Program-made: the position numbers and the translations under genes | The notes under the pieces: generated by a model | What the model was told of the DNA's origin: nothing | The model's database searches: none | Seen by the model: only the letters and a program-made list of their open reading frames with translations | NCBI RefSeq assembly: GCF_028748185.1 | Contig: NZ_CP118164.1 | Span: 6,473,814-6,537,813, forward strand | Direction: 5' to 3' | DNA length: 64,000 bases | Source: Bremerella sp. P1 | GTDB lineage: Bacteria; Planctomycetota; Planctomycetia; Pirellulales; Pirellulaceae | Shown here: in pieces, positions 1 to 64,000 of the stretch | Layout of the letters: the number at the start of each line of letters is the position of its first letter | How positions within the stretch are numbered: position 1 is the stretch's first letter

Positions 1-1722
1 GATTTCCGTACCACCTTCAAACCCGAATGGTTCCTTGGTATTGAAGATAGCCGTATTGCTTTCCTTGCGGCGGAACCCCTCGGTCGCCCAGCCACCCCCG
101 CCGGTTGTTTCTCCGTCGAAAGCGGCTTCGATTGGATGGCTTACTTGGGAATGATCCGCCTTGCCACTCACGATCTTCAAAGGAACTTCGTTCTCATCTG
201 GTGCGTTCAAAGGCCGTACAAACACTTCGAACTCGCTGAGCACGGCGTTGCCATTGTCGGCTCGGCCGGTACTGCCGGCCGGCGAGGCAACATCATCCCG
301 AATTGCTTCCAAACGTATTGCCTTCAGGTTTTGCCGATCCGTTTGGACTACGATCGTGTAGACATCTTGATTAGGGCGAGCACCTTCGGCCCGCAGCGAA
401 CCATCTTCCAGTTTGACGAGCTTCGATTGACCACTCGTCTTGAAATCAATCAACGTCGGAATGGTCCATGGCTGAATCGCACGTTGCTCTTCTTCCCAGA
501 TAGCCTGGGCCGAGTCCGCGGCGGTGTCATCATGTAACAGCCCCTGGTCGAGACTGGCGATCTGCTGATCGTATTCGCTCAACTTCGCGCGATTCTCTTC
601 ACTGATATGGGCGATCGCAGGCGGGACAGCGCCTCCGCGAATTCCGCCTCCTTCCGAAGTCTGATTAAAGAAATCGTACAACGCGAAATACTCGGTATGA
701 GTAATCGGGTCGAATTTATGCGTGTGGCAGCGACAACATGTGTAGGTCAGGCCAAGCCATACGGTGGCTGTCGTTTCCGTTCGATCGAAGACGTTCTCAA
801 CGCGGGTCTCCTCCGCAATTCTTCCTCCTTCGCCATTGTGCATATGATTCCGATTAAAGCCGGAAGCGATTATCTGAGCATGCGTGGCATTGGGTCTTTG
901 GTCTCCGGCCAGTTGATCGATTGTGAACTGGTCGAAAGGCATGTTGTCGTTCATGGCCTTCACCACCCAATCTCTCCATGGCCACATCGTGCGTTCCGGG
1001 TCGCCCTGGTAACCATTGGTATCTGCATAGCGAGCCGCATCAAGCCACGGCCATGCCATTCGTTCGCCGTAGTGCGGCGACGCTAAGAGTCGATCAACCA
1101 ACGTTTCGTACGCATCCGGTGAGTCGTCGTTGACAAATGCCTCAACTTCCTCAGGCGTGGGCGGCAAACCAATAAGATCGAGCGTTACGCGACGGATGAG
1201 TGTTCGCTTGTCGGCCTCTGGCGAAGGTCTCAGCCCTACTTGTTCCAGGCGAGCCAGTATGAACTGATCGATCGGATTGCGAACCCACTGCGACTTCTCA
1301 ACACGTGGAAGTTCCGGTCGTTTCGGCGCGACAAACGCCCAATGTGGCGACCAGGGAGCACCTTGTTCAATCCATGTTTTGATGAGGTCTGCCTCTCGCT
1401 TTGTCAGATGCGGTTTTTTGGCATCTGGCGGAGGCATCTGGAGCGACTCGTCATTGGTCACAACGCGTAAGAGAAGTTCGCTCTCGTCAGGTTTTCCGGG
1501 AACGATCGGGATGCTCCCAGAATCGGCTTCCGCAATAGCACCTTCGCGTACGTCGAGTCGGAATCCGCCGTAGCGTTCCTCTTCGTCCGGACCATGACAT
1601 TGAAAACAGCGATCCGAAAGAATCGGGCGGATTTGTCGATTGAAATCAATTCGATCTTCAGCCGTCGCTGTCGCGCATAGGAGCGCCACCAGTGGCAAAC
1701 TATATAAGAGGCGATGCCGCAT
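1..1722 (-). CDS. DUF1549-type (PSCyt1/PSCyt2) planctomycete cytochrome protein, C-terminus cut by window
   Basis: The reading frame runs unbroken from an ATG at 1722 to base 1, so 574 codons are seen and the C-terminal part lies outside the window. Residues 1-21 form a Sec signal peptide. A first haem-binding CxxCH lies at C39-H43 in a PSCyt1-type domain with the usual MPP segment near residue 96. The DUF1549 domain follows at about 145-355 and carries a second CxxCH at C329-H333, followed by HKFDPI. From about 400 the sequence is beta-rich and looks like the start of a discoidin-like insert. Known proteins of this kind continue into DUF1553. They are exported, probably c-type haem proteins of unknown substrate. 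No Shine-Dalgarno sequence is visible before the ATG, and no alternative start is better. Confidence 0.9.
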   Translation of the reverse strand, partial: MRHRLLYSLPLVALLCATATAEDRIDFNRQIRPILSDRCFQCHGPDEEERYGGFRLDVREGAIAEADSGSIPIVPGKPDESELLLRVVTNDESLQMPPPDAKKPHLTKREADLIKTWIEQGAPWSPHWAFVAPKRPELPRVEKSQWVRNPIDQFILARLEQVGLRPSPEADKRTLIRRVTLDLIGLPPTPEEVEAFVNDDSPDAYETLVDRLLASPHYGERMAWPWLDAARYADTNGYQGDPERTMWPWRDWVVKAMNDNMPFDQFTIDQLAGDQRPNATHAQIIASGFNRNHMHNGEGGRIAEETRVENVFDRTETTATVWLGLTYTCCRCHTHKFDPITHTEYFALYDFFNQTSEGGGIRGGAVPPAIAHISEENRAKLSEYDQQIASLDQGLLHDDTAADSAQAIWEEEQRAIQPWTIPTLIDFKTSGQSKLVKLEDGSLRAEGARPNQDVYTIVVQTDRQNLKAIRLEAIRDDVASPAGSTGRADNGNAVLSEFEVFVRPLNAPDENEVPLKIVSGKADHSQVSHPIEAAFDGETTGGGGWATEGFRRKESNTAIFNTKEPFGFEGGTEI

Positions 1723-1902
1723 AACTGAATCGGGCACTTTGAGGTAGGACAAATGAAAGGACACGCTCAGCACACTTGGTATTCAAGCACTTAAGCATAT
1801 CACAACCATATTAGCAGATCAGGCGATCAATGGCCTACAGAAATCTCATTTTTGTTCTGCCCACTTCCTTTCGCTAGCTATCTACGAAGCGATCGTCCCA
1901 GA

Positions 1903-2769
1903 TCAATCGACATCATGAGATGCCTCAGGCAGCATCGACAATGCCCCTATCAAGAAGCAAACGGCACCTTGTAGCGTAAATGCCACCGATAAGGTCATAC
2001 GCAGTGGATTGGGCTGGCCGGGCAGCCCAATCGCCAGAACTGCCGAGATCATGAAACCAACGCACCCCAGCAGGTTTGTGAAAGTAATACACCAGGACAG
2101 GTCTCTCGGTTTCCAAGCCCAATAGGCATGACATACTTCGATCAATGCGAGGTAGCCTGAAAACAGAAAGAGAATGGACCCGATGAAATTGGGAATCCAA
2201 ACCAGCAGGTCTTGCCCGAACCAAGAGAGGGAAGGGATCATCGCATCAAACGTATTGAAGTTAAACAATACGGTGCCGGCAAACTGCGACGCGCAACTTA
2301 ACCAACCGATGTCGTGGGGACGCCAGCCGAAGAAGGCTGGCTGGTTGTTTACGGCCTTCGCCTCTGAAGGTAGTGGGTCTGTATTGGCAGCTTGGTACAG
2401 CTGCAGGTACGCCGCGAGAGTGAACGGAACGGAGCCGAGAAAGTAAATTACATTCGCCGCAGATGTACCCACATCGAGCAAACAAAGAATGCTCGCGCTG
2501 CAGAAAAACACCGCACCGATCGCAAACAACACTCCAATCCACCAGTTCAATTCCTGGGGAAGCCATGCTCCATGCGAGATCAAACGCGAAAGGAGCTTCA
2601 ACCCTAGCGGTCCGGGGCGGAGTAGCTTCTTACGGTGGTGACGCGAATGCCAATCCTGGAGCAGCCCTCCAGGATGTCGGAACACGCGATGCGTCTTAAA
2701 GGGAAACGGCCCGCTCGCTTCGATGCATTCGGGCATCCCCCGTGAATCATCAACTTGATCCATACTCAT
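1903..2769 (-). CDS. Multi-pass inner-membrane protein, YrhK-like pattern
   Basis: A 288-residue protein with about 90 soluble residues at the N-terminus and then pairs of hydrophobic helices up to the C-terminus. Three segments begin with a similar polar-aromatic pattern (LPQELNWWIG, WRPHDIGWLS, WKPRDLSWCI), each followed by a helix rich in glycine and phenylalanine, so the protein looks built from repeats. The pattern resembles the small YrhK family, but I am not certain of that assignment. It starts 3 bp after the stop of the glutamate decarboxylase gene, so the two are very likely co-transcribed. No transporter signature was recognised. A second in-frame ATG lies at 2763. Confidence 0.75.
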   Translation of the reverse strand: MSMDQVDDSRGMPECIEASGPFPFKTHRVFRHPGGLLQDWHSRHHRKKLLRPGPLGLKLLSRLISHGAWLPQELNWWIGVLFAIGAVFFCSASILCLLDVGTSAANVIYFLGSVPFTLAAYLQLYQAANTDPLPSEAKAVNNQPAFFGWRPHDIGWLSCASQFAGTVLFNFNTFDAMIPSLSWFGQDLLVWIPNFIGSILFLFSGYLALIEVCHAYWAWKPRDLSWCITFTNLLGCVGFMISAVLAIGLPGQPNPLRMTLSVAFTLQGAVCFLIGALSMLPEASHDVD

Positions 2770-2772
2770 CGA

Positions 2773-4170
<1,398 letters not shown>

Positions 4171-4489
4171 CGTCTCTATCTCCTCGTTAAACATCGATGG
4201 TCGTGAATCCCAGGCACTCAACAGCGCGGCTCCATCATACACCATCGGACAAATCCGGTTGTGAAGCTAAATGCTTTACGCATTAAGATTCCGAGGTGCC
4301 ACGCATTTCCCGATTAGGTACCAAGAAGGCGGTTTCAACGAAAAACATGAGAAATGTGATTCACATTTCCAGGGAGAACTCCTAAACTCGAGGTACGGCA
4401 ACGATGCTTGCTTCCAATTCGCCCCATTTCCTTCCTTTCGCAATCTGCGAACTTTCTCAACTGTCTCCTTACCGTACCACTGCTTCGCC
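4171..4489. other. Divergent intergenic region between gadB and the propeller/cytochrome gene
   Basis: This 319-bp spacer separates two divergent genes, so it should hold both promoters. I see no convincing coding sequence: open frames extend into it from both sides but lack family similarity and are explained by start choice. The notable element is the perfect 9-bp inverted repeat at 4351-4369, listed separately. No terminator-like hairpin with a T-tract was found. Confidence 0.6.
4351..4369. promoter_or_regulatory. 19-bp palindrome, candidate operator
   Basis: The sequence is GAAATGTGA-T-TCACATTTC, two perfect 9-bp arms around a single base. It lies 121 bp before the ATG of the plus-strand gene and 181 bp before that of gadB, so a bound protein could act on either. 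The TGTGA/TCACA cores recall CRP half sites, but the spacing (1 instead of 6) does not fit CRP. The binding protein is unknown. Confidence 0.45.
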
Positions 4490-7456
4490 ATGATGATACC
4501 ACGTTATATCTTCTACAAGTTGCCAACCTTGGTCGTTAGTGGCCTGCTGTTGCTGCTTCCTCTGGCATGTTTTGCGGGTGAGCCTGACTACAAGGACCAA
4601 TTGCTGCCCGTTCCCCCGAAGCAGCCAACCGAGGCGATTGAGAGCTTTCAGCTAGCCGATGGTTTTCGTATCGAGTTGGCCGCGGCCGAGCCTAATGTGG
4701 TTGATCCTGTCGCCATGGCGTTTGATGCCGATGGTCGTCTGTTTGTCATCGAGATGCGTGGCTATTCCGAAGACGACGGCGAAATCCTCGGCCGTGTACG
4801 AATGCTCGAAGACGAAAACGACGACGGCACATACGAGAAAAGTACCGTTTTCGCGGAAGGATTCTCGTGGCCGACCGCTATATGCTGTACACGCGGAGGC
4901 ATTCTCGTGGGCGCCGCTCCGGATATTCTTTGGCTGAAAGATACCGATGGGGATGGCAAGGCAGACGAGCGACAAGTTGTCTTTACTGGTTTCAATAAGT
5001 CAAACGTGCAAGGACTTCTTAATACGTTCAAGTGGGGACTTGATAACCGTATTCACGGCGTCACAAGTTCAAGTGGAGGAAACGTACAGAAGGTCGTTGA
5101 CGGGAAACCAACTGGCGAACCAATTCCGTTGCGGGGACGTGACTTCTCGATCGATCCGCTCACCATGGACATGATCGCGATCAGTGGCGGCGGTCAGCAT
5201 GGGATGAGTATGAACAGCTGGGGAGAAAAGTTTACGTGCAGCAATAGCGATCATTTGCAGCAGATTGTCTTCGAGGACCGATATCTGGCACGTAATCCTT
5301 ATCTAAGCGCATCCTCCGTTCGGCGGAGTATCGCGCAAGATGGCCCGCAGGCCGAAGTCTATCGAACGAGCCCAGTTGAAGCGTGGCGTGTTATCCGAAC
5401 GAAACTTCGTGCGGACAAAATTGTCCCTGGCATTGTCGAAGGGGGAGGGCGTCCGGCAGGCTACTTCACCGGAGCGACCGGTGCCACCATCTTCCGTGGA
5501 GATGCGTGGCCGAAGCAATTTCTGGGCATGGCAATTATCGGCGATGTCGGTAGCAACCTGATTCACCGCAAGAAGCTCATCGAACACGGAGTCGCCTACC
5601 AAGGCCAGCGAATTGATGAAGGTGAAGAGTTCATTTCCTCCAGCGATATCTGGTTTCGCCCCGTTCAATATGCCAACGCTCCGGATGGATCGCTCTATGT
5701 CGCGGACATGTATCGAGAGGTAATCGAACACCCCAAGTCACTTCCTCCGATGATCAAGAAGCATCTTGACCTTACCAGTGGCCGAGATAGTGGTCGAATC
5801 TATCGCGTAATCGCCAGCGACGCCCAGCGGCGACCAACGCCTCGTATGACCCAAATGCCGACCGCTGAATTGATTTCTCTGCTCAATCATCCGAATTCGT
5901 GGCACCGCGAAACGGCCGCCAGGCTCATTTACGAACGCCAGGATTTCACGGTGGTACCACTACTTGAAACGAGCGTTACCAGTGCATCACTCCCTGAAGG
6001 TCGAGTCGTCTCACTCACAGCGCTGGCTGGCTTGAAGACGCTGTCGGCCGACATATTGCTCGCCGCTCTCAAGGATGAGCACCCACGTGTTCGCCAGCAA
6101 GCCGTTCGATTTGCCGAACCGCTACTGAAGAACTCTCCGGAACTGCAAAAACAGGTTACTAGTCTTGTCGATGATTCCGATGTGCATGTCCGGTTTCAAT
6201 TGGCTCTTGCGGCCGGCTACCTTCCAGATGATGACAAGGTCAACGTGCTTAAGCGACTTGCCATTTTAGATGGAGCTGACCACGATTTCCTCACCGCTAT
6301 TCAAAGTTCCCTATCAACAAGCGCTGGGCCATTACTAGCCGAGCTTGCTGGGCAGCGTGCTGGCCCGAAGCAATTGCTTTCATCCCTCGCTCGCCAGATT
6401 GGCAAGCAGCAGCGACCAGAAGACATTGCGGTCGTGGCGAAGCTACTCTCGGAGCTGAGTCGTGACCAACCTGAGGTCTTTCAGCTAGTGATTACCCATC
6501 TCGACGCAGCTTCTGGCAGTTCTTTAGCCCAACAGTTGGCCAAAGCCACCCGTGGTGAGTCAGAAGCCGTTATCCAGAAGATGATCGATCAAGCCCAGGC
6601 CACCTTAAAGAAGCGTGATTCCCCGTTAGAAGAACGCCTCCGTGCCATCGATGTCCTTCCCTTTGGCAAGTTGGATTCGACGATCTTTGGTGGGTTGTTA
6701 GAACCTTCTCAGCCGCTGGCAATTCAGGACGCATCCTTGAGAGCAATGCGGCGATTCGATGACCCTCAAGTAGCAACATTGATCGTTACTCACTGGCCAA
6801 GCATGGCACCTGGAATGCGGACAAAGGCCGCACAGCTTCTCAGTACGAGAACAAGTTGGGTTGGCATTCTTCTGGATGCGATCCACGACAACTCGATTCC
6901 AGCGGCTGACATCGACTTACCGCAATTGGCAAAACTAAAACCGCTCCTTTCGGAAGAACGTCGTAAGCAGATTGACTCGCTCATGAATCGCCAAACCAAT
7001 TCCGATAGAGCCGATATTGTCCAAGCGTATCGCTCGTCACTCACGATGGCGGGAGATAAAGACCGGGGCAGAAACGTGTTCAACAAGCACTGTACGGCCT
7101 GCCATCAGCTCAATGGCGAAGGGCATCCCATCGGTCCGAACCTAGCCGCTATGAAGAACCGAGGAGCCGAGGCAATTCTGGTAAACGTCTTGAATCCCAA
7201 CGCGGAAGTCAATCCACAATACATGAACTACCTCTGCCTGACGAGCGACGGACGAACCATTTCCGGGGTCATCACGAACGAGACAGCCACGAGCATTACG
7301 CTTGTTCAAGCAGATAATAAGTCAGAAACCATTCTTCGGATCGATATCGACCAACTCAGAAGCACGGGCGTCTCGTTGATGCCAGAAGGCCTCGAAAAGG
7401 TGATCGATCCGCAGGCCATGTCTGACCTCCTGAACTACATTACTGATTCCAAATGA
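4490..7456 (+). CDS. PVC-type haem protein: dehydrogenase-like beta-propeller, HEAT repeats and cytochrome c domain
   Basis: An exported 988-residue protein with three parts. The N-terminal propeller (about 45-470) is of the TIGR02604 membrane-bound dehydrogenase type, with VVDPVAMAFDADGRLFVIEM at its start and DSGRIYRV at its end. A helical HEAT-like segment follows at about 485-780. A C-terminal cytochrome c domain has CTACH at C868-H872, followed by GPNL and a TIGR02603-type tail. I start at 4490 because it gives a clean signal peptide (LLLLLPLACFA); a second ATG follows at once at 4493. The frame is open further upstream, but that part resembles no leader. The family is common in Planctomycetes and is thought to oxidise sugars or alcohols with electron transfer to the haem; the substrate is unknown. 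Probably co-transcribed with the next gene, 63 bp on. Confidence 0.9.
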   Translation: MMIPRYIFYKLPTLVVSGLLLLLPLACFAGEPDYKDQLLPVPPKQPTEAIESFQLADGFRIELAAAEPNVVDPVAMAFDADGRLFVIEMRGYSEDDGEILGRVRMLEDENDDGTYEKSTVFAEGFSWPTAICCTRGGILVGAAPDILWLKDTDGDGKADERQVVFTGFNKSNVQGLLNTFKWGLDNRIHGVTSSSGGNVQKVVDGKPTGEPIPLRGRDFSIDPLTMDMIAISGGGQHGMSMNSWGEKFTCSNSDHLQQIVFEDRYLARNPYLSASSVRRSIAQDGPQAEVYRTSPVEAWRVIRTKLRADKIVPGIVEGGGRPAGYFTGATGATIFRGDAWPKQFLGMAIIGDVGSNLIHRKKLIEHGVAYQGQRIDEGEEFISSSDIWFRPVQYANAPDGSLYVADMYREVIEHPKSLPPMIKKHLDLTSGRDSGRIYRVIASDAQRRPTPRMTQMPTAELISLLNHPNSWHRETAARLIYERQDFTVVPLLETSVTSASLPEGRVVSLTALAGLKTLSADILLAALKDEHPRVRQQAVRFAEPLLKNSPELQKQVTSLVDDSDVHVRFQLALAAGYLPDDDKVNVLKRLAILDGADHDFLTAIQSSLSTSAGPLLAELAGQRAGPKQLLSSLARQIGKQQRPEDIAVVAKLLSELSRDQPEVFQLVITHLDAASGSSLAQQLAKATRGESEAVIQKMIDQAQATLKKRDSPLEERLRAIDVLPFGKLDSTIFGGLLEPSQPLAIQDASLRAMRRFDDPQVATLIVTHWPSMAPGMRTKAAQLLSTRTSWVGILLDAIHDNSIPAADIDLPQLAKLKPLLSEERRKQIDSLMNRQTNSDRADIVQAYRSSLTMAGDKDRGRNVFNKHCTACHQLNGEGHPIGPNLAAMKNRGAEAILVNVLNPNAEVNPQYMNYLCLTSDGRTISGVITNETATSITLVQADNKSETILRIDIDQLRSTGVSLMPEGLEKVIDPQAMSDLLNYITDSK

Positions 7457-7519
7457 CCTTTGAACATTCCTACAGATAACAAGCACACTTTTGCTGACCT
7501 GGTTTCAAGGATCTTTTCC

Positions 7520-8905
7520 ATGACACTCGCCAGAACTCCTTCCGTTTTGATGATCCTTCTACTGACCCTTGCGTTTGCCGCAATTCCGCTGACCGGCCTA
7601 CACGCCGAGGCCTTAAAGGTTGCGACATTCAAAGTCGACGCATCCCCGCCAGTTGGAAGCCCTCTCGCGTACGATCCAGCCAAGGGGATCCAAATGCCAC
7701 TCTCTTTCCGGGGCATCATTCTGCAAGGACGAGATACGTACGTCCTTTGCTCGGTCGACTGGCTTGGCGTATCAAGCGATTCGCAAAAGGGTTTTAAACA
7801 AGCTATTGCCGAAGCGGTCGACACCGAACCAAAGTATGTCGTGATTCATGCAATTCACCAGCACGATGCTCCCCGCTGTGACGCAACCACTCAGGCCGTC
7901 TTTGATGAGTTCGACTTAGACTACGACATGTTCGATCTGAAGTTCATCGAAGAGATCCAAACCAAAGCGGCAACTGCGGCGAAGCAGTCGCTCACAACCT
8001 TGGAAACGGTAACGCACATCGGGACCGGGCAGGCAGAGATTGAAAAGGTTGCCTCTAACCGTCGAATCCTTGGACCGGACGGTAAGGTGAAGTATGTCCG
8101 ATATACGGCGACCAAAGACCCAGTCGTTCGCGCACAGCCGATTGGGACAATCGATCCATTGTGCAAGGCAATCAGCTTTTGGAATGACGACCGCCCTTTG
8201 GCGGTGATGACCTACTACGCGACCCACCCGCAAAGCTACTACCGAACGGGTCTCGCCAATCCAGATTTCCCTGGCATGGCCCGTAATGCCCGCGAAGAGA
8301 AGACCGACACGTTCCATATTCACTTCAATGGCGCCGGTGGCAATATTGGGGCGGGCAAATGGAACGATGGCGCAAGAGCGAATCGCGCGGTATTGGCCAA
8401 GCGAGTCGAAGACGGGATGCAGCATGCCTGGGAAGCCACCGAGAAGCAACCAATCCACGCGGAAGATGTGACCATGGAATCTGTCGATGTGCTTCTTCCG
8501 CTATCTCCTTTCATTCAGAAAGAAGAGGCAATTCGCGAGCTAGAGAATAAGGAGCTCGATCGTTTGACCCACTTCCGTGCCGCTCGCGAATTGGCGTGGC
8601 TGCGCCGTCACGAAGCAGGCGACGCCATCGCGATTCAGTGCCTGGCCATCGGTGATGCAAGAATCCTACACATGCCAGGCGAGTTATTCGTCGAATATCA
8701 GCTGGCGGCTCAAAAGCTTCGGCCTGATCTGTTTGTCGCCATGGCCGCGTATGGCGACTACGCCCCAGGCTACATTGGCACCGAGGTCTCTTACGGAGAA
8801 GGTGGCTACGAAACGAGCCGCACCGCCTCGCGCGTATCTGGCCGATCGGAACAGGTCTTGATGGGCGCTATCACCAAGCTGCTGCAAGACCATTCCGAGA
8901 AATAG
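7520..8905 (+). CDS. Secreted neutral/alkaline ceramidase-like protein
   Basis: A 461-residue protein with a Sec signal peptide ending near LHAEA. The early pattern of strand, glycine-rich turn and VLCSVDWLG, followed by HAIHQHDAPRCD, resembles the N-terminal domain of neutral/alkaline non-lysosomal ceramidases, where such histidines bind zinc. Further candidates are YYATHPQSYY and FNGAGGNIG; HIHFNG lies close by. The C-terminus carries MPGELFVEYQ and the glycine/tyrosine-rich AYGDYAPGYIGTE, also typical of this group in Planctomycetes. The start at 7520 is chosen because AAGGA lies 8 nt upstream and the signal peptide follows directly. True substrates of the planctomycete proteins are unknown. 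The stop abuts the stop of the convergent DUF1552 gene with no base between. Confidence 0.8.
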   Translation: MTLARTPSVLMILLLTLAFAAIPLTGLHAEALKVATFKVDASPPVGSPLAYDPAKGIQMPLSFRGIILQGRDTYVLCSVDWLGVSSDSQKGFKQAIAEAVDTEPKYVVIHAIHQHDAPRCDATTQAVFDEFDLDYDMFDLKFIEEIQTKAATAAKQSLTTLETVTHIGTGQAEIEKVASNRRILGPDGKVKYVRYTATKDPVVRAQPIGTIDPLCKAISFWNDDRPLAVMTYYATHPQSYYRTGLANPDFPGMARNAREEKTDTFHIHFNGAGGNIGAGKWNDGARANRAVLAKRVEDGMQHAWEATEKQPIHAEDVTMESVDVLLPLSPFIQKEEAIRELENKELDRLTHFRAARELAWLRRHEAGDAIAIQCLAIGDARILHMPGELFVEYQLAAQKLRPDLFVAMAAYGDYAPGYIGTEVSYGEGGYETSRTASRVSGRSEQVLMGAITKLLQDHSEK

Positions 8906-10261
8906 TTAGGCCAAGTCCTTCAACGGCCCCGTGCTATCTCCGAATGCTTCCACTTCGACTCCCATGCGATCGAGCATCGCATGGTAAAGATTGCATAGCG
9001 GCACCTGACCTTCGGCTGGCAGGTGACGTCCTGAGTTCAAGCTTTGTCCACCACGACCTCCCAAGAGAATCGGGAGGTTATCCGGATCGTGGCGGTTTCC
9101 GTCCGACATACTGGAACCGAACAGGATCATGCAATTGTCCAGCAGGGTCCCGTCACCTTCCTTGATGCTTCGCAGCTTAGTTAACATTTGGGCAAACTGT
9201 TCGACGTGCCAACGATTGATGCGTTGATACTGTTCGATCTTTTCCTTCTTATTTTCATGGTGCGACAGCTCGTGATGCCCACCACGAACGCCGTCAAGGA
9301 AAGAAAAGTTTCTGCCAGATACGTCGTTGGCAAACATCAGCGACGCAACACGTGTGGAATCCGTCTGAAACGCTAGAACGATCAGATCCAGCATGATGGA
9401 AATATGTTCGCGAAAGTCACCAGGCACGCCAGGACGAGACGCGGCTAGAACATGATCATCCACGTCTGGTTGCCAGTCACCATTTTCCCCCTTGGTCGCG
9501 AACTCGATTCGCTTTTCCACTGCCCGGACCGAATCGAGGTATTCGTCCATCTTAAATTGGTCGTCACGACCAAGCTTGGGGCGGAGACGCCGCGCATCCT
9601 CCAACACATAGTCTAGTAAGTTACGATAAGACTCTGCCTTGGCGGAATCGGGAGTTAGCGTCTTCCCGAACAAGCGTTCGTAGACGAGACGTGGATTGAT
9701 CTCCTTGGCCACTGGTCGAGTCGGAGATTGCCACGAGATGTGCGAACCATACAGTCTCGTATAACCGACGTTGCTATCAATTCCGCTAATCACCGGTTCG
9801 GTCCCGAGCTCCAGCGAGGGCAGGGGAGTGAACTGGCCGGTATGCTGGGCCATCAACTGGTCGACCGAGATTCCCCCGCTACTGATATCCTTGCCGGTTG
9901 TCTTGGTAACCGGCATACCAGTCAGGAAGTTTGCCGTCTTCGCGTAGTGACCATCTCCACCGTGACTGTGCTTCTTATCGAGCCCCGTCAATACAAGTAC
10001 ATCCTTACGCACGTCTGCCAGTGGCTTCAGCGATGGGGTGAGCTCGTAATTGTCGCCCGACTCTTTCGGGATCCAATCTTTCTCCCAGACCCCATTAGGA
10101 AAGTACAGAAACGCAGAACGCACCGGTGGACCGCTGGCTTCGGCCGCCCTGGCAACTCTTGGGGCAAGCGACGGCATCCACGGCAAACTTAGCGCAACAC
10201 CGCATCCTTGCAGGAAACGACGACGCGAAAGAGTCTTGGCGGATTGAATATGTTTTCTCAT
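8906..10261 (-). CDS. DUF1552 Tat-exported protein (pair 1)
   Basis: A 451-residue protein of the DUF1552 family. It has a twin-arginine leader (SRRRFLQG at 12-19) followed by a hydrophobic stretch, so export in folded form is expected. The family signature HxxSHH is seen as HHELSHHEN at 329-337, preceded by LAFQTDSTRV at 296-305. The C-terminus has the usual ILLGG(R/G)GG and LLDNCMILFGSSM segments. DUF1552 proteins resemble sulfatase/phosphatase-fold DUF1501 proteins and in Planctomycetes almost always follow a DUF1592 gene, as here (33-bp gap). The molecular function is unknown. This gene ends the long minus-strand run that begins upstream at about 25 kb. Confidence 0.92.
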   Translation of the reverse strand: MRKHIQSAKTLSRRRFLQGCGVALSLPWMPSLAPRVARAAEASGPPVRSAFLYFPNGVWEKDWIPKESGDNYELTPSLKPLADVRKDVLVLTGLDKKHSHGGDGHYAKTANFLTGMPVTKTTGKDISSGGISVDQLMAQHTGQFTPLPSLELGTEPVISGIDSNVGYTRLYGSHISWQSPTRPVAKEINPRLVYERLFGKTLTPDSAKAESYRNLLDYVLEDARRLRPKLGRDDQFKMDEYLDSVRAVEKRIEFATKGENGDWQPDVDDHVLAASRPGVPGDFREHISIMLDLIVLAFQTDSTRVASLMFANDVSGRNFSFLDGVRGGHHELSHHENKKEKIEQYQRINRWHVEQFAQMLTKLRSIKEGDGTLLDNCMILFGSSMSDGNRHDPDNLPILLGGRGGQSLNSGRHLPAEGQVPLCNLYHAMLDRMGVEVEAFGDSTGPLKDLA

Positions 10262-10294
10262 GGCAACCGTTCCGGTCAGTGAAAATCTCTGCTC

Positions 10295-12289
10295 TTACTT
10301 GTCTGATTTGAAGTAGCGATGCTGAAAAGGAAAGGACAAGGCGATCTCTTCGATCAGGACCGCGGCCTTCAAATCGTTTTCTTTCAGCGTCTTCAAACAG
10401 TGATCAACAACACAGTTGTCAAACTTGTTCAGCTTCCGACCATAAGCAAATCCGATCAGCTTACGGACGAAATGCTTCTGGAATTCGCCACTCCGCTTCA
10501 GTATTACTGTTTTCAATTCTTCCGGTCCGCTGAACTGGTCTCCAGAAGGAAGCTTTCCGGCAGCGTCAATGGGTTGTCCATTGTCGCTTTCTCGCCAGCG
10601 TCCGATTCCATCGAAATTCTCCAAACCAAATCCCAGAGGGTCCATCCGGTTATGACAGCTGGCACATTCGGCTTTCTGGCGATGTACCTCCAGACGCTCG
10701 CGCAGCGTCAGGTTTTTGCCTTCTTCATGCGACTCTTCCAACGCCGGAACATTCGGGGGCGGAGGTGGAACACGTGATCCTAAGACCTCTTCGAGAATCC
10801 ACCTTCCTCGCAGCACCGGGCTAGTACGACGAGGGTATGAGGCTGAAGTCAGTACACTGGCCATCGTCATCACGCCCCCGCGTTGTCGGTTGGGCAATTC
10901 AACACGCTGCCAACCGGCTCCGTCGGAGATCGACAGTCCGTAGTATTCAGCCAGACGCGCATTGGCGTAGATGTACTGGGCATCGACCAACCTGGTCAAA
11001 GGCTCATCTTCCCGAAAGACATTCGCAACGGTGAGGATGGCCTCTTCAAGCATGTCGGCAGCCAATGCGTCGCCAAACTGAGGAAAAACCTCTTCATCGG
11101 GGCGCGGCCCATTGCCGAACTCTCGTAGCCCCAGCCACTGCAGCCCGAAGTTCTCGCCTAGTGCAACTGCTTTGGGGTCCACCAACATTCGGCGTACTTC
11201 TTGGCGAAGTACAATCTCGTCAAATAGCTTTTCTTCGTCCGCCAGTTCCAATAGATGCTGGTCAGGAATCGATGACCAAATCAAAAGGGCCAGGCGTGTT
11301 GCCAGTTGATGGGCCGTGATTCGCTGAACGCCGCCACCGGCTGGTTCCGATTCGACAACAAACAGAAAATGAGGCGAGATCAAAACTGCTTTGAGCGGTT
11401 CCCGCAGTGCTGACACAAATGCATGCCCCCGGGTGAACGCAGCATCATAAATGGTGAGCAGCCGTTCCAATTCTTCCTCCGCGACCGGCCGGCGCCATGC
11501 TCGCCGGGCAAACCGCTCGATACAGTGCTTCGCAGCTTCACGAAGTTCAACATCGGACTTGGGATCATTCTTTTCGTCCATCCCCGAGAGTATCAATGCT
11601 CTCGCGTTGACCACTTCCGTCGACGCACTCTCTTGTTTGTCGGGAAGCGCGGTTTCGATGATTCGATCAGCTGCGACCAGGTAAGCCTCCAAATGAATCG
11701 GGGATGTGAACAATGAATCGCCGACGGTATCAAAGCCTTCGCCACCAGCGCCGTCGGATGGAGGAAGCTCGTCTGGCTTCAACTCCAAGCCGACGAGGTC
11801 CCTAATTGCGTTACGATATTCGGTCCGCGTCAAGCGACGACTCATCACGTGGCCGCGATACCAGGCTTGGGTTTCGTCGGATGCAAGCTGATTACAAAGA
11901 TCTTGATCTGGTCGCGAGTCAAGCCATCCGTAAAAAGCCCCTTTCTGCGGGTCGGTCAGTCCGGGACTACCCTCCGGTGGCATTTCGTTTTGCCGGATTC
12001 TTCTGGCAACGCGTTCCCAAACGTCGCCGGCTTTCGCCGCAACATCACCGCTGGTGAAACGACTCAGGTCGAATTCCCCATCCGCGTCTTTTCCGCTGTG
12101 GCAGTCGATACATCGCGATTGAATTATCGGCAGGATATCCTTTGCATAAAGCTGCCCCCACTTCGACATTTCGGGCGAAAGCTCATCCGCCAGACAGGCT
12201 GGGCACTCCCACACGACGAACGTACTGAGCAGCATTATCGTGCAAAGAACGTATCGCGAATCGCTAACGCGCTGTAAGAGTCGTTGCAT
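10295..12289 (-). CDS. DUF1592 di-haem protein (DUF1587/1592/1588/1585; pair 1)
   Basis: A 664-residue exported protein. The first CxxCH is at C60-H64, followed by the NEMPPEG motif near 101. The DUF1587-type segment RRLTRTEYRNAIRDLVG lies near 151-167 and is followed by LPPSDGAGGEGFDTVGDSL. DUF1595/DUF1592 fill the middle, and a second CxxCH at C542-H546 starts DUF1588 (CASCHNRMDPLGFGLENF), followed by DUF1585. I start at 12289, where an uncharged stretch after a basic N-terminus makes a signal peptide; the frame is open to 12439 without a better start. No Shine-Dalgarno sequence is visible. It lies 128 bp downstream of the MoxR-vWA-propeller operon, so transcription may read through, but I regard it as a separate unit paired with the following DUF1552 gene. 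Confidence 0.9.
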   Translation of the reverse strand: MQRLLQRVSDSRYVLCTIMLLSTFVVWECPACLADELSPEMSKWGQLYAKDILPIIQSRCIDCHSGKDADGEFDLSRFTSGDVAAKAGDVWERVARRIRQNEMPPEGSPGLTDPQKGAFYGWLDSRPDQDLCNQLASDETQAWYRGHVMSRRLTRTEYRNAIRDLVGLELKPDELPPSDGAGGEGFDTVGDSLFTSPIHLEAYLVAADRIIETALPDKQESASTEVVNARALILSGMDEKNDPKSDVELREAAKHCIERFARRAWRRPVAEEELERLLTIYDAAFTRGHAFVSALREPLKAVLISPHFLFVVESEPAGGGVQRITAHQLATRLALLIWSSIPDQHLLELADEEKLFDEIVLRQEVRRMLVDPKAVALGENFGLQWLGLREFGNGPRPDEEVFPQFGDALAADMLEEAILTVANVFREDEPLTRLVDAQYIYANARLAEYYGLSISDGAGWQRVELPNRQRGGVMTMASVLTSASYPRRTSPVLRGRWILEEVLGSRVPPPPPNVPALEESHEEGKNLTLRERLEVHRQKAECASCHNRMDPLGFGLENFDGIGRWRESDNGQPIDAAGKLPSGDQFSGPEELKTVILKRSGEFQKHFVRKLIGFAYGRKLNKFDNCVVDHCLKTLKENDLKAAVLIEEIALSFPFQHRYFKSDK

Positions 12290-12417
12290 CGGCAGGAGCC
12301 TAAGGGCGGGGAAAACAAGAGGCAGGACTCTTAATCGTATCTCACGGATTGGATTTAGGCCAGATCGTTTACCAAGTCCATGCGGCGTATCCCTTTGCGT
12401 CGTCCTGCGAATTTGGG

Positions 12418-15267
12418 CTAGTGCCCCTGCATAGACCACGAATAGATCGCGATTCGACCTTCCTTTTGCACGATTCCGAACTGTTCCGGTGCATTACCAG
12501 TGATTACCTGACGCACGGGTTTTCCTAACTGAAGCTCTCCGACCAATTCCATTTTGCTATTTCGCGTCGAATAAATCTGACAGGCCTGATCCGAAGCGGC
12601 GATTACGTTGCCCCCGCGTGTAAATGCCAGGTAAGGGCTGCTAAGCTCGGTCGCAAAATCGAACTCACGTCCATCGAAGTAGTCATCCCAATAGATCCGC
12701 GCGCCTTGTTCCAATGAAACAAGCAGACGCGGACGTGTGTTGGGATACGAGCCGACAATGCGATGAATCGGTTGATCCAAAGTCACCGAACGGGTCGTGT
12801 GGTGATCATGAAACACCAGTTCGCTACCCAGACCAAGGAAAACGTGTTTCGACGTGGCATGCATCGGACAGGCCCTTGTTGGTGCCTCGATGAACATCAT
12901 CAACTGCTGGATGTACTCATTAAGCGAAACCGTGCTAACAAGCTTTTCGTTCTGATCGGTAGCCGTGAGCGCAAACCCATCCTGAGATCTTTGGGCCGAC
13001 CATCGTATTCCATGAGACGTGAGACTCGCTCCCAGCGTATCGATACCCATACTCGCGAGTTTCGTATCGAAGGGAATTCGGTCTTCCTGTGGAAACGTCA
13101 CCGTAGGCGGCACGAGGTGATTGCCAAGCAGCGTGTTAAAGAACACGCGATTGGGTCGATTCGGGTCCGCAGCGAACGCATAGAAGCTTTCGGGGCGGAC
13201 GGGAAGGTTCTTCCATTCTTTCAACGTTTGAGAACCATCCTCCCATGCCATACGAAAGATCCGCAGATGCCCACTCGCTTGGTTCTGAACAGCCTGAAAA
13301 ATCACGTTGGCCGAAACAGCGGATGCAACTGACTCGCATTCCGGCGTAGTCCGCTGGAGTTCAATCATCCGTTCGAAGCAGACACGAACCATATTCTGTA
13401 ATCTTGGTGTCGATTTCGGAGCTTTTTTCTTCTTTTGCTGGCTGAATCGCAAGCAGTCTCGGGCATGCAGGCGATCGTCTGGTTCTAGCCGTCTTACGGC
13501 CTGGAGGATTCGACTCCGGTCGATGATTCCTGACTGAGTTAGTAGTTTCGAAGCTACCACGCGCGTACCATCGGAGGCCAGTTGCTTCACGCTTCGATTA
13601 GGATAGTTGGTCGCGTTATCCGACAGCGTCTCGACCAACGCTACTTGAGTCTGTGGTGGCGGAAAGCCCCTTTGTAGAGCGTTAATCGTTTCCTTGGCTT
13701 CCTCGTGAAATCCATGTCGCTGATAGAGGGCAAACAACTGCCGGAGACTACTGTTAGCTTGATTGCTATGAGGCCAGGCTTCCTCCAGGGATGCAATGGC
13801 TCGAGGAATGTCGCTAATTTTGTTCTCAAGCAGATCCGCGGCTCCCAGGAAGTCGCGTCGATCACGACATTCAATCACTGCGTTCTCATAACACTCGGAC
13901 GCTTCCTTCTCTTGTTCCAGCTGACGAAACAAGTCGCCTGCTTTCTCAAACTGCTTCAGTTCCAGATGCAGTTCGATCGCCTCGGTCCAAAAGCCTCCGT
14001 GTTCCAGGCACTCTGCTGCCTGACGTGGGTTGTTGAGCTTATCTTTGTAGAGCAGCGCCGCTTCACGCCAATGCTTTCCTTGTTTGAGTACGTCGGCGGC
14101 CGCACCGAAGTCGGCAAGTAGTTCCGCGAAAATGTACGCAGCCCGGCGATAGCGGCCCAGGCCGATCTCGCGATTGGCTAGTTCGCGGTATTTTTGGATC
14201 AATTCCTGTTGTCGCTGATAGGACAAATCCCAGTGGTCGGCCGGTCCTCCACCTCCCAGGCCCCCGAAGCTGAAACTCGGATTGCGCTGGCGCAGGTGAC
14301 TCGAAGGTGTTGCCATACCACGATGAGCCTCCCCACCAATTGGCAATGCCCACTTGAGCCCCTCGTCAGGATTCATCTCCAAGAGGTTCATCAGGCGATT
14401 AATCTCTTTTTCCCGTTCCGAGAGGACAGCCTCGTTTAGATGTTCGAGCCGCTGCCGAGTCCACTCTTTGAGTTGGTCTAGCCAGCTTTCGCCAGTTCCG
14501 CCTGTCGCGCCGCTACCACCTATGCCGCCGGTCCCGCCACCGGCAACGCCACTACCCAATCCTAAATGGCGTCCGACGAACTCACCTGCTGCCGATGCCA
14601 TATTCAAGCCAGCACCAAAGATCGAAAGTCCAACGCGGCCAAGCGAGTTACCGACGCCCGGTTTCGGTTCGCCCTCTTGGGGTGGAATCTTATCGCTGCT
14701 CTGTCCCTTGGTTCCAATCCCATCTTGGCCCTGTTCGAGAACCATCTCCATGGTTGGGGGCGTCGACGGATAGATCGATGTCAGGCGTGTGGGCAAGTGT
14801 AAGCCTGGCCGTCCACTTAGGAATTCGGTCGACTCCACTGGTCGATATTTGATCAAGTCAGCCAAGGTCAGCACTTCGTCTGGCTCAAAGGCGATAAGCC
14901 CGGCCTGCGGATGCCAGACATACTGCCGAGAAGCGGACAATAGTTCATCGAGTTCGATCGTCGTAGCCTCGGAGCTTAGACGTGACTGAGCTGGGACCAT
15001 CAATCGGTCCGTAAGATGGGTATATCGCAGACACCTTTTAGGCCAAGTGTTATGCACGACGCGGGGGCCCACGAGGACGGCTCCGATTGGTTCACGTCGC
15101 TGCGTGGAATGTGGGACCGGCAAAATGCGAATCGCTAGCTGAGTTCCCGGAATGAAACCTTCCAACACGGCGTTGATCCAATCGCGCACATCATGGCTAG
15201 CCACGTACCAACAAGTGGTCGGACGCTCGACGTGTGCGGAGAATTCCAGACGTAGTACGGCATGCAT
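12418..15267 (-). CDS. bpX6-like N-terminus, TPR-like middle and beta-propeller: third component of MoxR-vWA-propeller ternary system
   Basis: A 949-residue protein without signal peptide, so probably cytoplasmic. Residues 1-145 form an alpha/beta domain ending in VWHPQAGLIAFEPDEVLTLADL, which I recall from bpX6 domains of MoxR-vWA-beta-propeller ternary systems. A linker very rich in glycine covers about 204-260. Then come two helical segments, 262-305 and a TPR-like array at 346-500 (RRAAYIF, WREAALLY, RQAAECL, WTEAIELH, EKAGDLF, KEASECYE). Residues from about 620 to the end are beta-rich, with repeating strand-turn patterns that suggest a divergent propeller. The ATG overlaps the upstream stop in TAATG. 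In the published model propellers and TPRs in such systems recognise a target or partner while MoxR/vWA supply ATP-driven remodelling. The role here is inferred. Confidence 0.75.
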   Translation of the reverse strand: MHAVLRLEFSAHVERPTTCWYVASHDVRDWINAVLEGFIPGTQLAIRILPVPHSTQRREPIGAVLVGPRVVHNTWPKRCLRYTHLTDRLMVPAQSRLSSEATTIELDELLSASRQYVWHPQAGLIAFEPDEVLTLADLIKYRPVESTEFLSGRPGLHLPTRLTSIYPSTPPTMEMVLEQGQDGIGTKGQSSDKIPPQEGEPKPGVGNSLGRVGLSIFGAGLNMASAAGEFVGRHLGLGSGVAGGGTGGIGGSGATGGTGESWLDQLKEWTRQRLEHLNEAVLSEREKEINRLMNLLEMNPDEGLKWALPIGGEAHRGMATPSSHLRQRNPSFSFGGLGGGGPADHWDLSYQRQQELIQKYRELANREIGLGRYRRAAYIFAELLADFGAAADVLKQGKHWREAALLYKDKLNNPRQAAECLEHGGFWTEAIELHLELKQFEKAGDLFRQLEQEKEASECYENAVIECRDRRDFLGAADLLENKISDIPRAIASLEEAWPHSNQANSSLRQLFALYQRHGFHEEAKETINALQRGFPPPQTQVALVETLSDNATNYPNRSVKQLASDGTRVVASKLLTQSGIIDRSRILQAVRRLEPDDRLHARDCLRFSQQKKKKAPKSTPRLQNMVRVCFERMIELQRTTPECESVASAVSANVIFQAVQNQASGHLRIFRMAWEDGSQTLKEWKNLPVRPESFYAFAADPNRPNRVFFNTLLGNHLVPPTVTFPQEDRIPFDTKLASMGIDTLGASLTSHGIRWSAQRSQDGFALTATDQNEKLVSTVSLNEYIQQLMMFIEAPTRACPMHATSKHVFLGLGSELVFHDHHTTRSVTLDQPIHRIVGSYPNTRPRLLVSLEQGARIYWDDYFDGREFDFATELSSPYLAFTRGGNVIAASDQACQIYSTRNSKMELVGELQLGKPVRQVITGNAPEQFGIVQKEGRIAIYSWSMQGH

Positions 15268-18017
15268 TAGATCAACTGCTCCAGGAATCCGAGTATTACC
15301 TTCTCGAATATCACCTCATCTGCCTTCTGATTGGCACGCTTCTGCGTAAAGTAATGGGCCCCCCACAGCCGCCCATCCGACACCCAGCCTGCAATAGCTC
15401 CGTCGGTCAACGCGATCGTCACTTCGGGGACCGATCGATCGGCCGACCGCAAATGCAACAAACCTCGGCTATCCAGGAATGCTTCGCTTCCATCGTCCCA
15501 GGCGGCCCAACTAAGCTGAAAACCAATTTCACGAATCTCAAGCGGTGTGAATGGACGCTTCAGATGTGTTTCTGTCGTCATCGACTCGCGTGGAAACCGC
15601 AGATGAACGGCTCCATAAGTAATGTCCAATACCATCCTTTGACCGCGCCGCGTGATTAGTCCAAGTCGTTTCTGGCCCAGCTCACTTTCGCATACTTGAA
15701 TATCGGTAAAGCGATGCCGCGTGTTGCTAGGAGTAATGAATGCCAGAGAGTTGCCGTGAAGGAGGCTCGCCGTACTCTTTCCCTTTACCGAGGCGACTGA
15801 CCGTTTCGCGACGTCGATTAGGTAGTTTCCCAGACCTGAAGAAGTGAGGCACAACCGATTGGCATGCTGCCCCGCCAAACGTACTTGGCTGGATTGTTGC
15901 TTCGGGATTTGAGTCTCCCAAATCTCACCGGTCGCCGTGAAGCATATGTCTCCTTTGTGGGTAATACCGATTGGACCCTCGATTTCGTCGCACTCAAACA
16001 TCTCCATCAGCCAAGGTGTTTCGTCGGGAGGCGAAGAGAAGACCTTCTCCATTCGGATCGCCTGTCCATCGAACGACACCGCACACCATTCGTCATTCCG
16101 AGGATTCCGGAAGAAACGGCCTGAGCATCGCTTCCATGAGCTAGGCATGGCATTGCTTTGCACTTCTTCACCAGAGTTCGGATCAATCGCACAAAGAGCC
16201 GTCGCCCCTTTCTGCCCAAGAAGCACCCCCGCTTTCAATGCCAACGGGACAATTTCGCTGGCGGTCTGGATTTCGCTTAAAGAGGTCGCTTGTTCGCTCA
16301 GGCTCGCCTTCAACAAATACTGTTGGCGAGAATTTGTTTCCACGATGACGGCATAGACCACGTCGTCAGGTTCATCAAAGTGGTACCACTGAAGGCGTCC
16401 CGCCGGTAAGTCGTCAGCCAATTGACGGGCTCCGACATAGACCTGGGAGTGCCAGTGCACCAGTCGCCGATCTTTCGTGATCCCGAGGACGCCATGATCG
16501 GCTAGATGCATCTGCTGGTCACTCGAAACGTTCACAGATAGCAGAAGTGGAAATGGCTTCGCTGAAAAGATGGCCGGTAGGTCGTTTGCCCAATCCTTCT
16601 CGACGAGAGCAGAAAGCTTCTTCGGCTTACTGCCATAGAGGTCATCCAGGTTCAGTATAAGTTCATTCAGCACCTTCTTTCCTTGAGCACCCCGCTGCTC
16701 CATGCGCATCGATCCGTCACGATTCACGGACGCGAGGTACAACATGGGAAACGCCTGAGCGACAAGCGCTTCCTGAAACGTTTTGTCGTTCGCTACATCG
16801 TCGGTCGTGATGAGTACTGGGTTGCTTTCCTCGTCTGGGTCTAACCTGGCCGCCAATGCTTTCAGTACTGGCCCGGGGTGCAACTCTGCCTGTAGACATT
16901 CCAAATGCTCGACAATGCCTTCACGCGTGAGAAGATCAACTTCTTTGACATGAGCACCTTCGGCACGGAATGCTTTGACGACCGTGTACTCATCAGCATT
17001 CGCAACTAAGGCCAATGCGACTGCCGTGGCGTAGAAGCGAGGGACTCCCCACATGCGAATCCCACAATCTAGAAAAAGGGAGAACTCACGCCATGTTGCC
17101 TGGGGTGGAGATTCCCGGCGAAGGTAAAGAGCTTCGTTGGAACTGATACGAACGGCAAGCGTCAGGTCATCGTGTGCCAGTTCGGTCAGCATCAAACGAT
17201 CGAGTGACCCGCGATTCGAGATGTCTGAAATCCCACCGGTAGGTACTTCATCGGGGTCCGAGACCTTTCGAGGCAGCGATACGGCACCCATCAACTGTTT
17301 GGCAAGTTTGGCCACGCCTTGAAGACTGTCATCCTGTTGCAACTGGTCCAGCAAGCAACGCATCTGCTGCGACTGGGGAAGTTCCATCTCAGCCCGCTGC
17401 GGCAATGCATCAAGTGAAGTCCGCTGTCGTAGCTGAATGGATTGCTCGTCGACTCCTTCCAAACCTCGATTGAGCTGGATGAGGTCCGCCAACGAAAGTG
17501 CTCGAAACGGCACTACCTGAAAGCCTGGCGAGTTATACGTTGCGAGAATTTCGTCCATCCCGTGGGTCAAGTACTGGATGACCCCCGACGCTTCTTCAGC
17601 CGTGAAAAACGGTCGCACGTTCTCGAACACCATCTGACAGACGGTCACTCGTGCTTCGGTTGAACTCCTTAAGCTCATAGGTAACATCGTAAGTCTCTTG
17701 AGACCTCCGTCACCCACCAGAACGCTCTCGACTAGCTGACTTGATTCGACCGATGGCTGGTAAACTTCAACGCTACCTCTGACCTCGGAAACAGACTGTT
17801 CCCAACCTTCGCGCATCGAGGCCATCGTCACGACCACGCTCGACAGCGTCGGTAACCCTTGTGGTGCCAGTCGCTCCAAGATCTGGATTAGTTCAGCCTT
17901 GAAGATGATCGTACGGTTATCGTGCCAGCAGATTACTTCACCATCGTCCGACCATTTCCAGAAGGACCTGGTCGGCGGCAACAGGTATTTCTGCGCTTTG
18001 GTCATCTCAGCAGACAT
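15267..18017 (-). CDS. vWA protein with degenerate MIDAS and C-terminal beta-propeller (ternary system)
   Basis: A 916-residue, probably cytoplasmic protein. The segment GGISDISNRGSLDRLMLTEL at 261-280 and DDLTLAVRISSNEALYLRR at 283-301 lead into the vWA core at about 309-460. The first metal motif reads D317-C-G-I-R321-MWG, so the canonical DxSxS is changed to DxGxR; the later VLITTDD strand at 401-407 fits the end of a vWA fold. The N-terminal 200 residues form a separate alpha/beta domain, and residues from about 465 to the end look like a beta-propeller with little sequence identity between blades. The start at 18017 is supported by GGAGGA 8 nt upstream, and the gene overlaps the previous one by 11 bp. 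MoxR and vWA proteins normally act as a chaperone pair; this fusion to a propeller fits the ternary systems described by Aravind and co-workers. Confidence 0.8.
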   Translation of the reverse strand: MSAEMTKAQKYLLPPTRSFWKWSDDGEVICWHDNRTIIFKAELIQILERLAPQGLPTLSSVVVTMASMREGWEQSVSEVRGSVEVYQPSVESSQLVESVLVGDGGLKRLTMLPMSLRSSTEARVTVCQMVFENVRPFFTAEEASGVIQYLTHGMDEILATYNSPGFQVVPFRALSLADLIQLNRGLEGVDEQSIQLRQRTSLDALPQRAEMELPQSQQMRCLLDQLQQDDSLQGVAKLAKQLMGAVSLPRKVSDPDEVPTGGISDISNRGSLDRLMLTELAHDDLTLAVRISSNEALYLRRESPPQATWREFSLFLDCGIRMWGVPRFYATAVALALVANADEYTVVKAFRAEGAHVKEVDLLTREGIVEHLECLQAELHPGPVLKALAARLDPDEESNPVLITTDDVANDKTFQEALVAQAFPMLYLASVNRDGSMRMEQRGAQGKKVLNELILNLDDLYGSKPKKLSALVEKDWANDLPAIFSAKPFPLLLSVNVSSDQQMHLADHGVLGITKDRRLVHWHSQVYVGARQLADDLPAGRLQWYHFDEPDDVVYAVIVETNSRQQYLLKASLSEQATSLSEIQTASEIVPLALKAGVLLGQKGATALCAIDPNSGEEVQSNAMPSSWKRCSGRFFRNPRNDEWCAVSFDGQAIRMEKVFSSPPDETPWLMEMFECDEIEGPIGITHKGDICFTATGEIWETQIPKQQSSQVRLAGQHANRLCLTSSGLGNYLIDVAKRSVASVKGKSTASLLHGNSLAFITPSNTRHRFTDIQVCESELGQKRLGLITRRGQRMVLDITYGAVHLRFPRESMTTETHLKRPFTPLEIREIGFQLSWAAWDDGSEAFLDSRGLLHLRSADRSVPEVTIALTDGAIAGWVSDGRLWGAHYFTQKRANQKADEVIFEKVILGFLEQLI

Positions 18018-18726
18018 AGCCCAATTCCTCCGAAGTGGTTCGAACAGCCGAGCGGGTCGCCTGTACAAAACCCTCGTCCGCTAAGGACAGCCAGTGCCCT
18101 CCTTCCTCCATTACGGCCAGGTACCCTGGATCGATGGCCAATACTGCTTCAAGCACCCCGACGTCCACCGCCGGTTGCCATGTCCAACCGGCCTCCACAG
18201 CGACACGCCCGTGCACGACGAACCTTTTTCCGAAGATCGGTGGGAGCGGTTCTCCCCACACGAAAACCGTACCATCTGCCCTCGCAGCGAACGCAAGTCG
18301 ATCGAGTCTTATCCGGGGCGCGGCGACGGCGTACTGGGTCCACACTTGGATATTCGTCTTGAGAAGCTGTGGTGTCTCGAACGTTTCGCTACGAACCAAC
18401 TCAACTGGAATCGGACTTGGTGCGATACCGCTTAGGCCAGCAATAGGCAGCTTCACCTCTATCCACTGGGCGATGGGTATCCAAGGCCCTTCGGCAACGT
18501 ACCCGTGCGGAACACGTGTCCCCCGCTTGATGAGCTGACCGTCGTCGGTCGCGATGCTATGAACCACTGGGAGTTGCAAGAACGCTTGCTGAATCTCATC
18601 GTTGGCATCCTCACACCGAATCCACACGGTATCACCTTCCGGACATACCTCCAGGCTCGGCTGCGTACGCACGGCACCTAGTAGCTCGCTCGCGTCGCGA
18701 TGCATCTTCCATACGAAGGTTGTCAC
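18007..18726 (-). CDS. Small bpX-type partner protein of the ternary system
   Basis: A 239-residue soluble protein starting at GTG 18726, which overlaps the TGA of the MoxR gene in GTGA. It has strand-rich N- and C-terminal halves, with a central RGTRVPHGYVAEGPWIPIAQWI segment and a C-terminal stretch RVAVEAGWTWQPAVD and LWLSLADEGF-like ending. Tryptophan is abundant. There is no catalytic motif, membrane segment or signal peptide. I recall this type of protein between the MoxR and vWA genes in ternary systems as one of the bpX accessory domains, but I cannot give the number with confidence. Its position and double overlap with both neighbours argue that it is made in fixed ratio with the ATPase and the vWA protein, probably as an adaptor. 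Confidence 0.7.
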   Translation of the reverse strand: MTTFVWKMHRDASELLGAVRTQPSLEVCPEGDTVWIRCEDANDEIQQAFLQLPVVHSIATDDGQLIKRGTRVPHGYVAEGPWIPIAQWIEVKLPIAGLSGIAPSPIPVELVRSETFETPQLLKTNIQVWTQYAVAAPRIRLDRLAFAARADGTVFVWGEPLPPIFGKRFVVHGRVAVEAGWTWQPAVDVGVLEAVLAIDPGYLAVMEEGGHWLSLADEGFVQATRSAVRTTSEELGYVC

Positions 18727-19901
18727 GAGTCGGCTCCCAGACGCTCTAAAAGCTGATTGACAGTTGTTTCAAGGTGGGTCCGCTGCTGAGAATCACGAAC
18801 CCATTGGCACCGCGCAGCAAGGAGCCCGAGTTGATCTCGGACGTAAGCTCGGTCCGTCTTAGGAAGCTCGCCAGTCTCGATACGCTCTGAAATGCGGTCC
18901 AACTCAGCAGCCAACCGTTCAGCGTCGGGCGTATCGTTATCTTGACTTCTAGGATGACTTGTTGCGACTTCCTCCTCAGTCGCCTCACGAAGGACGTCAT
19001 CGATAATGGCAGAAAGGACGTCTTGCTGTTCTTCACGATCCCAAATGTGACGTAGCACCCACATGTCGGTGCGATTCACCACCAGCCGGCCGCAGAGCAG
19101 GGCGCTTGCAGCCAGTATTCTTTGCAGCTTGACCGCGCGACGATCTGAGACGGCAACGCCTACATGCCGCAGCCGATGCACCAAGTCCACATAGACCGGT
19201 TGCACGCCGGAGAGGTCGACCTGACTCAGTAGGGAGTTGAGCCGCTGGATATCTTCCACCGTAACCTCGGCGACCAGGTCGCTTTGGCTCGTATCTAACT
19301 TCCAACCAGCGGAAAGGACACTGGCAAGCTGCTCCTGATGTACGTTGTCGCTGCGGACGCGCAACAGAAAACGATCAAACAAAGCCGCCAGCGCTTCATC
19401 TTGGGGCAAACAGTTACTTGCTCCCACCACCATTAGCGTCGGCAGGTGGCGAGTTTCGCGACCGCGGCGAAAGATTCGTTCGTTGAGAACCAACAACAGG
19501 CTATTCAGAATTGCGCTATTCGCATTCAGCAACTCGTCAAGGAAAACAAACGTTGCCTCCGGCAACATTCCCTCGGTATTGGTGATTAATTCGCCATCGC
19601 GAAGTTTACGAATATCGAATGGACCGAAGATTTCATTCGGTTCGGAAAATCTCGTTAGCAGATAGTCAAAGACTTTACCCTCCATCCGCCGGGCTAATTG
19701 CTGCACCAAAGCGCTCTTGGCCGTCCCAGGTGGTCCCAAAATGAAGAGATTCTCTCGAGCAACGAGGCATATCCCCAACAGATCGATGATCTCGTCCTTG
19801 CCCACGAAAGCCCGCTTCATGGGATCCAACACGCTTTCGCGTAGCTTTTCACCTAGCTCTAGAATCTGGGCCGTTTCTTCCGGTGAACGCACAACACTCA
19901 C
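18723..19901 (-). CDS. MoxR-family AAA+ ATPase, RavA-like (ternary system)
   Basis: A 392-residue cytoplasmic AAA+ ATPase. Walker A is GPPGTAKS at 56-63, Walker B is FVFLDE at 118-123, followed by LLNANSAILNSLLLVLNER, which is close to the RavA/MoxR insert helix region. Sensor 1 is GASN at 160-163, the arginine finger is R177 in LFDRF, and the sensor 2 region is SDRRAVKLQR near 252-261. A charged helical tail follows from about 300. It starts with GTG at 19901, overlapping the TGA of the upstream gene in GTGA. MoxR ATPases form hexamers and work with vWA proteins to remodel or insert cofactors into client proteins; here the vWA partner is encoded two genes on. All catalytic motifs are intact. 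Confidence 0.93.
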   Translation of the reverse strand: MSVVRSPEETAQILELGEKLRESVLDPMKRAFVGKDEIIDLLGICLVARENLFILGPPGTAKSALVQQLARRMEGKVFDYLLTRFSEPNEIFGPFDIRKLRDGELITNTEGMLPEATFVFLDELLNANSAILNSLLLVLNERIFRRGRETRHLPTLMVVGASNCLPQDEALAALFDRFLLRVRSDNVHQEQLASVLSAGWKLDTSQSDLVAEVTVEDIQRLNSLLSQVDLSGVQPVYVDLVHRLRHVGVAVSDRRAVKLQRILAASALLCGRLVVNRTDMWVLRHIWDREEQQDVLSAIIDDVLREATEEEVATSHPRSQDNDTPDAERLAAELDRISERIETGELPKTDRAYVRDQLGLLAARCQWVRDSQQRTHLETTVNQLLERLGADS

Positions 19902-20542
19902 GCCGTCTCTCCATTCTCAGTTGCGTAATCGATTAATGCTAGGTTTGCGGCCAACTCGGGGTACATCCCCACGGCAGCCAGCACATGCTCGCGGACCAGG
20001 TCGTCAGCGAGTCGAGACTGATCTGATTGCGAGATGACCCGATCGACGTATAGCGTCATAAGTCCTGGGCTTTGGTACATTGCTTGGAGGTCGGTATCTT
20101 CGATGCCTGCCATGCCCACCGAGGACAGTGGCCAGTTGTGAGCCCAACCCCTCAAGATCTTTTCCAGGGGATCGTCACTCGAGGCAGAGTGCACAAACTT
20201 GACGAGATCTGGCAGAAAGCGAAATACAAGGTCGACCGAGTAATGCACCTCGGGACCAGCTCTACCGTCGACCGATGGAGCGAGCGCCGCATGCATCGCC
20301 TGCTCGTCCACGGCGCGAAAGATCGCGAACTGACAAGCCAAACAAAACTGCTCGGCCGCCCAACTTGCCGCTTCCGGATTGTACTTAGGAACAGGGCTGG
20401 GGCACTCGAGACGCCACAACCGTTCATACCGCGCAAGAACCTCTGCCGCGGCGGATTTCTGCTGGGGCGGGATAGGCCCCAAATCGGGAACCGAAGCGCG
20501 GCCCTCTCCGAGCAGTGTTTCCAAAAACTGACAGTAGTCCAT
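19898..20542 (-). CDS. Helical small protein, first gene of the MoxR-vWA-propeller operon
   Basis: A 214-residue protein predicted to be almost all helical, without signal peptide or membrane segment. It carries YERLWRLECPSP near 40, EAASWAAEQFCLACQFAIFRAVD near 57-79, and VDLVFRFLPDLVKF near 103-116. I know of no enzyme family with these features. It opens the operon and its TGA overlaps the GTG of the MoxR gene. Small helical proteins at this position occur in MoxR-vWA-propeller operons, so it is probably an accessory component, but this rests on context. A weak AGGA lies about 9 nt before the ATG. The 163-bp spacer upstream must hold the operon promoter; I could not identify -35/-10 boxes with confidence. 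Confidence 0.7.
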   Translation of the reverse strand: MDYCQFLETLLGEGRASVPDLGPIPPQQKSAAAEVLARYERLWRLECPSPVPKYNPEAASWAAEQFCLACQFAIFRAVDEQAMHAALAPSVDGRAGPEVHYSVDLVFRFLPDLVKFVHSASSDDPLEKILRGWAHNWPLSSVGMAGIEDTDLQAMYQSPGLMTLYVDRVISQSDQSRLADDLVREHVLAAVGMYPELAANLALIDYATENGETA

Positions 20543-20705
20543 TCCACATCCTGTGCCAACGTGTTCCTTCGCCCTGTTGTCTTAGAAAGACATTTGCCAG
20601 GACCATTAGTTCGTCGGGAATGGCTCTATCATGAGGATTTGCGGAAAAGAATGCCAGAACGTTGATGGAAATTAAACAGCGTTGGCGACTGTGAGACGCA
20701 ATCGG

Positions 20706-21959
20706 CTATTTTTTCGATTGCTGGTACTTTTGCTGATACTTCTCGTAAAGCATCGTCTGCTTGTTGCTTAGGTCGACTGGCTTACCAGCGATCCATGCCG
20801 ATTGAATCTGGGTAGCAGCTTCCAGGGGGTCGCCGTCGCACAGAATCAAAGTCGCGTCCTTTCCCTTTTCCAGACTTCCGACCTTGTCGGCAACACCCAG
20901 AATTTCCGCTGGGGAAAGCGTAATGGCCCGCATGGCTTCCTCTTTGCTCAAACCAAACGCGACCGCCGTAGCCGCATGGTAGGGAAGGTTTCGGACATTC
21001 CACGCATTGGATCGTTCGTAGCCTGAGATGCAGAATCGAATTCCAGCATCCTGAAGTCGCTTAGCCAGCGTGTAAGCGGCATCGTATGGGTCGTCTCGAC
21101 GACGTGGGTTACGGTGGATGGCCGAGACAATAACCGGAATGTCATACTTCTTCATCAACTCTCGGCATTGGGGTGCGTCATAGCCGCCAAAGATGACCAG
21201 TTTCACCTCCTGCTCGGTGGCAAAGGTGATTGCCCTGGTAATGTCGTTTGCCCGATCGGCATGAATGATGATGGGCTGCTCGCCACTAAGTACTTTGTCC
21301 ATCGATTCGAGGCGGGCATCATGCAGGATCTTCGACTTTGCCTCTTGCCCCTGGTTGTATCGCCGTGCCTCGTCAAAGAATTCGGCCAGACGTTCTTTCT
21401 CTTCTTGGCTATCCATCGAGATAATCATGCCGGCGCGAGGCAATACCGTCATGTCTTCGTAGGTCCAGCCGTCGAGTTGAAGCACGGCGCTTTGCCCGGA
21501 AATTAACCCGCCTGCTGGTGCCGTCATCGTTAAGAGAACACCATTGGACCGAGTCACTGGGATGATCTCGCCATCTGGATCAACGCTGACGTGTGCCTTC
21601 ACATTCGGATTTAGACTGCCTGACTCGCGATAATCGTTACTTGCTCTGACCGACGAAATCTCTGTCAGGCCAATTCGCGAATACGGTTCAAACATGCCCG
21701 GATAAACATGCTTACCATTCGCCTTAATGACTTGCGCACCCTTGGGAACGGGAACTTTGTCGCCAACTGCCGTAATCCTTCCTTTCTCGAAGACCAAAAC
21801 TCCTTGCTTGATCGCTGGGCCTGATACGGGATGAATCGTCGCTCCAACGATCGCGACTGGTCCCTTCGGCATTGCTCCAGGGATTTGATCAGAAGCCGAG
21901 GACACGCCTACAAGGCAGGCCAGGATGAGGATCGTTCGCAGTCGGATAGAAATATGCAT
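20706..21959 (-). CDS. Secreted amidohydrolase-family protein, metal ligands degenerate
   Basis: A 417-residue protein with a signal peptide (LILACLVGVSSA). The amidohydrolase framework is clear: the N-terminal beta-sandwich VAIVGATIHPVSG and GKRITAVGDKV-type strands, GKHVYPGMFEPYSRIG at about 83-98, and the C-terminal AEILGVADKVGSLEKGKDATLIL near 355-377. Where active enzymes have an HxH motif this protein has EPYSR, so the first metal site is missing. Histidines remain in IIIHADRAND and VSAIHRNP. It may be catalytically altered or a partner of the larger amidohydrolase encoded 57 bp upstream, with which it is probably co-transcribed. Substrate unknown; similarity is to imidazolonepropionase-like members. 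Confidence 0.88.
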   Translation of the reverse strand: MHISIRLRTILILACLVGVSSASDQIPGAMPKGPVAIVGATIHPVSGPAIKQGVLVFEKGRITAVGDKVPVPKGAQVIKANGKHVYPGMFEPYSRIGLTEISSVRASNDYRESGSLNPNVKAHVSVDPDGEIIPVTRSNGVLLTMTAPAGGLISGQSAVLQLDGWTYEDMTVLPRAGMIISMDSQEEKERLAEFFDEARRYNQGQEAKSKILHDARLESMDKVLSGEQPIIIHADRANDITRAITFATEQEVKLVIFGGYDAPQCRELMKKYDIPVIVSAIHRNPRRRDDPYDAAYTLAKRLQDAGIRFCISGYERSNAWNVRNLPYHAATAVAFGLSKEEAMRAITLSPAEILGVADKVGSLEKGKDATLILCDGDPLEAATQIQSAWIAGKPVDLSNKQTMLYEKYQQKYQQSKK

Positions 21960-22016
21960 CGTTTCGTTCTTTGGAAGTCAGTGAAGGAAAATGGATCAGA
22001 GCGTCATAGCCATGAA

Positions 22017-25000
22017 TTAATGCTCGTGGCCGTGCTCGTGCTCGTCGTGGCTATGACAAAACTCATCGTGCCGTGGCCAGAGTTGAGAACCATCCTCCAG
22101 CGATTCTCCTTCTTCCATCATGGGCGCCCTCGTATCCAGAATCTTCTGAACCAGGGTATTCTTCATCTCGGCGACTTTCTTTTGTCGATTCTGTTCTTCC
22201 TGTCGATCGAAATACTTGCTTCCGTCGATCCAGGTTTGTTCGCAGACGCTGAAATTGGAAAGAGGCGGGCCCGACCAGATCGCAAGGTCGGCATGCTTTC
22301 CAGGCTCGATTGAACCTACAAACTTTTCAATCCGCAGCTGAATAGCAGGATTAATCGTGATGAACTTGAGTGCTTCTTCCGGCGAGAGGTTTCCGTACTT
22401 GACCGCCTTGGCGGCCTCTTGATTCATACGTCGGCCGAGCTCCCAGTCGTCGGAGTTGAAGGAGACGACCACACCTTGGTCGTGCATGAGCGCCCCGTTG
22501 TAAGGAATCGCGTCCCTCACTTCGACCTTGTAAGCCCACCAGTCCGAGAACGTCGATCCAGTCGCTCCATGCTGCTTCATGGCATCGGCAACCTTGTAGC
22601 CTTCGAGAATATGTTGGAGCGAACCGATCGTAATGTCGTATTCGTCCAGCACACGGATCAGGGCCAAGATTTCGTCCTGACGATAGCTATGGCAGTGAAC
22701 CCAGCGTTTTCCGTTCAAGATCTCAACGATCGCATCAAGTTCGAGATCACGTCTTGGCGGAAGACCACGTTTATTCTTCGCATAGTCCTTGTGTGCCTGT
22801 TGATACTGCTCGGCCACGCGGAATTCGTCGCGAAACACCTGCTCGACACCCATCCGCGTTTGCGGGTAGCGGGTATTGAAGTCATCACCCCAGTTGCTCT
22901 GCTTTACGTTTTCGCCCAAGGCGAACTTAATACCGGCTGGGGCTTCTCGGAATTTGAGATCATCAAAACTCGATCCCCACCGCATCTTGATAACCTGATT
23001 CTGACCGCCGATCGGATTAGCCGAACCGTGCAGGACGTTAGCGGTCGTCAAGCCGCCAGCAAGTTGCCAATAAATGGTTATATCGTCTGCATCGACGAAG
23101 TCAGCGATTCGCACTTCTGCCGTGATCGCCTGACCACTTTCATTGATACCGCCGTCAGTCGCGATATGCGAATGGCAATCGATCAGGCCGGCCGTGATAT
23201 GCTTCCCAGTCGCGTCTACGACTAGTGCATTGCTGGGAACAGCGACTTTCTTACCGACCTTTTCGATCTTTCCATTTTTGATCAGGACAGTTCCCTTTTC
23301 GATTTTTCCCTGAGGGCCACTCGTCCAGATCGTCGCGTCGGTGAACGCGACAATCGCCTCTCGCTTGACGGCTTCTTCTCGTCCGTAGGCACCCAATGGA
23401 TATTGCACGGGGAAACTGGCCATACGGACACGCTTGCTTTTGTCTTCGTCTTCCTTCAGATGTTCCGCGTCGTTCGACTTATCGTCCGATTCTTTCTCTT
23501 TAGTATCCTTCTTTTCTTCGAGCGTTTCGGAATGCATTCCTGACGGGATCATCGTGACTGGCGAAACGGACCCGTCGGGCCAGCGAAGGGTGCCGTGCCG
23601 CGTCTCGACGTCATCCTGGTACACGATGGAAAGCGTCGCGACGCCTCGAATGCCGAAGCTATCGGCGATGAACTGTGCGGTGAACTGTCCGTCCTCGAAC
23701 TTAATCGACTTGAGTTCGACCTTGTCCTTGAACTTCGGCGTCGTTTCCGCTGGACGAATGGTACCTTTCAGGTTCTTGTCGCCAACCAGATTGAGCAACA
23801 GTACCTTGTCGGTCTTTTCGGGTGCCTCTTGGATCGAAATCTTCCAATCACTCGCCAGCCCCTCAGGCTTCTCTTCCTGATGTTCATAGCGGTGACCATT
23901 GACCCACGTCTCGACAACTTCTGCTTTTTCTTCAAACCAAGGCTTCGAGGTCACGACCAGGCTAGCCAGCTTGCCCTCTTCGATGGTGCCCAGTTGCTTG
24001 TCAATTCCCAAGCGTTTGGCAGGCACAGTCGTCATTGCCGCCAAGGCATCTGCTTCATCCAACCCCCGCTGTACGGCGATTCGCAAATTCTTCAGAAACA
24101 GGGAAGGGGACTCCAGTCGATGCGTTGTCAGCAGAACCTCGACCTTACGATCGACCAGCCGTGCCAAGTTTTCTGGAGCATGATCCCAGTGCATGAGGGC
24201 TTGCAGGGTCGCATTGTCCGCTGCCTGGGGCGTCGCCACATTGGGTGCCTTGGCGAAATCGATAGGCACAACAAGCGTTCGTTTCGTTTTCGCAATCGCG
24301 TCAAGTTGGCGATATTCTCGACCGCTTCCAATGGCGATCAAGTCGAGACCGAATTCCCGGGCAAACTCATCGGCACGCAGCAGGAATTGGTCGTTGCTCG
24401 TCTCGATCATGACGGGTAGTTTGCCATCGACATACGGCTGCATAGCAGCCAGTGTCACGTTCTGCTCAGGAAGCGGAAGATCGGCATCTGCGAGCACGGC
24501 CTTGTGAGCATCGCGATACCACTGGGCGTCATAGAAGGCTTGGCGAGAAAGGGCAACGGCGCCCATGGGTGAGTTCGGGTAGTTACCGCGTCCACGCCTG
24601 CGACCAAGCGTTAATTCACCGACGAGGGAAAATTGATCCCGAAGCACCAACCGTGATAGTTCGTCGTCGCCCAACGCATAGATGGCTGATCGACCTTTGA
24701 TAATTCCATCTTGTGGGGCGATCAGGCGGGCTACAAACCCTTGCTTCCGAAGTTCGCCGGCAGCCAAGTCGCCCTTTGTCAAAGCTCCTCGTACGTCGAA
24801 CTCAGACCGGATATTTGAATTCCAGTAGCTGGTTGGCGGTCGACTGTTGGCCTCCTCGAACGATACTTCGGCGTAGCTGTCGATAAAGCCGGGATAGACA
24901 AACTTGCCATCCAGATCGATGACCTTCGCTTCGGCGGGAATACTCACCTTATTGCCGATCGCTACAATCTTGGCATCGCGGATCAGAATGGTACCCGACT

Positions 25001-25175
25001 CTGGCTCTTTGCCGGCTGAACGGATCACTTTCCCGCCTGTGAGTGCAAAGACACGCAGAGGATGGCGATGCAACCCTTCTTCGTGACGCGATGTCGGTGG
25101 GAAGGTCTGAGCGGTAGCGGAAAGGGAAAGGAAGGCCAGTAGAAGGATGGCAAGCGGGAAGGAGCGTTTCATCAA
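22017..25175 (-). CDS. Double amidohydrolase with histidine-rich C-terminus
   Basis: A 1052-residue exported protein with two amidohydrolase domains in tandem. The first (about 40-440) has GKFVYPGFIDSYAEVSFEE, so the HxH metal motif is lost. A beta-rich spacer at 440-560 and a charged stretch rich in Lys/Asp/Glu at about 565-600 follow. The second domain (about 630-1015) has GLIDCHSHIATDGG with HSH intact, WVHCHSYRQDE and ILEGYKVADAMKQHG, so it looks active. The C-terminal 17 residues contain eight histidines with Asp/Glu, a likely metal-binding tail. The signal peptide is LAILLLAFLSLSATA. It probably hydrolyses a peptide-like or cyclic amide substrate in the periplasm. It heads a two-gene unit with the smaller paralogue downstream. 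Confidence 0.9.
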   Translation of the reverse strand: MMKRSFPLAILLLAFLSLSATAQTFPPTSRHEEGLHRHPLRVFALTGGKVIRSAGKEPESGTILIRDAKIVAIGNKVSIPAEAKVIDLDGKFVYPGFIDSYAEVSFEEANSRPPTSYWNSNIRSEFDVRGALTKGDLAAGELRKQGFVARLIAPQDGIIKGRSAIYALGDDELSRLVLRDQFSLVGELTLGRRRGRGNYPNSPMGAVALSRQAFYDAQWYRDAHKAVLADADLPLPEQNVTLAAMQPYVDGKLPVMIETSNDQFLLRADEFAREFGLDLIAIGSGREYRQLDAIAKTKRTLVVPIDFAKAPNVATPQAADNATLQALMHWDHAPENLARLVDRKVEVLLTTHRLESPSLFLKNLRIAVQRGLDEADALAAMTTVPAKRLGIDKQLGTIEEGKLASLVVTSKPWFEEKAEVVETWVNGHRYEHQEEKPEGLASDWKISIQEAPEKTDKVLLLNLVGDKNLKGTIRPAETTPKFKDKVELKSIKFEDGQFTAQFIADSFGIRGVATLSIVYQDDVETRHGTLRWPDGSVSPVTMIPSGMHSETLEEKKDTKEKESDDKSNDAEHLKEDEDKSKRVRMASFPVQYPLGAYGREEAVKREAIVAFTDATIWTSGPQGKIEKGTVLIKNGKIEKVGKKVAVPSNALVVDATGKHITAGLIDCHSHIATDGGINESGQAITAEVRIADFVDADDITIYWQLAGGLTTANVLHGSANPIGGQNQVIKMRWGSSFDDLKFREAPAGIKFALGENVKQSNWGDDFNTRYPQTRMGVEQVFRDEFRVAEQYQQAHKDYAKNKRGLPPRRDLELDAIVEILNGKRWVHCHSYRQDEILALIRVLDEYDITIGSLQHILEGYKVADAMKQHGATGSTFSDWWAYKVEVRDAIPYNGALMHDQGVVVSFNSDDWELGRRMNQEAAKAVKYGNLSPEEALKFITINPAIQLRIEKFVGSIEPGKHADLAIWSGPPLSNFSVCEQTWIDGSKYFDRQEEQNRQKKVAEMKNTLVQKILDTRAPMMEEGESLEDGSQLWPRHDEFCHSHDEHEHGHEH

Positions 25176-25657
25176 GGATGACTCAAGCGAGATATATGCG
25201 GGCGGTTTGCATCGGAAACATTAGCCGAACAGGCTGGATTTCCTCATCTAAGATAGTCCGAAACCGTGGCTGGCTCGTCATCTTTTTGCGCGATTTTTAA
25301 CATTATCCGCTAGGTTTGCAACCACTCTTGAGACGGTTGAGACCTTTGCCCCGATTTATTTGCAGGAACCAGCTAATTCATGAATTCTTATGTCAGGATT
25401 TCATGCTTCGTCCGTATCTTCTTGTAGCAGAATAACTAAGGACAATCTTCTTGATCCGAACCGGTGAGTGAACGTCCCTCGACGTGCGATCTTCCGCCAC
25501 TTCCTGGTAATAGATGGCAATGAAATCGAATTCGAGAAACTGTAACCATTTGTTAGTTTAGATCATAGGCTTATACCGCCTAGGCATCTCCTTCTCCTTC
25601 CCCCGTCCCATCATCGGAACCGCTTCCTAGCCAAGCCATTCCACGTAGGTCTTCGGA
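25176..25657. other. Divergent intergenic region with short palindromes
   Basis: This 482-bp AT-richer spacer lies between the divergent double amidohydrolase and DUF1592 genes and should hold both promoters. No credible gene was found. Visible elements are a 12-bp palindrome AATTCATGAATT at 25375-25386, a 10-bp palindrome TCGAATTCGA at 25526-25535, and a direct repeat TTGAGAC at 25328-25334 and 25337-25343 (9-bp period). None matches an operator I know; such short palindromes can occur by chance in this composition. Confidence 0.5.
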
Positions 25658-28207
25658 ATGATTCCACCCCGCAATTGCTATACCCGATCGGCGTACTTCC
25701 TGTCGATCATTATCCCACTGCTGATGGCAGTTGCTCTCGTCGATGAGCTTTGTGCCCAGTCGCCGCAATCATCGGTCCAGGACCAACACTTCGTCCAGAA
25801 AATCCGGCCGTTGCTTAAGGCGTACTGTTACGACTGCCACGGTGCTGAAACTCAAGAGGCTGACCTGAGGATCGACACGCTCGAAACGGACTTTACCAAA
25901 TCGACCTCGGCCAGCATTTGGATCGAGGTCATGGACAAGATGAACCTGGGAGAGATGCCCCCGGAAGATTCACCTTCGCCTACGACACCTGAGCTTGCCG
26001 CCGTTACCCACTGGATCGCGGCCGAGTTACGTCAAGCCGAACGCCATAGTCTGGGCAACGAGGGAAGGGTCATCCTCCGTCGGATGAATCGTGCCGAATA
26101 TACCAACACAGTGCGCGACCTTTTGCATCTCAAGTTTCTACCAGGCGAAAGTCCCGAGAGTGTTCTGCCGCCCGACGGTACGGCTGAAGGGTTCGACAAA
26201 GTATCCGTCGCACTCATGCTCGATCCATCGTTGTTAGATAAGTACTTCGAGGTCGCCCAGCGGATTGCCGACAAGGCGATCGTGGATGGCCCACCACCAT
26301 TCGCCACCGAGACAATGCGGCTGGAGATGGAGGATATCGCTCAGAATCGGGCAATCGATTACCTATGCGCAACACCCGGCATCGAGTGCCAGGAAAAGGC
26401 GATCGTTTTGATGCAAGGCTCGACTCGATCGTTTGGCGTGATGAAGTATCCCGGAACCCGCAACGAAATCCCCGTTAACGGGATGTATCGTATTCGCGTT
26501 CGAGCCTGGGGGCAGCGTGGTGCCGACGGCGAGCCCGTCATCATGCGTTTGCGACAAGGGCACCCAAGCGCCGACCAGCAGCTTCTACTCGAAACAGAAG
26601 TAACGGATGAACCCAAGATCTACGAGATCATCGTCCCCCGCGACCCGAAGTGTGGTGAATACAACGTTTTGATCGTCAATCAGACAGGCTTTCAGACAAC
26701 CAGCCGCGTCGGCAGCGAAATTCGAAGACAACAGGAACAGGCCGGCAAAGCCAAAGATTACGAAAGGGTGATGCGGCTTCAATCGCGCCAACAGCTAGAG
26801 AACTTGACTTGGGGGAGGCCGAATCCCGATGCTGCGGATACGACTAAGCTACGGAAACTAGTCGTTGACTGGCTTGAGTGTGAAGGCCCTTTATACGATC
26901 AGTGGCCACCCAAGAGTCACGAAACGCTCTTCTTTCGAGGACAAGATGCCGGCGAGGATGAAGCTTACCTCCGAGAAATCTTCACTCAGTTCCTGCCACA
27001 AGCGTTTCGGCGTCCAGTCACCCAGGGTGAAATCGATAAGGTCGTCACGCTCTGTCAGTCCGAACTCGATGCTGGCGAGTCGTATCACGATGCCGTTCGG
27101 ACGGGACTGATTTCGATCCTGTGTTCTCCGAAGTTTCTTTACATTGTGGAACCATCCTCGTCCAATCAGCAGCGGGCCCTCACTGACTGGGAGCTTGCTT
27201 CGCGGCTGAGTTACTTCCTTTGGTCGAGCATGCCTGACGAAGAACTGTTTAAACTGGCTGAGAGCGGGCAGCTTCGCCAGCCGGATGTTCTTTCGTCCCA
27301 GGTCGACCGAATGCTCGCCGACGAAAAGAGCCAAGGCTTTGTACATGGCTTTGGAGCCCAATGGCTAAAGACTGACGAGTTCCGCAATTTCATGCCAGAC
27401 GCCAACTTGTACAAGGAATACGACGATGAACTTGGCGAGGCGATGGTCGGCGAAGTGATTGCATTTTTCGACGAGGTCCTCCGGAAGGACGAGTCGGCCT
27501 TGTCATTTTTCGACGCCGACTGGACCATGCTCAATGAGCGACTTGCCGATTTCTATGGAGTATCCGGTGTCGAAGGGGATGAGTTCCGTCGAGTGAAACT
27601 GCCTGACGACTCCCCGCGTGGTGGTCTCCTGGCGATGGCTGGCGTAGCTATGCGAGGCTCCGACGGCAACCGAACCAAACCGGTGAACCGCGGAGTGTAC
27701 GTTCGCGAAGTGCTATTCAATGACCCGCCGAATCCGCCACCACCCAATGCGGGTGAGGTGGAACCCAATATTAAAGGTGAGAAGCTCACCGTTCGGGAGC
27801 GTTTGATCCAACACCAGCAGATTGCCTCGTGTGCGGCCTGTCACCGGACGATCGATTGCTATGGAATGGCGTTGGAAAACTTCAACGCTATTGGAGCTTG
27901 GCGTACCAATCAGGACGGAGAAGACTTTCGTGGTCGCAATACTCCACCAATTGATGCCTCTGGTACACTCCCCAATGGAAACTCATTTGATGGCTTTGAG
28001 GACTTCAAAGCACTTTTGCTCGATCAAAAGGATCGCTTTGCTCATGGCCTGTCGGAAAAAATGCTGACCTACGCCCTGGGTCGTCCCATCGAACCAACCG
28101 ATCGGCCATTGATCGATCGACTTGCCGAGCAAATGCAGGCCGACAACTATACCCTTACATCCCTGATTCACGGCGTTGTCGCCAGCCAGGCGTTTCACAC
28201 CAAGTAA
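25658..28207 (+). CDS. DUF1592 di-haem protein (pair 2)
   Basis: An 849-residue exported protein. The signal peptide is followed by CxxCH at C57-H61 (CYDCHG) and by LGEMPPED near 100. DUF1587 begins at RRMNRAEYTNTVRDLLHL near 144-161. A beta-sandwich insert at about 225-350 (MYRIRVRAWGQRG) resembles a carbohydrate-binding module. DUF1595/1592 follow, with WELASRLSYFLWSSMPDEEL near 510-530 and LAMAGVAMRGSDGNRTKP. A second CxxCH at C725 starts DUF1588; here its usual DP is replaced, giving CHRTIDCYGMALENF. DUF1585 ends the protein. The next gene, 30 bp on, is the DUF1552 partner. Function unknown; family context suggests an exported redox step on complex organic matter. Confidence 0.92.
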   Translation: MIPPRNCYTRSAYFLSIIIPLLMAVALVDELCAQSPQSSVQDQHFVQKIRPLLKAYCYDCHGAETQEADLRIDTLETDFTKSTSASIWIEVMDKMNLGEMPPEDSPSPTTPELAAVTHWIAAELRQAERHSLGNEGRVILRRMNRAEYTNTVRDLLHLKFLPGESPESVLPPDGTAEGFDKVSVALMLDPSLLDKYFEVAQRIADKAIVDGPPPFATETMRLEMEDIAQNRAIDYLCATPGIECQEKAIVLMQGSTRSFGVMKYPGTRNEIPVNGMYRIRVRAWGQRGADGEPVIMRLRQGHPSADQQLLLETEVTDEPKIYEIIVPRDPKCGEYNVLIVNQTGFQTTSRVGSEIRRQQEQAGKAKDYERVMRLQSRQQLENLTWGRPNPDAADTTKLRKLVVDWLECEGPLYDQWPPKSHETLFFRGQDAGEDEAYLREIFTQFLPQAFRRPVTQGEIDKVVTLCQSELDAGESYHDAVRTGLISILCSPKFLYIVEPSSSNQQRALTDWELASRLSYFLWSSMPDEELFKLAESGQLRQPDVLSSQVDRMLADEKSQGFVHGFGAQWLKTDEFRNFMPDANLYKEYDDELGEAMVGEVIAFFDEVLRKDESALSFFDADWTMLNERLADFYGVSGVEGDEFRRVKLPDDSPRGGLLAMAGVAMRGSDGNRTKPVNRGVYVREVLFNDPPNPPPPNAGEVEPNIKGEKLTVRERLIQHQQIASCAACHRTIDCYGMALENFNAIGAWRTNQDGEDFRGRNTPPIDASGTLPNGNSFDGFEDFKALLLDQKDRFAHGLSEKMLTYALGRPIEPTDRPLIDRLAEQMQADNYTLTSLIHGVVASQAFHTK

Positions 28208-28237
28208 CTCACGCATTTTTCATAGGATGGATTCCTC

Positions 28238-29563
28238 ATGCCTTGCTCCAAGAAGCCTTGGATTTCGCGGCGTACGTTCCTGCGAGGAACCGGAGTTGCG
28301 ATGGCACTTCCTTACCTCGAAGCGATGATGCCTTCGAGCGTGTTAGCGGCCCCCACGCCGGAAGCACCGGCCCGTATGGGAATGTTCTACCTGGGAACCG
28401 GTATGAACATGCGGCAGTTCTGGCCAGATCAGGAAGGCCTCGACTATCAGGCTTCGCGCATCTTGAAGCCGCTCGACAAGCACCGGGGAAAGTTCACGGC
28501 CCTCAACGGTACCTTTTTGAAAGAAGGGGGTGGCCACGACGGTGCCTATCCGTTTAGTACTTCGATTGCCAAAGGTGAACGACAACGGCAAAGCCCTGAC
28601 CAGATCGCAGCCCAGGCGATCGGCTCCGATACGCGATTTTCCTCGCTTCAACTTTCTGTTGACCGTGGAACGAACTACGGCAGCCAGGCGCTCGCTACGA
28701 TATCGTGGAACGAGCAAGGCGTACCGCTGGCAGCTGAGAACGATCCCAAAGTGCTCTTCGACCGCCTCTTCCGGCCCGACACTAAAGAACAAAAAGCAGA
28801 AGAGAAGAACGAGTTTCGTCGGCGCAAATCCATTCTCGATCTCGTCCGTGATGATGCCAAGCAGTTAGCAAGCAAACTCGGTGAGAGCGATCGCGATCAA
28901 TTGGATCAATACTACACATCGGTCCGAGAACTCGAAAAGTCACTCGCTCGTCGCGTTGAGTGGGCCGATACGCCGAAGCCTCCGGTAGAAACCGACGACC
29001 TGCACGGCACCTACGAGAAGAAAATGGCCGGCCCCGAAGGAAGCGGCGACTATCTTTACGACGACTATGCCAAGTTGATGTACGACCTGATCGCCTTGGC
29101 ATTCCAAACCGACTCGACGCGAGTCATCTCGTATGTCGTACGTAAGGAACTGGCAGGGGGCGTGTATCCTGAGTTCAACGTATCCAAGGGTTACCACGCG
29201 TTGTCGCATCATGGCAACGATCCACAAAGTCTCGAGGAACTTGCACGCGTTGACGCAATATACATGAACCATTGGGCCTACTTTTTGGATCGCTTGCAGT
29301 CGATCCGAGAAGCCGATGGAACCCTACTGGATCGAACCGTTCTGGGGCTCTCAAGTGGCATGGGTTTCGAGCACAGTAAGAATAATCTGCCTACGATCGT
29401 TAGTGGTGGTTCGGCGCTCGGGGTCAAGCATTGCGGCCACTTGAAGCTGCAATCCGAGATTCCGCTGGCGTCTGTCTGGCATACGATGCTGGACCGAGTC
29501 GGAGTCGACGTAGGTAACGAGTTCCAAGACAGTTCAGGCCTTGTTGAAGCGTTGGTAAGTTAG
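28238..29563 (+). CDS. DUF1552 Tat-exported protein (pair 2)
   Basis: A 441-residue protein with twin-arginine leader SRRTFLRG at 10-17 and a hydrophobic stretch ending near VLAAP. The DUF1552 signature is present as LAFQTDSTRV, and as GYHALSHHGND matching HxxSHH. The C-terminal half has GTLLDRTVLGLSSGMG and the glycine-rich PTIVSGGSALG. It sits between its DUF1592 partner (30-bp gap) and a SUMF1-like gene whose ATG follows directly after its TAG. This three-gene order suggests one operon. No metal ligand set is defined for the family, so I give no reaction. Confidence 0.92.
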   Translation: MPCSKKPWISRRTFLRGTGVAMALPYLEAMMPSSVLAAPTPEAPARMGMFYLGTGMNMRQFWPDQEGLDYQASRILKPLDKHRGKFTALNGTFLKEGGGHDGAYPFSTSIAKGERQRQSPDQIAAQAIGSDTRFSSLQLSVDRGTNYGSQALATISWNEQGVPLAAENDPKVLFDRLFRPDTKEQKAEEKNEFRRRKSILDLVRDDAKQLASKLGESDRDQLDQYYTSVRELEKSLARRVEWADTPKPPVETDDLHGTYEKKMAGPEGSGDYLYDDYAKLMYDLIALAFQTDSTRVISYVVRKELAGGVYPEFNVSKGYHALSHHGNDPQSLEELARVDAIYMNHWAYFLDRLQSIREADGTLLDRTVLGLSSGMGFEHSKNNLPTIVSGGSALGVKHCGHLKLQSEIPLASVWHTMLDRVGVDVGNEFQDSSGLVEALVS

Positions 29564-30622
29564 ATGGCACGTTGGACACTCCTCCTTAGTTTGATACTCC
29601 TGCAAGCTGTCTGTTGGAACGCTCGCCTACATGGTGAGGATAATGAGGCAGAGCGTAACTCACTCGGTATGACGATGGTTCGTCTCTCGCAAGGTGAGTT
29701 CGAAATGGGCATGCTCGACGAGCATCGCTTAAAGCTCGAACACAAAGCAAGCGCTTACCAGCGCGAAATCCACGACTACGTCGAAAGGCCTTCTTTCCCG
29801 GTTCGGCTGTCTCATGGCTTTTCGATCGGTGAAACCGAGGTAACCGTTTCGCAGTTCCGCGCCTTCGTCGATGCCACAGGCTATCAAACCGATGCCGAGA
29901 AAGCCGGCAAGGCTTGGGTATTTAAGCCCGATGCGGAAGCTCCCCTCGATCGATTCTCATTAGTCCAAGGTGCCAACTGGAAGAATCCGGGTTTCGAGCA
30001 ATCGGACAAGCATCCGGTCACCTGCATCAGCTGGCACGACGCCCAGGAATTCTGTCGATGGCTCAGCAAAAAGGAAGGAGCCATTTACCGCCTGCCGACA
30101 GAGGCCGAGTGGGAATATGCTTGCCGCGCTGGCACGCGCAGTTCTTACTTCAGTGGCGAAGAGCCCGATAGCGTGTACGCGGTAGGCAATGTAGCCGACG
30201 CCAGTTTTTACGCCCTGCATCCGGAAGATGTTCTTCGCCAGCGTACTGTGCGCCTCGAAACAGACGACGGAGACGGTTTTGCCTTCACCGCTCCAGCGAA
30301 GTCATTTCGGCCCAATGCCTGGGGTATCTACGATACGCACGGCAACGTGTGGGAATGGTGCTACGATAAGTACTCCGACCGCTACTATGATGACATGCTC
30401 GCTGAAGCTCGCGAAAAAGGCTCACGAACCAAGCCCGAGCCAATCGTCGATCCACAAGGGCCTGAGAATACTCCCAAGCACGAGCATGGTGATTGGAGGT
30501 CGCTACGCGGTGGTTCCTGGTATGTCGCGCCGCTCCAATGCCGCTCGTCGGTTCGAGCGTTCGCAGAAGCCCATGATACTTTCAGCTATATTGGCTTCCG
30601 CGTTGTTCGTGAAGAGAATTGA
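29564..30622 (+). CDS. SUMF1/FGE-like domain protein lacking one active-site cysteine
   Basis: A 352-residue protein with a signal peptide (LLSLILLQAVCWNA). The formylglycine-generating-enzyme fold is clear: GMTMVRLSQGEFEMG near 35-49, HPVTCISWHDAQEFCRWLS near 146-164, YRLPTEAEWEYACRAG near 170-185, GIYDTHGNVWEWC near 247-259, and RSLRGGSWYVAPLQCRSSVR near 313-332. In true FGE two cysteines bracket this last region; here the first is replaced by Tyr/Val and only the later one remains. It may therefore not oxidise sulfatase cysteines. Such proteins are abundant in Planctomycetes as exported domains of unknown role. It abuts the DUF1552 gene with no gap, so translational coupling is likely. Confidence 0.88.
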   Translation: MARWTLLLSLILLQAVCWNARLHGEDNEAERNSLGMTMVRLSQGEFEMGMLDEHRLKLEHKASAYQREIHDYVERPSFPVRLSHGFSIGETEVTVSQFRAFVDATGYQTDAEKAGKAWVFKPDAEAPLDRFSLVQGANWKNPGFEQSDKHPVTCISWHDAQEFCRWLSKKEGAIYRLPTEAEWEYACRAGTRSSYFSGEEPDSVYAVGNVADASFYALHPEDVLRQRTVRLETDDGDGFAFTAPAKSFRPNAWGIYDTHGNVWEWCYDKYSDRYYDDMLAEAREKGSRTKPEPIVDPQGPENTPKHEHGDWRSLRGGSWYVAPLQCRSSVRAFAEAHDTFSYIGFRVVREEN

Positions 30623-30682
30623 CATCCCCCCGTTCACATCAGTGTAATGCTCGAAGCGTTCGACATGTGCCGCTCTCGACTT

Positions 30683-31297
30683 CTATCTTCGGTCGTCGCG
30701 TTGTAAGCTGCGAACCTGGTCCTCAAGCTCATGGATTCTCTTCTGAAGATCTTCGATGACGCCTGTCACCATCGTTTGCGGAAAACGCTTATGAATGTGC
30801 TGCGGACAGTTGATATCCCACGCTTCGATATGAAATAGCACAACCCTCTCAACCTGGCCCGGGTATTCGGGATCTTGCAACCGCCGCTGCAGTTCCATAT
30901 TTCCTTCTACCACTTCCGCACTGCCCCAGAGCTTCACGCGACGACGATTGATGTAGTCGATAAGAAAGATGAACGCCTTTGGGTTTTCGGATAGATTTCC
31001 CAGGGTAATGTATTGTCGATTGCCACGAAAATCGGCGAACCCTAATGTTCGTTTGTCGATCACCTTAAGAAAGCCAGGACTTCCCCCACGATATTGAATG
31101 TAAGGCTGGCCCTGTGCATTGGCTGTACCCAGGTAGAACATATCGAGTTCTGCAAGGAATACTTCCAGGTCAGGCGTCACTGCGGTTTGCCAGCTACCAC
31201 GCGCTTCCATCTTCGCATACGATTGACGCGAACCTTTGCTCGACTGAATTGCCTTCACCACTGGCGTGAAGGCAATATCGCTTGAATAGCGGGTCAT
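30683..31297 (-). CDS. Pyridoxamine 5'-phosphate oxidase-family flavin-binding protein
   Basis: A 204-residue cytoplasmic protein with a split-barrel PNPOx-like core: FLAELDMFYLGTANAQGQPYIQYRGGSPGFLKVID near 45-80, followed by NRQYITLGNLSENPKAFIFLIDY near 93-115 and RVKLWGSAEVVE near 120-131. A short coiled coil ends the protein (EDLQKRIHELEDQVRSL). The family binds FMN or F420 and includes PNPOx, general stress proteins and unspecific reductases; the substrate is not evident. I start at 31297, where GAGG lies 8 nt upstream; a GTG at 31306 is less likely. It is the last gene of a four-gene set with a TetR regulator. Confidence 0.85.
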   Translation of the reverse strand: MTRYSSDIAFTPVVKAIQSSKGSRQSYAKMEARGSWQTAVTPDLEVFLAELDMFYLGTANAQGQPYIQYRGGSPGFLKVIDKRTLGFADFRGNRQYITLGNLSENPKAFIFLIDYINRRRVKLWGSAEVVEGNMELQRRLQDPEYPGQVERVVLFHIEAWDINCPQHIHKRFPQTMVTGVIEDLQKRIHELEDQVRSLQRDDRR

Positions 31298-31330
31298 CAG
31301 TTCCACCTCACACGTTAGTCCATCTATCGT

Positions 31331-31792
31331 TTATCGAATACTCGCAATCCCGCTGTCGGCTTCCGGCCGTGGTCCAGGGGCTGGCCAATGAAACTTGCGT
31401 TGGCTTTCATCAATGGCGACGTCATTGATACTTGCCTCCCGGCGACGCATGAGTCCTTGTTCGTCGAACTCCCACAACTCGTTGCCGTATGCCCGAAACC
31501 ACTTGCCATCGGCGTTGTGATACTCGTACTGAAAGCGCACTGCGATTCGGTCTTCGCTGAACGACCAAAGCGACTTGGTCAAGCGATATTCGAGTTCGCG
31601 GTCCCATTTGTCGGACAGAAATGCTTGGATCGCTTCACGTCCGTGGACAAATTGACTTCGATTTCGCCACTGAGAATCTTCGGTATATGCCAGGGAGACT
31701 CGCACTGGGTCACGACTATTCCAGGCATCTTCGGCAGCACGGACCTTCGCGGTCGCTGTTTCTTGATTGAACGGAGGTCGTATGGCAGACAT
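31331..31792 (-). CDS. DUF1348 (NTF2-like) protein
   Basis: A 153-residue protein of the NTF2/SnoaL-like superfamily. Its pattern ([78 protein letters not shown]) is that of DUF1348. These small cone-shaped proteins bind hydrophobic ligands or act as isomerase-like enzymes; no function is assigned for DUF1348. It lies 33 bp before the PNPOx-like gene and 92 bp after the CMD-like gene on the same strand, so the three probably form one transcript controlled by the TetR-type regulator. Confidence 0.87.
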
Positions 31793-31884
31793 AGTTTACT
31801 CACTCTTAAACTGGGATGATTTGAGTCGAAGGAACCAGGTCCGCATGCTTAGGCTGCACGCGGCCTGGTACCCATAGTCGAGAC

Positions 31885-32463
31885 TTAGTGAACTGAACAG
31901 GCACCACTGCTGCAGGCGGCCGACGGCTCGATCGCTTCAGCCGGGGGAACGTCCAGTTGAGTGTCAGCCACGTTGTTCAGGAAATTCGTAAAGCATCCCA
32001 ACACAACGCTGGCAACGACTTCCACGATTTGCCCATCATCAAATCCTGCAGACTTGACCGATGCCAGTTGGTCATCGGTGACCTTGCCCCGCGTTTCCAA
32101 GACGTCGTTTGCGAACGTCAAAGCGGCCTTGATGCGGGTATCTTCTGCCAGCCCTGTTCGACCGACCAAGACTTCCTCGGCCGACAGTCCGGCTGTCGGT
32201 GCTACGGCACTGAGAATCGAAGTGCAGTACTCGCACTCGTTGTTCTCACTGGTGTTCAACTTGATTTGGTTATGCAGCTTCTCACCAATCCGAGCTTCTC
32301 CCATAGCCGTGCTAAACCCCAAGAAGCTCTGGAGCACCGCTGGCGAGTTTGCCATTACCTTGGCCGCATTCGGGACGGTGCCAAATGCCTGCTGGACGGT
32401 ATCCAGCAGTTCTTTCGCGCGGGCTTCGGCGTTTTCGGGCTGTACTGAATTCAAACGTTGCAT
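31885..32463 (-). CDS. Carboxymuconolactone decarboxylase/AhpD-like protein
   Basis: A 192-residue helical protein of the CMD/AhpD superfamily. The AhpD motif ExxCxxCxxxH appears as NECEYCTSIL near 85-94, with both cysteines kept but the histidine replaced by leucine. A second cysteine group, CSSGACSVH, forms the C-terminus. The protein may act as a thiol peroxidase-like disulfide reductase, but the missing histidine makes this uncertain. The start is 32463, with AGGAG 7 nt upstream; the frame is open to 32499. A palindromic operator shared with the TetR gene lies 54 bp upstream, which points to repression by that regulator. Confidence 0.88.
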   Translation of the reverse strand: MQRLNSVQPENAEARAKELLDTVQQAFGTVPNAAKVMANSPAVLQSFLGFSTAMGEARIGEKLHNQIKLNTSENNECEYCTSILSAVAPTAGLSAEEVLVGRTGLAEDTRIKAALTFANDVLETRGKVTDDQLASVKSAGFDDGQIVEVVASVVLGCFTNFLNNVADTQLDVPPAEAIEPSAACSSGACSVH

Positions 32464-32516
32464 GGACATTCTCCTACTTTCAAAAACAGAGGTTATCAAT
32501 CAAATGGCCTGACACT

Positions 32517-32530
32517 ACAGACAGGTCTGT
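32517..32530. promoter_or_regulatory. TetR-type operator upstream of the CMD gene
   Basis: ACAGAC-AG-GTCTGT, two perfect 6-bp arms with a 2-bp spacer. The exact reverse complement occurs at 33174-33187 in front of the TetR gene. Two copies of a 14-mer, each in the promoter region of a gene in this module, strongly suggest the binding site of the encoded TetR-family repressor. Confidence 0.75.
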
Positions 32531-32542
32531 CTTGTTCTTCGC

Positions 32543-32583
32543 AAAAAAAATGTGAGCAGTTTAGGTCATTCTCATGACTGCTC
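32543..32583 (-). terminator. Intrinsic terminator of the TetR gene
   Basis: Read on the minus strand, GAGCAGT (within the last codons of the TetR gene) pairs with ACTGCTC after a 16-base loop that can itself fold (GTCAT/ATGAC), and is followed after ACA by eight T residues. The hairpin plus T-tract fits a Rho-independent terminator, placed directly ahead of the CMD promoter and its operator. Confidence 0.65.
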
Positions 32584-33168
32584 AGATTTTACGGTTTCAA
32601 TCATCTGATACGTGGCGACCCTAGCAGTATCAGCTGTTATGGGCGAACCTTCGAGCTGGGCGGTTACGATTGCTCCTTCTACCAGCAGCGAAATTGCCGG
32701 TGCTACCACCTTGGCCAGCGACGGGCTATAGTCTTCGGCAATGATTTCCTCGATCCTGGCATGAAATCGCTGTTTATGCGCCGACGAAAACTGGGACGCT
32801 GGGTGCTGCGGGTCCGCTAATTCCACGGCAGCATTGATAAACGAACAACCACGGAACTTTGACTCCTGGAACCACTTCTTCAAGGCCAGGAAAAAGCCCT
32901 CGAGCCTGGTTCCTCCATTCTTTACGCTCTTCTGAATCGACTTGTCAAACATGTTGTCGACATCAGCCTCGCGCTTCTCGAGCACAGCTAGAATCAAGTC
33001 ATCCTTGGAAGGAAAGTGGCTGTAGAGCGTCGTCTTGGCCACATCTGCTTCGGCAATGATGCGGTCAATTCCTACAGCTCGTACCCCTTCGGCATAAAAA
33101 AGCTGCTCGGCCGTGTCTAACAACCGCTGCCGTGCACTCGATTTGGCATTTGTTTTACCCATGCCCAT
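32572..33168 (-). CDS. TetR/AcrR-family transcriptional regulator
   Basis: A 198-residue repressor-type protein. The N-terminal helix-turn-helix covers about 15-60: ARQRLLDTAEQLFYAEGVRA, then VGIDRIIAEADVAKTTLYSHF and the typical SKDDLILAVL. The C-terminal ligand-binding part has RGCSFINAAVELADPQHPA near 106-125, a pattern seen in the TetR_C groups linked to CMD, nitroreductase and similar genes. A 14-bp palindrome lies 5 bp before its ATG, so it likely represses itself, and the same site precedes the CMD gene. The inducer is unknown; the regulated genes suggest a reactive electrophile or oxidant. A second ATG lies at 33162. Confidence 0.93.
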   Translation of the reverse strand: MGMGKTNAKSSARQRLLDTAEQLFYAEGVRAVGIDRIIAEADVAKTTLYSHFPSKDDLILAVLEKREADVDNMFDKSIQKSVKNGGTRLEGFFLALKKWFQESKFRGCSFINAAVELADPQHPASQFSSAHKQRFHARIEEIIAEDYSPSLAKVVAPAISLLVEGAIVTAQLEGSPITADTARVATYQMIETVKSEQS

Positions 33169-33173
33169 ATCAT

Positions 33174-33187
33174 ACAGACCTGTCTGT
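33174..33187. promoter_or_regulatory. TetR-type operator upstream of the TetR gene
   Basis: ACAGAC-CT-GTCTGT, the exact reverse complement of the site at 32517-32530. It ends 5 bp before the TetR start codon, so a bound repressor would cover the ribosome-binding region or the start of the transcript. This fits autorepression. Confidence 0.75.
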
Positions 33188-33238
33188 TTTTGCCAAGAGG
33201 TATTTCTGGAATCTTTTTGCGGACGAGAACACTTACGC

Positions 33239-33260
33239 TGTCCCCAAAAGTTGGACCACC
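33239..33260. repeat. Possible solo terminal repeat of an IS3-family (IS150-like) element
   Basis: TGTCCCCAAAAGTTGGACCA and two further bases resemble the TG-starting inverted repeats of IS150-group elements as I remember them. No transposase or second end is nearby, so this would be a relic at best and may be coincidence. It lies in the 189-bp spacer between the TetR gene and the DUF1552 gene, which otherwise holds nothing I recognise. Confidence 0.25.
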
Positions 33261-33357
33261 TTTTTCCGCAGTCCCCTTCGAAGATTCTTTCACAAGAAAG
33301 TCCTAGAGCATGGCCGAAGCCGCTTTCCTAAGACGAATTGCCTTGGACACGCGAAGA

Positions 33358-34656
33358 TCAACTCAGCATTGCCGGCACCACGCCGGTGCTGTCGCCATGA
33401 CGCTGGGCAGGGACGCCGATGCCTTGCAAAAGAGTTAGCCAGGCATTGCACAAGGGAGTGTCCTTTTCGACGACGATGTTCTTGCCGAGGTTGATTCCAG
33501 CGCCACCGCCGGTGATGAGGGTCGGACAGTTCGTCAGGTTATGCCCAGTGCTGATATTGCTTCCGTAGGCAAGCACCATATTGTCGAACAGTCGACTCCC
33601 GTCGGCCTCACGGGTTTCTTTCAGTTGATCGATGAGTCCCGCCAAAAGCGCACTCTGCGTACTATCTCTCACCTGCGAGCAAACCAGCTTCTCGCCGCGT
33701 GTGGAGTGATAATGGCTCATATCGTGCGGCGCCACTTTGTTTCCAATGCTTGTCAACAGCGAGGACACCGGCTGACGATATGTGATGACCCGGGTACTGT
33801 CGGTTCGGAAGGCAGCGACCATCAGCTCATACATCATCTTAATTTCATCACGCCCCGAGAGTGACGAGTTCGGCTCGCCGAATGGGGCCTCAGGCCGAGG
33901 CTTGTCCATCCACTTTTCATCCTTGCTCAGCCGCGTTTCGATATTGCGGATTCCATCGAAGTATTCGTCCAGTTTCTGGACATCATCTTCTCCTAGTCCA
34001 CGCTTTACACTGCGAGCATTCTCGAGCACCGTATCTAACACGCTTCGCTTCTGAGCGATCAACTTGCGTCGATGTTCGATCGGCATCGAGTCCTTTGAGA
34101 ACAAGCGATGATAAGTGGCCAGGGGGCCATTCTCGCCTCCAATAGGCTTTCCGCTGGCATCCCACGCCAACGAGAGCCCCGGACCATGACCGGAGCTATC
34201 GTTCCCTTCACTGTGGTTCAGTTGCAACGACGCGAATCGAGTGAAGCGGCCAAACTCATTTGCCGCAACTTGATCCGCCGAGATCGTATTGCAATAGCTT
34301 TGCCCAGGCTGAGCATACGGATTCGCGCCCGTTAACCACCAGGTACTGCCAGCATGCCCTTCGACCGAGAACTTGTTCCGCAGCCCTTGGACGATCGAGA
34401 AGTCCGACTTGTGACGTGCGAGGGGCCTCAGCCCATCAGGCAACTCGTAGTCTGCCCCAGGAACATTCTTATCGGGATACCAAGACTCTTCAGTGACACC
34501 CCAGCCAAAGCCGAGAAATACAATACGTTTTGGCACTTCGACAGGCGTCGCCGCGCTGGCAAAACGTCGAAAACCAAGCGACTCCAAGAAAGGAAGAGCG
34601 ACTGCCGCTGTTGCCGATCGAAGCACTTGTCTTCGCGTTGGATTGGCTGAAAACAT
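33358..34656 (-). CDS. DUF1552 Tat-exported protein (pair 3)
   Basis: A 432-residue protein with twin-arginine leader TRRQVLRS at 7-14. Family features include AAFRTDSTRVITYRQPV and a modified HxxSHH reading HDMSHYHS. The C-terminal half has LFDNMVLAYGSNIS and TLITGGGAGINLG. The start at 34656 is supported by AGAGG 6 nt upstream; the open frame reaches 34761 but would overlap the previous gene. The gap to its DUF1592 partner is 10 bp, so the two are surely co-transcribed, in an operon headed by an ECF sigma factor. The altered motif suggests that this copy has diverged from the other three DUF1552 proteins here. Confidence 0.9.
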   Translation of the reverse strand: MFSANPTRRQVLRSATAAVALPFLESLGFRRFASAATPVEVPKRIVFLGFGWGVTEESWYPDKNVPGADYELPDGLRPLARHKSDFSIVQGLRNKFSVEGHAGSTWWLTGANPYAQPGQSYCNTISADQVAANEFGRFTRFASLQLNHSEGNDSSGHGPGLSLAWDASGKPIGGENGPLATYHRLFSKDSMPIEHRRKLIAQKRSVLDTVLENARSVKRGLGEDDVQKLDEYFDGIRNIETRLSKDEKWMDKPRPEAPFGEPNSSLSGRDEIKMMYELMVAAFRTDSTRVITYRQPVSSLLTSIGNKVAPHDMSHYHSTRGEKLVCSQVRDSTQSALLAGLIDQLKETREADGSRLFDNMVLAYGSNISTGHNLTNCPTLITGGGAGINLGKNIVVEKDTPLCNAWLTLLQGIGVPAQRHGDSTGVVPAMLS

Positions 34657-34666
34657 GGTTTGCCTC

Positions 34667-37378
34667 TTATTTCGTTTGAAATTCTTTGCTGTTGACCAAA
34701 GCGTGCACAAAGGAGCGAATCGCATAGCCTTCGCTTCGTGCCTGCTGCAAGATGTCTTCAATCAGTTGTTCGTCCGAGAAACCTACTGGACGACCCAATG
34801 CATACTGGATGAGCGCTTCAGTGAATCCTCGGCTGAATTCCTCTTCACGACCGGCAATCACCTGTCGCAATTCGATGAAGTTCGCAAACGACGGACCTCT
34901 GTGAAGTTTCCCGGCCGGGTCGATTCTCCACGCAATCTTTCCATCGGGTACCGGTTTCCCGTTATCATCCCGAGCCTGAAAGCTGTCTTCGACTCGCCAG
35001 GCACCGACAGCGTCAAAGTTTTCAAGCCCAAAACCAATCGGATCAATCTTGCGATGACAACTGGCACACTGCGGTTCCTCCTGGTGGGCCGTCAATCTCT
35101 GCTGAGTCGTCAATGGCTTTCCGGCCAGTCGTGCGAGCTGCGGAACATTGGCAGGAGCTGGCGGTGGTGGATCGTGAAGTAGTTTCCGCAGCACCCATGC
35201 TCCACGTTCGACTGGACTGGTGGTATCGCCATTACTTCCCATTAAATGAACGGCAGCCATTCCCAGCAGCCCACCGCGTGGCGAGTCCTTGGGCAGGGGT
35301 ACGGGGCGAAAGTCATCGCCATGAACACCATCGATTCCGTAGTAATTGGCTAATACACCATTGATGACGGCGTAATCACATTGCAATAGATCGGTAAGCT
35401 TGCCATCGGTTGCTGCAAGATACGCGACCATCTCATAGATCTCGCGGCAAGCTTCCATACGCGTGCTGTTATCGAAGCGGGGGTGACGATCCATATTCAC
35501 CTGAAAGAAATCGAGACGCTCTAGTCCGAGCCATTGATAAGCCAGTGCATCGATCGAATCCCGAGCACGCGGATCTTCCAAAAGACGCGTGGCCTGTTTG
35601 GCCAAGGTTTCTTCATTTTTCAGCTTTCCCTCGTCTGCCAACTCGATGAGTTCGCGATCAGGTGGAGCGCCCCAGAGAAAATAGGCCAGGCGATTCGCAA
35701 GTTCTCGATCATTAAGGGGTCTTGCCTGACTTTCATCACCAGGCTCCGAGTGATAGAGAAACATGGGTGATGCGAGGATGACGGCCAATGTATCCTTCAG
35801 GGCATCGCTGTGCTTCTCCCCAAGCTCACGGTACGCCTGGTAGATATCAACCAGTTGATCAATATATTGTGGCGATGGTTGGTCCCCCCGAAACGCTTCC
35901 ACAGCAAACTGCTCCAGTGCAGCGCGAAGCACTGCAGGCTTGGGGGCCTCAGATTTGTCATCCAAGGGGATTTGACTCAAAGCGGCCAGCCCAGGTGCCT
36001 TCTCTTCTGGATCACGGGGAATTCGCTCGATTTCCATCCAGTCGACCCACAGAGCAAAGGTTCGACCAATGCCGTCGTTTTCTTCTCGTCCCTCACGTGC
36101 AATGCGTGTGGCCTGATCCCAGTTATCTCGGGTTCCCTTTTCTCGCAGAAACAAGGACCGATTAGCGCGCTCCTTGTTCGATCGCGTCATGGTCAGCGGA
36201 ACTTCGATGACCTGCGGATTATCCATCGTGCCAGTGACTTCATGAACGCTGATCGCTTGCTGTGTTCGTGGGTTAATCCCGATCTCAATGAACCTGCGAT
36301 CCTTTGTGGCATGTTCCGTTGTGGCGACCTGGAATCTCACGATGTAGTTTCCAACAGGCCAACTGAAGGGAACCAGCAAATTTATGGTGGCGTTATCTAG
36401 TAACGAAGGATGAACGCTCGGGGCGGCCAGGTAAGCCCCCGAGTCAATCGCAGGCTGCTCCATGTAGTAACGATGGTAGGGAAGATGGAACGGCCGTGAA
36501 GCCGTCAAAGCCTTGTCGGCGTTGTCCTCCTTGGTTTGAAACCCGAACGATTCAGGAGCAAGAGCCCCATCCAGCTTCTTCCAATTGCGGTAAAGAATGT
36601 CTCGATGACTACCTAGCGGACCAGCACGAATCTCTTCGATTATCGCCGCATTTTTTGGATCAGCCGTGGCTTCATCGACTTTCTTCATCCAGGCCTTACC
36701 ACGCTTCTCCGCATCGACTTGATGTTCGATATACGCGGCGACTTTGGCGGTAATTTCTTCTGTTTCAAATCGAAGCTTCTTCTCGACGCCAGCCGCGACT
36801 TCCCATTCAAATGCTTCGTCCAGTGCTTCCCGGCCAAGAAACAGAAATTGCTCGAACTGAGTACTCGACATGTACAAGCTTGAACCGACGGTATCGAACG
36901 AACCTGTCCCGGTGTCCGAAGGGAGGTCGTTTACGTTGATCTCAACGCCAAGCAGCTCGCGAAGCGTGTTTCCGTATTCACGCCGATTCAATCGCCTCAT
37001 CGTGACCGTGCCACCTTGATCGGCAAGCACCCGACGTGCGTCGACCATTTTGTTCGCCAGGTGCTCTAGAAAATCGGCCTTCTCCGCCTTGTCGATAGGT
37101 GCCTGCTCAGACGGAGGCATTTCCCCTGAGTTCAACGCATTAAGTACCTTCTGCCAACGCGCAGCGGTGGCGTTGTCGTGGATCGACAGCGGAAGAGTAT
37201 CGACGCGAAATCCAGCTTCGGCCAGTTCGCCGGCATGGCAATCGGCGCAGTGCTTCTCCAGAAGCAGCATGCTCTCCTTCTGGATCGAGACCACGGGCAA
37301 ATCACCAGCCGAGACCGTGCTGATCCAACAGACGGAAAGACATGTGCCGAGGAGTTTGAGATACGCTGAAACGTTCAT
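34667..37378 (-). CDS. DUF1592 di-haem protein (pair 3)
   Basis: A 903-residue exported protein. Signal peptide ends near STVSA; CxxCH lies at C44-H48 (CADCHAG), followed by SGEMPPSE near 85. DUF1587 begins with MRRLNRREYGNTLRELLGV near 127-145 and DTGTGSFDTVGSSL follows. The region at about 190-440 is an insert larger than in its paralogues, containing a charged helical part and a beta-rich part with VGNYIVRFQVATTEH. DUF1595/1592 follow, with DRELANRLAYFLWGAPPDREL. A second CxxCH at C771 begins DUF1588 (CASCHRKIDPIGFGLENF), then DUF1585. The start at 37378 is an ATG before the signal peptide; a TTG at 37399 is possible. It lies between an anti-sigma-like gene and a DUF1552 gene. Confidence 0.9.
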   Translation of the reverse strand: MNVSAYLKLLGTCLSVCWISTVSAGDLPVVSIQKESMLLLEKHCADCHAGELAEAGFRVDTLPLSIHDNATAARWQKVLNALNSGEMPPSEQAPIDKAEKADFLEHLANKMVDARRVLADQGGTVTMRRLNRREYGNTLRELLGVEINVNDLPSDTGTGSFDTVGSSLYMSSTQFEQFLFLGREALDEAFEWEVAAGVEKKLRFETEEITAKVAAYIEHQVDAEKRGKAWMKKVDEATADPKNAAIIEEIRAGPLGSHRDILYRNWKKLDGALAPESFGFQTKEDNADKALTASRPFHLPYHRYYMEQPAIDSGAYLAAPSVHPSLLDNATINLLVPFSWPVGNYIVRFQVATTEHATKDRRFIEIGINPRTQQAISVHEVTGTMDNPQVIEVPLTMTRSNKERANRSLFLREKGTRDNWDQATRIAREGREENDGIGRTFALWVDWMEIERIPRDPEEKAPGLAALSQIPLDDKSEAPKPAVLRAALEQFAVEAFRGDQPSPQYIDQLVDIYQAYRELGEKHSDALKDTLAVILASPMFLYHSEPGDESQARPLNDRELANRLAYFLWGAPPDRELIELADEGKLKNEETLAKQATRLLEDPRARDSIDALAYQWLGLERLDFFQVNMDRHPRFDNSTRMEACREIYEMVAYLAATDGKLTDLLQCDYAVINGVLANYYGIDGVHGDDFRPVPLPKDSPRGGLLGMAAVHLMGSNGDTTSPVERGAWVLRKLLHDPPPPAPANVPQLARLAGKPLTTQQRLTAHQEEPQCASCHRKIDPIGFGLENFDAVGAWRVEDSFQARDDNGKPVPDGKIAWRIDPAGKLHRGPSFANFIELRQVIAGREEEFSRGFTEALIQYALGRPVGFSDEQLIEDILQQARSEGYAIRSFVHALVNSKEFQTK

Positions 37379-37421
37379 AAGTTTTGGAGGCAGGAGCAAT
37401 CGAAGGAGGATGGCAGGATAA

Positions 37422-38417
37422 TCAGTGGGAGTAATCGGCTAAAGCAACCTCAATATCATCAATAAAATGGCCGGGAAACGTGATGCGGCGAACATCATCG
37501 GCTGAGTGACCGTAGGAAATCGCCAGGTAAATCATCACGTACTCGGTATCAGAAGGTAATTGTAATTCGCAGGCGCCCAACTCCCAGGTTTGTGGATCAT
37601 TATCAAGTCGCAAGTTTTGTCGACTTGCCGTTGCCAGCGAATAACTCTCGATTGTTGCCGCATCAAAAAGTCGCTGGTTGGCCACCAACTCCGAGGTAAC
37701 TGCCAGAATTGTAACGTTGTAGCGATAGTTTTCGTCCGCAGGCTGAGCCAACATGTTGAACATCGCGGAAGCACGAACGACCGTATCCCCGCGTTCAAGT
37801 TGCTCTCGAAGCGAGCGCACATCGAATAGCCGGTACATGTCGCCGCAGTAGCTTCCCTCCGGCTCTGGTTTCCCTTCGTAGTCAGCTCGTAAGACCTGCA
37901 GCATCCTGTCACCATCGGCAGGGACCAAGCCATTCTGAGCAGAGACAACTTCACAATAATCTCCACTCCAGTTGCCGACGGACGTGGGGATTCCCAGCCC
38001 TTCTGGGGTAACCTCGGATTCGAAGCTCTCGGTTATCAACGGAGTTAACTTTGGTTGCTGAGGCATGCCGCGTACAGGCAAGGTAAAAACAGAAAACAGA
38101 ACGCCAAGCACAATACCACCGATCAGCGCCACACCAGACTTACGGTGGCGGTACAGAGAAGAGGCTTCGCTCCACTGATTTGTATCATTGGCAGTAGAGG
38201 TGGTGTCTCGCTTTTCGACTTTGGAGTCGACGTAATCCTCGATACTTACGTTGGCCAGTGCCTGGGAAGCCAAGCCATGTACTTCTGCAAGATCCCAAAA
38301 ACGTTTTCGCGCCGATTCAGAACGCACCATGAGCGATTGGAATTCAGAACGTTCCTGATCCGAAAGCGTTTCATCTAGAAACGCGTAAATCAGCTGATCG
38401 AGATGAGGATCCTTCAT
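37422..38417 (-). CDS. Membrane anti-sigma-factor-like protein with C-terminal jelly-roll-like domain
   Basis: A 331-residue protein with about 90 cytoplasmic residues, one transmembrane helix at about 94-113, and a 210-residue outer domain. The N-terminus (DQLIYAFLDETLSDQERSEFQSLMV, FWDLAEVHGL) has the short helical pattern of planctomycete anti-sigma/FecR-like proteins. The outer domain begins with ITESFESE and has GDRMLQVLRADY and GSYCGDMYRLFDV, a strand-rich pattern reminiscent of carbohydrate-binding jelly rolls. Its ATG overlaps the stop of the ECF sigma gene in TAATG, so the two are co-translated. It probably holds the sigma factor at the membrane until an outside signal is sensed; this is inference. 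Confidence 0.8.
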   Translation of the reverse strand: MKDPHLDQLIYAFLDETLSDQERSEFQSLMVRSESARKRFWDLAEVHGLASQALANVSIEDYVDSKVEKRDTTSTANDTNQWSEASSLYRHRKSGVALIGGIVLGVLFSVFTLPVRGMPQQPKLTPLITESFESEVTPEGLGIPTSVGNWSGDYCEVVSAQNGLVPADGDRMLQVLRADYEGKPEPEGSYCGDMYRLFDVRSLREQLERGDTVVRASAMFNMLAQPADENYRYNVTILAVTSELVANQRLFDAATIESYSLATASRQNLRLDNDPQTWELGACELQLPSDTEYVMIYLAISYGHSADDVRRITFPGHFIDDIEVALADYSH

Positions 38418-38929
38418 TACGAATTTCCTAGACTAAGTTGACGATCCATGCATTCCCGTAATGCCTGACGCGCCTTGCTTAACGCAACATTGACCGAATT
38501 CACCGACCGATCGAGCAACTCAGCAATCTGCGTTGGTGAATGCTCTCGCTGATAACGCATGGCGATAATCTCTCGTGACTTCGGCGCGAGAGCCTCGACG
38601 CATTCCGTCAGCATTTGCATCCGCTCTGTGCTACCCCAATTCTCGGGACATGATGCAATCAGCGAATCAAGGCAATCAACTGTCGGCAATTTATTTCTCT
38701 TGCGGGCTTCCAGAATTTTGAATCGCAAAATAGCCCGACTCCACGCCAGGAAATTACTTTCCAAGTCAAATTCCGAGGCCTTGGCGGTGACGGTCAGGAA
38801 TGTCTCCTGCAACGCATCATCGGCCTGGACAAAATCAGCACTTAGTACCAAGGCAAAAGCCCGTAGTTCCGGCTGATATTGCACAAATAGCTGTTGGACT
38901 TGCAGGGTGTGTTGGTTGATTTCATTCAT
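38417..38929 (-). CDS. ECF RNA polymerase sigma factor
   Basis: A 170-residue sigma-70 family protein of the extracytoplasmic-function type. Region 2 spans about 12-80 (FVQYQPELRAFALVLSADFVQADDALQETFLTV, FLAWSRAILRFKILEARKR), and region 4 about 108-160 (LTECVEALAPKSREIIAMRY, HSPTQIAELLDRSVNSVNVALSKARQ) with a clear helix-turn-helix. This matches the Rhodopirellula/Verrucomicrobium ECF group. It leads an operon with an anti-sigma-like membrane protein and DUF1592/DUF1552 pair 3, suggesting that it controls its own operon. Recognition boxes could not be defined by eye. Confidence 0.92.
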   Translation of the reverse strand: MNEINQHTLQVQQLFVQYQPELRAFALVLSADFVQADDALQETFLTVTAKASEFDLESNFLAWSRAILRFKILEARKRNKLPTVDCLDSLIASCPENWGSTERMQMLTECVEALAPKSREIIAMRYQREHSPTQIAELLDRSVNSVNVALSKARQALRECMDRQLSLGNS

Positions 38930-39276
38930 GGGCGTTACTGCTTAATGCCTTAGACACGCGAGAACTTACCAACGATTCGGGCGATTCCTACAAGAAATCG
39001 CGATTCACCTCGTGAGGGGACTGAGAATACGATTCCCCGAGCCGATTTGCCAACGAAATGTTGCGACTTCTACAATTTCGGAAACGCCAAGCCACACTAT
39101 CTGCATTGATTCAAGTGAATCTCGTAGTACCGATCATGGAGCCGAAAGAGAATGATCGGAAATGACAGCAGCAAGAACGTCAAATGGTACAGGAAGTCAG
39201 TTTTCTTCCTGTACCATAGGTAAACTTGGCTTACGTAACCGAAAGCCATCTGATTTCAGGCGACTGAGACGTCGTC
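38930..39276. other. Intergenic region upstream of the ECF operon and downstream of the DUF1559 gene
   Basis: This 347-bp spacer holds the promoter of the ECF sigma operon and a strong hairpin near its right end (listed separately). The left half has several copies of CGATTC or its complement (first ones at about 38973 and 38982), which could be part of a regulatory region or chance. No gene is credible here. Confidence 0.5.
39184..39217 (-). terminator. Strong hairpin downstream of the DUF1559 gene
   Basis: ATGGTACAGGAAG (39184-39196) pairs perfectly over 13 bp with CTTCCTGTACCAT (39205-39217) around an 8-base loop. It starts 60 bp after the DUF1559 stop on the minus strand. The T-tract after it is short (TTT then G), so it may stop transcription or stabilise the end of an abundant mRNA. 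Confidence 0.6.
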
Positions 39277-40248
39277 TTAGTACTCGCCCAGGACCTCACC
39301 GTCGCTTCGGTCACGCAGCCGGCGATAGGTAGCCAACTCGATATTCTCTTGGATGAAGCGAACGGACCCGTCGCACTGAACGGACATGATGCCTCCTGGA
39401 TGCGTGCTCGAACTGATCCAGTCATCGCCCCAAGTGGCTGCGGAACGGTTGATCAGCATGTTTGCCCCGGAACCACCGAAGCTCACCACATCCATCGAGT
39501 ACACACCGGTGTGCCATGTGGCTGCCGACGGAGCTTTACGAGGGCCGATCCAAAGACCGCCGGAAAACCTACAAGGTGTACCACCACAATTGGAGACGCC
39601 AGCTTCTTCGGTAGCGCACGCTTCGCCAACCATCATCGTATTCGTGGTGCCGTCGGTAATATCACGAAAACCTAGATCCGAATTGGCCCACATGATGCCC
39701 TTCTTGTCACGAGCAGCATTGTTGCCGGAATTCGTTTTGTAATTCGTCTTACCGAATCCGCCACGGAAGCTATTGAGCAGGGGCATCGTATCGGAAGGAC
39801 AGCTATACGCTTCGAGCCCGACCTTAGCAGAATCGATCGGGTCGCTCAGCGTGTCGTCGTGATTCTTGTCGTACCAGTTGTAAGCAAAGCCACCGGTTTC
39901 GTTACCGATCTGATCATGCAACGCACTCTGCTCGATGAACGGCAGAATTAACACGCTCCATGCGAGCGCATTTTTGTTGTCGGCCGAATCAATTGGGCTG
40001 TTCATGTCCGGATTCGTGTCAACAAACGCCGGAGGCAAGATGTTGAACGTATCGTGATAGTTGTGCAGCGCTAAACCGATTTGCTTCATGTTGTTCGAGC
40101 AACTCATGCGACGAGCTGCTTCACGTGCCTGCTGAACGGCAGGTAGCAGCAACGCGATCAATACGCCGATGATTGCAATAACCACCAGGAGCTCAACCAA
40201 CGTAAAGCCACACTTTGAAAGCGGAGATCGATGCTTACGTATACTCAT
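39277..40248 (-). CDS. DUF1559 protein with prepilin-type N-terminus
   Basis: A 323-residue protein. The prepilin cleavage and methylation motif is [20 protein letters not shown] at 14-33, followed by [20 protein letters not shown]. The body carries [13 protein letters not shown] and [13 protein letters not shown]-like features of DUF1559, and the C-terminus ends with [17 protein letters not shown] and [14 protein letters not shown]1559 proteins are massively amplified in Planctomycetes and may form pseudopilin-like surface structures; function is unproven. A carboxypeptidase-regulatory-like lipoprotein gene lies 155 bp upstream on the same strand, the usual partner. A short hairpin, CTGATC/GATCAG (40282-40300), lies in the presumed leader. 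Confidence 0.93.
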
Positions 40249-40403
40249 GAAAAGTCTCAGTAGAAAAGGAAGATGATAATACTGATCGGAAAAAGATCAG
40301 GCGTTATGAAAACAGGAAAGCTTCATGAATCAGCCAACCACGCAATACGGCTCGACCTGACTTAACCAAAGGACAAAGCGTCGAATCTTGCGTGGCCCAA
40401 TTC

Positions 40404-40808
40404 TTATTTCGAGGAAAGCACGAAGTCGTGCGTGTTTTCTCCTTCGGCTACCTCGACCACTAACTTGGTATCGCGGTTGTACTTAGCTGGAATCGGATCG
40501 CGATACCCAGGTCCAGGAGGAGCATCTTGGACGGTCTCGATACGAACCGTATTGCGACCCACTTCCGCTCCAATGACTCCATCGCGGAATATCAACTCGT
40601 AGTGGCCTTCATCGTCCGTTTTGGCGAAGGAGACTTGCCCACTTTGCGATTCAAATGCTACGGAAACGTTTGGAAGCGGCTTTTCATCGAGCGTAACCGT
40701 TCCGCTAACCTCTCCCAGGTTTGGAAGATTGGGGTCTCTGCTGGAACAGCCTTCGTTGACCGAAAGAGCCAATAGTACCAACAGCAAAGCAATTGCTGGC
40801 TTCTGCAT
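40404..40808 (-). CDS. Small lipoprotein with carboxypeptidase-regulatory-like fold
   Basis: A 134-residue protein. The hydrophobic leader ends at SVNEGC, an imperfect lipobox with G at -1 and cysteine at 21. The rest is a transthyretin-like beta-sandwich: GEVSGTVTLDEKPLPNVSVAFESQ, then KTDDEGHYELIF and GRNTVRIETV. Such lipoproteins are regularly encoded beside DUF1559 genes in Planctomycetes and may help to anchor or assemble them. The 175 bp upstream hold a palindrome GTTGCGCAAC (40926-40935) and flanking TATGTGT/ACACATA arms (40892-40898, 40939-40945) that could be regulatory. Confidence 0.88.
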   Translation of the reverse strand: MQKPAIALLLVLLALSVNEGCSSRDPNLPNLGEVSGTVTLDEKPLPNVSVAFESQSGQVSFAKTDDEGHYELIFRDGVIGAEVGRNTVRIETVQDAPPGPGYRDPIPAKYNRDTKLVVEVAEGENTHDFVLSSK

Positions 40809-40983
40809 GGGGAGGATCTCGTGGGGTGAGGAATGAGAGGGGAGGGATGATGCCTAGCTTGAGAGGAATCTCATAGTAGCCTGCTAGGGGTTATGTGTAA
40901 AGAGCAAGGAAATCCCAAAATAATAGTTGCGCAACACTACACATAGCAGAGATTGCATCGTATAGCAGGGCCCAATTGGTCAC

Positions 40984-42351
40984 CTATTCACCGTTTAGAT
41001 AAGCGAGTTTGTCCGCCGCTCTCTGAAATTCCGGCGCCACCCGAAGGCATTGCTCATAGGCTTCGGCGGCCTTTTCCGACTGATCCAGATGAAAGTACAT
41101 TTCGCCGAGATAGTACCAAGCCATCGTAGAATTCGAATCCAGTTCGATCGCCCTTTCAAACTCCGGAATCGCCGAACGTAGGCGGTTTCTGCGGTAGTGC
41201 TCTAAACCTCGCAGGAAAGCAATCTTGCTGTGATGAAAATTCTCTTGATCCGGAAGATGATCGGCTAATTTCTGATGAAGTGAAACACTTGGTCTCAATT
41301 TAAGAGCACGTTGCCAGCGCTCGATCGCCGGCTCTAGGTTCTTCAAGAGAAGGTGCGCATCGCCGGCGGCTTCCAGCGTGATTGCATCGACTCTTCCTTC
41401 CGACTCCAACTCTTCGACCAACGTGAGTACATCTTGAGGTCGTTGATCATGGAGACCGATCTGCAGCATGGCATCCCAAACCGGTTTTGCAACGAACACA
41501 GGAGCATCATCGATCGTAGCGTTCACTTCACGGCAAATGGCTTCTGCCTTGGCCCAATCCTTTTCTTCCAAGGCCTCTGCCAGATTGGCAACTTGGGTAT
41601 CAATACCTGTCTGATCGTTTAGTGGAGCGACATAGTTGGTGCTGAAATTGAGCGAAACAAGATAGGCAGAACGTTCGACCATTGACTGTGCCATAAATGC
41701 AGCACGCTCATTTCCTAGCTCCTGCTGTGCGCGATGATCAAGAAAGTGAAAACCGAGCGAGTAGGGTATCTTCGCCAGATTTTTCCGAATCAAGGGCAGA
41801 GCTTTTTCCGCGTCTCCAGAGCGAAGCAACAACTTGGCTTGCTGATACTCGGCCGCAGGATAATCGGCATTTTGCTTGAAAAGACGATTAGCCTGCTGTC
41901 CATCTTCCAGTCGAAGGGCATTACGCCCCATAGCGTACAATGCATAAACCTGCATCGCCTGTTGCTCAGGCGCTTCCGCTGCCCCTTGTACAACCCGACC
42001 ATAAGCAACGCTACTTTCCTGGATCCGCCCGGTTCGATCGAGGCAAAACGCGACCCCAAACAGTGCATCAAATCGCTCCGGATCTTGGCGGAGCGCCTCG
42101 CGAAACGCTAACTCGGCGTGCGCGTAAAATCCTTTCCCGAGCAATCCTTCACCGAGTCGGCTCCAATCGTCTGCGCTGCCATCTTGCGCGGCATTCGCCA
42201 GCTCTTCCAGTTGCGGCATGATCGAAGGGTCAGCCAACCTTTCGTGGGGCAAAAGCGGGACGGTTGTTTGTGTTTGATGTCGAAAGTAAAGCCCCGCAAC
42301 AACCAGTTCGATCAAGACGATGGCAATCAATAAAGTTGTGGCAAATTTCAT
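40984..42351 (-). CDS. Membrane-anchored TPR-repeat protein
   Basis: A 455-residue protein with one N-terminal transmembrane helix (TTLLIAIVLIELVVAGLYF, residues 5-23), then TPR repeats. Clear units are at about 62-130 (WSRLGEGLLGKGFYAHAELA, FGVAFCLDRTGRIQESSVAY), 320-370 (AGDAHLLLKNLEPAIERWQR) and 384-452 (GLEHYRRNRLRSAIPEFERA, MAWYYLGEMYFHLDQSEKAA). It starts with ATGA over the stop of the FG-GAP gene (42348-42351), so it is translated coupled to it. It probably scaffolds a periplasmic or membrane complex with its propeller partner. Confidence 0.87.
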   Translation of the reverse strand: MKFATTLLIAIVLIELVVAGLYFRHQTQTTVPLLPHERLADPSIMPQLEELANAAQDGSADDWSRLGEGLLGKGFYAHAELAFREALRQDPERFDALFGVAFCLDRTGRIQESSVAYGRVVQGAAEAPEQQAMQVYALYAMGRNALRLEDGQQANRLFKQNADYPAAEYQQAKLLLRSGDAEKALPLIRKNLAKIPYSLGFHFLDHRAQQELGNERAAFMAQSMVERSAYLVSLNFSTNYVAPLNDQTGIDTQVANLAEALEEKDWAKAEAICREVNATIDDAPVFVAKPVWDAMLQIGLHDQRPQDVLTLVEELESEGRVDAITLEAAGDAHLLLKNLEPAIERWQRALKLRPSVSLHQKLADHLPDQENFHHSKIAFLRGLEHYRRNRLRSAIPEFERAIELDSNSTMAWYYLGEMYFHLDQSEKAAEAYEQCLRVAPEFQRAADKLAYLNGE

Positions 42352-43643
42352 CGATTCGCCTCACCTTGGTTCAACCACGTGCTGATTCTTCCTAAGTGCC
42401 GATGTGGTCGGCGAACATTCAGGCTTCCGGCCGCGATATCGGGGAATCCATCTTCATCCAGATCCCCTGTATCGACGGTTACCAGGTGCAACGGTGCATC
42501 ATCAATCTGCCAGGTTGTGAAGTTCTCTTGCCCATCGTTTTCCAACCACACAATGCTCGCGTTATTCGGTTCCAGCCAGTTATTCGTCAGGCTGACCAAA
42601 ACGACATCTAAGTTTCCATCACCATTCATATCATCAACCGCGGCGGCGTAGGTTCCTCCCAAATCCGCAATGCGGTGCGGCTCAAACTCCCAATTGCCTT
42701 GGTTTTCAAACCAGTAACAACCGTGGTATGGCTGGGGATAGGCATCGAAGTCTTCCAGGTTGTCTCCGGCCGGAAGAATGAGATCAAGATCGCCATCCTG
42801 GTCCAAGTCATTACGAACCAGCCCGGCACCTCCCAGGTCAGGGTTGATCGTCATCCAAAGGCGTCTCCGCCGAAACTTTCCGTCTCCTAAGTTTTCCAGC
42901 CCCCAGAGTTCTTCTTCGTCTTGAGTAACAATCGCAGCAATGTCGAGGTCTCCATCCTGATCGTAGTCGCCTACCGGAACGTGGATCGTACCCGGGCCAC
43001 TAAGAAGCTCATGATCGCGAAACTGGAAACCTCCCACGTTTTCCAGCCACAAAACATTGCCGCGCGAGTACCCGAATACTGCGACCGCTAGATCGAGGTC
43101 CTCGTCTCCGTCAAAGTCACCACACTGTACATCGGCGATACGTCGAACCTCATCAAGAATTACATGCCGCTGGAAGGCCCCTTCCTGGTTTTCGAACAAT
43201 TCAACCCGACCAATCACACCGTCATCTGGCATGATGTTTCCCAGTACGGAAACGATTAGATCATTGTCTCCATCCTCGTCGATATCGACGACGGTGGCAT
43301 GCGCAGGTGCGGCGACGTCGGCAATAAGCGTCGACTCATCCCAGTTTCCATCCGCACTTCGCTTGAGAAGCAGGACCTGACTTCCGAGGGAATCGCAAAC
43401 CAACAGGTCGTTCTTACCATCTTGATCAAAGTCTGTGATCTGAACGTTCGTGATCTGCGGCAACCCCTTGAAATCGCTCTGCGTTGGCTGGTACTGGAAC
43501 AACAACTCCGAGGCGGGGTAGCTCGTTCCACCGGAGTAAAGTTCATCGGGAGATAACCGGCCTCTCAAGCGAGGACCAAAGACCATGGCGGCCACCGGGA
43601 TGACGATGACAAGCACGATCAAGACATACAGACGCAATTGCAT
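42348..43643 (-). CDS. Exported FG-GAP/VCBS seven-repeat beta-propeller
   Basis: A 431-residue protein anchored or exported by an N-terminal hydrophobic segment (LYVLIVLVIVIPVAAMVF). Seven calcium-binding loops of the DxDxDGxxD type are spread evenly: DFDQDGKND, DIDEDGDND, DFDGDEDLD, DYDQDGDLD, DLDQDGDLD, DMNGDGNLD and DLDEDGFPD, as expected for a seven-bladed propeller. Between them runs a repeated LWLENVG-type strand. The start at 43643 is an ATG before the membrane segment; a TTG upstream at 43664 is less likely. Its stop overlaps the TPR protein gene by 4 bp. Such pairs occur in Planctomycetes and may recognise glycans or proteins outside the cell. Confidence 0.88.
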   Translation of the reverse strand: MQLRLYVLIVLVIVIPVAAMVFGPRLRGRLSPDELYSGGTSYPASELLFQYQPTQSDFKGLPQITNVQITDFDQDGKNDLLVCDSLGSQVLLLKRSADGNWDESTLIADVAAPAHATVVDIDEDGDNDLIVSVLGNIMPDDGVIGRVELFENQEGAFQRHVILDEVRRIADVQCGDFDGDEDLDLAVAVFGYSRGNVLWLENVGGFQFRDHELLSGPGTIHVPVGDYDQDGDLDIAAIVTQDEEELWGLENLGDGKFRRRRLWMTINPDLGGAGLVRNDLDQDGDLDLILPAGDNLEDFDAYPQPYHGCYWFENQGNWEFEPHRIADLGGTYAAAVDDMNGDGNLDVVLVSLTNNWLEPNNASIVWLENDGQENFTTWQIDDAPLHLVTVDTGDLDEDGFPDIAAGSLNVRRPHRHLGRISTWLNQGEANR

Positions 43644-43869
43644 AGGGAGGCTTCGTGATAACAATACGCGGCCTCAGAAGTCGACGTTGCCACGATCATT
43701 TGTAGGGAGGACGGTAGTAGCGAAGCAAACGATCATGACAGATCCTGACGGCCGCACGCAAGACTACTTACGATGGGTACGTGCATTCCATACGTCCCTT
43801 GCCGAACAGAAAGTTTCTTCAAAAGATGAGCTTTTGTCGCATTCCGCATCGGGTCTCGCCTCTCTCGTT

Positions 43870-45927
43870 TTACGGAACTCGGACCGGCCCGATAAGCGGT
43901 GGAAGCACGGGCTTGGCAATTCCGAAAAACACTACGGCTCCGTGCCCTCCGAAGCGGGTTGAAATGGCCTCGGGCGGGACCTTCTGAAAGCCTGCCTTCT
44001 CGGGTAGCTGCCAATTGTTGGCTGCCCATACATTGCCAGCAGAATCAACGGCAACATCCGTGATAATTTGAAGGCCTCCCACATAGCCACCAGGTGGAGA
44101 GATCGCGTCCCCCGTCTTAAGCCCTTTGGGGATAGTCTCTGTTCTTGCCCCGCACAGCTGCATAATTGCCTGCCCCGTGGAGTTCGCAACCCAGACGTGG
44201 TCGTCTCCATCGATAGCAACACCCCACGGTCCATTCATCGTCTTTCCCGCGTTGAATGGTCCCAACACGGTGCCATCCGCACGAATCATCGATACGTCAC
44301 CGCCAGGGAACTTCTGCAAGATCTCAAACAGGCTGATCCATTCCTCGGCCGCTTGTTGATCCTTCGACGAATTTCCGAAACGCTGCTCAACCTTTGCTTT
44401 CAGCGCTGTCTTCACGAGCTCGAGCTTCTCTCGCAGCACGGGATGGCCGACCGTGTTACAGACCCAGGCATTTCCCAGGCGATCAATGGCAACTGCTCGG
44501 GGGGCGAAGCCCACCTCAAACTCCGCTGCGTTGCCAGGATCGCTGGCAGGGAAGCGTACGACCGTGTTTGAACCGCTGTTGGTTACCCAAATTTGATCCT
44601 TAGCGTCAATCGCCAGATGGAACGGAGCTTTGACTTTTAGCGTTCCATCCGTTGGTTTCCCATCCTCGGTATGCCCCAGGATTCGTCCCTTCGAGGCGTC
44701 GCCCCCGGGTAGGTGCACAACCTGGTCGTTTTGATTGTCGAGAGCCCAAACGTCTCCATTTGGAGTCACGATAATGCCTTGCATCTGGCCAAGCTTTCCA
44801 CCGAAGTTATAGCCGGTTGCAGGAGAAAGTGGCTTGCCCGTGATTCGATCAAATACTGAAATGTTCTTACCGGCGAGACTCGTGGTCCAAACCTTATCAT
44901 CCACTCCGATCGCCAATCCGAACCCGGGGCCGTCGACGCCACCACCTCGAAAACCAACAGTCATCGGCGAGAGTGGTCGGCCATTGGAAGACAGTTTGGA
45001 GATTCCACCTCCGAAAGAAGAGAAGATCGTTGACTGGGCTCCGACCAGAAAGTTGTCGCCTGCCCAGAAATTTCCTTCGCCATCGATCGCAATCCCACCT
45101 AGCGAGTTCAGACCCCCGCCGGCATAAACCAGCGAAAGAGTCCATGCACGAGGTGGATAACTGAGATAGGGAATCACAGGCACTTCCCGCCAGGCCTCAC
45201 CTTCGGCAACCGGATAGAGCTTTTCGAACAGCTCAAATATCTCTTTGGCGTTGTGCGCTGGATTCCGTGCGATGTTTTGCATCGCCGCAAGCGTATCAGC
45301 TGGAGCCTCGTCGCCTGGCGGTGTCGCTAGCGCAAGCAATTGTTCGATTAATTCAGGACGACGAATGCAGGCCGACAAGAGATTACTCAGCGTGTTAAAC
45401 TTTGCCAGAGTCGTGGTCTGTGAACTATTGAGCCCATCCTGAATGACTGTTCCCAGCTTGCCTGTTTCTACATCAACCAGATTTGGCACGTTATCGGCAG
45501 CAATTTGCAAACCCAACGCGTGCCCTTTCATCTGATCGCCATCGAGAAACTGTGCCGCAGTCCAGACTGAACCAACGGTGGTCAGTTCATTGACCGTCAC
45601 GCGTTCTGGTGGCGTCTTTCCCAAAGTGGCCATGAGCACGATAGCCGGATGAGGTCCCTTCGCCAAAACATAGAGCACTCCATCTCGCTTATCTTGGGCA
45701 TCGAAAGTGAGCTTGAAGTGCCCTTCCTTATCAGTCGTCACTTCCGCGAGCTTGATCGGCGCGTTGTCTGCCGTTTGCCAAAGCGATACGACGGAGCCGG
45801 CAATCGGGCTCAGACTACCCTCGACTTGCCCGGTGATGACTTCACTGCCGTGGGCGGGTGATGCCAGGGTTACTCCACAGAGTAACAGCACGACAAACTT
45901 CAAGAGAATCAACTGGTGCCAACTCAT
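43870..45927 (-). CDS. Exported NHL-repeat/Vgb-like propeller protein with N-terminal carboxypeptidase-regulatory-like domain
   Basis: A 685-residue protein with a signal peptide (LLLCGVTLASPAHG). Residues about 29-110 form a CarboxypepD-regulatory-like beta-sandwich (GQVEGSLSPIAGSVVSLWQ, TTDKEGHFKLTF). A helical region follows to about 270. From about 275 to the end there are repeated strands of the type GGIAIDGEGNFWAGDN, GVDDKVWTTS, TPNGDVWALDN, DAKDQIWVTNSGSN, DRLGNAWVCNT, DGDDHVWVANSTG and DSAGNVWAANN: seven blades of an NHL or Vgb-type propeller. I start at 45927, where the signal peptide begins; the open frame to 46050 lacks features. Function unknown. The 288 bp upstream contain a small hairpin only. 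Confidence 0.87.
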   Translation of the reverse strand: MSWHQLILLKFVVLLLCGVTLASPAHGSEVITGQVEGSLSPIAGSVVSLWQTADNAPIKLAEVTTDKEGHFKLTFDAQDKRDGVLYVLAKGPHPAIVLMATLGKTPPERVTVNELTTVGSVWTAAQFLDGDQMKGHALGLQIAADNVPNLVDVETGKLGTVIQDGLNSSQTTTLAKFNTLSNLLSACIRRPELIEQLLALATPPGDEAPADTLAAMQNIARNPAHNAKEIFELFEKLYPVAEGEAWREVPVIPYLSYPPRAWTLSLVYAGGGLNSLGGIAIDGEGNFWAGDNFLVGAQSTIFSSFGGGISKLSSNGRPLSPMTVGFRGGGVDGPGFGLAIGVDDKVWTTSLAGKNISVFDRITGKPLSPATGYNFGGKLGQMQGIIVTPNGDVWALDNQNDQVVHLPGGDASKGRILGHTEDGKPTDGTLKVKAPFHLAIDAKDQIWVTNSGSNTVVRFPASDPGNAAEFEVGFAPRAVAIDRLGNAWVCNTVGHPVLREKLELVKTALKAKVEQRFGNSSKDQQAAEEWISLFEILQKFPGGDVSMIRADGTVLGPFNAGKTMNGPWGVAIDGDDHVWVANSTGQAIMQLCGARTETIPKGLKTGDAISPPGGYVGGLQIITDVAVDSAGNVWAANNWQLPEKAGFQKVPPEAISTRFGGHGAVVFFGIAKPVLPPLIGPVRVP

Positions 45928-46118
45928 AACTCGTCTCTTTGTATTTATCCTGTCTCGCCATTCTCGCGGTATCGATTGCCGATAGAAGACACAGCAATCG
46001 GAAAGGCAAGTGTCCTTCACCTTGAACGGGGAGTCGCAGTTGGTCAACAAAAAAGGGCCAGAGTGACCAACATTTAGGACTTAATTAACACCGAACGCAA
46101 AACCACGAAGAAGCCAGA

Positions 46119-46137
46119 TCGCCATAGCCGATGGCGA
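46119..46137 (-). terminator. Hairpin downstream of the serine hydrolase gene
   Basis: TCGCCAT and ATGGCGA form a perfect 7-bp stem with a 5-base loop, 79 bp after the serine hydrolase stop on the minus strand. There is no T-tract, so it is only a candidate terminator or mRNA-end structure. Confidence 0.4.
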
Positions 46138-46215
46138 GCCCCCATTGGTTGCGTACATAAATGGACAACTACTGCGCGAAAGTGGGTTGAGAATACTTTC
46201 CGAGATAAAAGCGAC

Positions 46216-47376
46216 CTAGTTCGGTCCGAGTCGCTCGATTGCCGCGCGGCGGAATGCTTCCTGCGACTTGCCGCCTTCGCCGGGAAAACCAGCGTGCTGC
46301 ACCAGCCAGATCAGAATCAGGCCTTGCTTCTTATCGAGGTAGGAGTTAGTTGAATAGGCGCCGCCATGGCCAACGCGATCGCCCGTCGAGAAGCCAAAGC
46401 CGTACTGGTTTTGTAAGTCGCCAGTCTGCTTGCTGGTCATCGTCGCCACTGCTTCCTCCGACAGGTAACGACGCCCGTCAAGCTCTCCTCCATTGGCCAG
46501 CATCCGGTAGAATCGCGACAGGTCCATGGCCGTGGCAAACAGCCCTCCGGCTGGCATCGGATAACGATCCTTTCGATCGGTCAGCGGGTATTGCAATTGG
46601 CCGATCGTCGTCTCTTCCAGTCCGCTACCACCTGAACCAGGCTTGTACGATTTGGCGATCCGGGCCGCTTGGTCCTCGGTCGGCCAGAACGTCGCGTCGT
46701 TCATACCTAGCGGTGTGAACAGCCGCTCTTGTAGAAACGTCTCAAACGTCTGACCGGATACAACTTCAATAATCCGTCCGGCCGTGTTGATGCCAGAGTT
46801 GCTGTACTGGTACTTGGTGTCCGGTTCGAATTCAAGCGGCGTCATCGCATAGCTGCGGACTCGATCGGCCAGTGGAAGCCGGTCGAGCGTCGGCGTCTCG
46901 ATGCGCGAAGCGAATGGCAACCCGCTGGTGTGTGACAAGACATTCGCCACAGTAATCGGATGCTGCGGTTTCTTCAGCAAAATGTGATCATCGCTTCTCT
47001 CAGCGATCACCATTTGCCCTTTGAATTCCGGCAAATACTTCTCGACCGGATCGTCAACGTTGACCTTCCCTTCGTCAACCAGCATCATTAGCGCGGCAGC
47101 GGTGATCGGCTTTGACTGCGAAGCGATCCAGAACATGGAATCGGTTTGCATCGCCTTCCCAGCGTCGATATCGGCAGATCCGACCGCTCCTTCGTACCGT
47201 ACCTTGTGCTTGTCGGCAACAAGCATCACCGCCCCAGCCAGTTCATGGCGATCGACGTACGGCTGCACTGCCGCTGCAATCGAGTCACCGGATGTCTTCT
47301 GTGCGAATACGGAAGGTACAAAAACCAGCAAGGCACAAAGCACGAACAGGCAAGTTCGCAGTGATAGGACGTTCAT
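46216..47376 (-). CDS. Exported serine beta-lactamase-like hydrolase
   Basis: A 386-residue protein with a signal peptide (LCALLVFVPSVFAQ). It has the class C beta-lactamase/esterase triad: S86-x-x-K89 in WIASQSKP, Y191-S-N193 in YQYSNSG, and H337-G-G in VGHGGAYS. The LSHTSGLP motif at 148-155 is typical of the family. Members include esterases, D-aminopeptidases and transpeptidase-like enzymes; beta-lactamase activity is not implied. In this cluster an esterase acting on polysaccharide substituents is plausible, but this is inference. Confidence 0.93.
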   Translation of the reverse strand: MNVLSLRTCLFVLCALLVFVPSVFAQKTSGDSIAAAVQPYVDRHELAGAVMLVADKHKVRYEGAVGSADIDAGKAMQTDSMFWIASQSKPITAAALMMLVDEGKVNVDDPVEKYLPEFKGQMVIAERSDDHILLKKPQHPITVANVLSHTSGLPFASRIETPTLDRLPLADRVRSYAMTPLEFEPDTKYQYSNSGINTAGRIIEVVSGQTFETFLQERLFTPLGMNDATFWPTEDQAARIAKSYKPGSGGSGLEETTIGQLQYPLTDRKDRYPMPAGGLFATAMDLSRFYRMLANGGELDGRRYLSEEAVATMTSKQTGDLQNQYGFGFSTGDRVGHGGAYSTNSYLDKKQGLILIWLVQHAGFPGEGGKSQEAFRRAAIERLGPN

Positions 47377-47502
47377 ATTGAGGCTCAGGGGGGGATGGGT
47401 CGATATTTGGCCAGATACGGCTGATCCAGATTATCAACTTCCGGACGTGGATTCTACTATCTCTCTCGGTAGTCCCCCTTTTCGTAACCAGGCGCTGACA
47501 TT

Positions 47503-49338
47503 TCAGTCGACCAACCTAATTTCTCGCAGCACGGCATGGCCTTCTTTCGATGTCAAGTCAAGCTTTGATCTGCTTTCGAGATCGACAAGCGTAATTTCGA
47601 ACGTCGTTATCTTCGACCATTCCAGCTCTTTACTGTCCTCACTTGTAAAATCTTCTCGCCGAATAATCACTTGCTGTGGCCCCTTACCGTCAATCGTCTT
47701 CACGCAGGTAAAGCTGCCAAGATTTTCTGGCCGGCTCAAGAAGCGGCTTCCAACGCTCAGTCGCAGCGCCAAGCGTTTGCCATGCGGATCGATAGTCAAT
47801 GAAAGCTTCTTGCCATGCGACCGGTCGAGGTCAGGGCTTTGAAATTTATACGTGCTGATACTCCGCTGATCCCTCGAAGACCAGTCCTGGCTACCGTGAC
47901 TAAAGTCTTCCAATACATTGCGCGTCTTTGGCAGCTTGGCCAGCGACTTTAAATCGACGGTATTCGGAACAACCGCCTGTTCGATTGAGTTCAACACAAA
48001 CGTTGACGTCTCACCTCGCTCAAGAAGTACCGTCTGAGGTAACTCGTAGTGGCACATCGCGAAGACATACAGCGGCAACTTGTCATGCACAGGCAGCTTG
48101 ACCGACCAACTCTCGCCAGAACGTTTTGCTTCGGCCTTGTTCCAGAATCGCGTCCGCGCATTTGGGTCATAGCTAAAATAGATATCTGTACTTCCAAGTC
48201 GATCCTGATCGGCCGGAGTCACAGTGAATGTTGCCTGACTGCCGTCTATTTTGAATGTCGAAACAGGGGTCTTCGGAATCTTCTGCTCGATTCCCTTCAG
48301 ATATTGATTGAACCACAAATTCAAAAGCACCCACTGCTCGGGTCCCGGCCCATGGTTCTGGTGAATATTCGTACTGACGCGCCAGTCGCTATGCGGCAGA
48401 AGGGCCATCGACCGATAGATTCGCTCGAATGCAGCGTGAAAGTCGTTTGAGGAACTAATGAACATGACTGGACACTTCACCAGCGGCCAATAGGCACTCG
48501 CATCAATGGTATTCTTGTAAAGTTCCAGATGCTGAAAATGCTGCCGGATGCTACTTCCTTCGATCCCACCTGGAAAGTCTATGTATTTGAATCCCGTGCC
48601 ACCAACAAAGGGAACAACGGCTTTGACACGAGAATCGATCGCCGTCAGCGATGTGATCATGCCACCCATCGAATAACCAGCCAAACCGATTCGTTGTGCG
48701 TTAACTTCCGGTTGTTCCTCGAGAAATGTTATCGCTCGCCGAGCGGCGACCGCCAGAAGAAACCAGTTAGAATTACGCGGGCTGGGAACCGGATCCAGTG
48801 AGAATTCATCGGGCAAAAGATTCTGTTTCCAACCGTTTCTGAGCGCTTTGGAATAGAACTGCGGTCCTTGTGTCGGATCGACTTTGCCCCAATCCGTATT
48901 CTCATTGATCTCCGCATCCATAGGTCGACCGAGCCAATTGATATCGACGGTCGCAAAGCCCTGTTTAGCGAAGTAGATCCCTCGGCTCCTTTCGGCTCGC
49001 TGGCCTCCGCCGTGGCTCCAGACAAATGCCGCGTTCTTTTTCCCATTGTCCGGAAATGAGTAGTAAGCCGCGATCCGCGCATCTACCCCTTTGAATGTAC
49101 CGACCTTGAACGTCACGTACCGCGTGACGACCCCGTCGAACTTCCACTCCTTGATGACCTTCACATCGAGCGGTTCATGTCGCGCGTCATAGTCCTTCCA
49201 CAGGTCCGCCACGGTTTGTGGGACGTCACTGGCTTGGTACGGGGGAAAGGTGTCCTCGGCCAATGCGGACTGAAATAGACCCGTCAGGCCAATGCATAAA
49301 ACAAGGCTGCTTATGCGCGCGGTGAATTCGCTTACCAT
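47503..49338 (-). CDS. Exported acetylxylan-esterase-like alpha/beta hydrolase with C-terminal beta domain
   Basis: A 611-residue protein. The signal peptide is SSLVLCIGLTGLFQSALA. The alpha/beta hydrolase core has an oxyanion-type WSHGGGQR at 108-115, nucleophile S223 in GYSMGG, acid candidate D299 in SSSNDFH, and histidine H329 in IHQNHGPG. This matches the acetyl xylan esterase/dienelactone hydrolase group. From about 400 a beta-rich region follows, perhaps for substrate binding. The frame is open to 49398, where it overlaps the sulfatase gene in ATGA, but I prefer the ATG at 49338: AGGA lies 8 nt upstream and the signal peptide starts there. It probably removes acetyl or other ester groups from glycans. 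Confidence 0.88.
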   Translation of the reverse strand: MVSEFTARISSLVLCIGLTGLFQSALAEDTFPPYQASDVPQTVADLWKDYDARHEPLDVKVIKEWKFDGVVTRYVTFKVGTFKGVDARIAAYYSFPDNGKKNAAFVWSHGGGQRAERSRGIYFAKQGFATVDINWLGRPMDAEINENTDWGKVDPTQGPQFYSKALRNGWKQNLLPDEFSLDPVPSPRNSNWFLLAVAARRAITFLEEQPEVNAQRIGLAGYSMGGMITSLTAIDSRVKAVVPFVGGTGFKYIDFPGGIEGSSIRQHFQHLELYKNTIDASAYWPLVKCPVMFISSSNDFHAAFERIYRSMALLPHSDWRVSTNIHQNHGPGPEQWVLLNLWFNQYLKGIEQKIPKTPVSTFKIDGSQATFTVTPADQDRLGSTDIYFSYDPNARTRFWNKAEAKRSGESWSVKLPVHDKLPLYVFAMCHYELPQTVLLERGETSTFVLNSIEQAVVPNTVDLKSLAKLPKTRNVLEDFSHGSQDWSSRDQRSISTYKFQSPDLDRSHGKKLSLTIDPHGKRLALRLSVGSRFLSRPENLGSFTCVKTIDGKGPQQVIIRREDFTSEDSKELEWSKITTFEITLVDLESRSKLDLTSKEGHAVLREIRLVD

Positions 49339-49394
49339 GTTTGGGGTCCTAGGTTGATCGGCAGAAAAGCAAAGATGGGCAGGTAATGGCGGCT

Positions 49395-50810
49395 TCATTC
49401 GGAGGGAGACCGTGACCTCAGCTTGGAAAACACATGGCCTGACGGCGACTTGGGGAGGGTCTCTTTCCAGTCATCAATCTCCTGAAGAAGCAGCTTGACA
49501 ACCTCTGGATTCTCTTTGCTAACGTCGGTTTTCTCGTAGGGATCCGTGGTGATGTCATAGAGCTCGATGTGTGTCGAATCGCGATTGGCAAGTAGTTTCC
49601 AGTCGTCATGAACGATGGCCCAGGAAACCCAGTGGTACGGCTGTGCCTTTCTAATTGGCCATGCAGACTGCATCTTCCAAAACAGCGGACTGTCGCGTGT
49701 TGTCGTCGGCTGTCCAAGCAGTGTCGCTACTTGGCTGATGCCGTCCGGCTTGTAATCCATTGGCAACGAAGCGCCGGCCAACTCGCAAAATGTCGGCAGA
49801 AGATCGACTGCCGAGATCAACGATGTCTTGTCGACCTTGTCGGCCGCGATCTTACCTGGCCAGCGAGCAATGAACGGGACCCCGATGCCCCCTTCAAAAA
49901 GCGCCGACTTATAACCTTTGCGGCCACCGGTGATTCCCTTCGCGGCACCAATCCCCCAGCCGGCTCCCGTTGCCGTGTCGTACTGCAGGCTCAACTCCGT
50001 AGGACCAGCTGCTCTTGCAGGGCCGTTGTCCGAGCTGAAGATAACAAGCGTGTTATCAGTCAAATTCAAGCGGTCTAACGTATTCAACACTTGGCCAATT
50101 CGGTCATCTGCGTGCGACAGCACCGACGCGTAGATCGCATCGGGGCGGCTTTCCATCTCGCGGAATCGCCACTCGTACTTTGGAACGGTATGGAATGGAG
50201 TGTGAGGTTCGTGAATCCACAGATTGATGAAAAACGGTTTGTTCGCTCTATGACTCTTCTCGATGAACGCAATCGCATTATCGGCATCCTCATGAACCGG
50301 CATTTGCTCACCGGCACAGTTGAAAGCGCCGTACTCGTCGTACCCGTAGGCACTCGGCAGAGGCGAATCCGGGATCATATCGTTCGCCAGATGCCACTTG
50401 CCAAAATGGGCCGTCGCGTATCCGGCTTGCTGAAGAAAACGAGGCAACAGAGGAGCCTGTGGACTCAGCCAGTCAGGCATATTGCGTTTCTGATTCTGCG
50501 GTACCCAGGCAAAGTGAGCGTCGATATTGTAACGAGCAGGGAAGTGCCCCGTCATGACGGCAGTCCGACTCGGCGAGCACACGCCGCTTGCGACCGTAAA
50601 ACGATGGAAGTCTGTGCCTTCTTTGGCCAAGCGGTCTATATTCGGGGTCTTCACGTATGGGTGACCGTGACAACTCAGATCTCCCCAGCCCCAATCGTCG
50701 GCAAAGATGAAGAGAATATTTGGTTTCTCGGCAGCAGTTGCCGTTGAATTAACGTGCGCTGCAATAACTATACAAAGGCAGGCAAGTGTGATGCTTGTCT
50801 TTCTAAACAT
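49395..50810 (-). CDS. Exported sulfatase (arylsulfatase family, formylglycine type)
   Basis: A 471-residue protein with a signal peptide ending near TATAAEKP. The sulfatase motif is C78-S-P-S-R-TAVMTG, where C78 would be converted to formylglycine. Metal and active-site residues are visible: D38/D39 in FADDWGWGD, K138 and H140 in HFGKWH, H200 in WIHEPH, and D261/N262 in FSSDNGP. The C-terminal ELYDITTDPYEKTD is typical. It is expected to remove sulfate esters from a marine polysaccharide. Modification would need an FGE or anSME encoded elsewhere; the SUMF1-like gene in this window lacks a key cysteine. Neighbours are an esterase downstream and a propeller protein upstream. Confidence 0.95.
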   Translation of the reverse strand: MFRKTSITLACLCIVIAAHVNSTATAAEKPNILFIFADDWGWGDLSCHGHPYVKTPNIDRLAKEGTDFHRFTVASGVCSPSRTAVMTGHFPARYNIDAHFAWVPQNQKRNMPDWLSPQAPLLPRFLQQAGYATAHFGKWHLANDMIPDSPLPSAYGYDEYGAFNCAGEQMPVHEDADNAIAFIEKSHRANKPFFINLWIHEPHTPFHTVPKYEWRFREMESRPDAIYASVLSHADDRIGQVLNTLDRLNLTDNTLVIFSSDNGPARAAGPTELSLQYDTATGAGWGIGAAKGITGGRKGYKSALFEGGIGVPFIARWPGKIAADKVDKTSLISAVDLLPTFCELAGASLPMDYKPDGISQVATLLGQPTTTRDSPLFWKMQSAWPIRKAQPYHWVSWAIVHDDWKLLANRDSTHIELYDITTDPYEKTDVSKENPEVVKLLLQEIDDWKETLPKSPSGHVFSKLRSRSPSE

Positions 50811-50931
50811 GCTTTGTTGTCCGTCAGACAGATATTCGAGAAGAGTCTTATCTTCGCCAGTCTAAAGCAGCGAGAAGATGATGCCGCTTGGAGTATTGTA
50901 CCTCAGGACAAGACGTGTTTGGATTTAATCA

Positions 50932-52425
50932 CTAACGGCTTGGAATTTCATTCACCGTGTAATACGCATCCTTGTGAAGGAGTTCTTCCTTGTCGCGAGA
51001 ACGTAGCCCAGCCAAATCGAACTCGTAAACGAATCCTTTTTTCAGCTCCCCAGTCTGAATAATCGCGGAAAAGCCATCCTCAGCTAGCGTTACCGATTCG
51101 ACAGGACAGCCTTGCTGTTCGATTTCTGGCCCGCCATAACCGGCATGATAGGGATGCGTAAATGCTGAGAGCGCGTAGTTCTCTGCTTTCTGACCACTGA
51201 GCTGGTCAACGGCCTTCGTAAATGTCAACTTAAATCCATTCGGCTCGATGGTGATGCGATTGATCTCGAATGGCATCTCTCCACTCCATTCGATTCGCTC
51301 CAATGCAAATGGTTTAATTCCGCGGACTGGCCATCCTCGATTCGTTCCGCCACACAAGAGATTTCCCTCTGGCGTAAATGCGACATCCAGAATTCCGGTC
51401 GAAAGTCCTTCCCGAAACGGATAACACGCTCCTTGCCAGACACCATTTACCTCTTCCGTGGTTGCCCTCATCACGACAGAGAGGGTGTAGTCGCCCATGA
51501 ACATTTGCCCCTCAAATGGTCCAAATTTTCCCTGGGTATTATTTACGGCAAAGTCGGTAATCGAACGTCCCATGCGGATGTAAGGAAAGACAACGGCATA
51601 AGGAACCAATTGCTCGACCCGCTTGCTCTCCGACGCGATTCGCGTGCCTGAATTCGGTTGCTTGGGCACCGGCCCTAACTCTGGTGCATACTTGTACCAC
51701 TCAAAACTAGCCGGGTGACCATGAAAGCTTTGTGGCGACACGGCCTTGAGACTACAGGAGCAATTCCAGGGGCCTTGGCTTTCGATGTAGAACAGGGCAC
51801 CATGTTCATCAAACCCGATACCGCCGGGACTTCTCAGGCCACTGGCGTACGCAGTTGTCTTTCCATCGGGCGAAACCTTCATGATCATTCCGCGGTGCAA
51901 TGCACGGGAATAATAAGAGGCAGACAGCCCAAGGGCGATGAACTGATTTCCGTTCGGGTCAAGTTCTGATCCAAACGCATATTCGTGGTAGTTCGCGTAT
52001 CCCCAACCGTCGGAAAGGGTCTCGAATCGATCAGCCTTTCCATCATTGTTGGTATCACTGACACGCGTTAACTCGCAACTTTGCGTCACGCGAAACCCGT
52101 TCCCGTCCCAGATGAGACCGAAGATTTCATCTAGGCCGGATGCAAATAGTTCATACGATGGATTGGGCTTCTCGGCGTCGATCCCACTTATGATGTAAAT
52201 ATCACCGCGCCGCGTGCCGACGGCCATCTTGCCGTTGGGCAACATGGTAAATGCACCGGCTTCGATAACCGAGTCTTTCGGCATGGGAATGTTGACGATC
52301 GGATAATACTCACGCTCGCGCTGTTGTGTGCCCCATCGATCACCAACATCTTCGGCGCAAACCGTCCCAAAATTCAGAGAGACAGCCAGTAGTGCGAACG
52401 CTAGATGTTGCCAGTATTTATTCAT
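50932..52425 (-). CDS. Exported sorbosone-dehydrogenase-like beta-propeller protein
   Basis: A 497-residue protein with a signal peptide (LAFALLAVSLNFGTVCAE). The body looks like a six-bladed propeller of the glucose/sorbosone dehydrogenase type (EAGAFTMLPNGKMAVGTRRG, GLIWDGNGFRVTQSCELTRV, DTNNDGKADRFE, SPGGIGFDEHGALFYIESQ, GDYTLSVVMRA, LDVAFTPEGNLLCGGTNRGW). A C-terminal beta domain of about 90 residues follows (RITIEPNGFKLTFTKAVDQ). The gene overlaps the end of the five-haem cytochrome gene, so both are made together: the propeller could oxidise a sugar and pass electrons to the cytochrome. This pairing is inference. A second ATG lies at 52437. Confidence 0.87.
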   Translation of the reverse strand: MNKYWQHLAFALLAVSLNFGTVCAEDVGDRWGTQQREREYYPIVNIPMPKDSVIEAGAFTMLPNGKMAVGTRRGDIYIISGIDAEKPNPSYELFASGLDEIFGLIWDGNGFRVTQSCELTRVSDTNNDGKADRFETLSDGWGYANYHEYAFGSELDPNGNQFIALGLSASYYSRALHRGMIMKVSPDGKTTAYASGLRSPGGIGFDEHGALFYIESQGPWNCSCSLKAVSPQSFHGHPASFEWYKYAPELGPVPKQPNSGTRIASESKRVEQLVPYAVVFPYIRMGRSITDFAVNNTQGKFGPFEGQMFMGDYTLSVVMRATTEEVNGVWQGACYPFREGLSTGILDVAFTPEGNLLCGGTNRGWPVRGIKPFALERIEWSGEMPFEINRITIEPNGFKLTFTKAVDQLSGQKAENYALSAFTHPYHAGYGGPEIEQQGCPVESVTLAEDGFSAIIQTGELKKGFVYEFDLAGLRSRDKEELLHKDAYYTVNEIPSR

Positions 52426-54790
52426 TTGCCAACTCATAGTCCAACTCGATCACCGACTTACCTTGGGGCAACGACAAACGCAGTAGCAGTTCCGAATGCT
52501 CCGGATCGCCTGTCTGCGGTCGCAGAGTCGCATCTGTTTTCGGAAAGGTCAATCGCAGCTTGCCACTTCGATAAATTGCTTCCGTTTCTCGTGCAACCTC
52601 GCCAGTCAATGCTCGGAATAGAATAGTTTCGGGCTTGGGTGAATCGAACGTCAACCGGCGTTTCAGCCGCTTGGTGTCCTTCTCCCTAGTCGCCACGGAG
52701 TAATCCTTGATCTCAATGTCGCCCAATCGATACAGAAACGTTGGGATGGAATTGTCATCGAGGAAATAGCCCTGGAACTGGTAGCCGAGATTCTTCGGAT
52801 AAAGCGGGTCAGGATTGACCGGAGCTTCCTTCGTCATGACCGGCAGTAGTGGCCAGGGCTCACCTTCTTCTCCGGGGTGGATAAATGATACGTCCTGGGC
52901 CAAAGTGATTGCCCTCTCAGCCGGATTGAAATCGCCAGCTCCCTGTCCGCTCCAATTGACTCGGACAAACTCGCCAGGCCAAATTGCCGAAAGGGTTCCC
53001 GTTTCAGCATTGAATGAATAGTTCAACCCTTCTGGAAAGCCTACCGCGATTCCACGAAAGCCAGCAACGCGGCTGCGGCCCCGATACACTCTTGCTTGAT
53101 CTCCAACAACCAGGTTGGTATTCACCTGCTGGATACCTGGAGGAATTGGAGCCGATGTCCCTAGGGAAAGGTAATCCCAGATCGCATTGATCTGCTTGTC
53201 TGTGTCCCCATCCAAAATGTTCTTATAGGCGGCGACCCCATTAGGCCAGGCAGTTGGCATAACCGTTCGGGGCCGGTAGGCACCTGGGTTTCTTAGGAAT
53301 TGATGAAACCACTGCTTGTTCAAACGCTGCGGCATTGTGAGCAAATCAATGCCTTTGTTCACCGGTGCCGGCAAGCCATTGAAATTGTGACAGGCAACAC
53401 AGTTCAAACCTTTATCACCAAGTAGCTCCCGGGCCGCTGCCCGAATTTCCTTCTGCTCTTCACGACTTATCTTGGGTTCTTCGCCTGGTGATGAAAGAAC
53501 AAGCTCGGGGTGCTTCTCGGCATGCAGTCGCTGAAGCAGATCAGGCACGTGATGAAGATTGTCCCGTCCATACTGCGGCATTCGCGTCATCATGTAGGGA
53601 CGCACGCTTTCGCCATCAAAAAGGACCTTCTTCAAGGCCAAGGATTGTAGCTTCTCCTCGACACCAGTAAGCGGAGGCGGAATACGGCCATCGTCTCCCA
53701 GGTTCTTTTCCGTCGTCTCGAAGAACGGATTATAGTCCGGGTGAATTCCTCCGTATTCATCTCGACGATGGCAAGCAATACAGTTGAACGCCGTGAGTGT
53801 CTTGGCCAATAGCCCTTCGTCCGTCTCAGGCTCCGCCGGTTCACGAAACGAAACGGCAATCGCCTCCGCTTTGGATTCGTCAAGTTCATAACGCGGATTG
53901 GGGCCCGGCGTATCCGACAGGCATCCACGTTTCCAATCCGCTTCCTGTAGCGACACAACTTTCGGAGCAGGGGAGATTCCACTCACCGTATGGCAAGCGG
54001 CACAGTTTAGTTGGGTGAAATACTCCCTCCCTTTGGCCACCAGCGTGGGCTGAGGGGCAAGCTTAGACTTCGGCTGTGAGTTCTGCTCAGCCAGGTAGAG
54101 GGCAATCGAATCGGCCTCTTCACGGGTCAGCTTCATGTCAGGCATGCGTCCGGTAGGCCTGACGTTTAAAGGCTGAAACAAGAATTGACTAAGCGAATCA
54201 GCGTGATACTTGCCAGCAATATGGTCCAGCGAGATCGCCTGCGGATCGAACGTCGGTTTCTCGACAAGATCCTCGTCCTCGTACCGTTCGCCTTGGGACA
54301 CCTCTTGTTTAGGCTTCTCCCGTGGACCGTGACAGGCGACACAGCCAACCGTGTGAAAAAGCGTTTTCCCCTTTTCAAGAGAGCTGCTTCGTTCGATGTC
54401 CGGCTGGATAGCCGTTTCAGATTGAGCGACCAAGAAGTGAGTGAGTGCTTCGGCGATCACTTTCTTCTCTTCATCCGATTTTGACGTAAGCATATCCGGC
54501 ATCGTTGTCCCCTGGTGCGCGGTACTGGGGGCTTCGATAAACCGGCGAATATAGTCGTGCGATAGACGCGATCCGACTTGCGATAGATCAGGGGCAAGTT
54601 TTTCAATGACCGAGTCCTGCTGTATTCCAGCATGACAGGCCGCGCACCGCAGTTCCGAAACTAGCAAGTCACCCACCTGACGTTCGTTCAATGGGTGATT
54701 ACCGGGAAGTGGGCTATCAGCTGCTTGGGAGAGATTTGCTGCGCCCAGCACAATAGCCAGCAGAAAGAACCTTGGAATAGCTCGAAACAC
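52418..54790 (-). CDS. Exported pentahaem c-type cytochrome
   Basis: A 790-residue protein with a signal peptide (FFLLAIVLGAANLSQAA). Five CxxCH haem sites are seen: C49-H53, C150-H154, C263-H267, C337-H341 and C464-H468. Between them lie methionine-bearing MPDM/MPD-type segments that may supply axial ligands (TTMPDML, GRMPDMK, TRMPQYGR, VMPTAWP). Residues from about 560 to the end are beta-rich and haem-free (IAVGFPEGLNYSFNAETGTL), similar to a DUF-type sugar or surface-binding domain. It is expected to carry electrons outside the inner membrane, with the overlapping propeller gene as natural partner. Co-directional with DUF1552/1592 upstream (131-bp gap). Confidence 0.92.
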   Translation of the reverse strand: MFRAIPRFFLLAIVLGAANLSQAADSPLPGNHPLNERQVGDLLVSELRCAACHAGIQQDSVIEKLAPDLSQVGSRLSHDYIRRFIEAPSTAHQGTTMPDMLTSKSDEEKKVIAEALTHFLVAQSETAIQPDIERSSSLEKGKTLFHTVGCVACHGPREKPKQEVSQGERYEDEDLVEKPTFDPQAISLDHIAGKYHADSLSQFLFQPLNVRPTGRMPDMKLTREEADSIALYLAEQNSQPKSKLAPQPTLVAKGREYFTQLNCAACHTVSGISPAPKVVSLQEADWKRGCLSDTPGPNPRYELDESKAEAIAVSFREPAEPETDEGLLAKTLTAFNCIACHRRDEYGGIHPDYNPFFETTEKNLGDDGRIPPPLTGVEEKLQSLALKKVLFDGESVRPYMMTRMPQYGRDNLHHVPDLLQRLHAEKHPELVLSSPGEEPKISREEQKEIRAAARELLGDKGLNCVACHNFNGLPAPVNKGIDLLTMPQRLNKQWFHQFLRNPGAYRPRTVMPTAWPNGVAAYKNILDGDTDKQINAIWDYLSLGTSAPIPPGIQQVNTNLVVGDQARVYRGRSRVAGFRGIAVGFPEGLNYSFNAETGTLSAIWPGEFVRVNWSGQGAGDFNPAERAITLAQDVSFIHPGEEGEPWPLLPVMTKEAPVNPDPLYPKNLGYQFQGYFLDDNSIPTFLYRLGDIEIKDYSVATREKDTKRLKRRLTFDSPKPETILFRALTGEVARETEAIYRSGKLRLTFPKTDATLRPQTGDPEHSELLLRLSLPQGKSVIELDYELANE

Positions 54791-54921
54791 GTAGGCCTCC
54801 GATATCTTTGGCGCTTGTTCTCAGAATTGAAAATAGGCCATAGCAGCTCAAGCATTCGCTCCGATGCGACGGGTGGATCGGAACTTTAATTACCTAGCCG
54901 TCATTTCGACTCTCATTGATT

Positions 54922-56316
54922 CTAAACCAAGAATTGCCGGATGGGACCCTTTTGATCCAGATGCTGCAGACCTACGTCGAGTGATCCGAAGTGTTCGATT
55001 CCATTTCCATACGCATTGAGTAGCGTTGTGTACCAGTTCCCCAGCGTCTTGTGTCCTTCTTGGCCGTATTTCGGAAGACGAATGTAACGACGGCCGAGGT
55101 CGAGCCGACAATTATCCCCCGCCATGACGACGAATGGAAACTCCGTCCCATGCGAGTGATGCGTCTCGCCCGAGTCGGGGAAGTAGAACAACATCGTGTT
55201 GTCGAACATCGTTCCACCTGCTTCCGGAATGCTTTTCAGGCGCGTGACGATACGCTCGACAAGCGTCATGTGGTGCTGTCGACACCGAGAACGAATCTCC
55301 TCGGCTTCCACTCCTCGGACAGATTTGCCGTGACCGATATCGTGCATGTTCACTTTCTCGCCTTCGAGCCCCGGAATGCCCGTGTACGAATGGCCCAATT
55401 CATCGACCGTAAACGCAGCCACGTTGGTGAGTCCCGAGATTAACGCTCCCAGCAGGACTTCCGCGTGGCCGACTTGTCGGTCAAAAGTGCTTACGTCGGT
55501 ATCCAGGTATTTCGGATCTAACTCTGGAACGTGTTGACGGATAACATCTGCCATCGCATCGATCTTTTCATTCCTCCTGCGGATTTCTTCGATCGCTCCC
55601 GAGTAATTCGTGATTTTTGCCTTCTCGTAGCCATCCAGACCGCGAGCCTGGGCATTCTCGTTTCCGGCGACAAATTTCAGCAGCATTCGATCCAGTTGAT
55701 ACTGACTCTGCGCCGACTGATCCTTTGCGACCGACTTGAACAACTCTGCCAAGGCGATTTTCGGCGAACCATAGGCATAGTTTGGCTGCTGCGGACCCCG
55801 GGCCGAGAATCCTTGAGCGATTCCATCAAGCGATCCTCGAGCGTTACCTCCGCCGAGCGGAAAGCAGGCTAGTTCAATATGTTCCACAGGCGATGGGAAC
55901 AGCTTGGCCAACTCGAAGTCGACTGTAGCCCACTTGATCGAACTGATCCGTTCATTGGCTTTATAAACACCAAGCGACGAACACCAGGAATGATGGCCAG
56001 TCGTGCACATCTTCCCGGAAAGCCCCTGCAATATGGTCAGGTTGTCCACATGATCGACAAGCGGACTCATCCACTGCGGCAGCTCATGCCCATCCAGATC
56101 GACTTCGAATGCCTCTTTTCGCGACTCTTTCTCCATCAGCTTCGCATCGAATGATGGTGGAACCATCACTTTGGGAAAGAGGCCATTTCCGCGATGCATG
56201 AAGATAAACCGCATAGGCGACTTAGTCCCTGAGGCAAGGAGCTGCGACGGATTCATCATCGCCATGGCACCCAGGCTGAATAGACTGGTTTGGAGGAAAT
56301 CGCGTCGTGAAGTCAT
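54922..56316 (-). CDS. DUF1552 Tat-exported protein (pair 4)
   Basis: A 464-residue protein with twin-arginine leader TSRRDFLQT at 2-10. It is the most divergent DUF1552 member here: the HxxSHH element is reduced to MHDIGHGKS, and the ending is longer (GTMFDNTMLFYFPDSGETHHSHG, then FPFVVMAGDN). Early features MHRGNGLFPKVMVPPSF and GLSGKMCTTGHHSWCSS keep the DUF1552 layout. It follows its DUF1592 partner by 53 bp. The changed motif may mean a different substrate or metal use. Function unknown. Confidence 0.88.
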   Translation of the reverse strand: MTSRRDFLQTSLFSLGAMAMMNPSQLLASGTKSPMRFIFMHRGNGLFPKVMVPPSFDAKLMEKESRKEAFEVDLDGHELPQWMSPLVDHVDNLTILQGLSGKMCTTGHHSWCSSLGVYKANERISSIKWATVDFELAKLFPSPVEHIELACFPLGGGNARGSLDGIAQGFSARGPQQPNYAYGSPKIALAELFKSVAKDQSAQSQYQLDRMLLKFVAGNENAQARGLDGYEKAKITNYSGAIEEIRRRNEKIDAMADVIRQHVPELDPKYLDTDVSTFDRQVGHAEVLLGALISGLTNVAAFTVDELGHSYTGIPGLEGEKVNMHDIGHGKSVRGVEAEEIRSRCRQHHMTLVERIVTRLKSIPEAGGTMFDNTMLFYFPDSGETHHSHGTEFPFVVMAGDNCRLDLGRRYIRLPKYGQEGHKTLGNWYTTLLNAYGNGIEHFGSLDVGLQHLDQKGPIRQFLV

Positions 56317-56369
56317 ACTCTGCTCCTGAGATTATTAAGTCGGCGTTTGCCGATGGGTTCTCTGTTTAT

Positions 56370-58889
56370 CTAGGAAGATTTTCGGTACATGAACGAATCG
56401 GAAGTTAGCAAGGAAATGATCACTGCCTTGAAGCTTCCGCCACTCTCGACATAGGCTCGATCGGCATCGATCAGCGTTTGCGAGTCGGACAGCATTTCGT
56501 TACGCCCCAAGTAAAACCGGAACGCGTGACGAATGATCGACTGTCGAACCCTTTCTGACTTGGCAAGCCGTTCAATCAAGTCAAATGCATCGTCCACATC
56601 GCCATCCAGTTCCGGATCTCCCGTGCCGACCAGTTTACCGTTCGATACAACCGGGGCAGTCTTGTAAACGTCGAAGGACGACTTTCCGTTGCCTGACTGA
56701 ATCAGGTTCTCGGGATCTTCGAGAGCTTCCTCTGTGCGAAAACGGCCAAAATCGTCGAAGGCCTCGAACGCAAGACCTAGAGGATTCATCTGTTTGTGAC
56801 ACTTCCAACATTCGCTTTCCTGCGTTACCATCTCGACACGCTGGCGAAACGTCTTGTGAGGATCTTCTGGGACCTGAGCATCAACCGTAATCGGCACATC
56901 GGGAACGCAGCCTGCCAGCAAATTCTCACGAACCCAGCGACCGCGTTTGATTGGGTCGGTATGGAAGTTGGATGAATGCGCAATAAGCCAGGCAGGGTGA
57001 GTGAGTATTCCTTTGCGATTTTCGATCTTGAACGGCTGCTCCGGAGGGTAATCCCAGAACTCCTTGGGCTCCAAATCACCGACATACTTGGAAGACTTCC
57101 AACTTCCGTAGCGGCCTATGACCGGGGTAGGGGGAAGGTTGTAGAACGGTGCGTGGTGAAAGTAGTATCCGTGCGCCCAAGGGACCGTCGTAAATGGATT
57201 GCGTCCCTGTCCAAAAGACTCTTCAAAATAGTGCATGAAGTTGACGAGTTCCCCAGGCTTGGAATTGTCTTTGATCCGCATCGACTGATGCGCCTTGAGA
57301 AATTCTAGATTGTCATCGAGAACGCGCTGGGGATCGTTCTTCCAATCGGTCTCCTTGAGGGTTTCGTAGACATCACGCCACTCTTCAATAATCTTCCGGC
57401 CAGTCTCGTCATCTTTGTCGTGATAAACAAAGAATTCGTCAAAGGTCAGAAGGTTCTCGAAGACGTTCTCATCCTGTTCGATATGACGGGTGACGATACG
57501 ATCGGCTTCCAGAATGAGCCAACCTGGCGTTCCCTGGCTGCCACGATCTGGATTCATGTATTTCCCTTCGCTACGCCCTCCGTCCTTGAACACCTTCAAT
57601 GCAGCTGGATAGCCGAAGAAGTCCCGAAAGAAACGGACTATCCGAGGATGAGAAGTTTCATTGGACTTGTAGTGCTTGCCATTCAGCGAAGAATCGATTT
57701 GCCCGCGAAAGTACTCCTCGTCATTAAGAAGCCGTGTTACTTCGCGACGATAGTCCTCTCGGGTTGTTAAGCGTCCCTGTTGGGCGGCCTCGACCAATTG
57801 AGTATCTGGGCTTCGATCACCCAAGGCGTACGCGATAGCCAAACTGGCCTCACGCGGCGAAAGCTTCATTCGACCATATTCGTCGAGTGGTCCTTCCCCA
57901 AATTCCAACCGGTACAAAAACTCCGATTCGAGCAGTACGGCTGCCAGCATCTCCTGGAGCCCCGCGGTGTTCCCACCCAACTGAATCGCTTCCCCGGTCA
58001 GCTCCAGATACTTGTCCACCTCGCTCTCGGTAGCCGGTCGCTGCAGGACAAGCTCGAATTGCTTCCGGATGGCATCAACGATCTCTTCGTCGCTTGGAAG
58101 TGAGTCGTTGAGAATAATGATCTCGAACTCTTCCGGCGTAGAGGGAGGCAACCATCGATCTTTCGCATTGGGAAACTCGTTGACCTCCAGTTCCTTGTTC
58201 AGCACGCGTGCCCGGTGAATCTGCTTTTCTGCGATCCACTTCGCATTGTCGAGCATGACCAGAAGATGACCACCGTCCAGTGTCGACAGATCGAAGTCGC
58301 GGACACCAGAACGCTCTGGCAAGACAAAGGGATTCGTCACGCCATAGAACGATCTTCCATGCTTCGAGTAGAAGTCGCGTTCACGCCCCGTTAACTGAAA
58401 CAGGTCAATTACGCGTTCATGGAAAATTTGAGGACTTACCCGCCAACGGCGTGCCGGCGTGTAGGGCATCTCGGTGATCTCGCCGGAGAAGAGCTGCTCA
58501 TGGTCAACGAGGTTTCCGTTCCCAAGGTACGGGAGACGCGCATCCAACTGAGATGCATTGTGACGGCGCAGTTCACGCCTCAGCCAATCGGTCAACTGAG
58601 TCTGTTCACGACCCGCAGGCTGCTCCGCTTCTTCCGGTGGCATCAGACCGAAGAATAGTTGGTCTTGAGCCCGGTTCAGCAAGTTGATCTGACCCTCGAG
58701 ATCAAGCTCTTCGAGGTTATCAAATCGGACGCCACCTTCCGCCGTGTCGGCCCCATGACAATCGTTGCAGTAGCTTTTCAATGTAGCCTGCACGTCTTTC
58801 GGCACCGATACCGACGAGGTTGGTTCACCGCAAAGGGCATACGTCCCAGTCAACAACACAAGAAGCGCTGAGAGATACAAGGTTTTCAT
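56370..58889 (-). CDS. DUF1592 di-haem protein, divergent (pair 4)
   Basis: An 839-residue exported protein. Signal peptide LLVLLTGTYALCG, then CxxCH at C41-H45 (CNDCHGAD) and FGLMPPEEAE near 79-88. The usual DUF1587 segment is changed (RRWRVSPQIFHERVIDLFQL near 147-166). A second CxxCH at C694 begins the DUF1588-type part, here CWKCHKQMNPLGLAFEAF, followed by DUF1585. The middle has REASLAIAYALGDRSPDTQL and a large insert rich in aromatic residues near 440-620. I choose the ATG at 58889, directly before the signal peptide. A GTG at 58976 overlapping the previous stop in GTGA is possible but would bury the signal peptide. It precedes DUF1552 pair 4 by 53 bp. Confidence 0.88.
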   Translation of the reverse strand: MKTLYLSALLVLLTGTYALCGEPTSSVSVPKDVQATLKSYCNDCHGADTAEGGVRFDNLEELDLEGQINLLNRAQDQLFFGLMPPEEAEQPAGREQTQLTDWLRRELRRHNASQLDARLPYLGNGNLVDHEQLFSGEITEMPYTPARRWRVSPQIFHERVIDLFQLTGRERDFYSKHGRSFYGVTNPFVLPERSGVRDFDLSTLDGGHLLVMLDNAKWIAEKQIHRARVLNKELEVNEFPNAKDRWLPPSTPEEFEIIILNDSLPSDEEIVDAIRKQFELVLQRPATESEVDKYLELTGEAIQLGGNTAGLQEMLAAVLLESEFLYRLEFGEGPLDEYGRMKLSPREASLAIAYALGDRSPDTQLVEAAQQGRLTTREDYRREVTRLLNDEEYFRGQIDSSLNGKHYKSNETSHPRIVRFFRDFFGYPAALKVFKDGGRSEGKYMNPDRGSQGTPGWLILEADRIVTRHIEQDENVFENLLTFDEFFVYHDKDDETGRKIIEEWRDVYETLKETDWKNDPQRVLDDNLEFLKAHQSMRIKDNSKPGELVNFMHYFEESFGQGRNPFTTVPWAHGYYFHHAPFYNLPPTPVIGRYGSWKSSKYVGDLEPKEFWDYPPEQPFKIENRKGILTHPAWLIAHSSNFHTDPIKRGRWVRENLLAGCVPDVPITVDAQVPEDPHKTFRQRVEMVTQESECWKCHKQMNPLGLAFEAFDDFGRFRTEEALEDPENLIQSGNGKSSFDVYKTAPVVSNGKLVGTGDPELDGDVDDAFDLIERLAKSERVRQSIIRHAFRFYLGRNEMLSDSQTLIDADRAYVESGGSFKAVIISLLTSDSFMYRKSS

Positions 58890-58972
58890 GGATAGCCTAA
58901 TCGTCTGTTCGGTAACGCCTAGTTGAGGTTGTTCCGAACCCCAACATGATTTCTTGAGTCGGGAAGGATCGA

Positions 58973-60859
58973 TCACTCTTGGGCTGACTGAAGGATGGTT
59001 TTCGCTTCTTCAATCCGCCGCAGCTTATCTTGCTCGCGAAGCGCTTGAATGATCTTGCCTCGATCTCCTCGCGAAATTGGCAGTTCCGTATCGTCGCTGA
59101 GGACGCTGCTGGGAACAGACTCAAGCGGCCAGTCGTCACTCCGCTGCGTGGCAAATGGCAGGTCTAAGTTGCCGATCGCTTGGAGATTGGCCAGCGGATT
59201 GCGGCCCCATGCATACCGAAATTCAGTAGGTTCCGGCACCATCGGGCTGGTTAAGATGAGCTGACGTTTGTCGTACTGGGTACGGCCACGGTCATCTTGG
59301 CCTTTCACCGCATACATCGCTTTGGCGGGATGAAACTTGCGGTCTTTTCCAGCGATCGCGAAGCCGTGAATCTCACCTTCTTCCGGGTCGCCTACTTGGG
59401 TATCAAAGGTTAGCCGAACTTCATTGCCAGAGGCCTCCGTGCCCTCCAGCAAGGGTGGCTTCCACTGAAGTTGCCGCTCAAAGCCATATTGGGTTGCCAG
59501 TGCCCAGCGGGCAATACGTTCGCCGGCAGGTAGTTTTAGCTGCGGATGGTACCATCGACGGCGGAGATCGTACGTGCTGACAAAGCCAATGTGCTTGTCG
59601 TCGGCACGGAAGAGATCCAGGAACGTTTCGTATTGTGCGGCGCGAATATAGACCCCAGCGTCGAACATCATTTCGCAATAGTTGTCACGCGTCTGAGGAT
59701 CGCCTGCGGTACAAAGTGACAGAATACCAAAGGGCATGTCAGGTTCGTTAAAAGCGCTACGCCATGCGTTGATCATCTCAGGGAAAACGTCGCGGTACAT
59801 TTCTGCACCCCTGGAACCATCAAACGCGTTGTTGAAACCTTGGTGAAAGATGGCTCCCTTCACCGAGAGCCCAGCCAACGGTGCAATCATGCCTGCATAG
59901 CAGTTGCCGGGATAGTTCGCGTCCGCAATAGGACCCGGGCGCAGGTCGCTCGGAGCTTCCAATCGATCTGCCGGGATTTGCTTCCCTTCTTCCCGCTGCT
60001 TTTCCAGCCACTTCTGATGTTGTTCGATACGCTTTTCCAGGTCCTCCTGGGCATTCCATTCAGCAACCTTGGTATCAAACTGTGCCAGCTTGGTTTTAGT
60101 CGCGTTGCTGTCGAGCGACCGCAGCAAGTTGATTGGAGTCCACGTCTCGACGGTCGTTCCCCCACGGCTGGCATCGATCACCCCGATGGGTACGTTGCTG
60201 GCCATGTGAATTCGACGGGCGAAGACATAGCCAATCGCCGATAGCTCTCGGGCGATCTCCGGCGTGCAAACGTCCCAGTCACCTTTGCGAAAATGGCGAC
60301 TCGACCAGTCGCTCCATTGATGAAGTCGGGCAAAGCTTTGTTTTTCCTCAGGGCCCTGATCATGAGGTATGGACAAGATACGGATCAATGGAAAATTGGC
60401 CGAGACCATCTCCAACGCTCCGTTCTCGACCTTGGACAACTCAAACTCCATGTTGCTTTGACCGCCAAGCACCCAGACGTCACCAATGAGAAGGTTGTTG
60501 AGCACAAGCGTCTCGTTTTTTCCGCTAACGGTCATCTTCTGCGGAGTACTGTTGGCAGGCATTGCCGAAAGCTCAACCTTCCAGGAGCGATCCTTGTCAG
60601 CAGTAGTCGTCGCCTCCTCGCCGGCAAAGCTAACCGTGACCTCCTCGCCTGGTTCCGCCCATCCCCAGATATGAAGCGGCTTATCCCGTTGGAGAACCAT
60701 GTTGGTCTGGAACAGATTGCTCACACATAGCCCATCTCCGATCGCTGGAACATCAATGACGTCCTCGCGAGGCATCTTCTGTGCGAGCAGTTGTGGAGCG
60801 GAGATCATCATGATCCCCATGATGCTGAGGACGATCCATTGGCGGATTTGATTGTTCAT
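58973..60859 (-). CDS. Exported SASA-domain sialate/carbohydrate O-acetylesterase-like protein
   Basis: A 628-residue protein with a signal peptide (IVLSIMGIMMISAPQLLA). The N-terminal beta domain (SNLFQTNMVLQRDKPLHIWG, then GEEVTVSFAGE) is followed by the SGNH-type SASA domain with GGQSNMEFE, nucleophile S135. Further landmarks are GVIDASRGGTTVETWTP, YAGMIAPLAGLSVKGAIFHQ and the final RFAWGRNPLANL-like strand. Active members remove O-acetyl groups from sialic acids or xylans; the precise substrate is unknown. The last residues form a charged helix. This gene is the first of the long minus-strand cluster and is the nearest member to the XylR-type regulator, though two small genes lie between. 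Confidence 0.9.
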   Translation of the reverse strand: MNNQIRQWIVLSIMGIMMISAPQLLAQKMPREDVIDVPAIGDGLCVSNLFQTNMVLQRDKPLHIWGWAEPGEEVTVSFAGEEATTTADKDRSWKVELSAMPANSTPQKMTVSGKNETLVLNNLLIGDVWVLGGQSNMEFELSKVENGALEMVSANFPLIRILSIPHDQGPEEKQSFARLHQWSDWSSRHFRKGDWDVCTPEIARELSAIGYVFARRIHMASNVPIGVIDASRGGTTVETWTPINLLRSLDSNATKTKLAQFDTKVAEWNAQEDLEKRIEQHQKWLEKQREEGKQIPADRLEAPSDLRPGPIADANYPGNCYAGMIAPLAGLSVKGAIFHQGFNNAFDGSRGAEMYRDVFPEMINAWRSAFNEPDMPFGILSLCTAGDPQTRDNYCEMMFDAGVYIRAAQYETFLDLFRADDKHIGFVSTYDLRRRWYHPQLKLPAGERIARWALATQYGFERQLQWKPPLLEGTEASGNEVRLTFDTQVGDPEEGEIHGFAIAGKDRKFHPAKAMYAVKGQDDRGRTQYDKRQLILTSPMVPEPTEFRYAWGRNPLANLQAIGNLDLPFATQRSDDWPLESVPSSVLSDDTELPISRGDRGKIIQALREQDKLRRIEEAKTILQSAQE

Positions 60860-60999
60860 CAGGGCAGTCTATCGGTGAGATGTTGTACGGGCAGGGTCTC
60901 TGTCGATCGACAGAGCGTTGCGGAAGTATTCGGGAAGGGAAAATAAAATAACCAAAGCATCGACGTCATTTGACGTCGAATACCTGGCAAACACGTGGG

Positions 61000-61425
61000 T
61001 CATGGAGGGGGAATTTGACCGTCATAGACAATGTCGTAATTGAATTCCAAACCGTCCTCAGTTATATCCAATTGAAAGTCGGGGTTATTCGCGGCTTGGC
61101 TGTTGAACTGCTTCGGCAAGTAGTTCCGCGGAGAGTCGCCGCGGTAAATCCCAAGTTCTACGACGCAGGGACCGAGCGCCACGCCTGACTGATTGGATAC
61201 AAATCGCGCCGCATACCTGCCATTGCTATCCGTAATGGCAAGCGACGGACGGACAGGTGCGTCGGGAACAAAAGTCAGTGATACGCCTTCGGCTGGCTGC
61301 CCATTCAAAGTGATGGTGCCGTAAACTTCCCCCGTTGGGATCTCCGGACTTTCGGAACAACCCACCAGCAGTGCGACAGCGACCAAGGGGAGAATTCGTT
61401 GGAATTCAATCAACTTATAAACCAT
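61000..61425 (-). CDS. Small lipoprotein with carboxypeptidase-regulatory-like fold
   Basis: A 141-residue lipoprotein with a good lipobox, LLVG-C23. The mature part is a beta-sandwich: GEVYGTITLNGQPAEGVSLTF, then AITDSNGRYAARF and VALGPCVVELGI. It is the same type as the lipoprotein at 40404-40808, which accompanies an intact DUF1559 gene. Here the upstream partner is a truncated DUF1559 remnant, so this gene may have lost its context. The hairpin at 61509-61544 lies 84 bp upstream. Likely attached to the outer or inner membrane. Confidence 0.87.
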   Translation of the reverse strand: MVYKLIEFQRILPLVAVALLVGCSESPEIPTGEVYGTITLNGQPAEGVSLTFVPDAPVRPSLAITDSNGRYAARFVSNQSGVALGPCVVELGIYRGDSPRNYLPKQFNSQAANNPDFQLDITEDGLEFNYDIVYDGQIPPP

Positions 61426-61508
61426 TTCACTTCTCGTGTATTACTGAGTTCAAATATGGATCAGGCATTCCGCTTGGCCATGTTCACCATTGATGAAACG
61501 CACATAAG

Positions 61509-61544
61509 AAGATTGGCGAGGCCTGCCCCGTCCCCGCCAATCTT
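61509..61544 (-). terminator. Hairpin between the DUF1559 remnant and the lipoprotein gene
   Basis: AAGATTGGCG (61509-61518) and CGCCAATCTT (61535-61544) form a perfect 10-bp stem with a 16-base GC-rich loop. It starts 49 bp after the stop of the DUF1559 remnant, just as a strong hairpin follows the intact DUF1559 gene at 39277. No T-tract is seen; it may stabilise or end the upstream transcript. Confidence 0.55.
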
Positions 61545-61592
61545 GCGGCCAATTTCAAACGGTATTTCCGAGCAAGGATTACTCTACTCGAC

Positions 61593-61892
61593 TCAGAATT
61601 CTCCCACCGTTTGGCCGTCTGACCGATCACCTAACTTTTGATAGGTGCCCAGGCTACTGGTGCGACAGTTGTTGCTTTTGGCGATGAAGTGAACCGAACT
61701 ATCTACAAAAGCGAAATGAGCGCCACCGGGATGAAAATTGCTGCAAGTAAATCCATTCAACCGATTCTTCATTGAATCCTCCAACGCCAGTTGACCTAGT
61801 GGGAAAGACGCAAGATTAAGAACAAGGCGCATGAGTTTTTCGGGGGCGTTTGTGGATGCATGAAAGATTTTGCAAGCCAAAAATACGTTCAT
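61593..61892 (-). pseudogene. Truncated DUF1559 gene, C-terminal remnant only
   Basis: A 99-codon open frame whose last 60 or so residues match the C-terminus of DUF1559 proteins: SMKNRLNGFTCSNFHPGGAH, FAFVDSSVHFI and the ending GDRSDGQTVGEF, which parallels GEVLGEY in the intact protein at 39277. The prepilin N-terminus and about two thirds of the body are missing, and the region before it is the short promoter region of the regulator gene. The first 40 residues have no clear similarity. The rest was probably lost by deletion. The usual lipoprotein partner and the hairpin remain downstream. Confidence 0.75.
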
Positions 61893-61895
61893 GGA

Positions 61896-61951
61896 CTAAT
61901 ATTAATTATTAGGAACATCGCTTTCAGGAAAAAGATCATCGTTTTCAGGAA
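61896..61951. promoter_or_regulatory. Tandem repeat and inverted repeat before the XylR-type regulator
   Basis: CATCGCTTTCAGGAA (61916-61930) and CATCGTTTTCAGGAA (61937-61951) are direct repeats with one mismatch and a 21-bp period, two helical turns. An AT-rich inverted repeat CTAATA/TATTAG (61896-61912) lies just before. The second copy supplies AGGA 6 nt before the ATG at 61957. This looks like a site for a DNA-binding dimer that recognises direct repeats, possibly the regulator itself. Confidence 0.55.
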
Positions 61952-61956
61952 TGCTT

Positions 61957-63120
61957 ATGGACGGCAAGACACGTCGCGTTGCTCTGGTTCTGGAGCTCGA
62001 CTGGGCCTACAAACGACACGCCAGCGTCTACGCAGGGACGCAGCGGTACTTCGATGAACAAGGCTGGGAATCGGTCATCGACGAATACGCACTCGATTCG
62101 CTACCGACGCGTCGCGGAAAGACGATCCCCTACGATGGCGTCATCGCGCGGGCGTCTAAATCGTTAGCCGAGCGATGCTCTCAACTGAAAGTTCCTTTGG
62201 TGAACGTGTGGAGCAGTTCGCCCTTGCGCGACGAGCTTCCCAGCGTATACCCCGACTACCAGGCCTCAGGGAGATTACGAGCCGAGCACTTGCTTGCCCG
62301 TGGGCTCCGCAACTTTGCGGTTCTTGGCTCCCGTCGAGACTCTGCCGACTACCTCGAGTTGCAGGCTTTCGTCGAAACCATCCGCAGCAAGGGCTACGCG
62401 TGCGAAGTCGCTTGGATGTCGCGATTGTTCTCAGACACGCTGGACCAGTGGCGGAGTTTCAACCAAACAATCACAACGTGGATGGATAAGTGGGAGTTGC
62501 CCATCGGCACGTTTGTCGGCGCAGATAGCGTTGGCCGAATCGTCGTGCAGAAGTGTAAAGAACGAGGCTGGCGCGTTCCTGAAGACGTAGTGATGATTGC
62601 CGGACGAAACGAGGAGACGCTTTGCGAAAGCCCTCGTCCTTCCATCACGAGTATGGAGATGGGTTACGAACGCGTCGGATATGAAGCAGCCAAGCTCTTG
62701 CATCGCTTGATGGACGGGGAGCAGCTGATTGAGAACACCGTATACATTCCGCCACAAGGATTAGTTGTCCGCGAATCGACCGACTTCCTAATCACAGAAG
62801 ATGAGTTGATTGCCGCGGCTTTATCATTCATCGCGACCAATAGTCATCGTCGAATTGGACAAGATGACGTTTCCCGAGCGCTGAGCGTAGAGACGCGAAC
62901 GTTACAGAATCGCTTTCGAAAGGTCTTGGACCAATCCATCGCGGGAACCATTCGCCGAGTCCGATTAGAGCGTGCCAAGCGAGAATTGGTTCAAAGCAAT
63001 CGATCGTTGAAGAATATTGCACGTGATGCCGGTTTCGGATCAGCCATGCGAATGTACGACCTTTTCAAACGTGAACTTGGCATGACCCCAACCGAGTTTC
63101 GAAAGCAACGACGCCTCTGA
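61957..63120 (+). CDS. XylR-type AraC-family transcriptional regulator
   Basis: A 387-residue protein with a LacI/periplasmic-binding-type sensor domain at about 5-275 (RRVALVLELDWAYKRHASVY, IPYDGVIARA, VPLVNVWSSS, EHLLARGLRNFAVLG, SITSMEMGYERVGYEAAKLL) and an AraC helix-turn-helix domain at about 285-385 (SRALSVETRTLQNRFRK, SLKNIARDAGFGSAMRMYDL). This is the architecture of E. coli XylR, which binds xylose. The start at 61957 is supported by AGGA 6 nt upstream; the ATG at 61951 has no spacing. It probably senses a sugar and controls the neighbouring esterase/sulfatase cluster. The gene is divergent from the lipoprotein and cluster; the ligand is not determined here. Confidence 0.92.
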   Translation: MDGKTRRVALVLELDWAYKRHASVYAGTQRYFDEQGWESVIDEYALDSLPTRRGKTIPYDGVIARASKSLAERCSQLKVPLVNVWSSSPLRDELPSVYPDYQASGRLRAEHLLARGLRNFAVLGSRRDSADYLELQAFVETIRSKGYACEVAWMSRLFSDTLDQWRSFNQTITTWMDKWELPIGTFVGADSVGRIVVQKCKERGWRVPEDVVMIAGRNEETLCESPRPSITSMEMGYERVGYEAAKLLHRLMDGEQLIENTVYIPPQGLVVRESTDFLITEDELIAAALSFIATNSHRRIGQDDVSRALSVETRTLQNRFRKVLDQSIAGTIRRVRLERAKRELVQSNRSLKNIARDAGFGSAMRMYDLFKRELGMTPTEFRKQRRL

Positions 63121-63158
63121 TCATGCACTTCGCTACTTGGAATATCACAACACGCAAA

Positions 63159-63197
63159 ACATCTGCCTAGGCGATTCGAGGATGGCATCGCAGATGT
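63159..63197 (+). terminator. Inverted repeat downstream of the regulator gene
   Basis: ACATCTGC (63159-63166) and GCAGATGT (63190-63197) form a perfect 8-bp stem with a 23-base spacer, 39 bp after the XylR-type stop. It lies in the 238-bp spacer between convergent genes, where a terminator is expected, but there is no T-tract and the loop is long. Confidence 0.35.
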
Positions 63198-63358
63198 CTG
63201 GTCGGTATTCAAGAGGACTGTCTAACATCACCCAGATCCCTCGTGGCCGAAACGGCGCTCGTAATCCACGTCCGTTGGAATTACACGAACGATTGCTGTT
63301 TTTTGCTCGGGCTATGTCCTCTATTTCTGGATGCGAGGGAAGCCCGCAACCTATATGC

Positions 63359-63997
63359 TTAAACCGGCTGTTCTAACCAGAATGTCCCGGCGAACAGTTC
63401 CCTACCATCCGCTGCGGTAACGACGTCAATTCCCCACCATACCTGTTGGTTCTGTTTACCACGAAGATGTTCGGGAATTGTAAAGTCGTGTTTGACGTTC
63501 ATGTGCTCGCGGGCTGCGACAAACCCGATCCGTTCTGTGTGACAATCGGCCCAACCGCGTTCCCAGTCACTGGAAAACAATTCTCCAAAATAGACCGTCA
63601 AAGGTGCGTTACCTGAACGGGAACTATGCGGACCTTCTCGCCGTCGCTGACACAATTCAATGAAGATCGTCACGTTCCGCAAAGACTCGCGAGATCGGCT
63701 TTTCTGTTGAATCTCCACAAGCAAGCGATTGCCTTCTTGGGAATCACTGCCGCTCACTCGCACTTCCGGTACCGATACTTCGTATCTCGGTCGACTCAGA
63801 AACGCAACGCAGCCGGGTGCAAGCATAAGAACGCCGATGGCGGGAAAGATCACAACAAACACGTACAACACGGTTGGAGGGTCGCCATTGGAGAACGCAA
63901 CTGGAAAGATAACCGCGCACATTGCCGTCCAGAGGCAACCGAATGCAGTGAGGCCACAACTGTCCGAATCCGGCATCTTCAGTAGCCGCAATCGCAT
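63359..63997 (-). CDS. Hypothetical membrane protein, may be cut at its N-terminus by the window edge
   Basis: A 212-residue frame from an ATG at 63997; the frame stays open to the last base of the window, so the true start may lie outside. Two hydrophobic helices are present at about 14-36 and 43-67 (LYVFVVIFPAIGVLMLAPGCVAF), followed by a soluble domain of about 140 residues, rich in beta strands (YEVSVPEVRVSG, LRNVTIFIELCQRR, LTVYFGELFSSDW, QVWWGIDVVTA, ELFAGTFWLEQPV). The soluble part resembles an immunoglobulin-like fold seen after paired helices in other hypothetical proteins, but I recognise no family. It is convergent with the regulator gene. Confidence 0.65.
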   Translation of the reverse strand: MRLRLLKMPDSDSCGLTAFGCLWTAMCAVIFPVAFSNGDPPTVLYVFVVIFPAIGVLMLAPGCVAFLSRPRYEVSVPEVRVSGSDSQEGNRLLVEIQQKSRSRESLRNVTIFIELCQRRREGPHSSRSGNAPLTVYFGELFSSDWERGWADCHTERIGFVAAREHMNVKHDFTIPEHLRGKQNQQVWWGIDVVTAADGRELFAGTFWLEQPV

Positions 63998-64000
63998 AGC

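What the first reader, a model, noticed from the sequence alone, without database searches (positions are those of the whole stretch)
12418..20542. Complete five-gene MoxR-vWA-beta-propeller ternary system
Five minus-strand genes overlap or touch at every junction (GTGA, GTGA, 11 bp, TAATG). They encode a helical protein, a RavA-like MoxR ATPase, a small bpX-like protein, a vWA-propeller fusion and a bpX6-like/TPR/propeller protein. From memory, this matches the ternary systems that Aravind and colleagues predicted to act in biological conflict. To my knowledge no member has a shown target, so this is a compact, intact example lying among unrelated catabolic genes.
Basis: partly seen in the sequence, partly recalled or inferred. 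Interest (0 to 1): 0.8.

Follow-up and report, generated by a model that had tools for sequence, protein, structure and literature searches.

The report
Five-gene MoxR-propeller operon, sometimes retron-linked
This is an intact example of a five-gene bacterial protein-remodelling system already predicted from sequence to work in biological conflict; the new point is that relatives of it sit directly beside an anti-phage type of element, a retron, in a few bacteria, which suggests a partner to test.

Summary
The five overlapping minus-strand genes are real and under purifying selection. Pfam names each: bpX4, bpMoxR, bpX2, bpX0/bpX1 (with a predicted propeller and a vWA-like fold) and bpX3-TPR-propeller. 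The fifth protein carries bpX3, not bpX6. It is a member of the MoxR-vWA-beta-propeller ternary systems predicted by Kaur et al. 2020; I saw no experiment on them in the rows my searches listed. The vWA has no significant sequence match here, and its metal site is rewritten.

The cassette is self-contained and patchy: 15 of 60 near genomes (window's own and one remnant included), 27 of 392 across the phylum. One congener lost it by deletion, leaving a decayed tail of gene 5.

New: a link to type XIII retrons (HEAT-SWIM-RNA-RT). Two relatives show all eight genes side by side; a third shows seven, the last cut by the locus end. Around the two complete clusters everything else differs. The window's genome has a complete type XIII retron 513 kb away. 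Retron and operon co-occur (6 of 27 versus 13 of 365 genomes, p=0.0009, not corrected for phylogeny), but not obligately. Best reading: an ATP-driven remodelling complex of the accessory, probably defence, genome. The retron partnership is a hypothesis.

The parts
19898..20542 (-). gene 1, bpX4 protein, 214 aa
   Evidence: Pfam PF19920 E=3.6e-53, residues 5-198; 46-76% identical in four congeners
18723..19901 (-). gene 2, bpMoxR AAA+ ATPase, 392 aa; P-loop GPPGTAKS and Walker B region present
   Evidence: PF20030 1.5e-98, AAA_5 1e-23, AAA_lid_8 2.5e-11; motifs conserved in alignment; dN/dS 0.03
18007..18726 (-). gene 3, bpX2 protein, 239 aa
   Evidence: PF19918 6.6e-50
15267..18017 (-). gene 4, 916 aa: helical bpX0 region 1-242, unstructured but very conserved motif 261-302, vWA-like Rossmann fold about 305-460, all-beta propeller about 500-886, bpX1 and C-terminal helix
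   Evidence: bpX0 and bpX1 hits; AlphaFold2 mean pLDDT 88.6, pTM 0.57; Foldseek PDB matches dominated by propeller proteins as far as I recognise them
12418..15267 (-). gene 5, 949 aa: bpX3 domain (5-180), variable linker with one helix (206-234), TPR-like superhelix 350-614, WD40-like propeller 628-945
   Evidence: PF19919 4.1e-24; bpX3 in 51 of 51 proteins scanned, this one included; AlphaFold2 mean pLDDT 84.0, pTM 0.50; Foldseek, TM normalised by target up to 0.67
20543..20705 (.). 163-bp spacer to the upstream gene; left edge of the cassette
   Evidence: homology of the flank to congeners without the operon stops at the upstream gene's stop codon
12439..12439 (.). right edge: the downstream ORF could start at the GTG here, inside the end of gene 5; its true start is probably further in
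   Evidence: flank alignment with congeners; start is inferred

Best explanation
A five-protein, ATP-driven remodelling complex that belongs to the accessory, most likely anti-phage, part of the genome. SHOWN by sequence: all components are intact and under purifying selection; the cassette recurs as a unit, is patchy, was deleted in one congener, and in some relatives lies beside a type XIII retron. INFERRED: the MoxR ring engages the divergent vWA of gene 4, probably through the ultra-conserved unstructured segment 261-302, as NorD's finger and linker engage NorQ. ATP hydrolysis then changes how the gene 4 propeller holds gene 5 (bpX3-TPR-propeller). bpX2 and bpX4 act as fixed partners of this core. 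The trigger is an invader-dependent signal. In lineages with a type XIII retron the signal may come from the retron's reverse-transcribed DNA complex through its HEAT and SWIM proteins.
For: bpX0-bpX4 plus bpMoxR; models with propellers. Same gene order read directly in 48 of 80 named loci, 12 of 14 relatives' loci and, as all five labels, 17 of 20 further loci; the three sets overlap in a few contigs. Patchy: 15/60 and 27/392 genomes. Loss with a scar: G004 keeps a decayed gene-5 tail (local score 85, shuffle maximum 57 of 1000); a broken remnant in G024. Retron: HEAT_XIII-SWIM_XIII-RT directly after gene 5, same strand, in G042 and Aeoliella straminimaris; HEAT and a cut SWIM in L082. Outside genes of the two complete clusters share no tblastx hit. 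Type XIII retron in the window's own genome. Co-occurrence 7/15 versus 3/45 (p=0.0013) and 6/27 versus 13/365 (p=0.0009). Precedent: other MoxR-vWA ternary systems (VMAP type) are reported beside diversity-generating RT loci (PMC10907252) and type III CRISPR loci (PMC10910872) (passages).
Against: No PADLOC model hits the five proteins, and the Pfam scan showed no effector domain. Near-core in one family (13/16). Most operon genomes lack the retron (21 of 27 in the phylum draw), and HEAT-SWIM-RT triads occur where bpX2 was not found (G072, G101, G361). A strong promoter-like site separates gene 5 from the retron in G042. Co-occurrence is not corrected for phylogeny, and the linked loci form one clade, so linkage is probably one event. 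The vWA is not supported by sequence.
Confidence: 0.5

Rival explanations
1. A housekeeping assembly chaperone of the RavA-ViaA or NorQ-NorD kind that matures or dismantles a cellular, perhaps membrane-near, complex. It has nothing to do with invaders and is patchy because its client is patchy.
For: Purifying selection (dN/dS 0.03-0.15); MoxR tree mostly clustered by phylum (7 changes, minimum 5); 13 of 16 genomes in family f44; bpX3 constant in 51 of 51; known MoxR-vWA pairs do this (NorQD, abstracts of PMC13036017 and PMC9976466).
Against: Absence, deletion and decay in close relatives; no recurrent client gene beside it: the commonest Pfam families reach only 3 of 140 flanking proteins (25 of 160 families shown); retron neighbours and retron co-occurrence.
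Confidence: 0.33
2. A defence system of its own that merely shares defence islands with retrons; the eight-gene arrangement is co-residence, not cooperation. (This overlaps with the best explanation; it denies only its retron step.)
For: Type XIII triads exist where the operon was not found and most operon genomes lack the retron; promoter-like site between the two in G042; in family f44 a different, non-XIII retron-like RT lies near the operon (7 of 13 genomes).
Against: Adjacency with the same orientation kept at 46-56% identity of genes 4 and 5, while both outer flanks of the two complete clusters differ.
Confidence: 0.4
3. The system is a decaying or inactive relic in this genome.
For: Deletion and decay are seen in G004 and G024.
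Against: All five frames open with overlapping starts; dN/dS 0.03-0.15 against G006; Walker A intact.
Confidence: 0.03

Closest known systems
MoxR-vWA-beta-propeller ternary systems (Kaur, Burroughs, Iyer, Aravind 2020; Pfam bpMoxR and bpX domains)
   Same: bpMoxR with the GXXXTAKS-type P-loop (GPPGTAKS), vWA-propeller component with bpX0 and bpX1, TPR-propeller third component, extra bpX2 and bpX4 genes; planctomycetes are among the hosts the paper names (the window's host is taken to be one from its named relatives)
   Different: The N-terminal domain of the third component is bpX3 in all 51 proteins scanned rather than highly variable; the window copy has no clear membrane-spanning segment (best 19-residue hydropathy 1.09). 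My model has 35 strands in the propeller part, more than 'about four blades' would need. The paper's main text has no retron link (term 'retron' once, in the passage on diversity-generating RTs).
RavA-ViaA and NorQ-NorD MoxR/vWA chaperone pairs
   Same: MoxR AAA+ with an operonic vWA-type partner; RavA is the best NCBIfam match (2.6e-48)
   Different: 165 bits against a cut-off of 681, match limited to residues 37-306; vWA metal site rewritten; extra propeller proteins
FtsH ternary systems (same paper)
   Same: The paper notes shared divergent vWA and P-loop; bpX2 has a weak fvmX7 hit (0.019, below cut-off)
   Different: No FtsH or ubiquitin-like domain in the Pfam scan of the five proteins
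VMAP ternary systems
   Same: MoxR-vWA core; reported beside other nucleic-acid-based loci (DGR in PMC10907252, type III CRISPR in PMC10910872; passages)
   Different: Different third component; no VMAP hit here
Type XIII retrons (PADLOC RT_XIII, HEAT-ARM_XIII, SWIM_XIII)
   Same: Found directly beside relatives of the operon and elsewhere in the window's genome
   Different: The window operon itself contains no retron gene

Membership tests
MoxR-vWA-beta-propeller ternary system | bpMoxR ATPase with GXXXTAKS-type P-loop | tested here: met
   PF20030 1.5e-98; GPPGTAKS; P-loop statement in PMC7159879
MoxR-vWA-beta-propeller ternary system | vWA domain in the second component | tested here: inconclusive
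   Fold order beta-alpha-beta-beta-alpha in the model and first MIDAS Asp in 64 of 64; but no Pfam vWA hit, no PDB vWA, hhalign p=0.059 against 14 genuine vWA domains, 0.046 over 12 columns and 0.26 against CoxE-type, 0.54 against the MoxR control
MoxR-vWA-beta-propeller ternary system | C-terminal beta-propeller on the vWA component, bpX0/bpX1 | tested here: met
   bpX0, bpX1; 35 strands between 502 and 886; Foldseek matches E 1e-7 to 1e-5, with poor global superposition
MoxR-vWA-beta-propeller ternary system | third component with TPR and propeller | tested here: met
   helices 350-614 and strands 628-945; Foldseek E 1e-11 to 1e-8; Pfam TPR only below cut-off in the window protein
MoxR-vWA-beta-propeller ternary system | highly variable N-terminus with membrane-spanning segment in the third component (described as typical, not strictly defining) | tested here: not met
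   bpX3 in 51 of 51 (the set was picked by likeness to whole gene 5, which may hide swapped ends); window linker hydropathy 1.09, not above shuffles (p=0.11); TM-like segment in 8 of 51
MoxR-vWA-beta-propeller ternary system | role in biological conflict | not testable with these tools
   prediction in PMC7159879; only indirect genomic evidence here
RavA-ViaA | match to the full RavA model over its cut-off | tested here: not met
   165 bits versus cut-off 681, match limited to residues 37-306
Type XIII retron (locus in the window's genome, not in the window) | RT_XIII, HEAT-ARM_XIII and SWIM_XIII genes | tested here: met
   PADLOC 7.9e-156, 5.6e-217, 4.5e-177
Type XIII retron (locus in the window's genome, not in the window) | msr-msd RNA before the RT | tested here: inconclusive
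   conserved 260-350 nt gap in six genomes, 66 predicted pairs, 22 with at least one both-sides change, but RNAalifold's net covariation term is unfavourable (+2.04); no Rfam hit; reverse-transcribed DNA not testable

The most novel reading that the evidence does not exclude
bpX ternary systems are the ATP-driven remodelling and execution arm for type XIII retrons: the retron RNA-DNA complex senses invasion, its HEAT and SWIM proteins pass the signal to bpX2, bpX4 and gene 4, and the MoxR ring releases the gene 5 propeller protein. In some lineages the two modules are one eight-gene locus; in the window's genome they work from two places.
Probability: 0.22. Interest if true: 0.82.

Novelty: new member of a known kind. 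Interest (0 to 1): 0.5.

Why it matters
The beta-propeller ternary systems were called enigmatic because they lack conventional effectors (PMC7159879, passage), and in the rows my searches listed I saw no experiment that gives one a target. A physical and statistical link to a defined retron type would give a concrete partner to test. It also offers natural eight-gene clusters that can be moved as one piece into a laboratory host.

Tried and rejected
Rejected: bpX6 in gene 5 (bpX3 in 51 of 51). Rejected as shown: a vWA by sequence. Rejected: a general membrane anchor; the linker is TM-like in 8, moderately hydrophobic in 15, amphipathic beyond shuffles in 12 and none of these in 16 of 51. Rejected: fast, hypervariable evolution (dN/dS 0.03-0.15). 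Rejected as specific: presence of any retron-like RT. The raw counts differ (34 of 38 genomes with the operon, 33 of 64 without; p=8e-5), but the two samples differ in lineage, and in class relatives of family f21 RTs of about 40% identity occur with and without the operon. Rejected: retron XIII needs the operon. Not significant: a scar in G001 (p=0.23). In the Foldseek search of gene 4 the 50 rows shown are named by complex; those I recognise are propeller proteins, so its vWA was not searched by structure on its own. PADLOC scan of 140 flanking proteins (of 293 available; 82 of 97 loci) and of 140 control proteins (of 247 from 20 regions) matched 92 and 35 families at 1e-10; only 25 are shown in each list and protein counts were not resolved, so no general enrichment is claimed. 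Retron models (HEAT-ARM_XIII and RTs, 2-3 proteins each) fill the shown flank list and none is in the shown control list.
Full report
OBSERVATION. Five minus-strand ORFs lie at 19898-20542, 18723-19901, 18007-18726, 15267-18017 and 12418-15267. The junctions are GTGA, GTGA, an 11-bp overlap with a GGAGG before the ATG at 18017, and TAATG. Against congener G006 the five genes have dN/dS 0.15, 0.03, 0.15, 0.07 and 0.08; dS is 1.0-2.0, so these ratios are rough, but the genes are clearly under purifying selection.

WHAT THE PROTEINS ARE. Pfam assigns bpX4, bpMoxR, bpX2, bpX0 plus bpX1, and bpX3, all over their cut-offs. NCBIfam's best match for gene 2 is RavA, far below its cut-off. PADLOC has no hit for any of the five. 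In Kaur et al. 2020 (PMC7159879; outline, passages and part 1 of section 35 seen) these are the beta-propeller ternary systems. [quoted passage not shown] The P-loop GPPGTAKS fits the peculiar GXXXTAKS form the paper names. Searches for these names (lists of 12, 1 and 20 of 64 rows) showed no study of the propeller type. Passages of four listed papers were checked: two deal with VMAP-type ternary systems beside diversity-generating RTs (PMC10907252) and type III CRISPR (PMC10910872), PMC8195603 and PMC9489729 have nothing on bpX, and 'retron' occurs in none of the three searched for it.

STRUCTURE. Gene 4, with an alignment of 64 sequences, gave a model of mean pLDDT 88.6 but pTM 0.57, so domain placement is unsure. 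It has a helical N-terminus, a Rossmann-type domain at about 305-460, and an all-beta part of 35 strands from 502 to 886. The best Foldseek matches are mostly propeller proteins as far as I recognise them, with modest E-values and poor global superposition. Gene 5 (51 sequences, mean pLDDT 84.0, pTM 0.50) has an alpha/beta bpX3 domain, a disordered linker with one helix, a TPR-like superhelix and a WD40-like propeller. The vWA is not supported by sequence: no Pfam hit, no vWA in the PDB sequence search (one spurious match, E=0.02), and profile-profile p=0.059 against 14 genuine vWA domains of the same genome, 0.046 over only 12 columns (or 0.26 with the whole gene 4 alignment) against CoxE-type vWA, and 0.54 against the MoxR control (A4 used 32 of 64 sequences). 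The first MIDAS aspartate (D317) is kept in 64 of 64. The second MIDAS serine position is Arg in 55 and Lys in 8 of 64, the first is Gly in 49, and the distal aspartate is not conserved (the MIDAS layout is recalled and from PMC7159879). A positive side chain thus sits where a metal-binding serine would be. I infer that the classical metal site is lost or replaced, as the paper says for a subset. The most conserved stretch of gene 4 (about 261-302) is among the parts the model leaves unstructured. It is my candidate for docking to MoxR; this is inference, by analogy with the NorD finger and linker (PMC13036017 and PMC9976466, abstracts only).

A FIXED CASSETTE. Among 14 relatives' loci, 12 have all five genes in order, one is cut by its contig end and one is a broken remnant. 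Of the best 80 of 290 named loci, 48 read g1-g2-g3-g4-g5 directly; the other 32 include contig ends, extended or split frames, and a few loci with room but missing genes (for example L077, L087, L115) that I did not resolve one by one. The third component's N-terminal domain is bpX3 in 51 of 51; these were picked by likeness to whole gene 5, so swapped ends could be under-sampled. What varies is the linker after it (TM-like in 8, hydrophobic in 15, amphipathic in 12, none of these in 16 of 51). In four congeners MoxR is 79-93% identical while the other four proteins are 41-79%.

PATCHY AND LOST. bpX2 occurs in 15 of 60 near genomes, the window's own and the G024 remnant included, and in 27 of 392 across the phylum. 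In family f44 it occurs in 13 of 16. In G000, G006 and G008 the operon lies between the same two genes. G001 and G004 have those two genes adjacent without it. G004 keeps a frame-broken tail of gene 5 (score 85, maximum of 1000 shuffles 57), which shows deletion; G001 shows no significant scar (p=0.23). The MoxR tree puts the window with its congeners and mostly clusters by phylum; no species tree was built to compare.

THE RETRON LINK. Scanning flanking proteins with PADLOC showed retron parts. In G042 the five genes are followed, on the same strand, by HEAT-ARM_XIII (8.7e-184), SWIM_XIII (4e-174) and RT_XIII (1.3e-158). Aeoliella straminimaris (L063, L239, L240) has the same eight genes (HEAT by PADLOC 2.3e-181; SWIM 71% and RT 78% identical to those of G042). 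L082 has HEAT and part of SWIM and then ends. Between these three, genes 4 and 5 are 46-56% identical. G042 and Aeoliella share no tblastx hit upstream or downstream of the cluster; Aeoliella and L082 share only short fragmentary upstream hits. Twenty control stretches of 18 kb, placed by me at round-number positions in 13 operon-bearing genomes, gave no tblastn hit to the three retron proteins. The MoxR tree puts L063, G042, L082 and the unlinked G059 in one clade (100/100), so linkage is probably one event, kept in three lineages and missing in G059. A promoter-like site (11 of 12 matches; one site found, 1.3 expected at the scan's looser threshold) lies between gene 5 and HEAT in G042, so one transcript is doubtful.

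THE WINDOW'S OWN GENOME has HEAT, SWIM and RT of a type XIII retron at contig 1, 5967715-5973338, about 513 kb from the operon. The gap before the RT is conserved in six genomes and folds (66 predicted pairs, 22 with at least one both-sides change), although RNAalifold's net covariation term is unfavourable (+2.04); no Rfam family matches. G000, G008 and G007 carry this retron at three sites with no shared flanks. SWIM_XIII (E below 1e-60, a cut-off set after seeing the list) is in 7 of 15 operon genomes and 3 of 45 others (p=0.0013); at the search's own 1e-10 it is 8 of 15 and 5 of 45 (p=0.0017). In the genus it is 4 of 5 versus 0 of 4 (p=0.04), and by genus 4 of 11 versus 3 of 41 (p=0.03). 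In the phylum draw it is in 6 of 27 versus 13 of 365 (E up to 1e-30, p=0.0009); without the window's genome 5 of 26 (p=0.004); with the strictest cut-off 3 of 27 versus 4 of 365 (p=0.0085). None of these tests is corrected for phylogeny, and the two sets share genomes. In family f44 a different, non-XIII retron-like RT lies within a few kb of bpX2 in 7 of 13 operon genomes; these are one family and count as one case.

AGAINST THE LINK. HEAT-SWIM-RT triads stand in G072, G101 and G361, where bpX2 was not found (G361 is only 64% complete) and no MoxR lies in the fetched stretch, and 21 of 27 operon genomes in the phylum draw lack SWIM_XIII. Any partnership is therefore optional or lineage-specific, and simple co-residence in defence islands explains much of the pattern. 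Searches for a published link (most lists capped) showed none in the rows listed. 'Retron' with 'MoxR' gave two papers, the 2020 paper and a phage genome paper; two retron papers searched for type XIII had no mention. The retron classification paper I wanted is not held, so I cannot say the link is unpublished.

VERDICT. The operon is a genuine, ordinary member of a known predicted kind. What makes it worth a second look is a concrete and testable partner suggested by its relatives.

Noticed in passing
L228:4716-10339 (window's genome, contig 1, 5967715-5973338; outside the window): HEAT, SWIM and RT genes of a type XIII retron, with a structured gap before the RT, in the same genome as the window.
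   Followed up: yes
L027:6148-19804; L239/L240; L082:8333-19142: Eight-gene clusters: bpX operon followed by HEAT, SWIM and RT of a type XIII retron (L082 shows seven genes, the last cut by the locus end).
   Followed up: yes
L208, L209, L212, L216, L217, L218 (family f44): A retron-like RT of another group (for L217 PADLOC RT_other best) lies near gene 1; its RNA and partners were not examined.
   Followed up: partly
L145 about 10353-10530: Decayed tail of gene 5 at the operon-free site of congener G004.
   Followed up: yes
L038:10793-11790: Broken remnant of the operon in G024: MoxR in three short frames, a bpX2 fragment.
   Followed up: partly
window 17067-17069 (gene 4 residue 317) and residues 319, 321: MIDAS motif rewritten as D-x-G-x-R/K; Arg or Lys in 63 of 64 aligned proteins where a metal-binding Ser is expected.
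   Followed up: partly
L131:3465-7022; L070:10962-11921; L094:3822-5856: Extra ORFs or gaps inside the five-gene cassette of three relatives (1185-aa ORF between genes 3 and 4; 319-aa ORF on the other strand; 2-kb gap between genes 1 and 2).
   Followed up: no
window 8906-10261 and genome-wide: The downstream gene (DUF1552-type by recall) has 28 matches in this genome, a large paralogous family.
   Followed up: no
L217:2126-4327 and similar 690-740 aa ORFs in L212, L216, L218: A large ORF near the gene 5 side recurs by length in several f44 loci; the L217 copy has no PADLOC hit. Homology among them was not tested.
   Followed up: no
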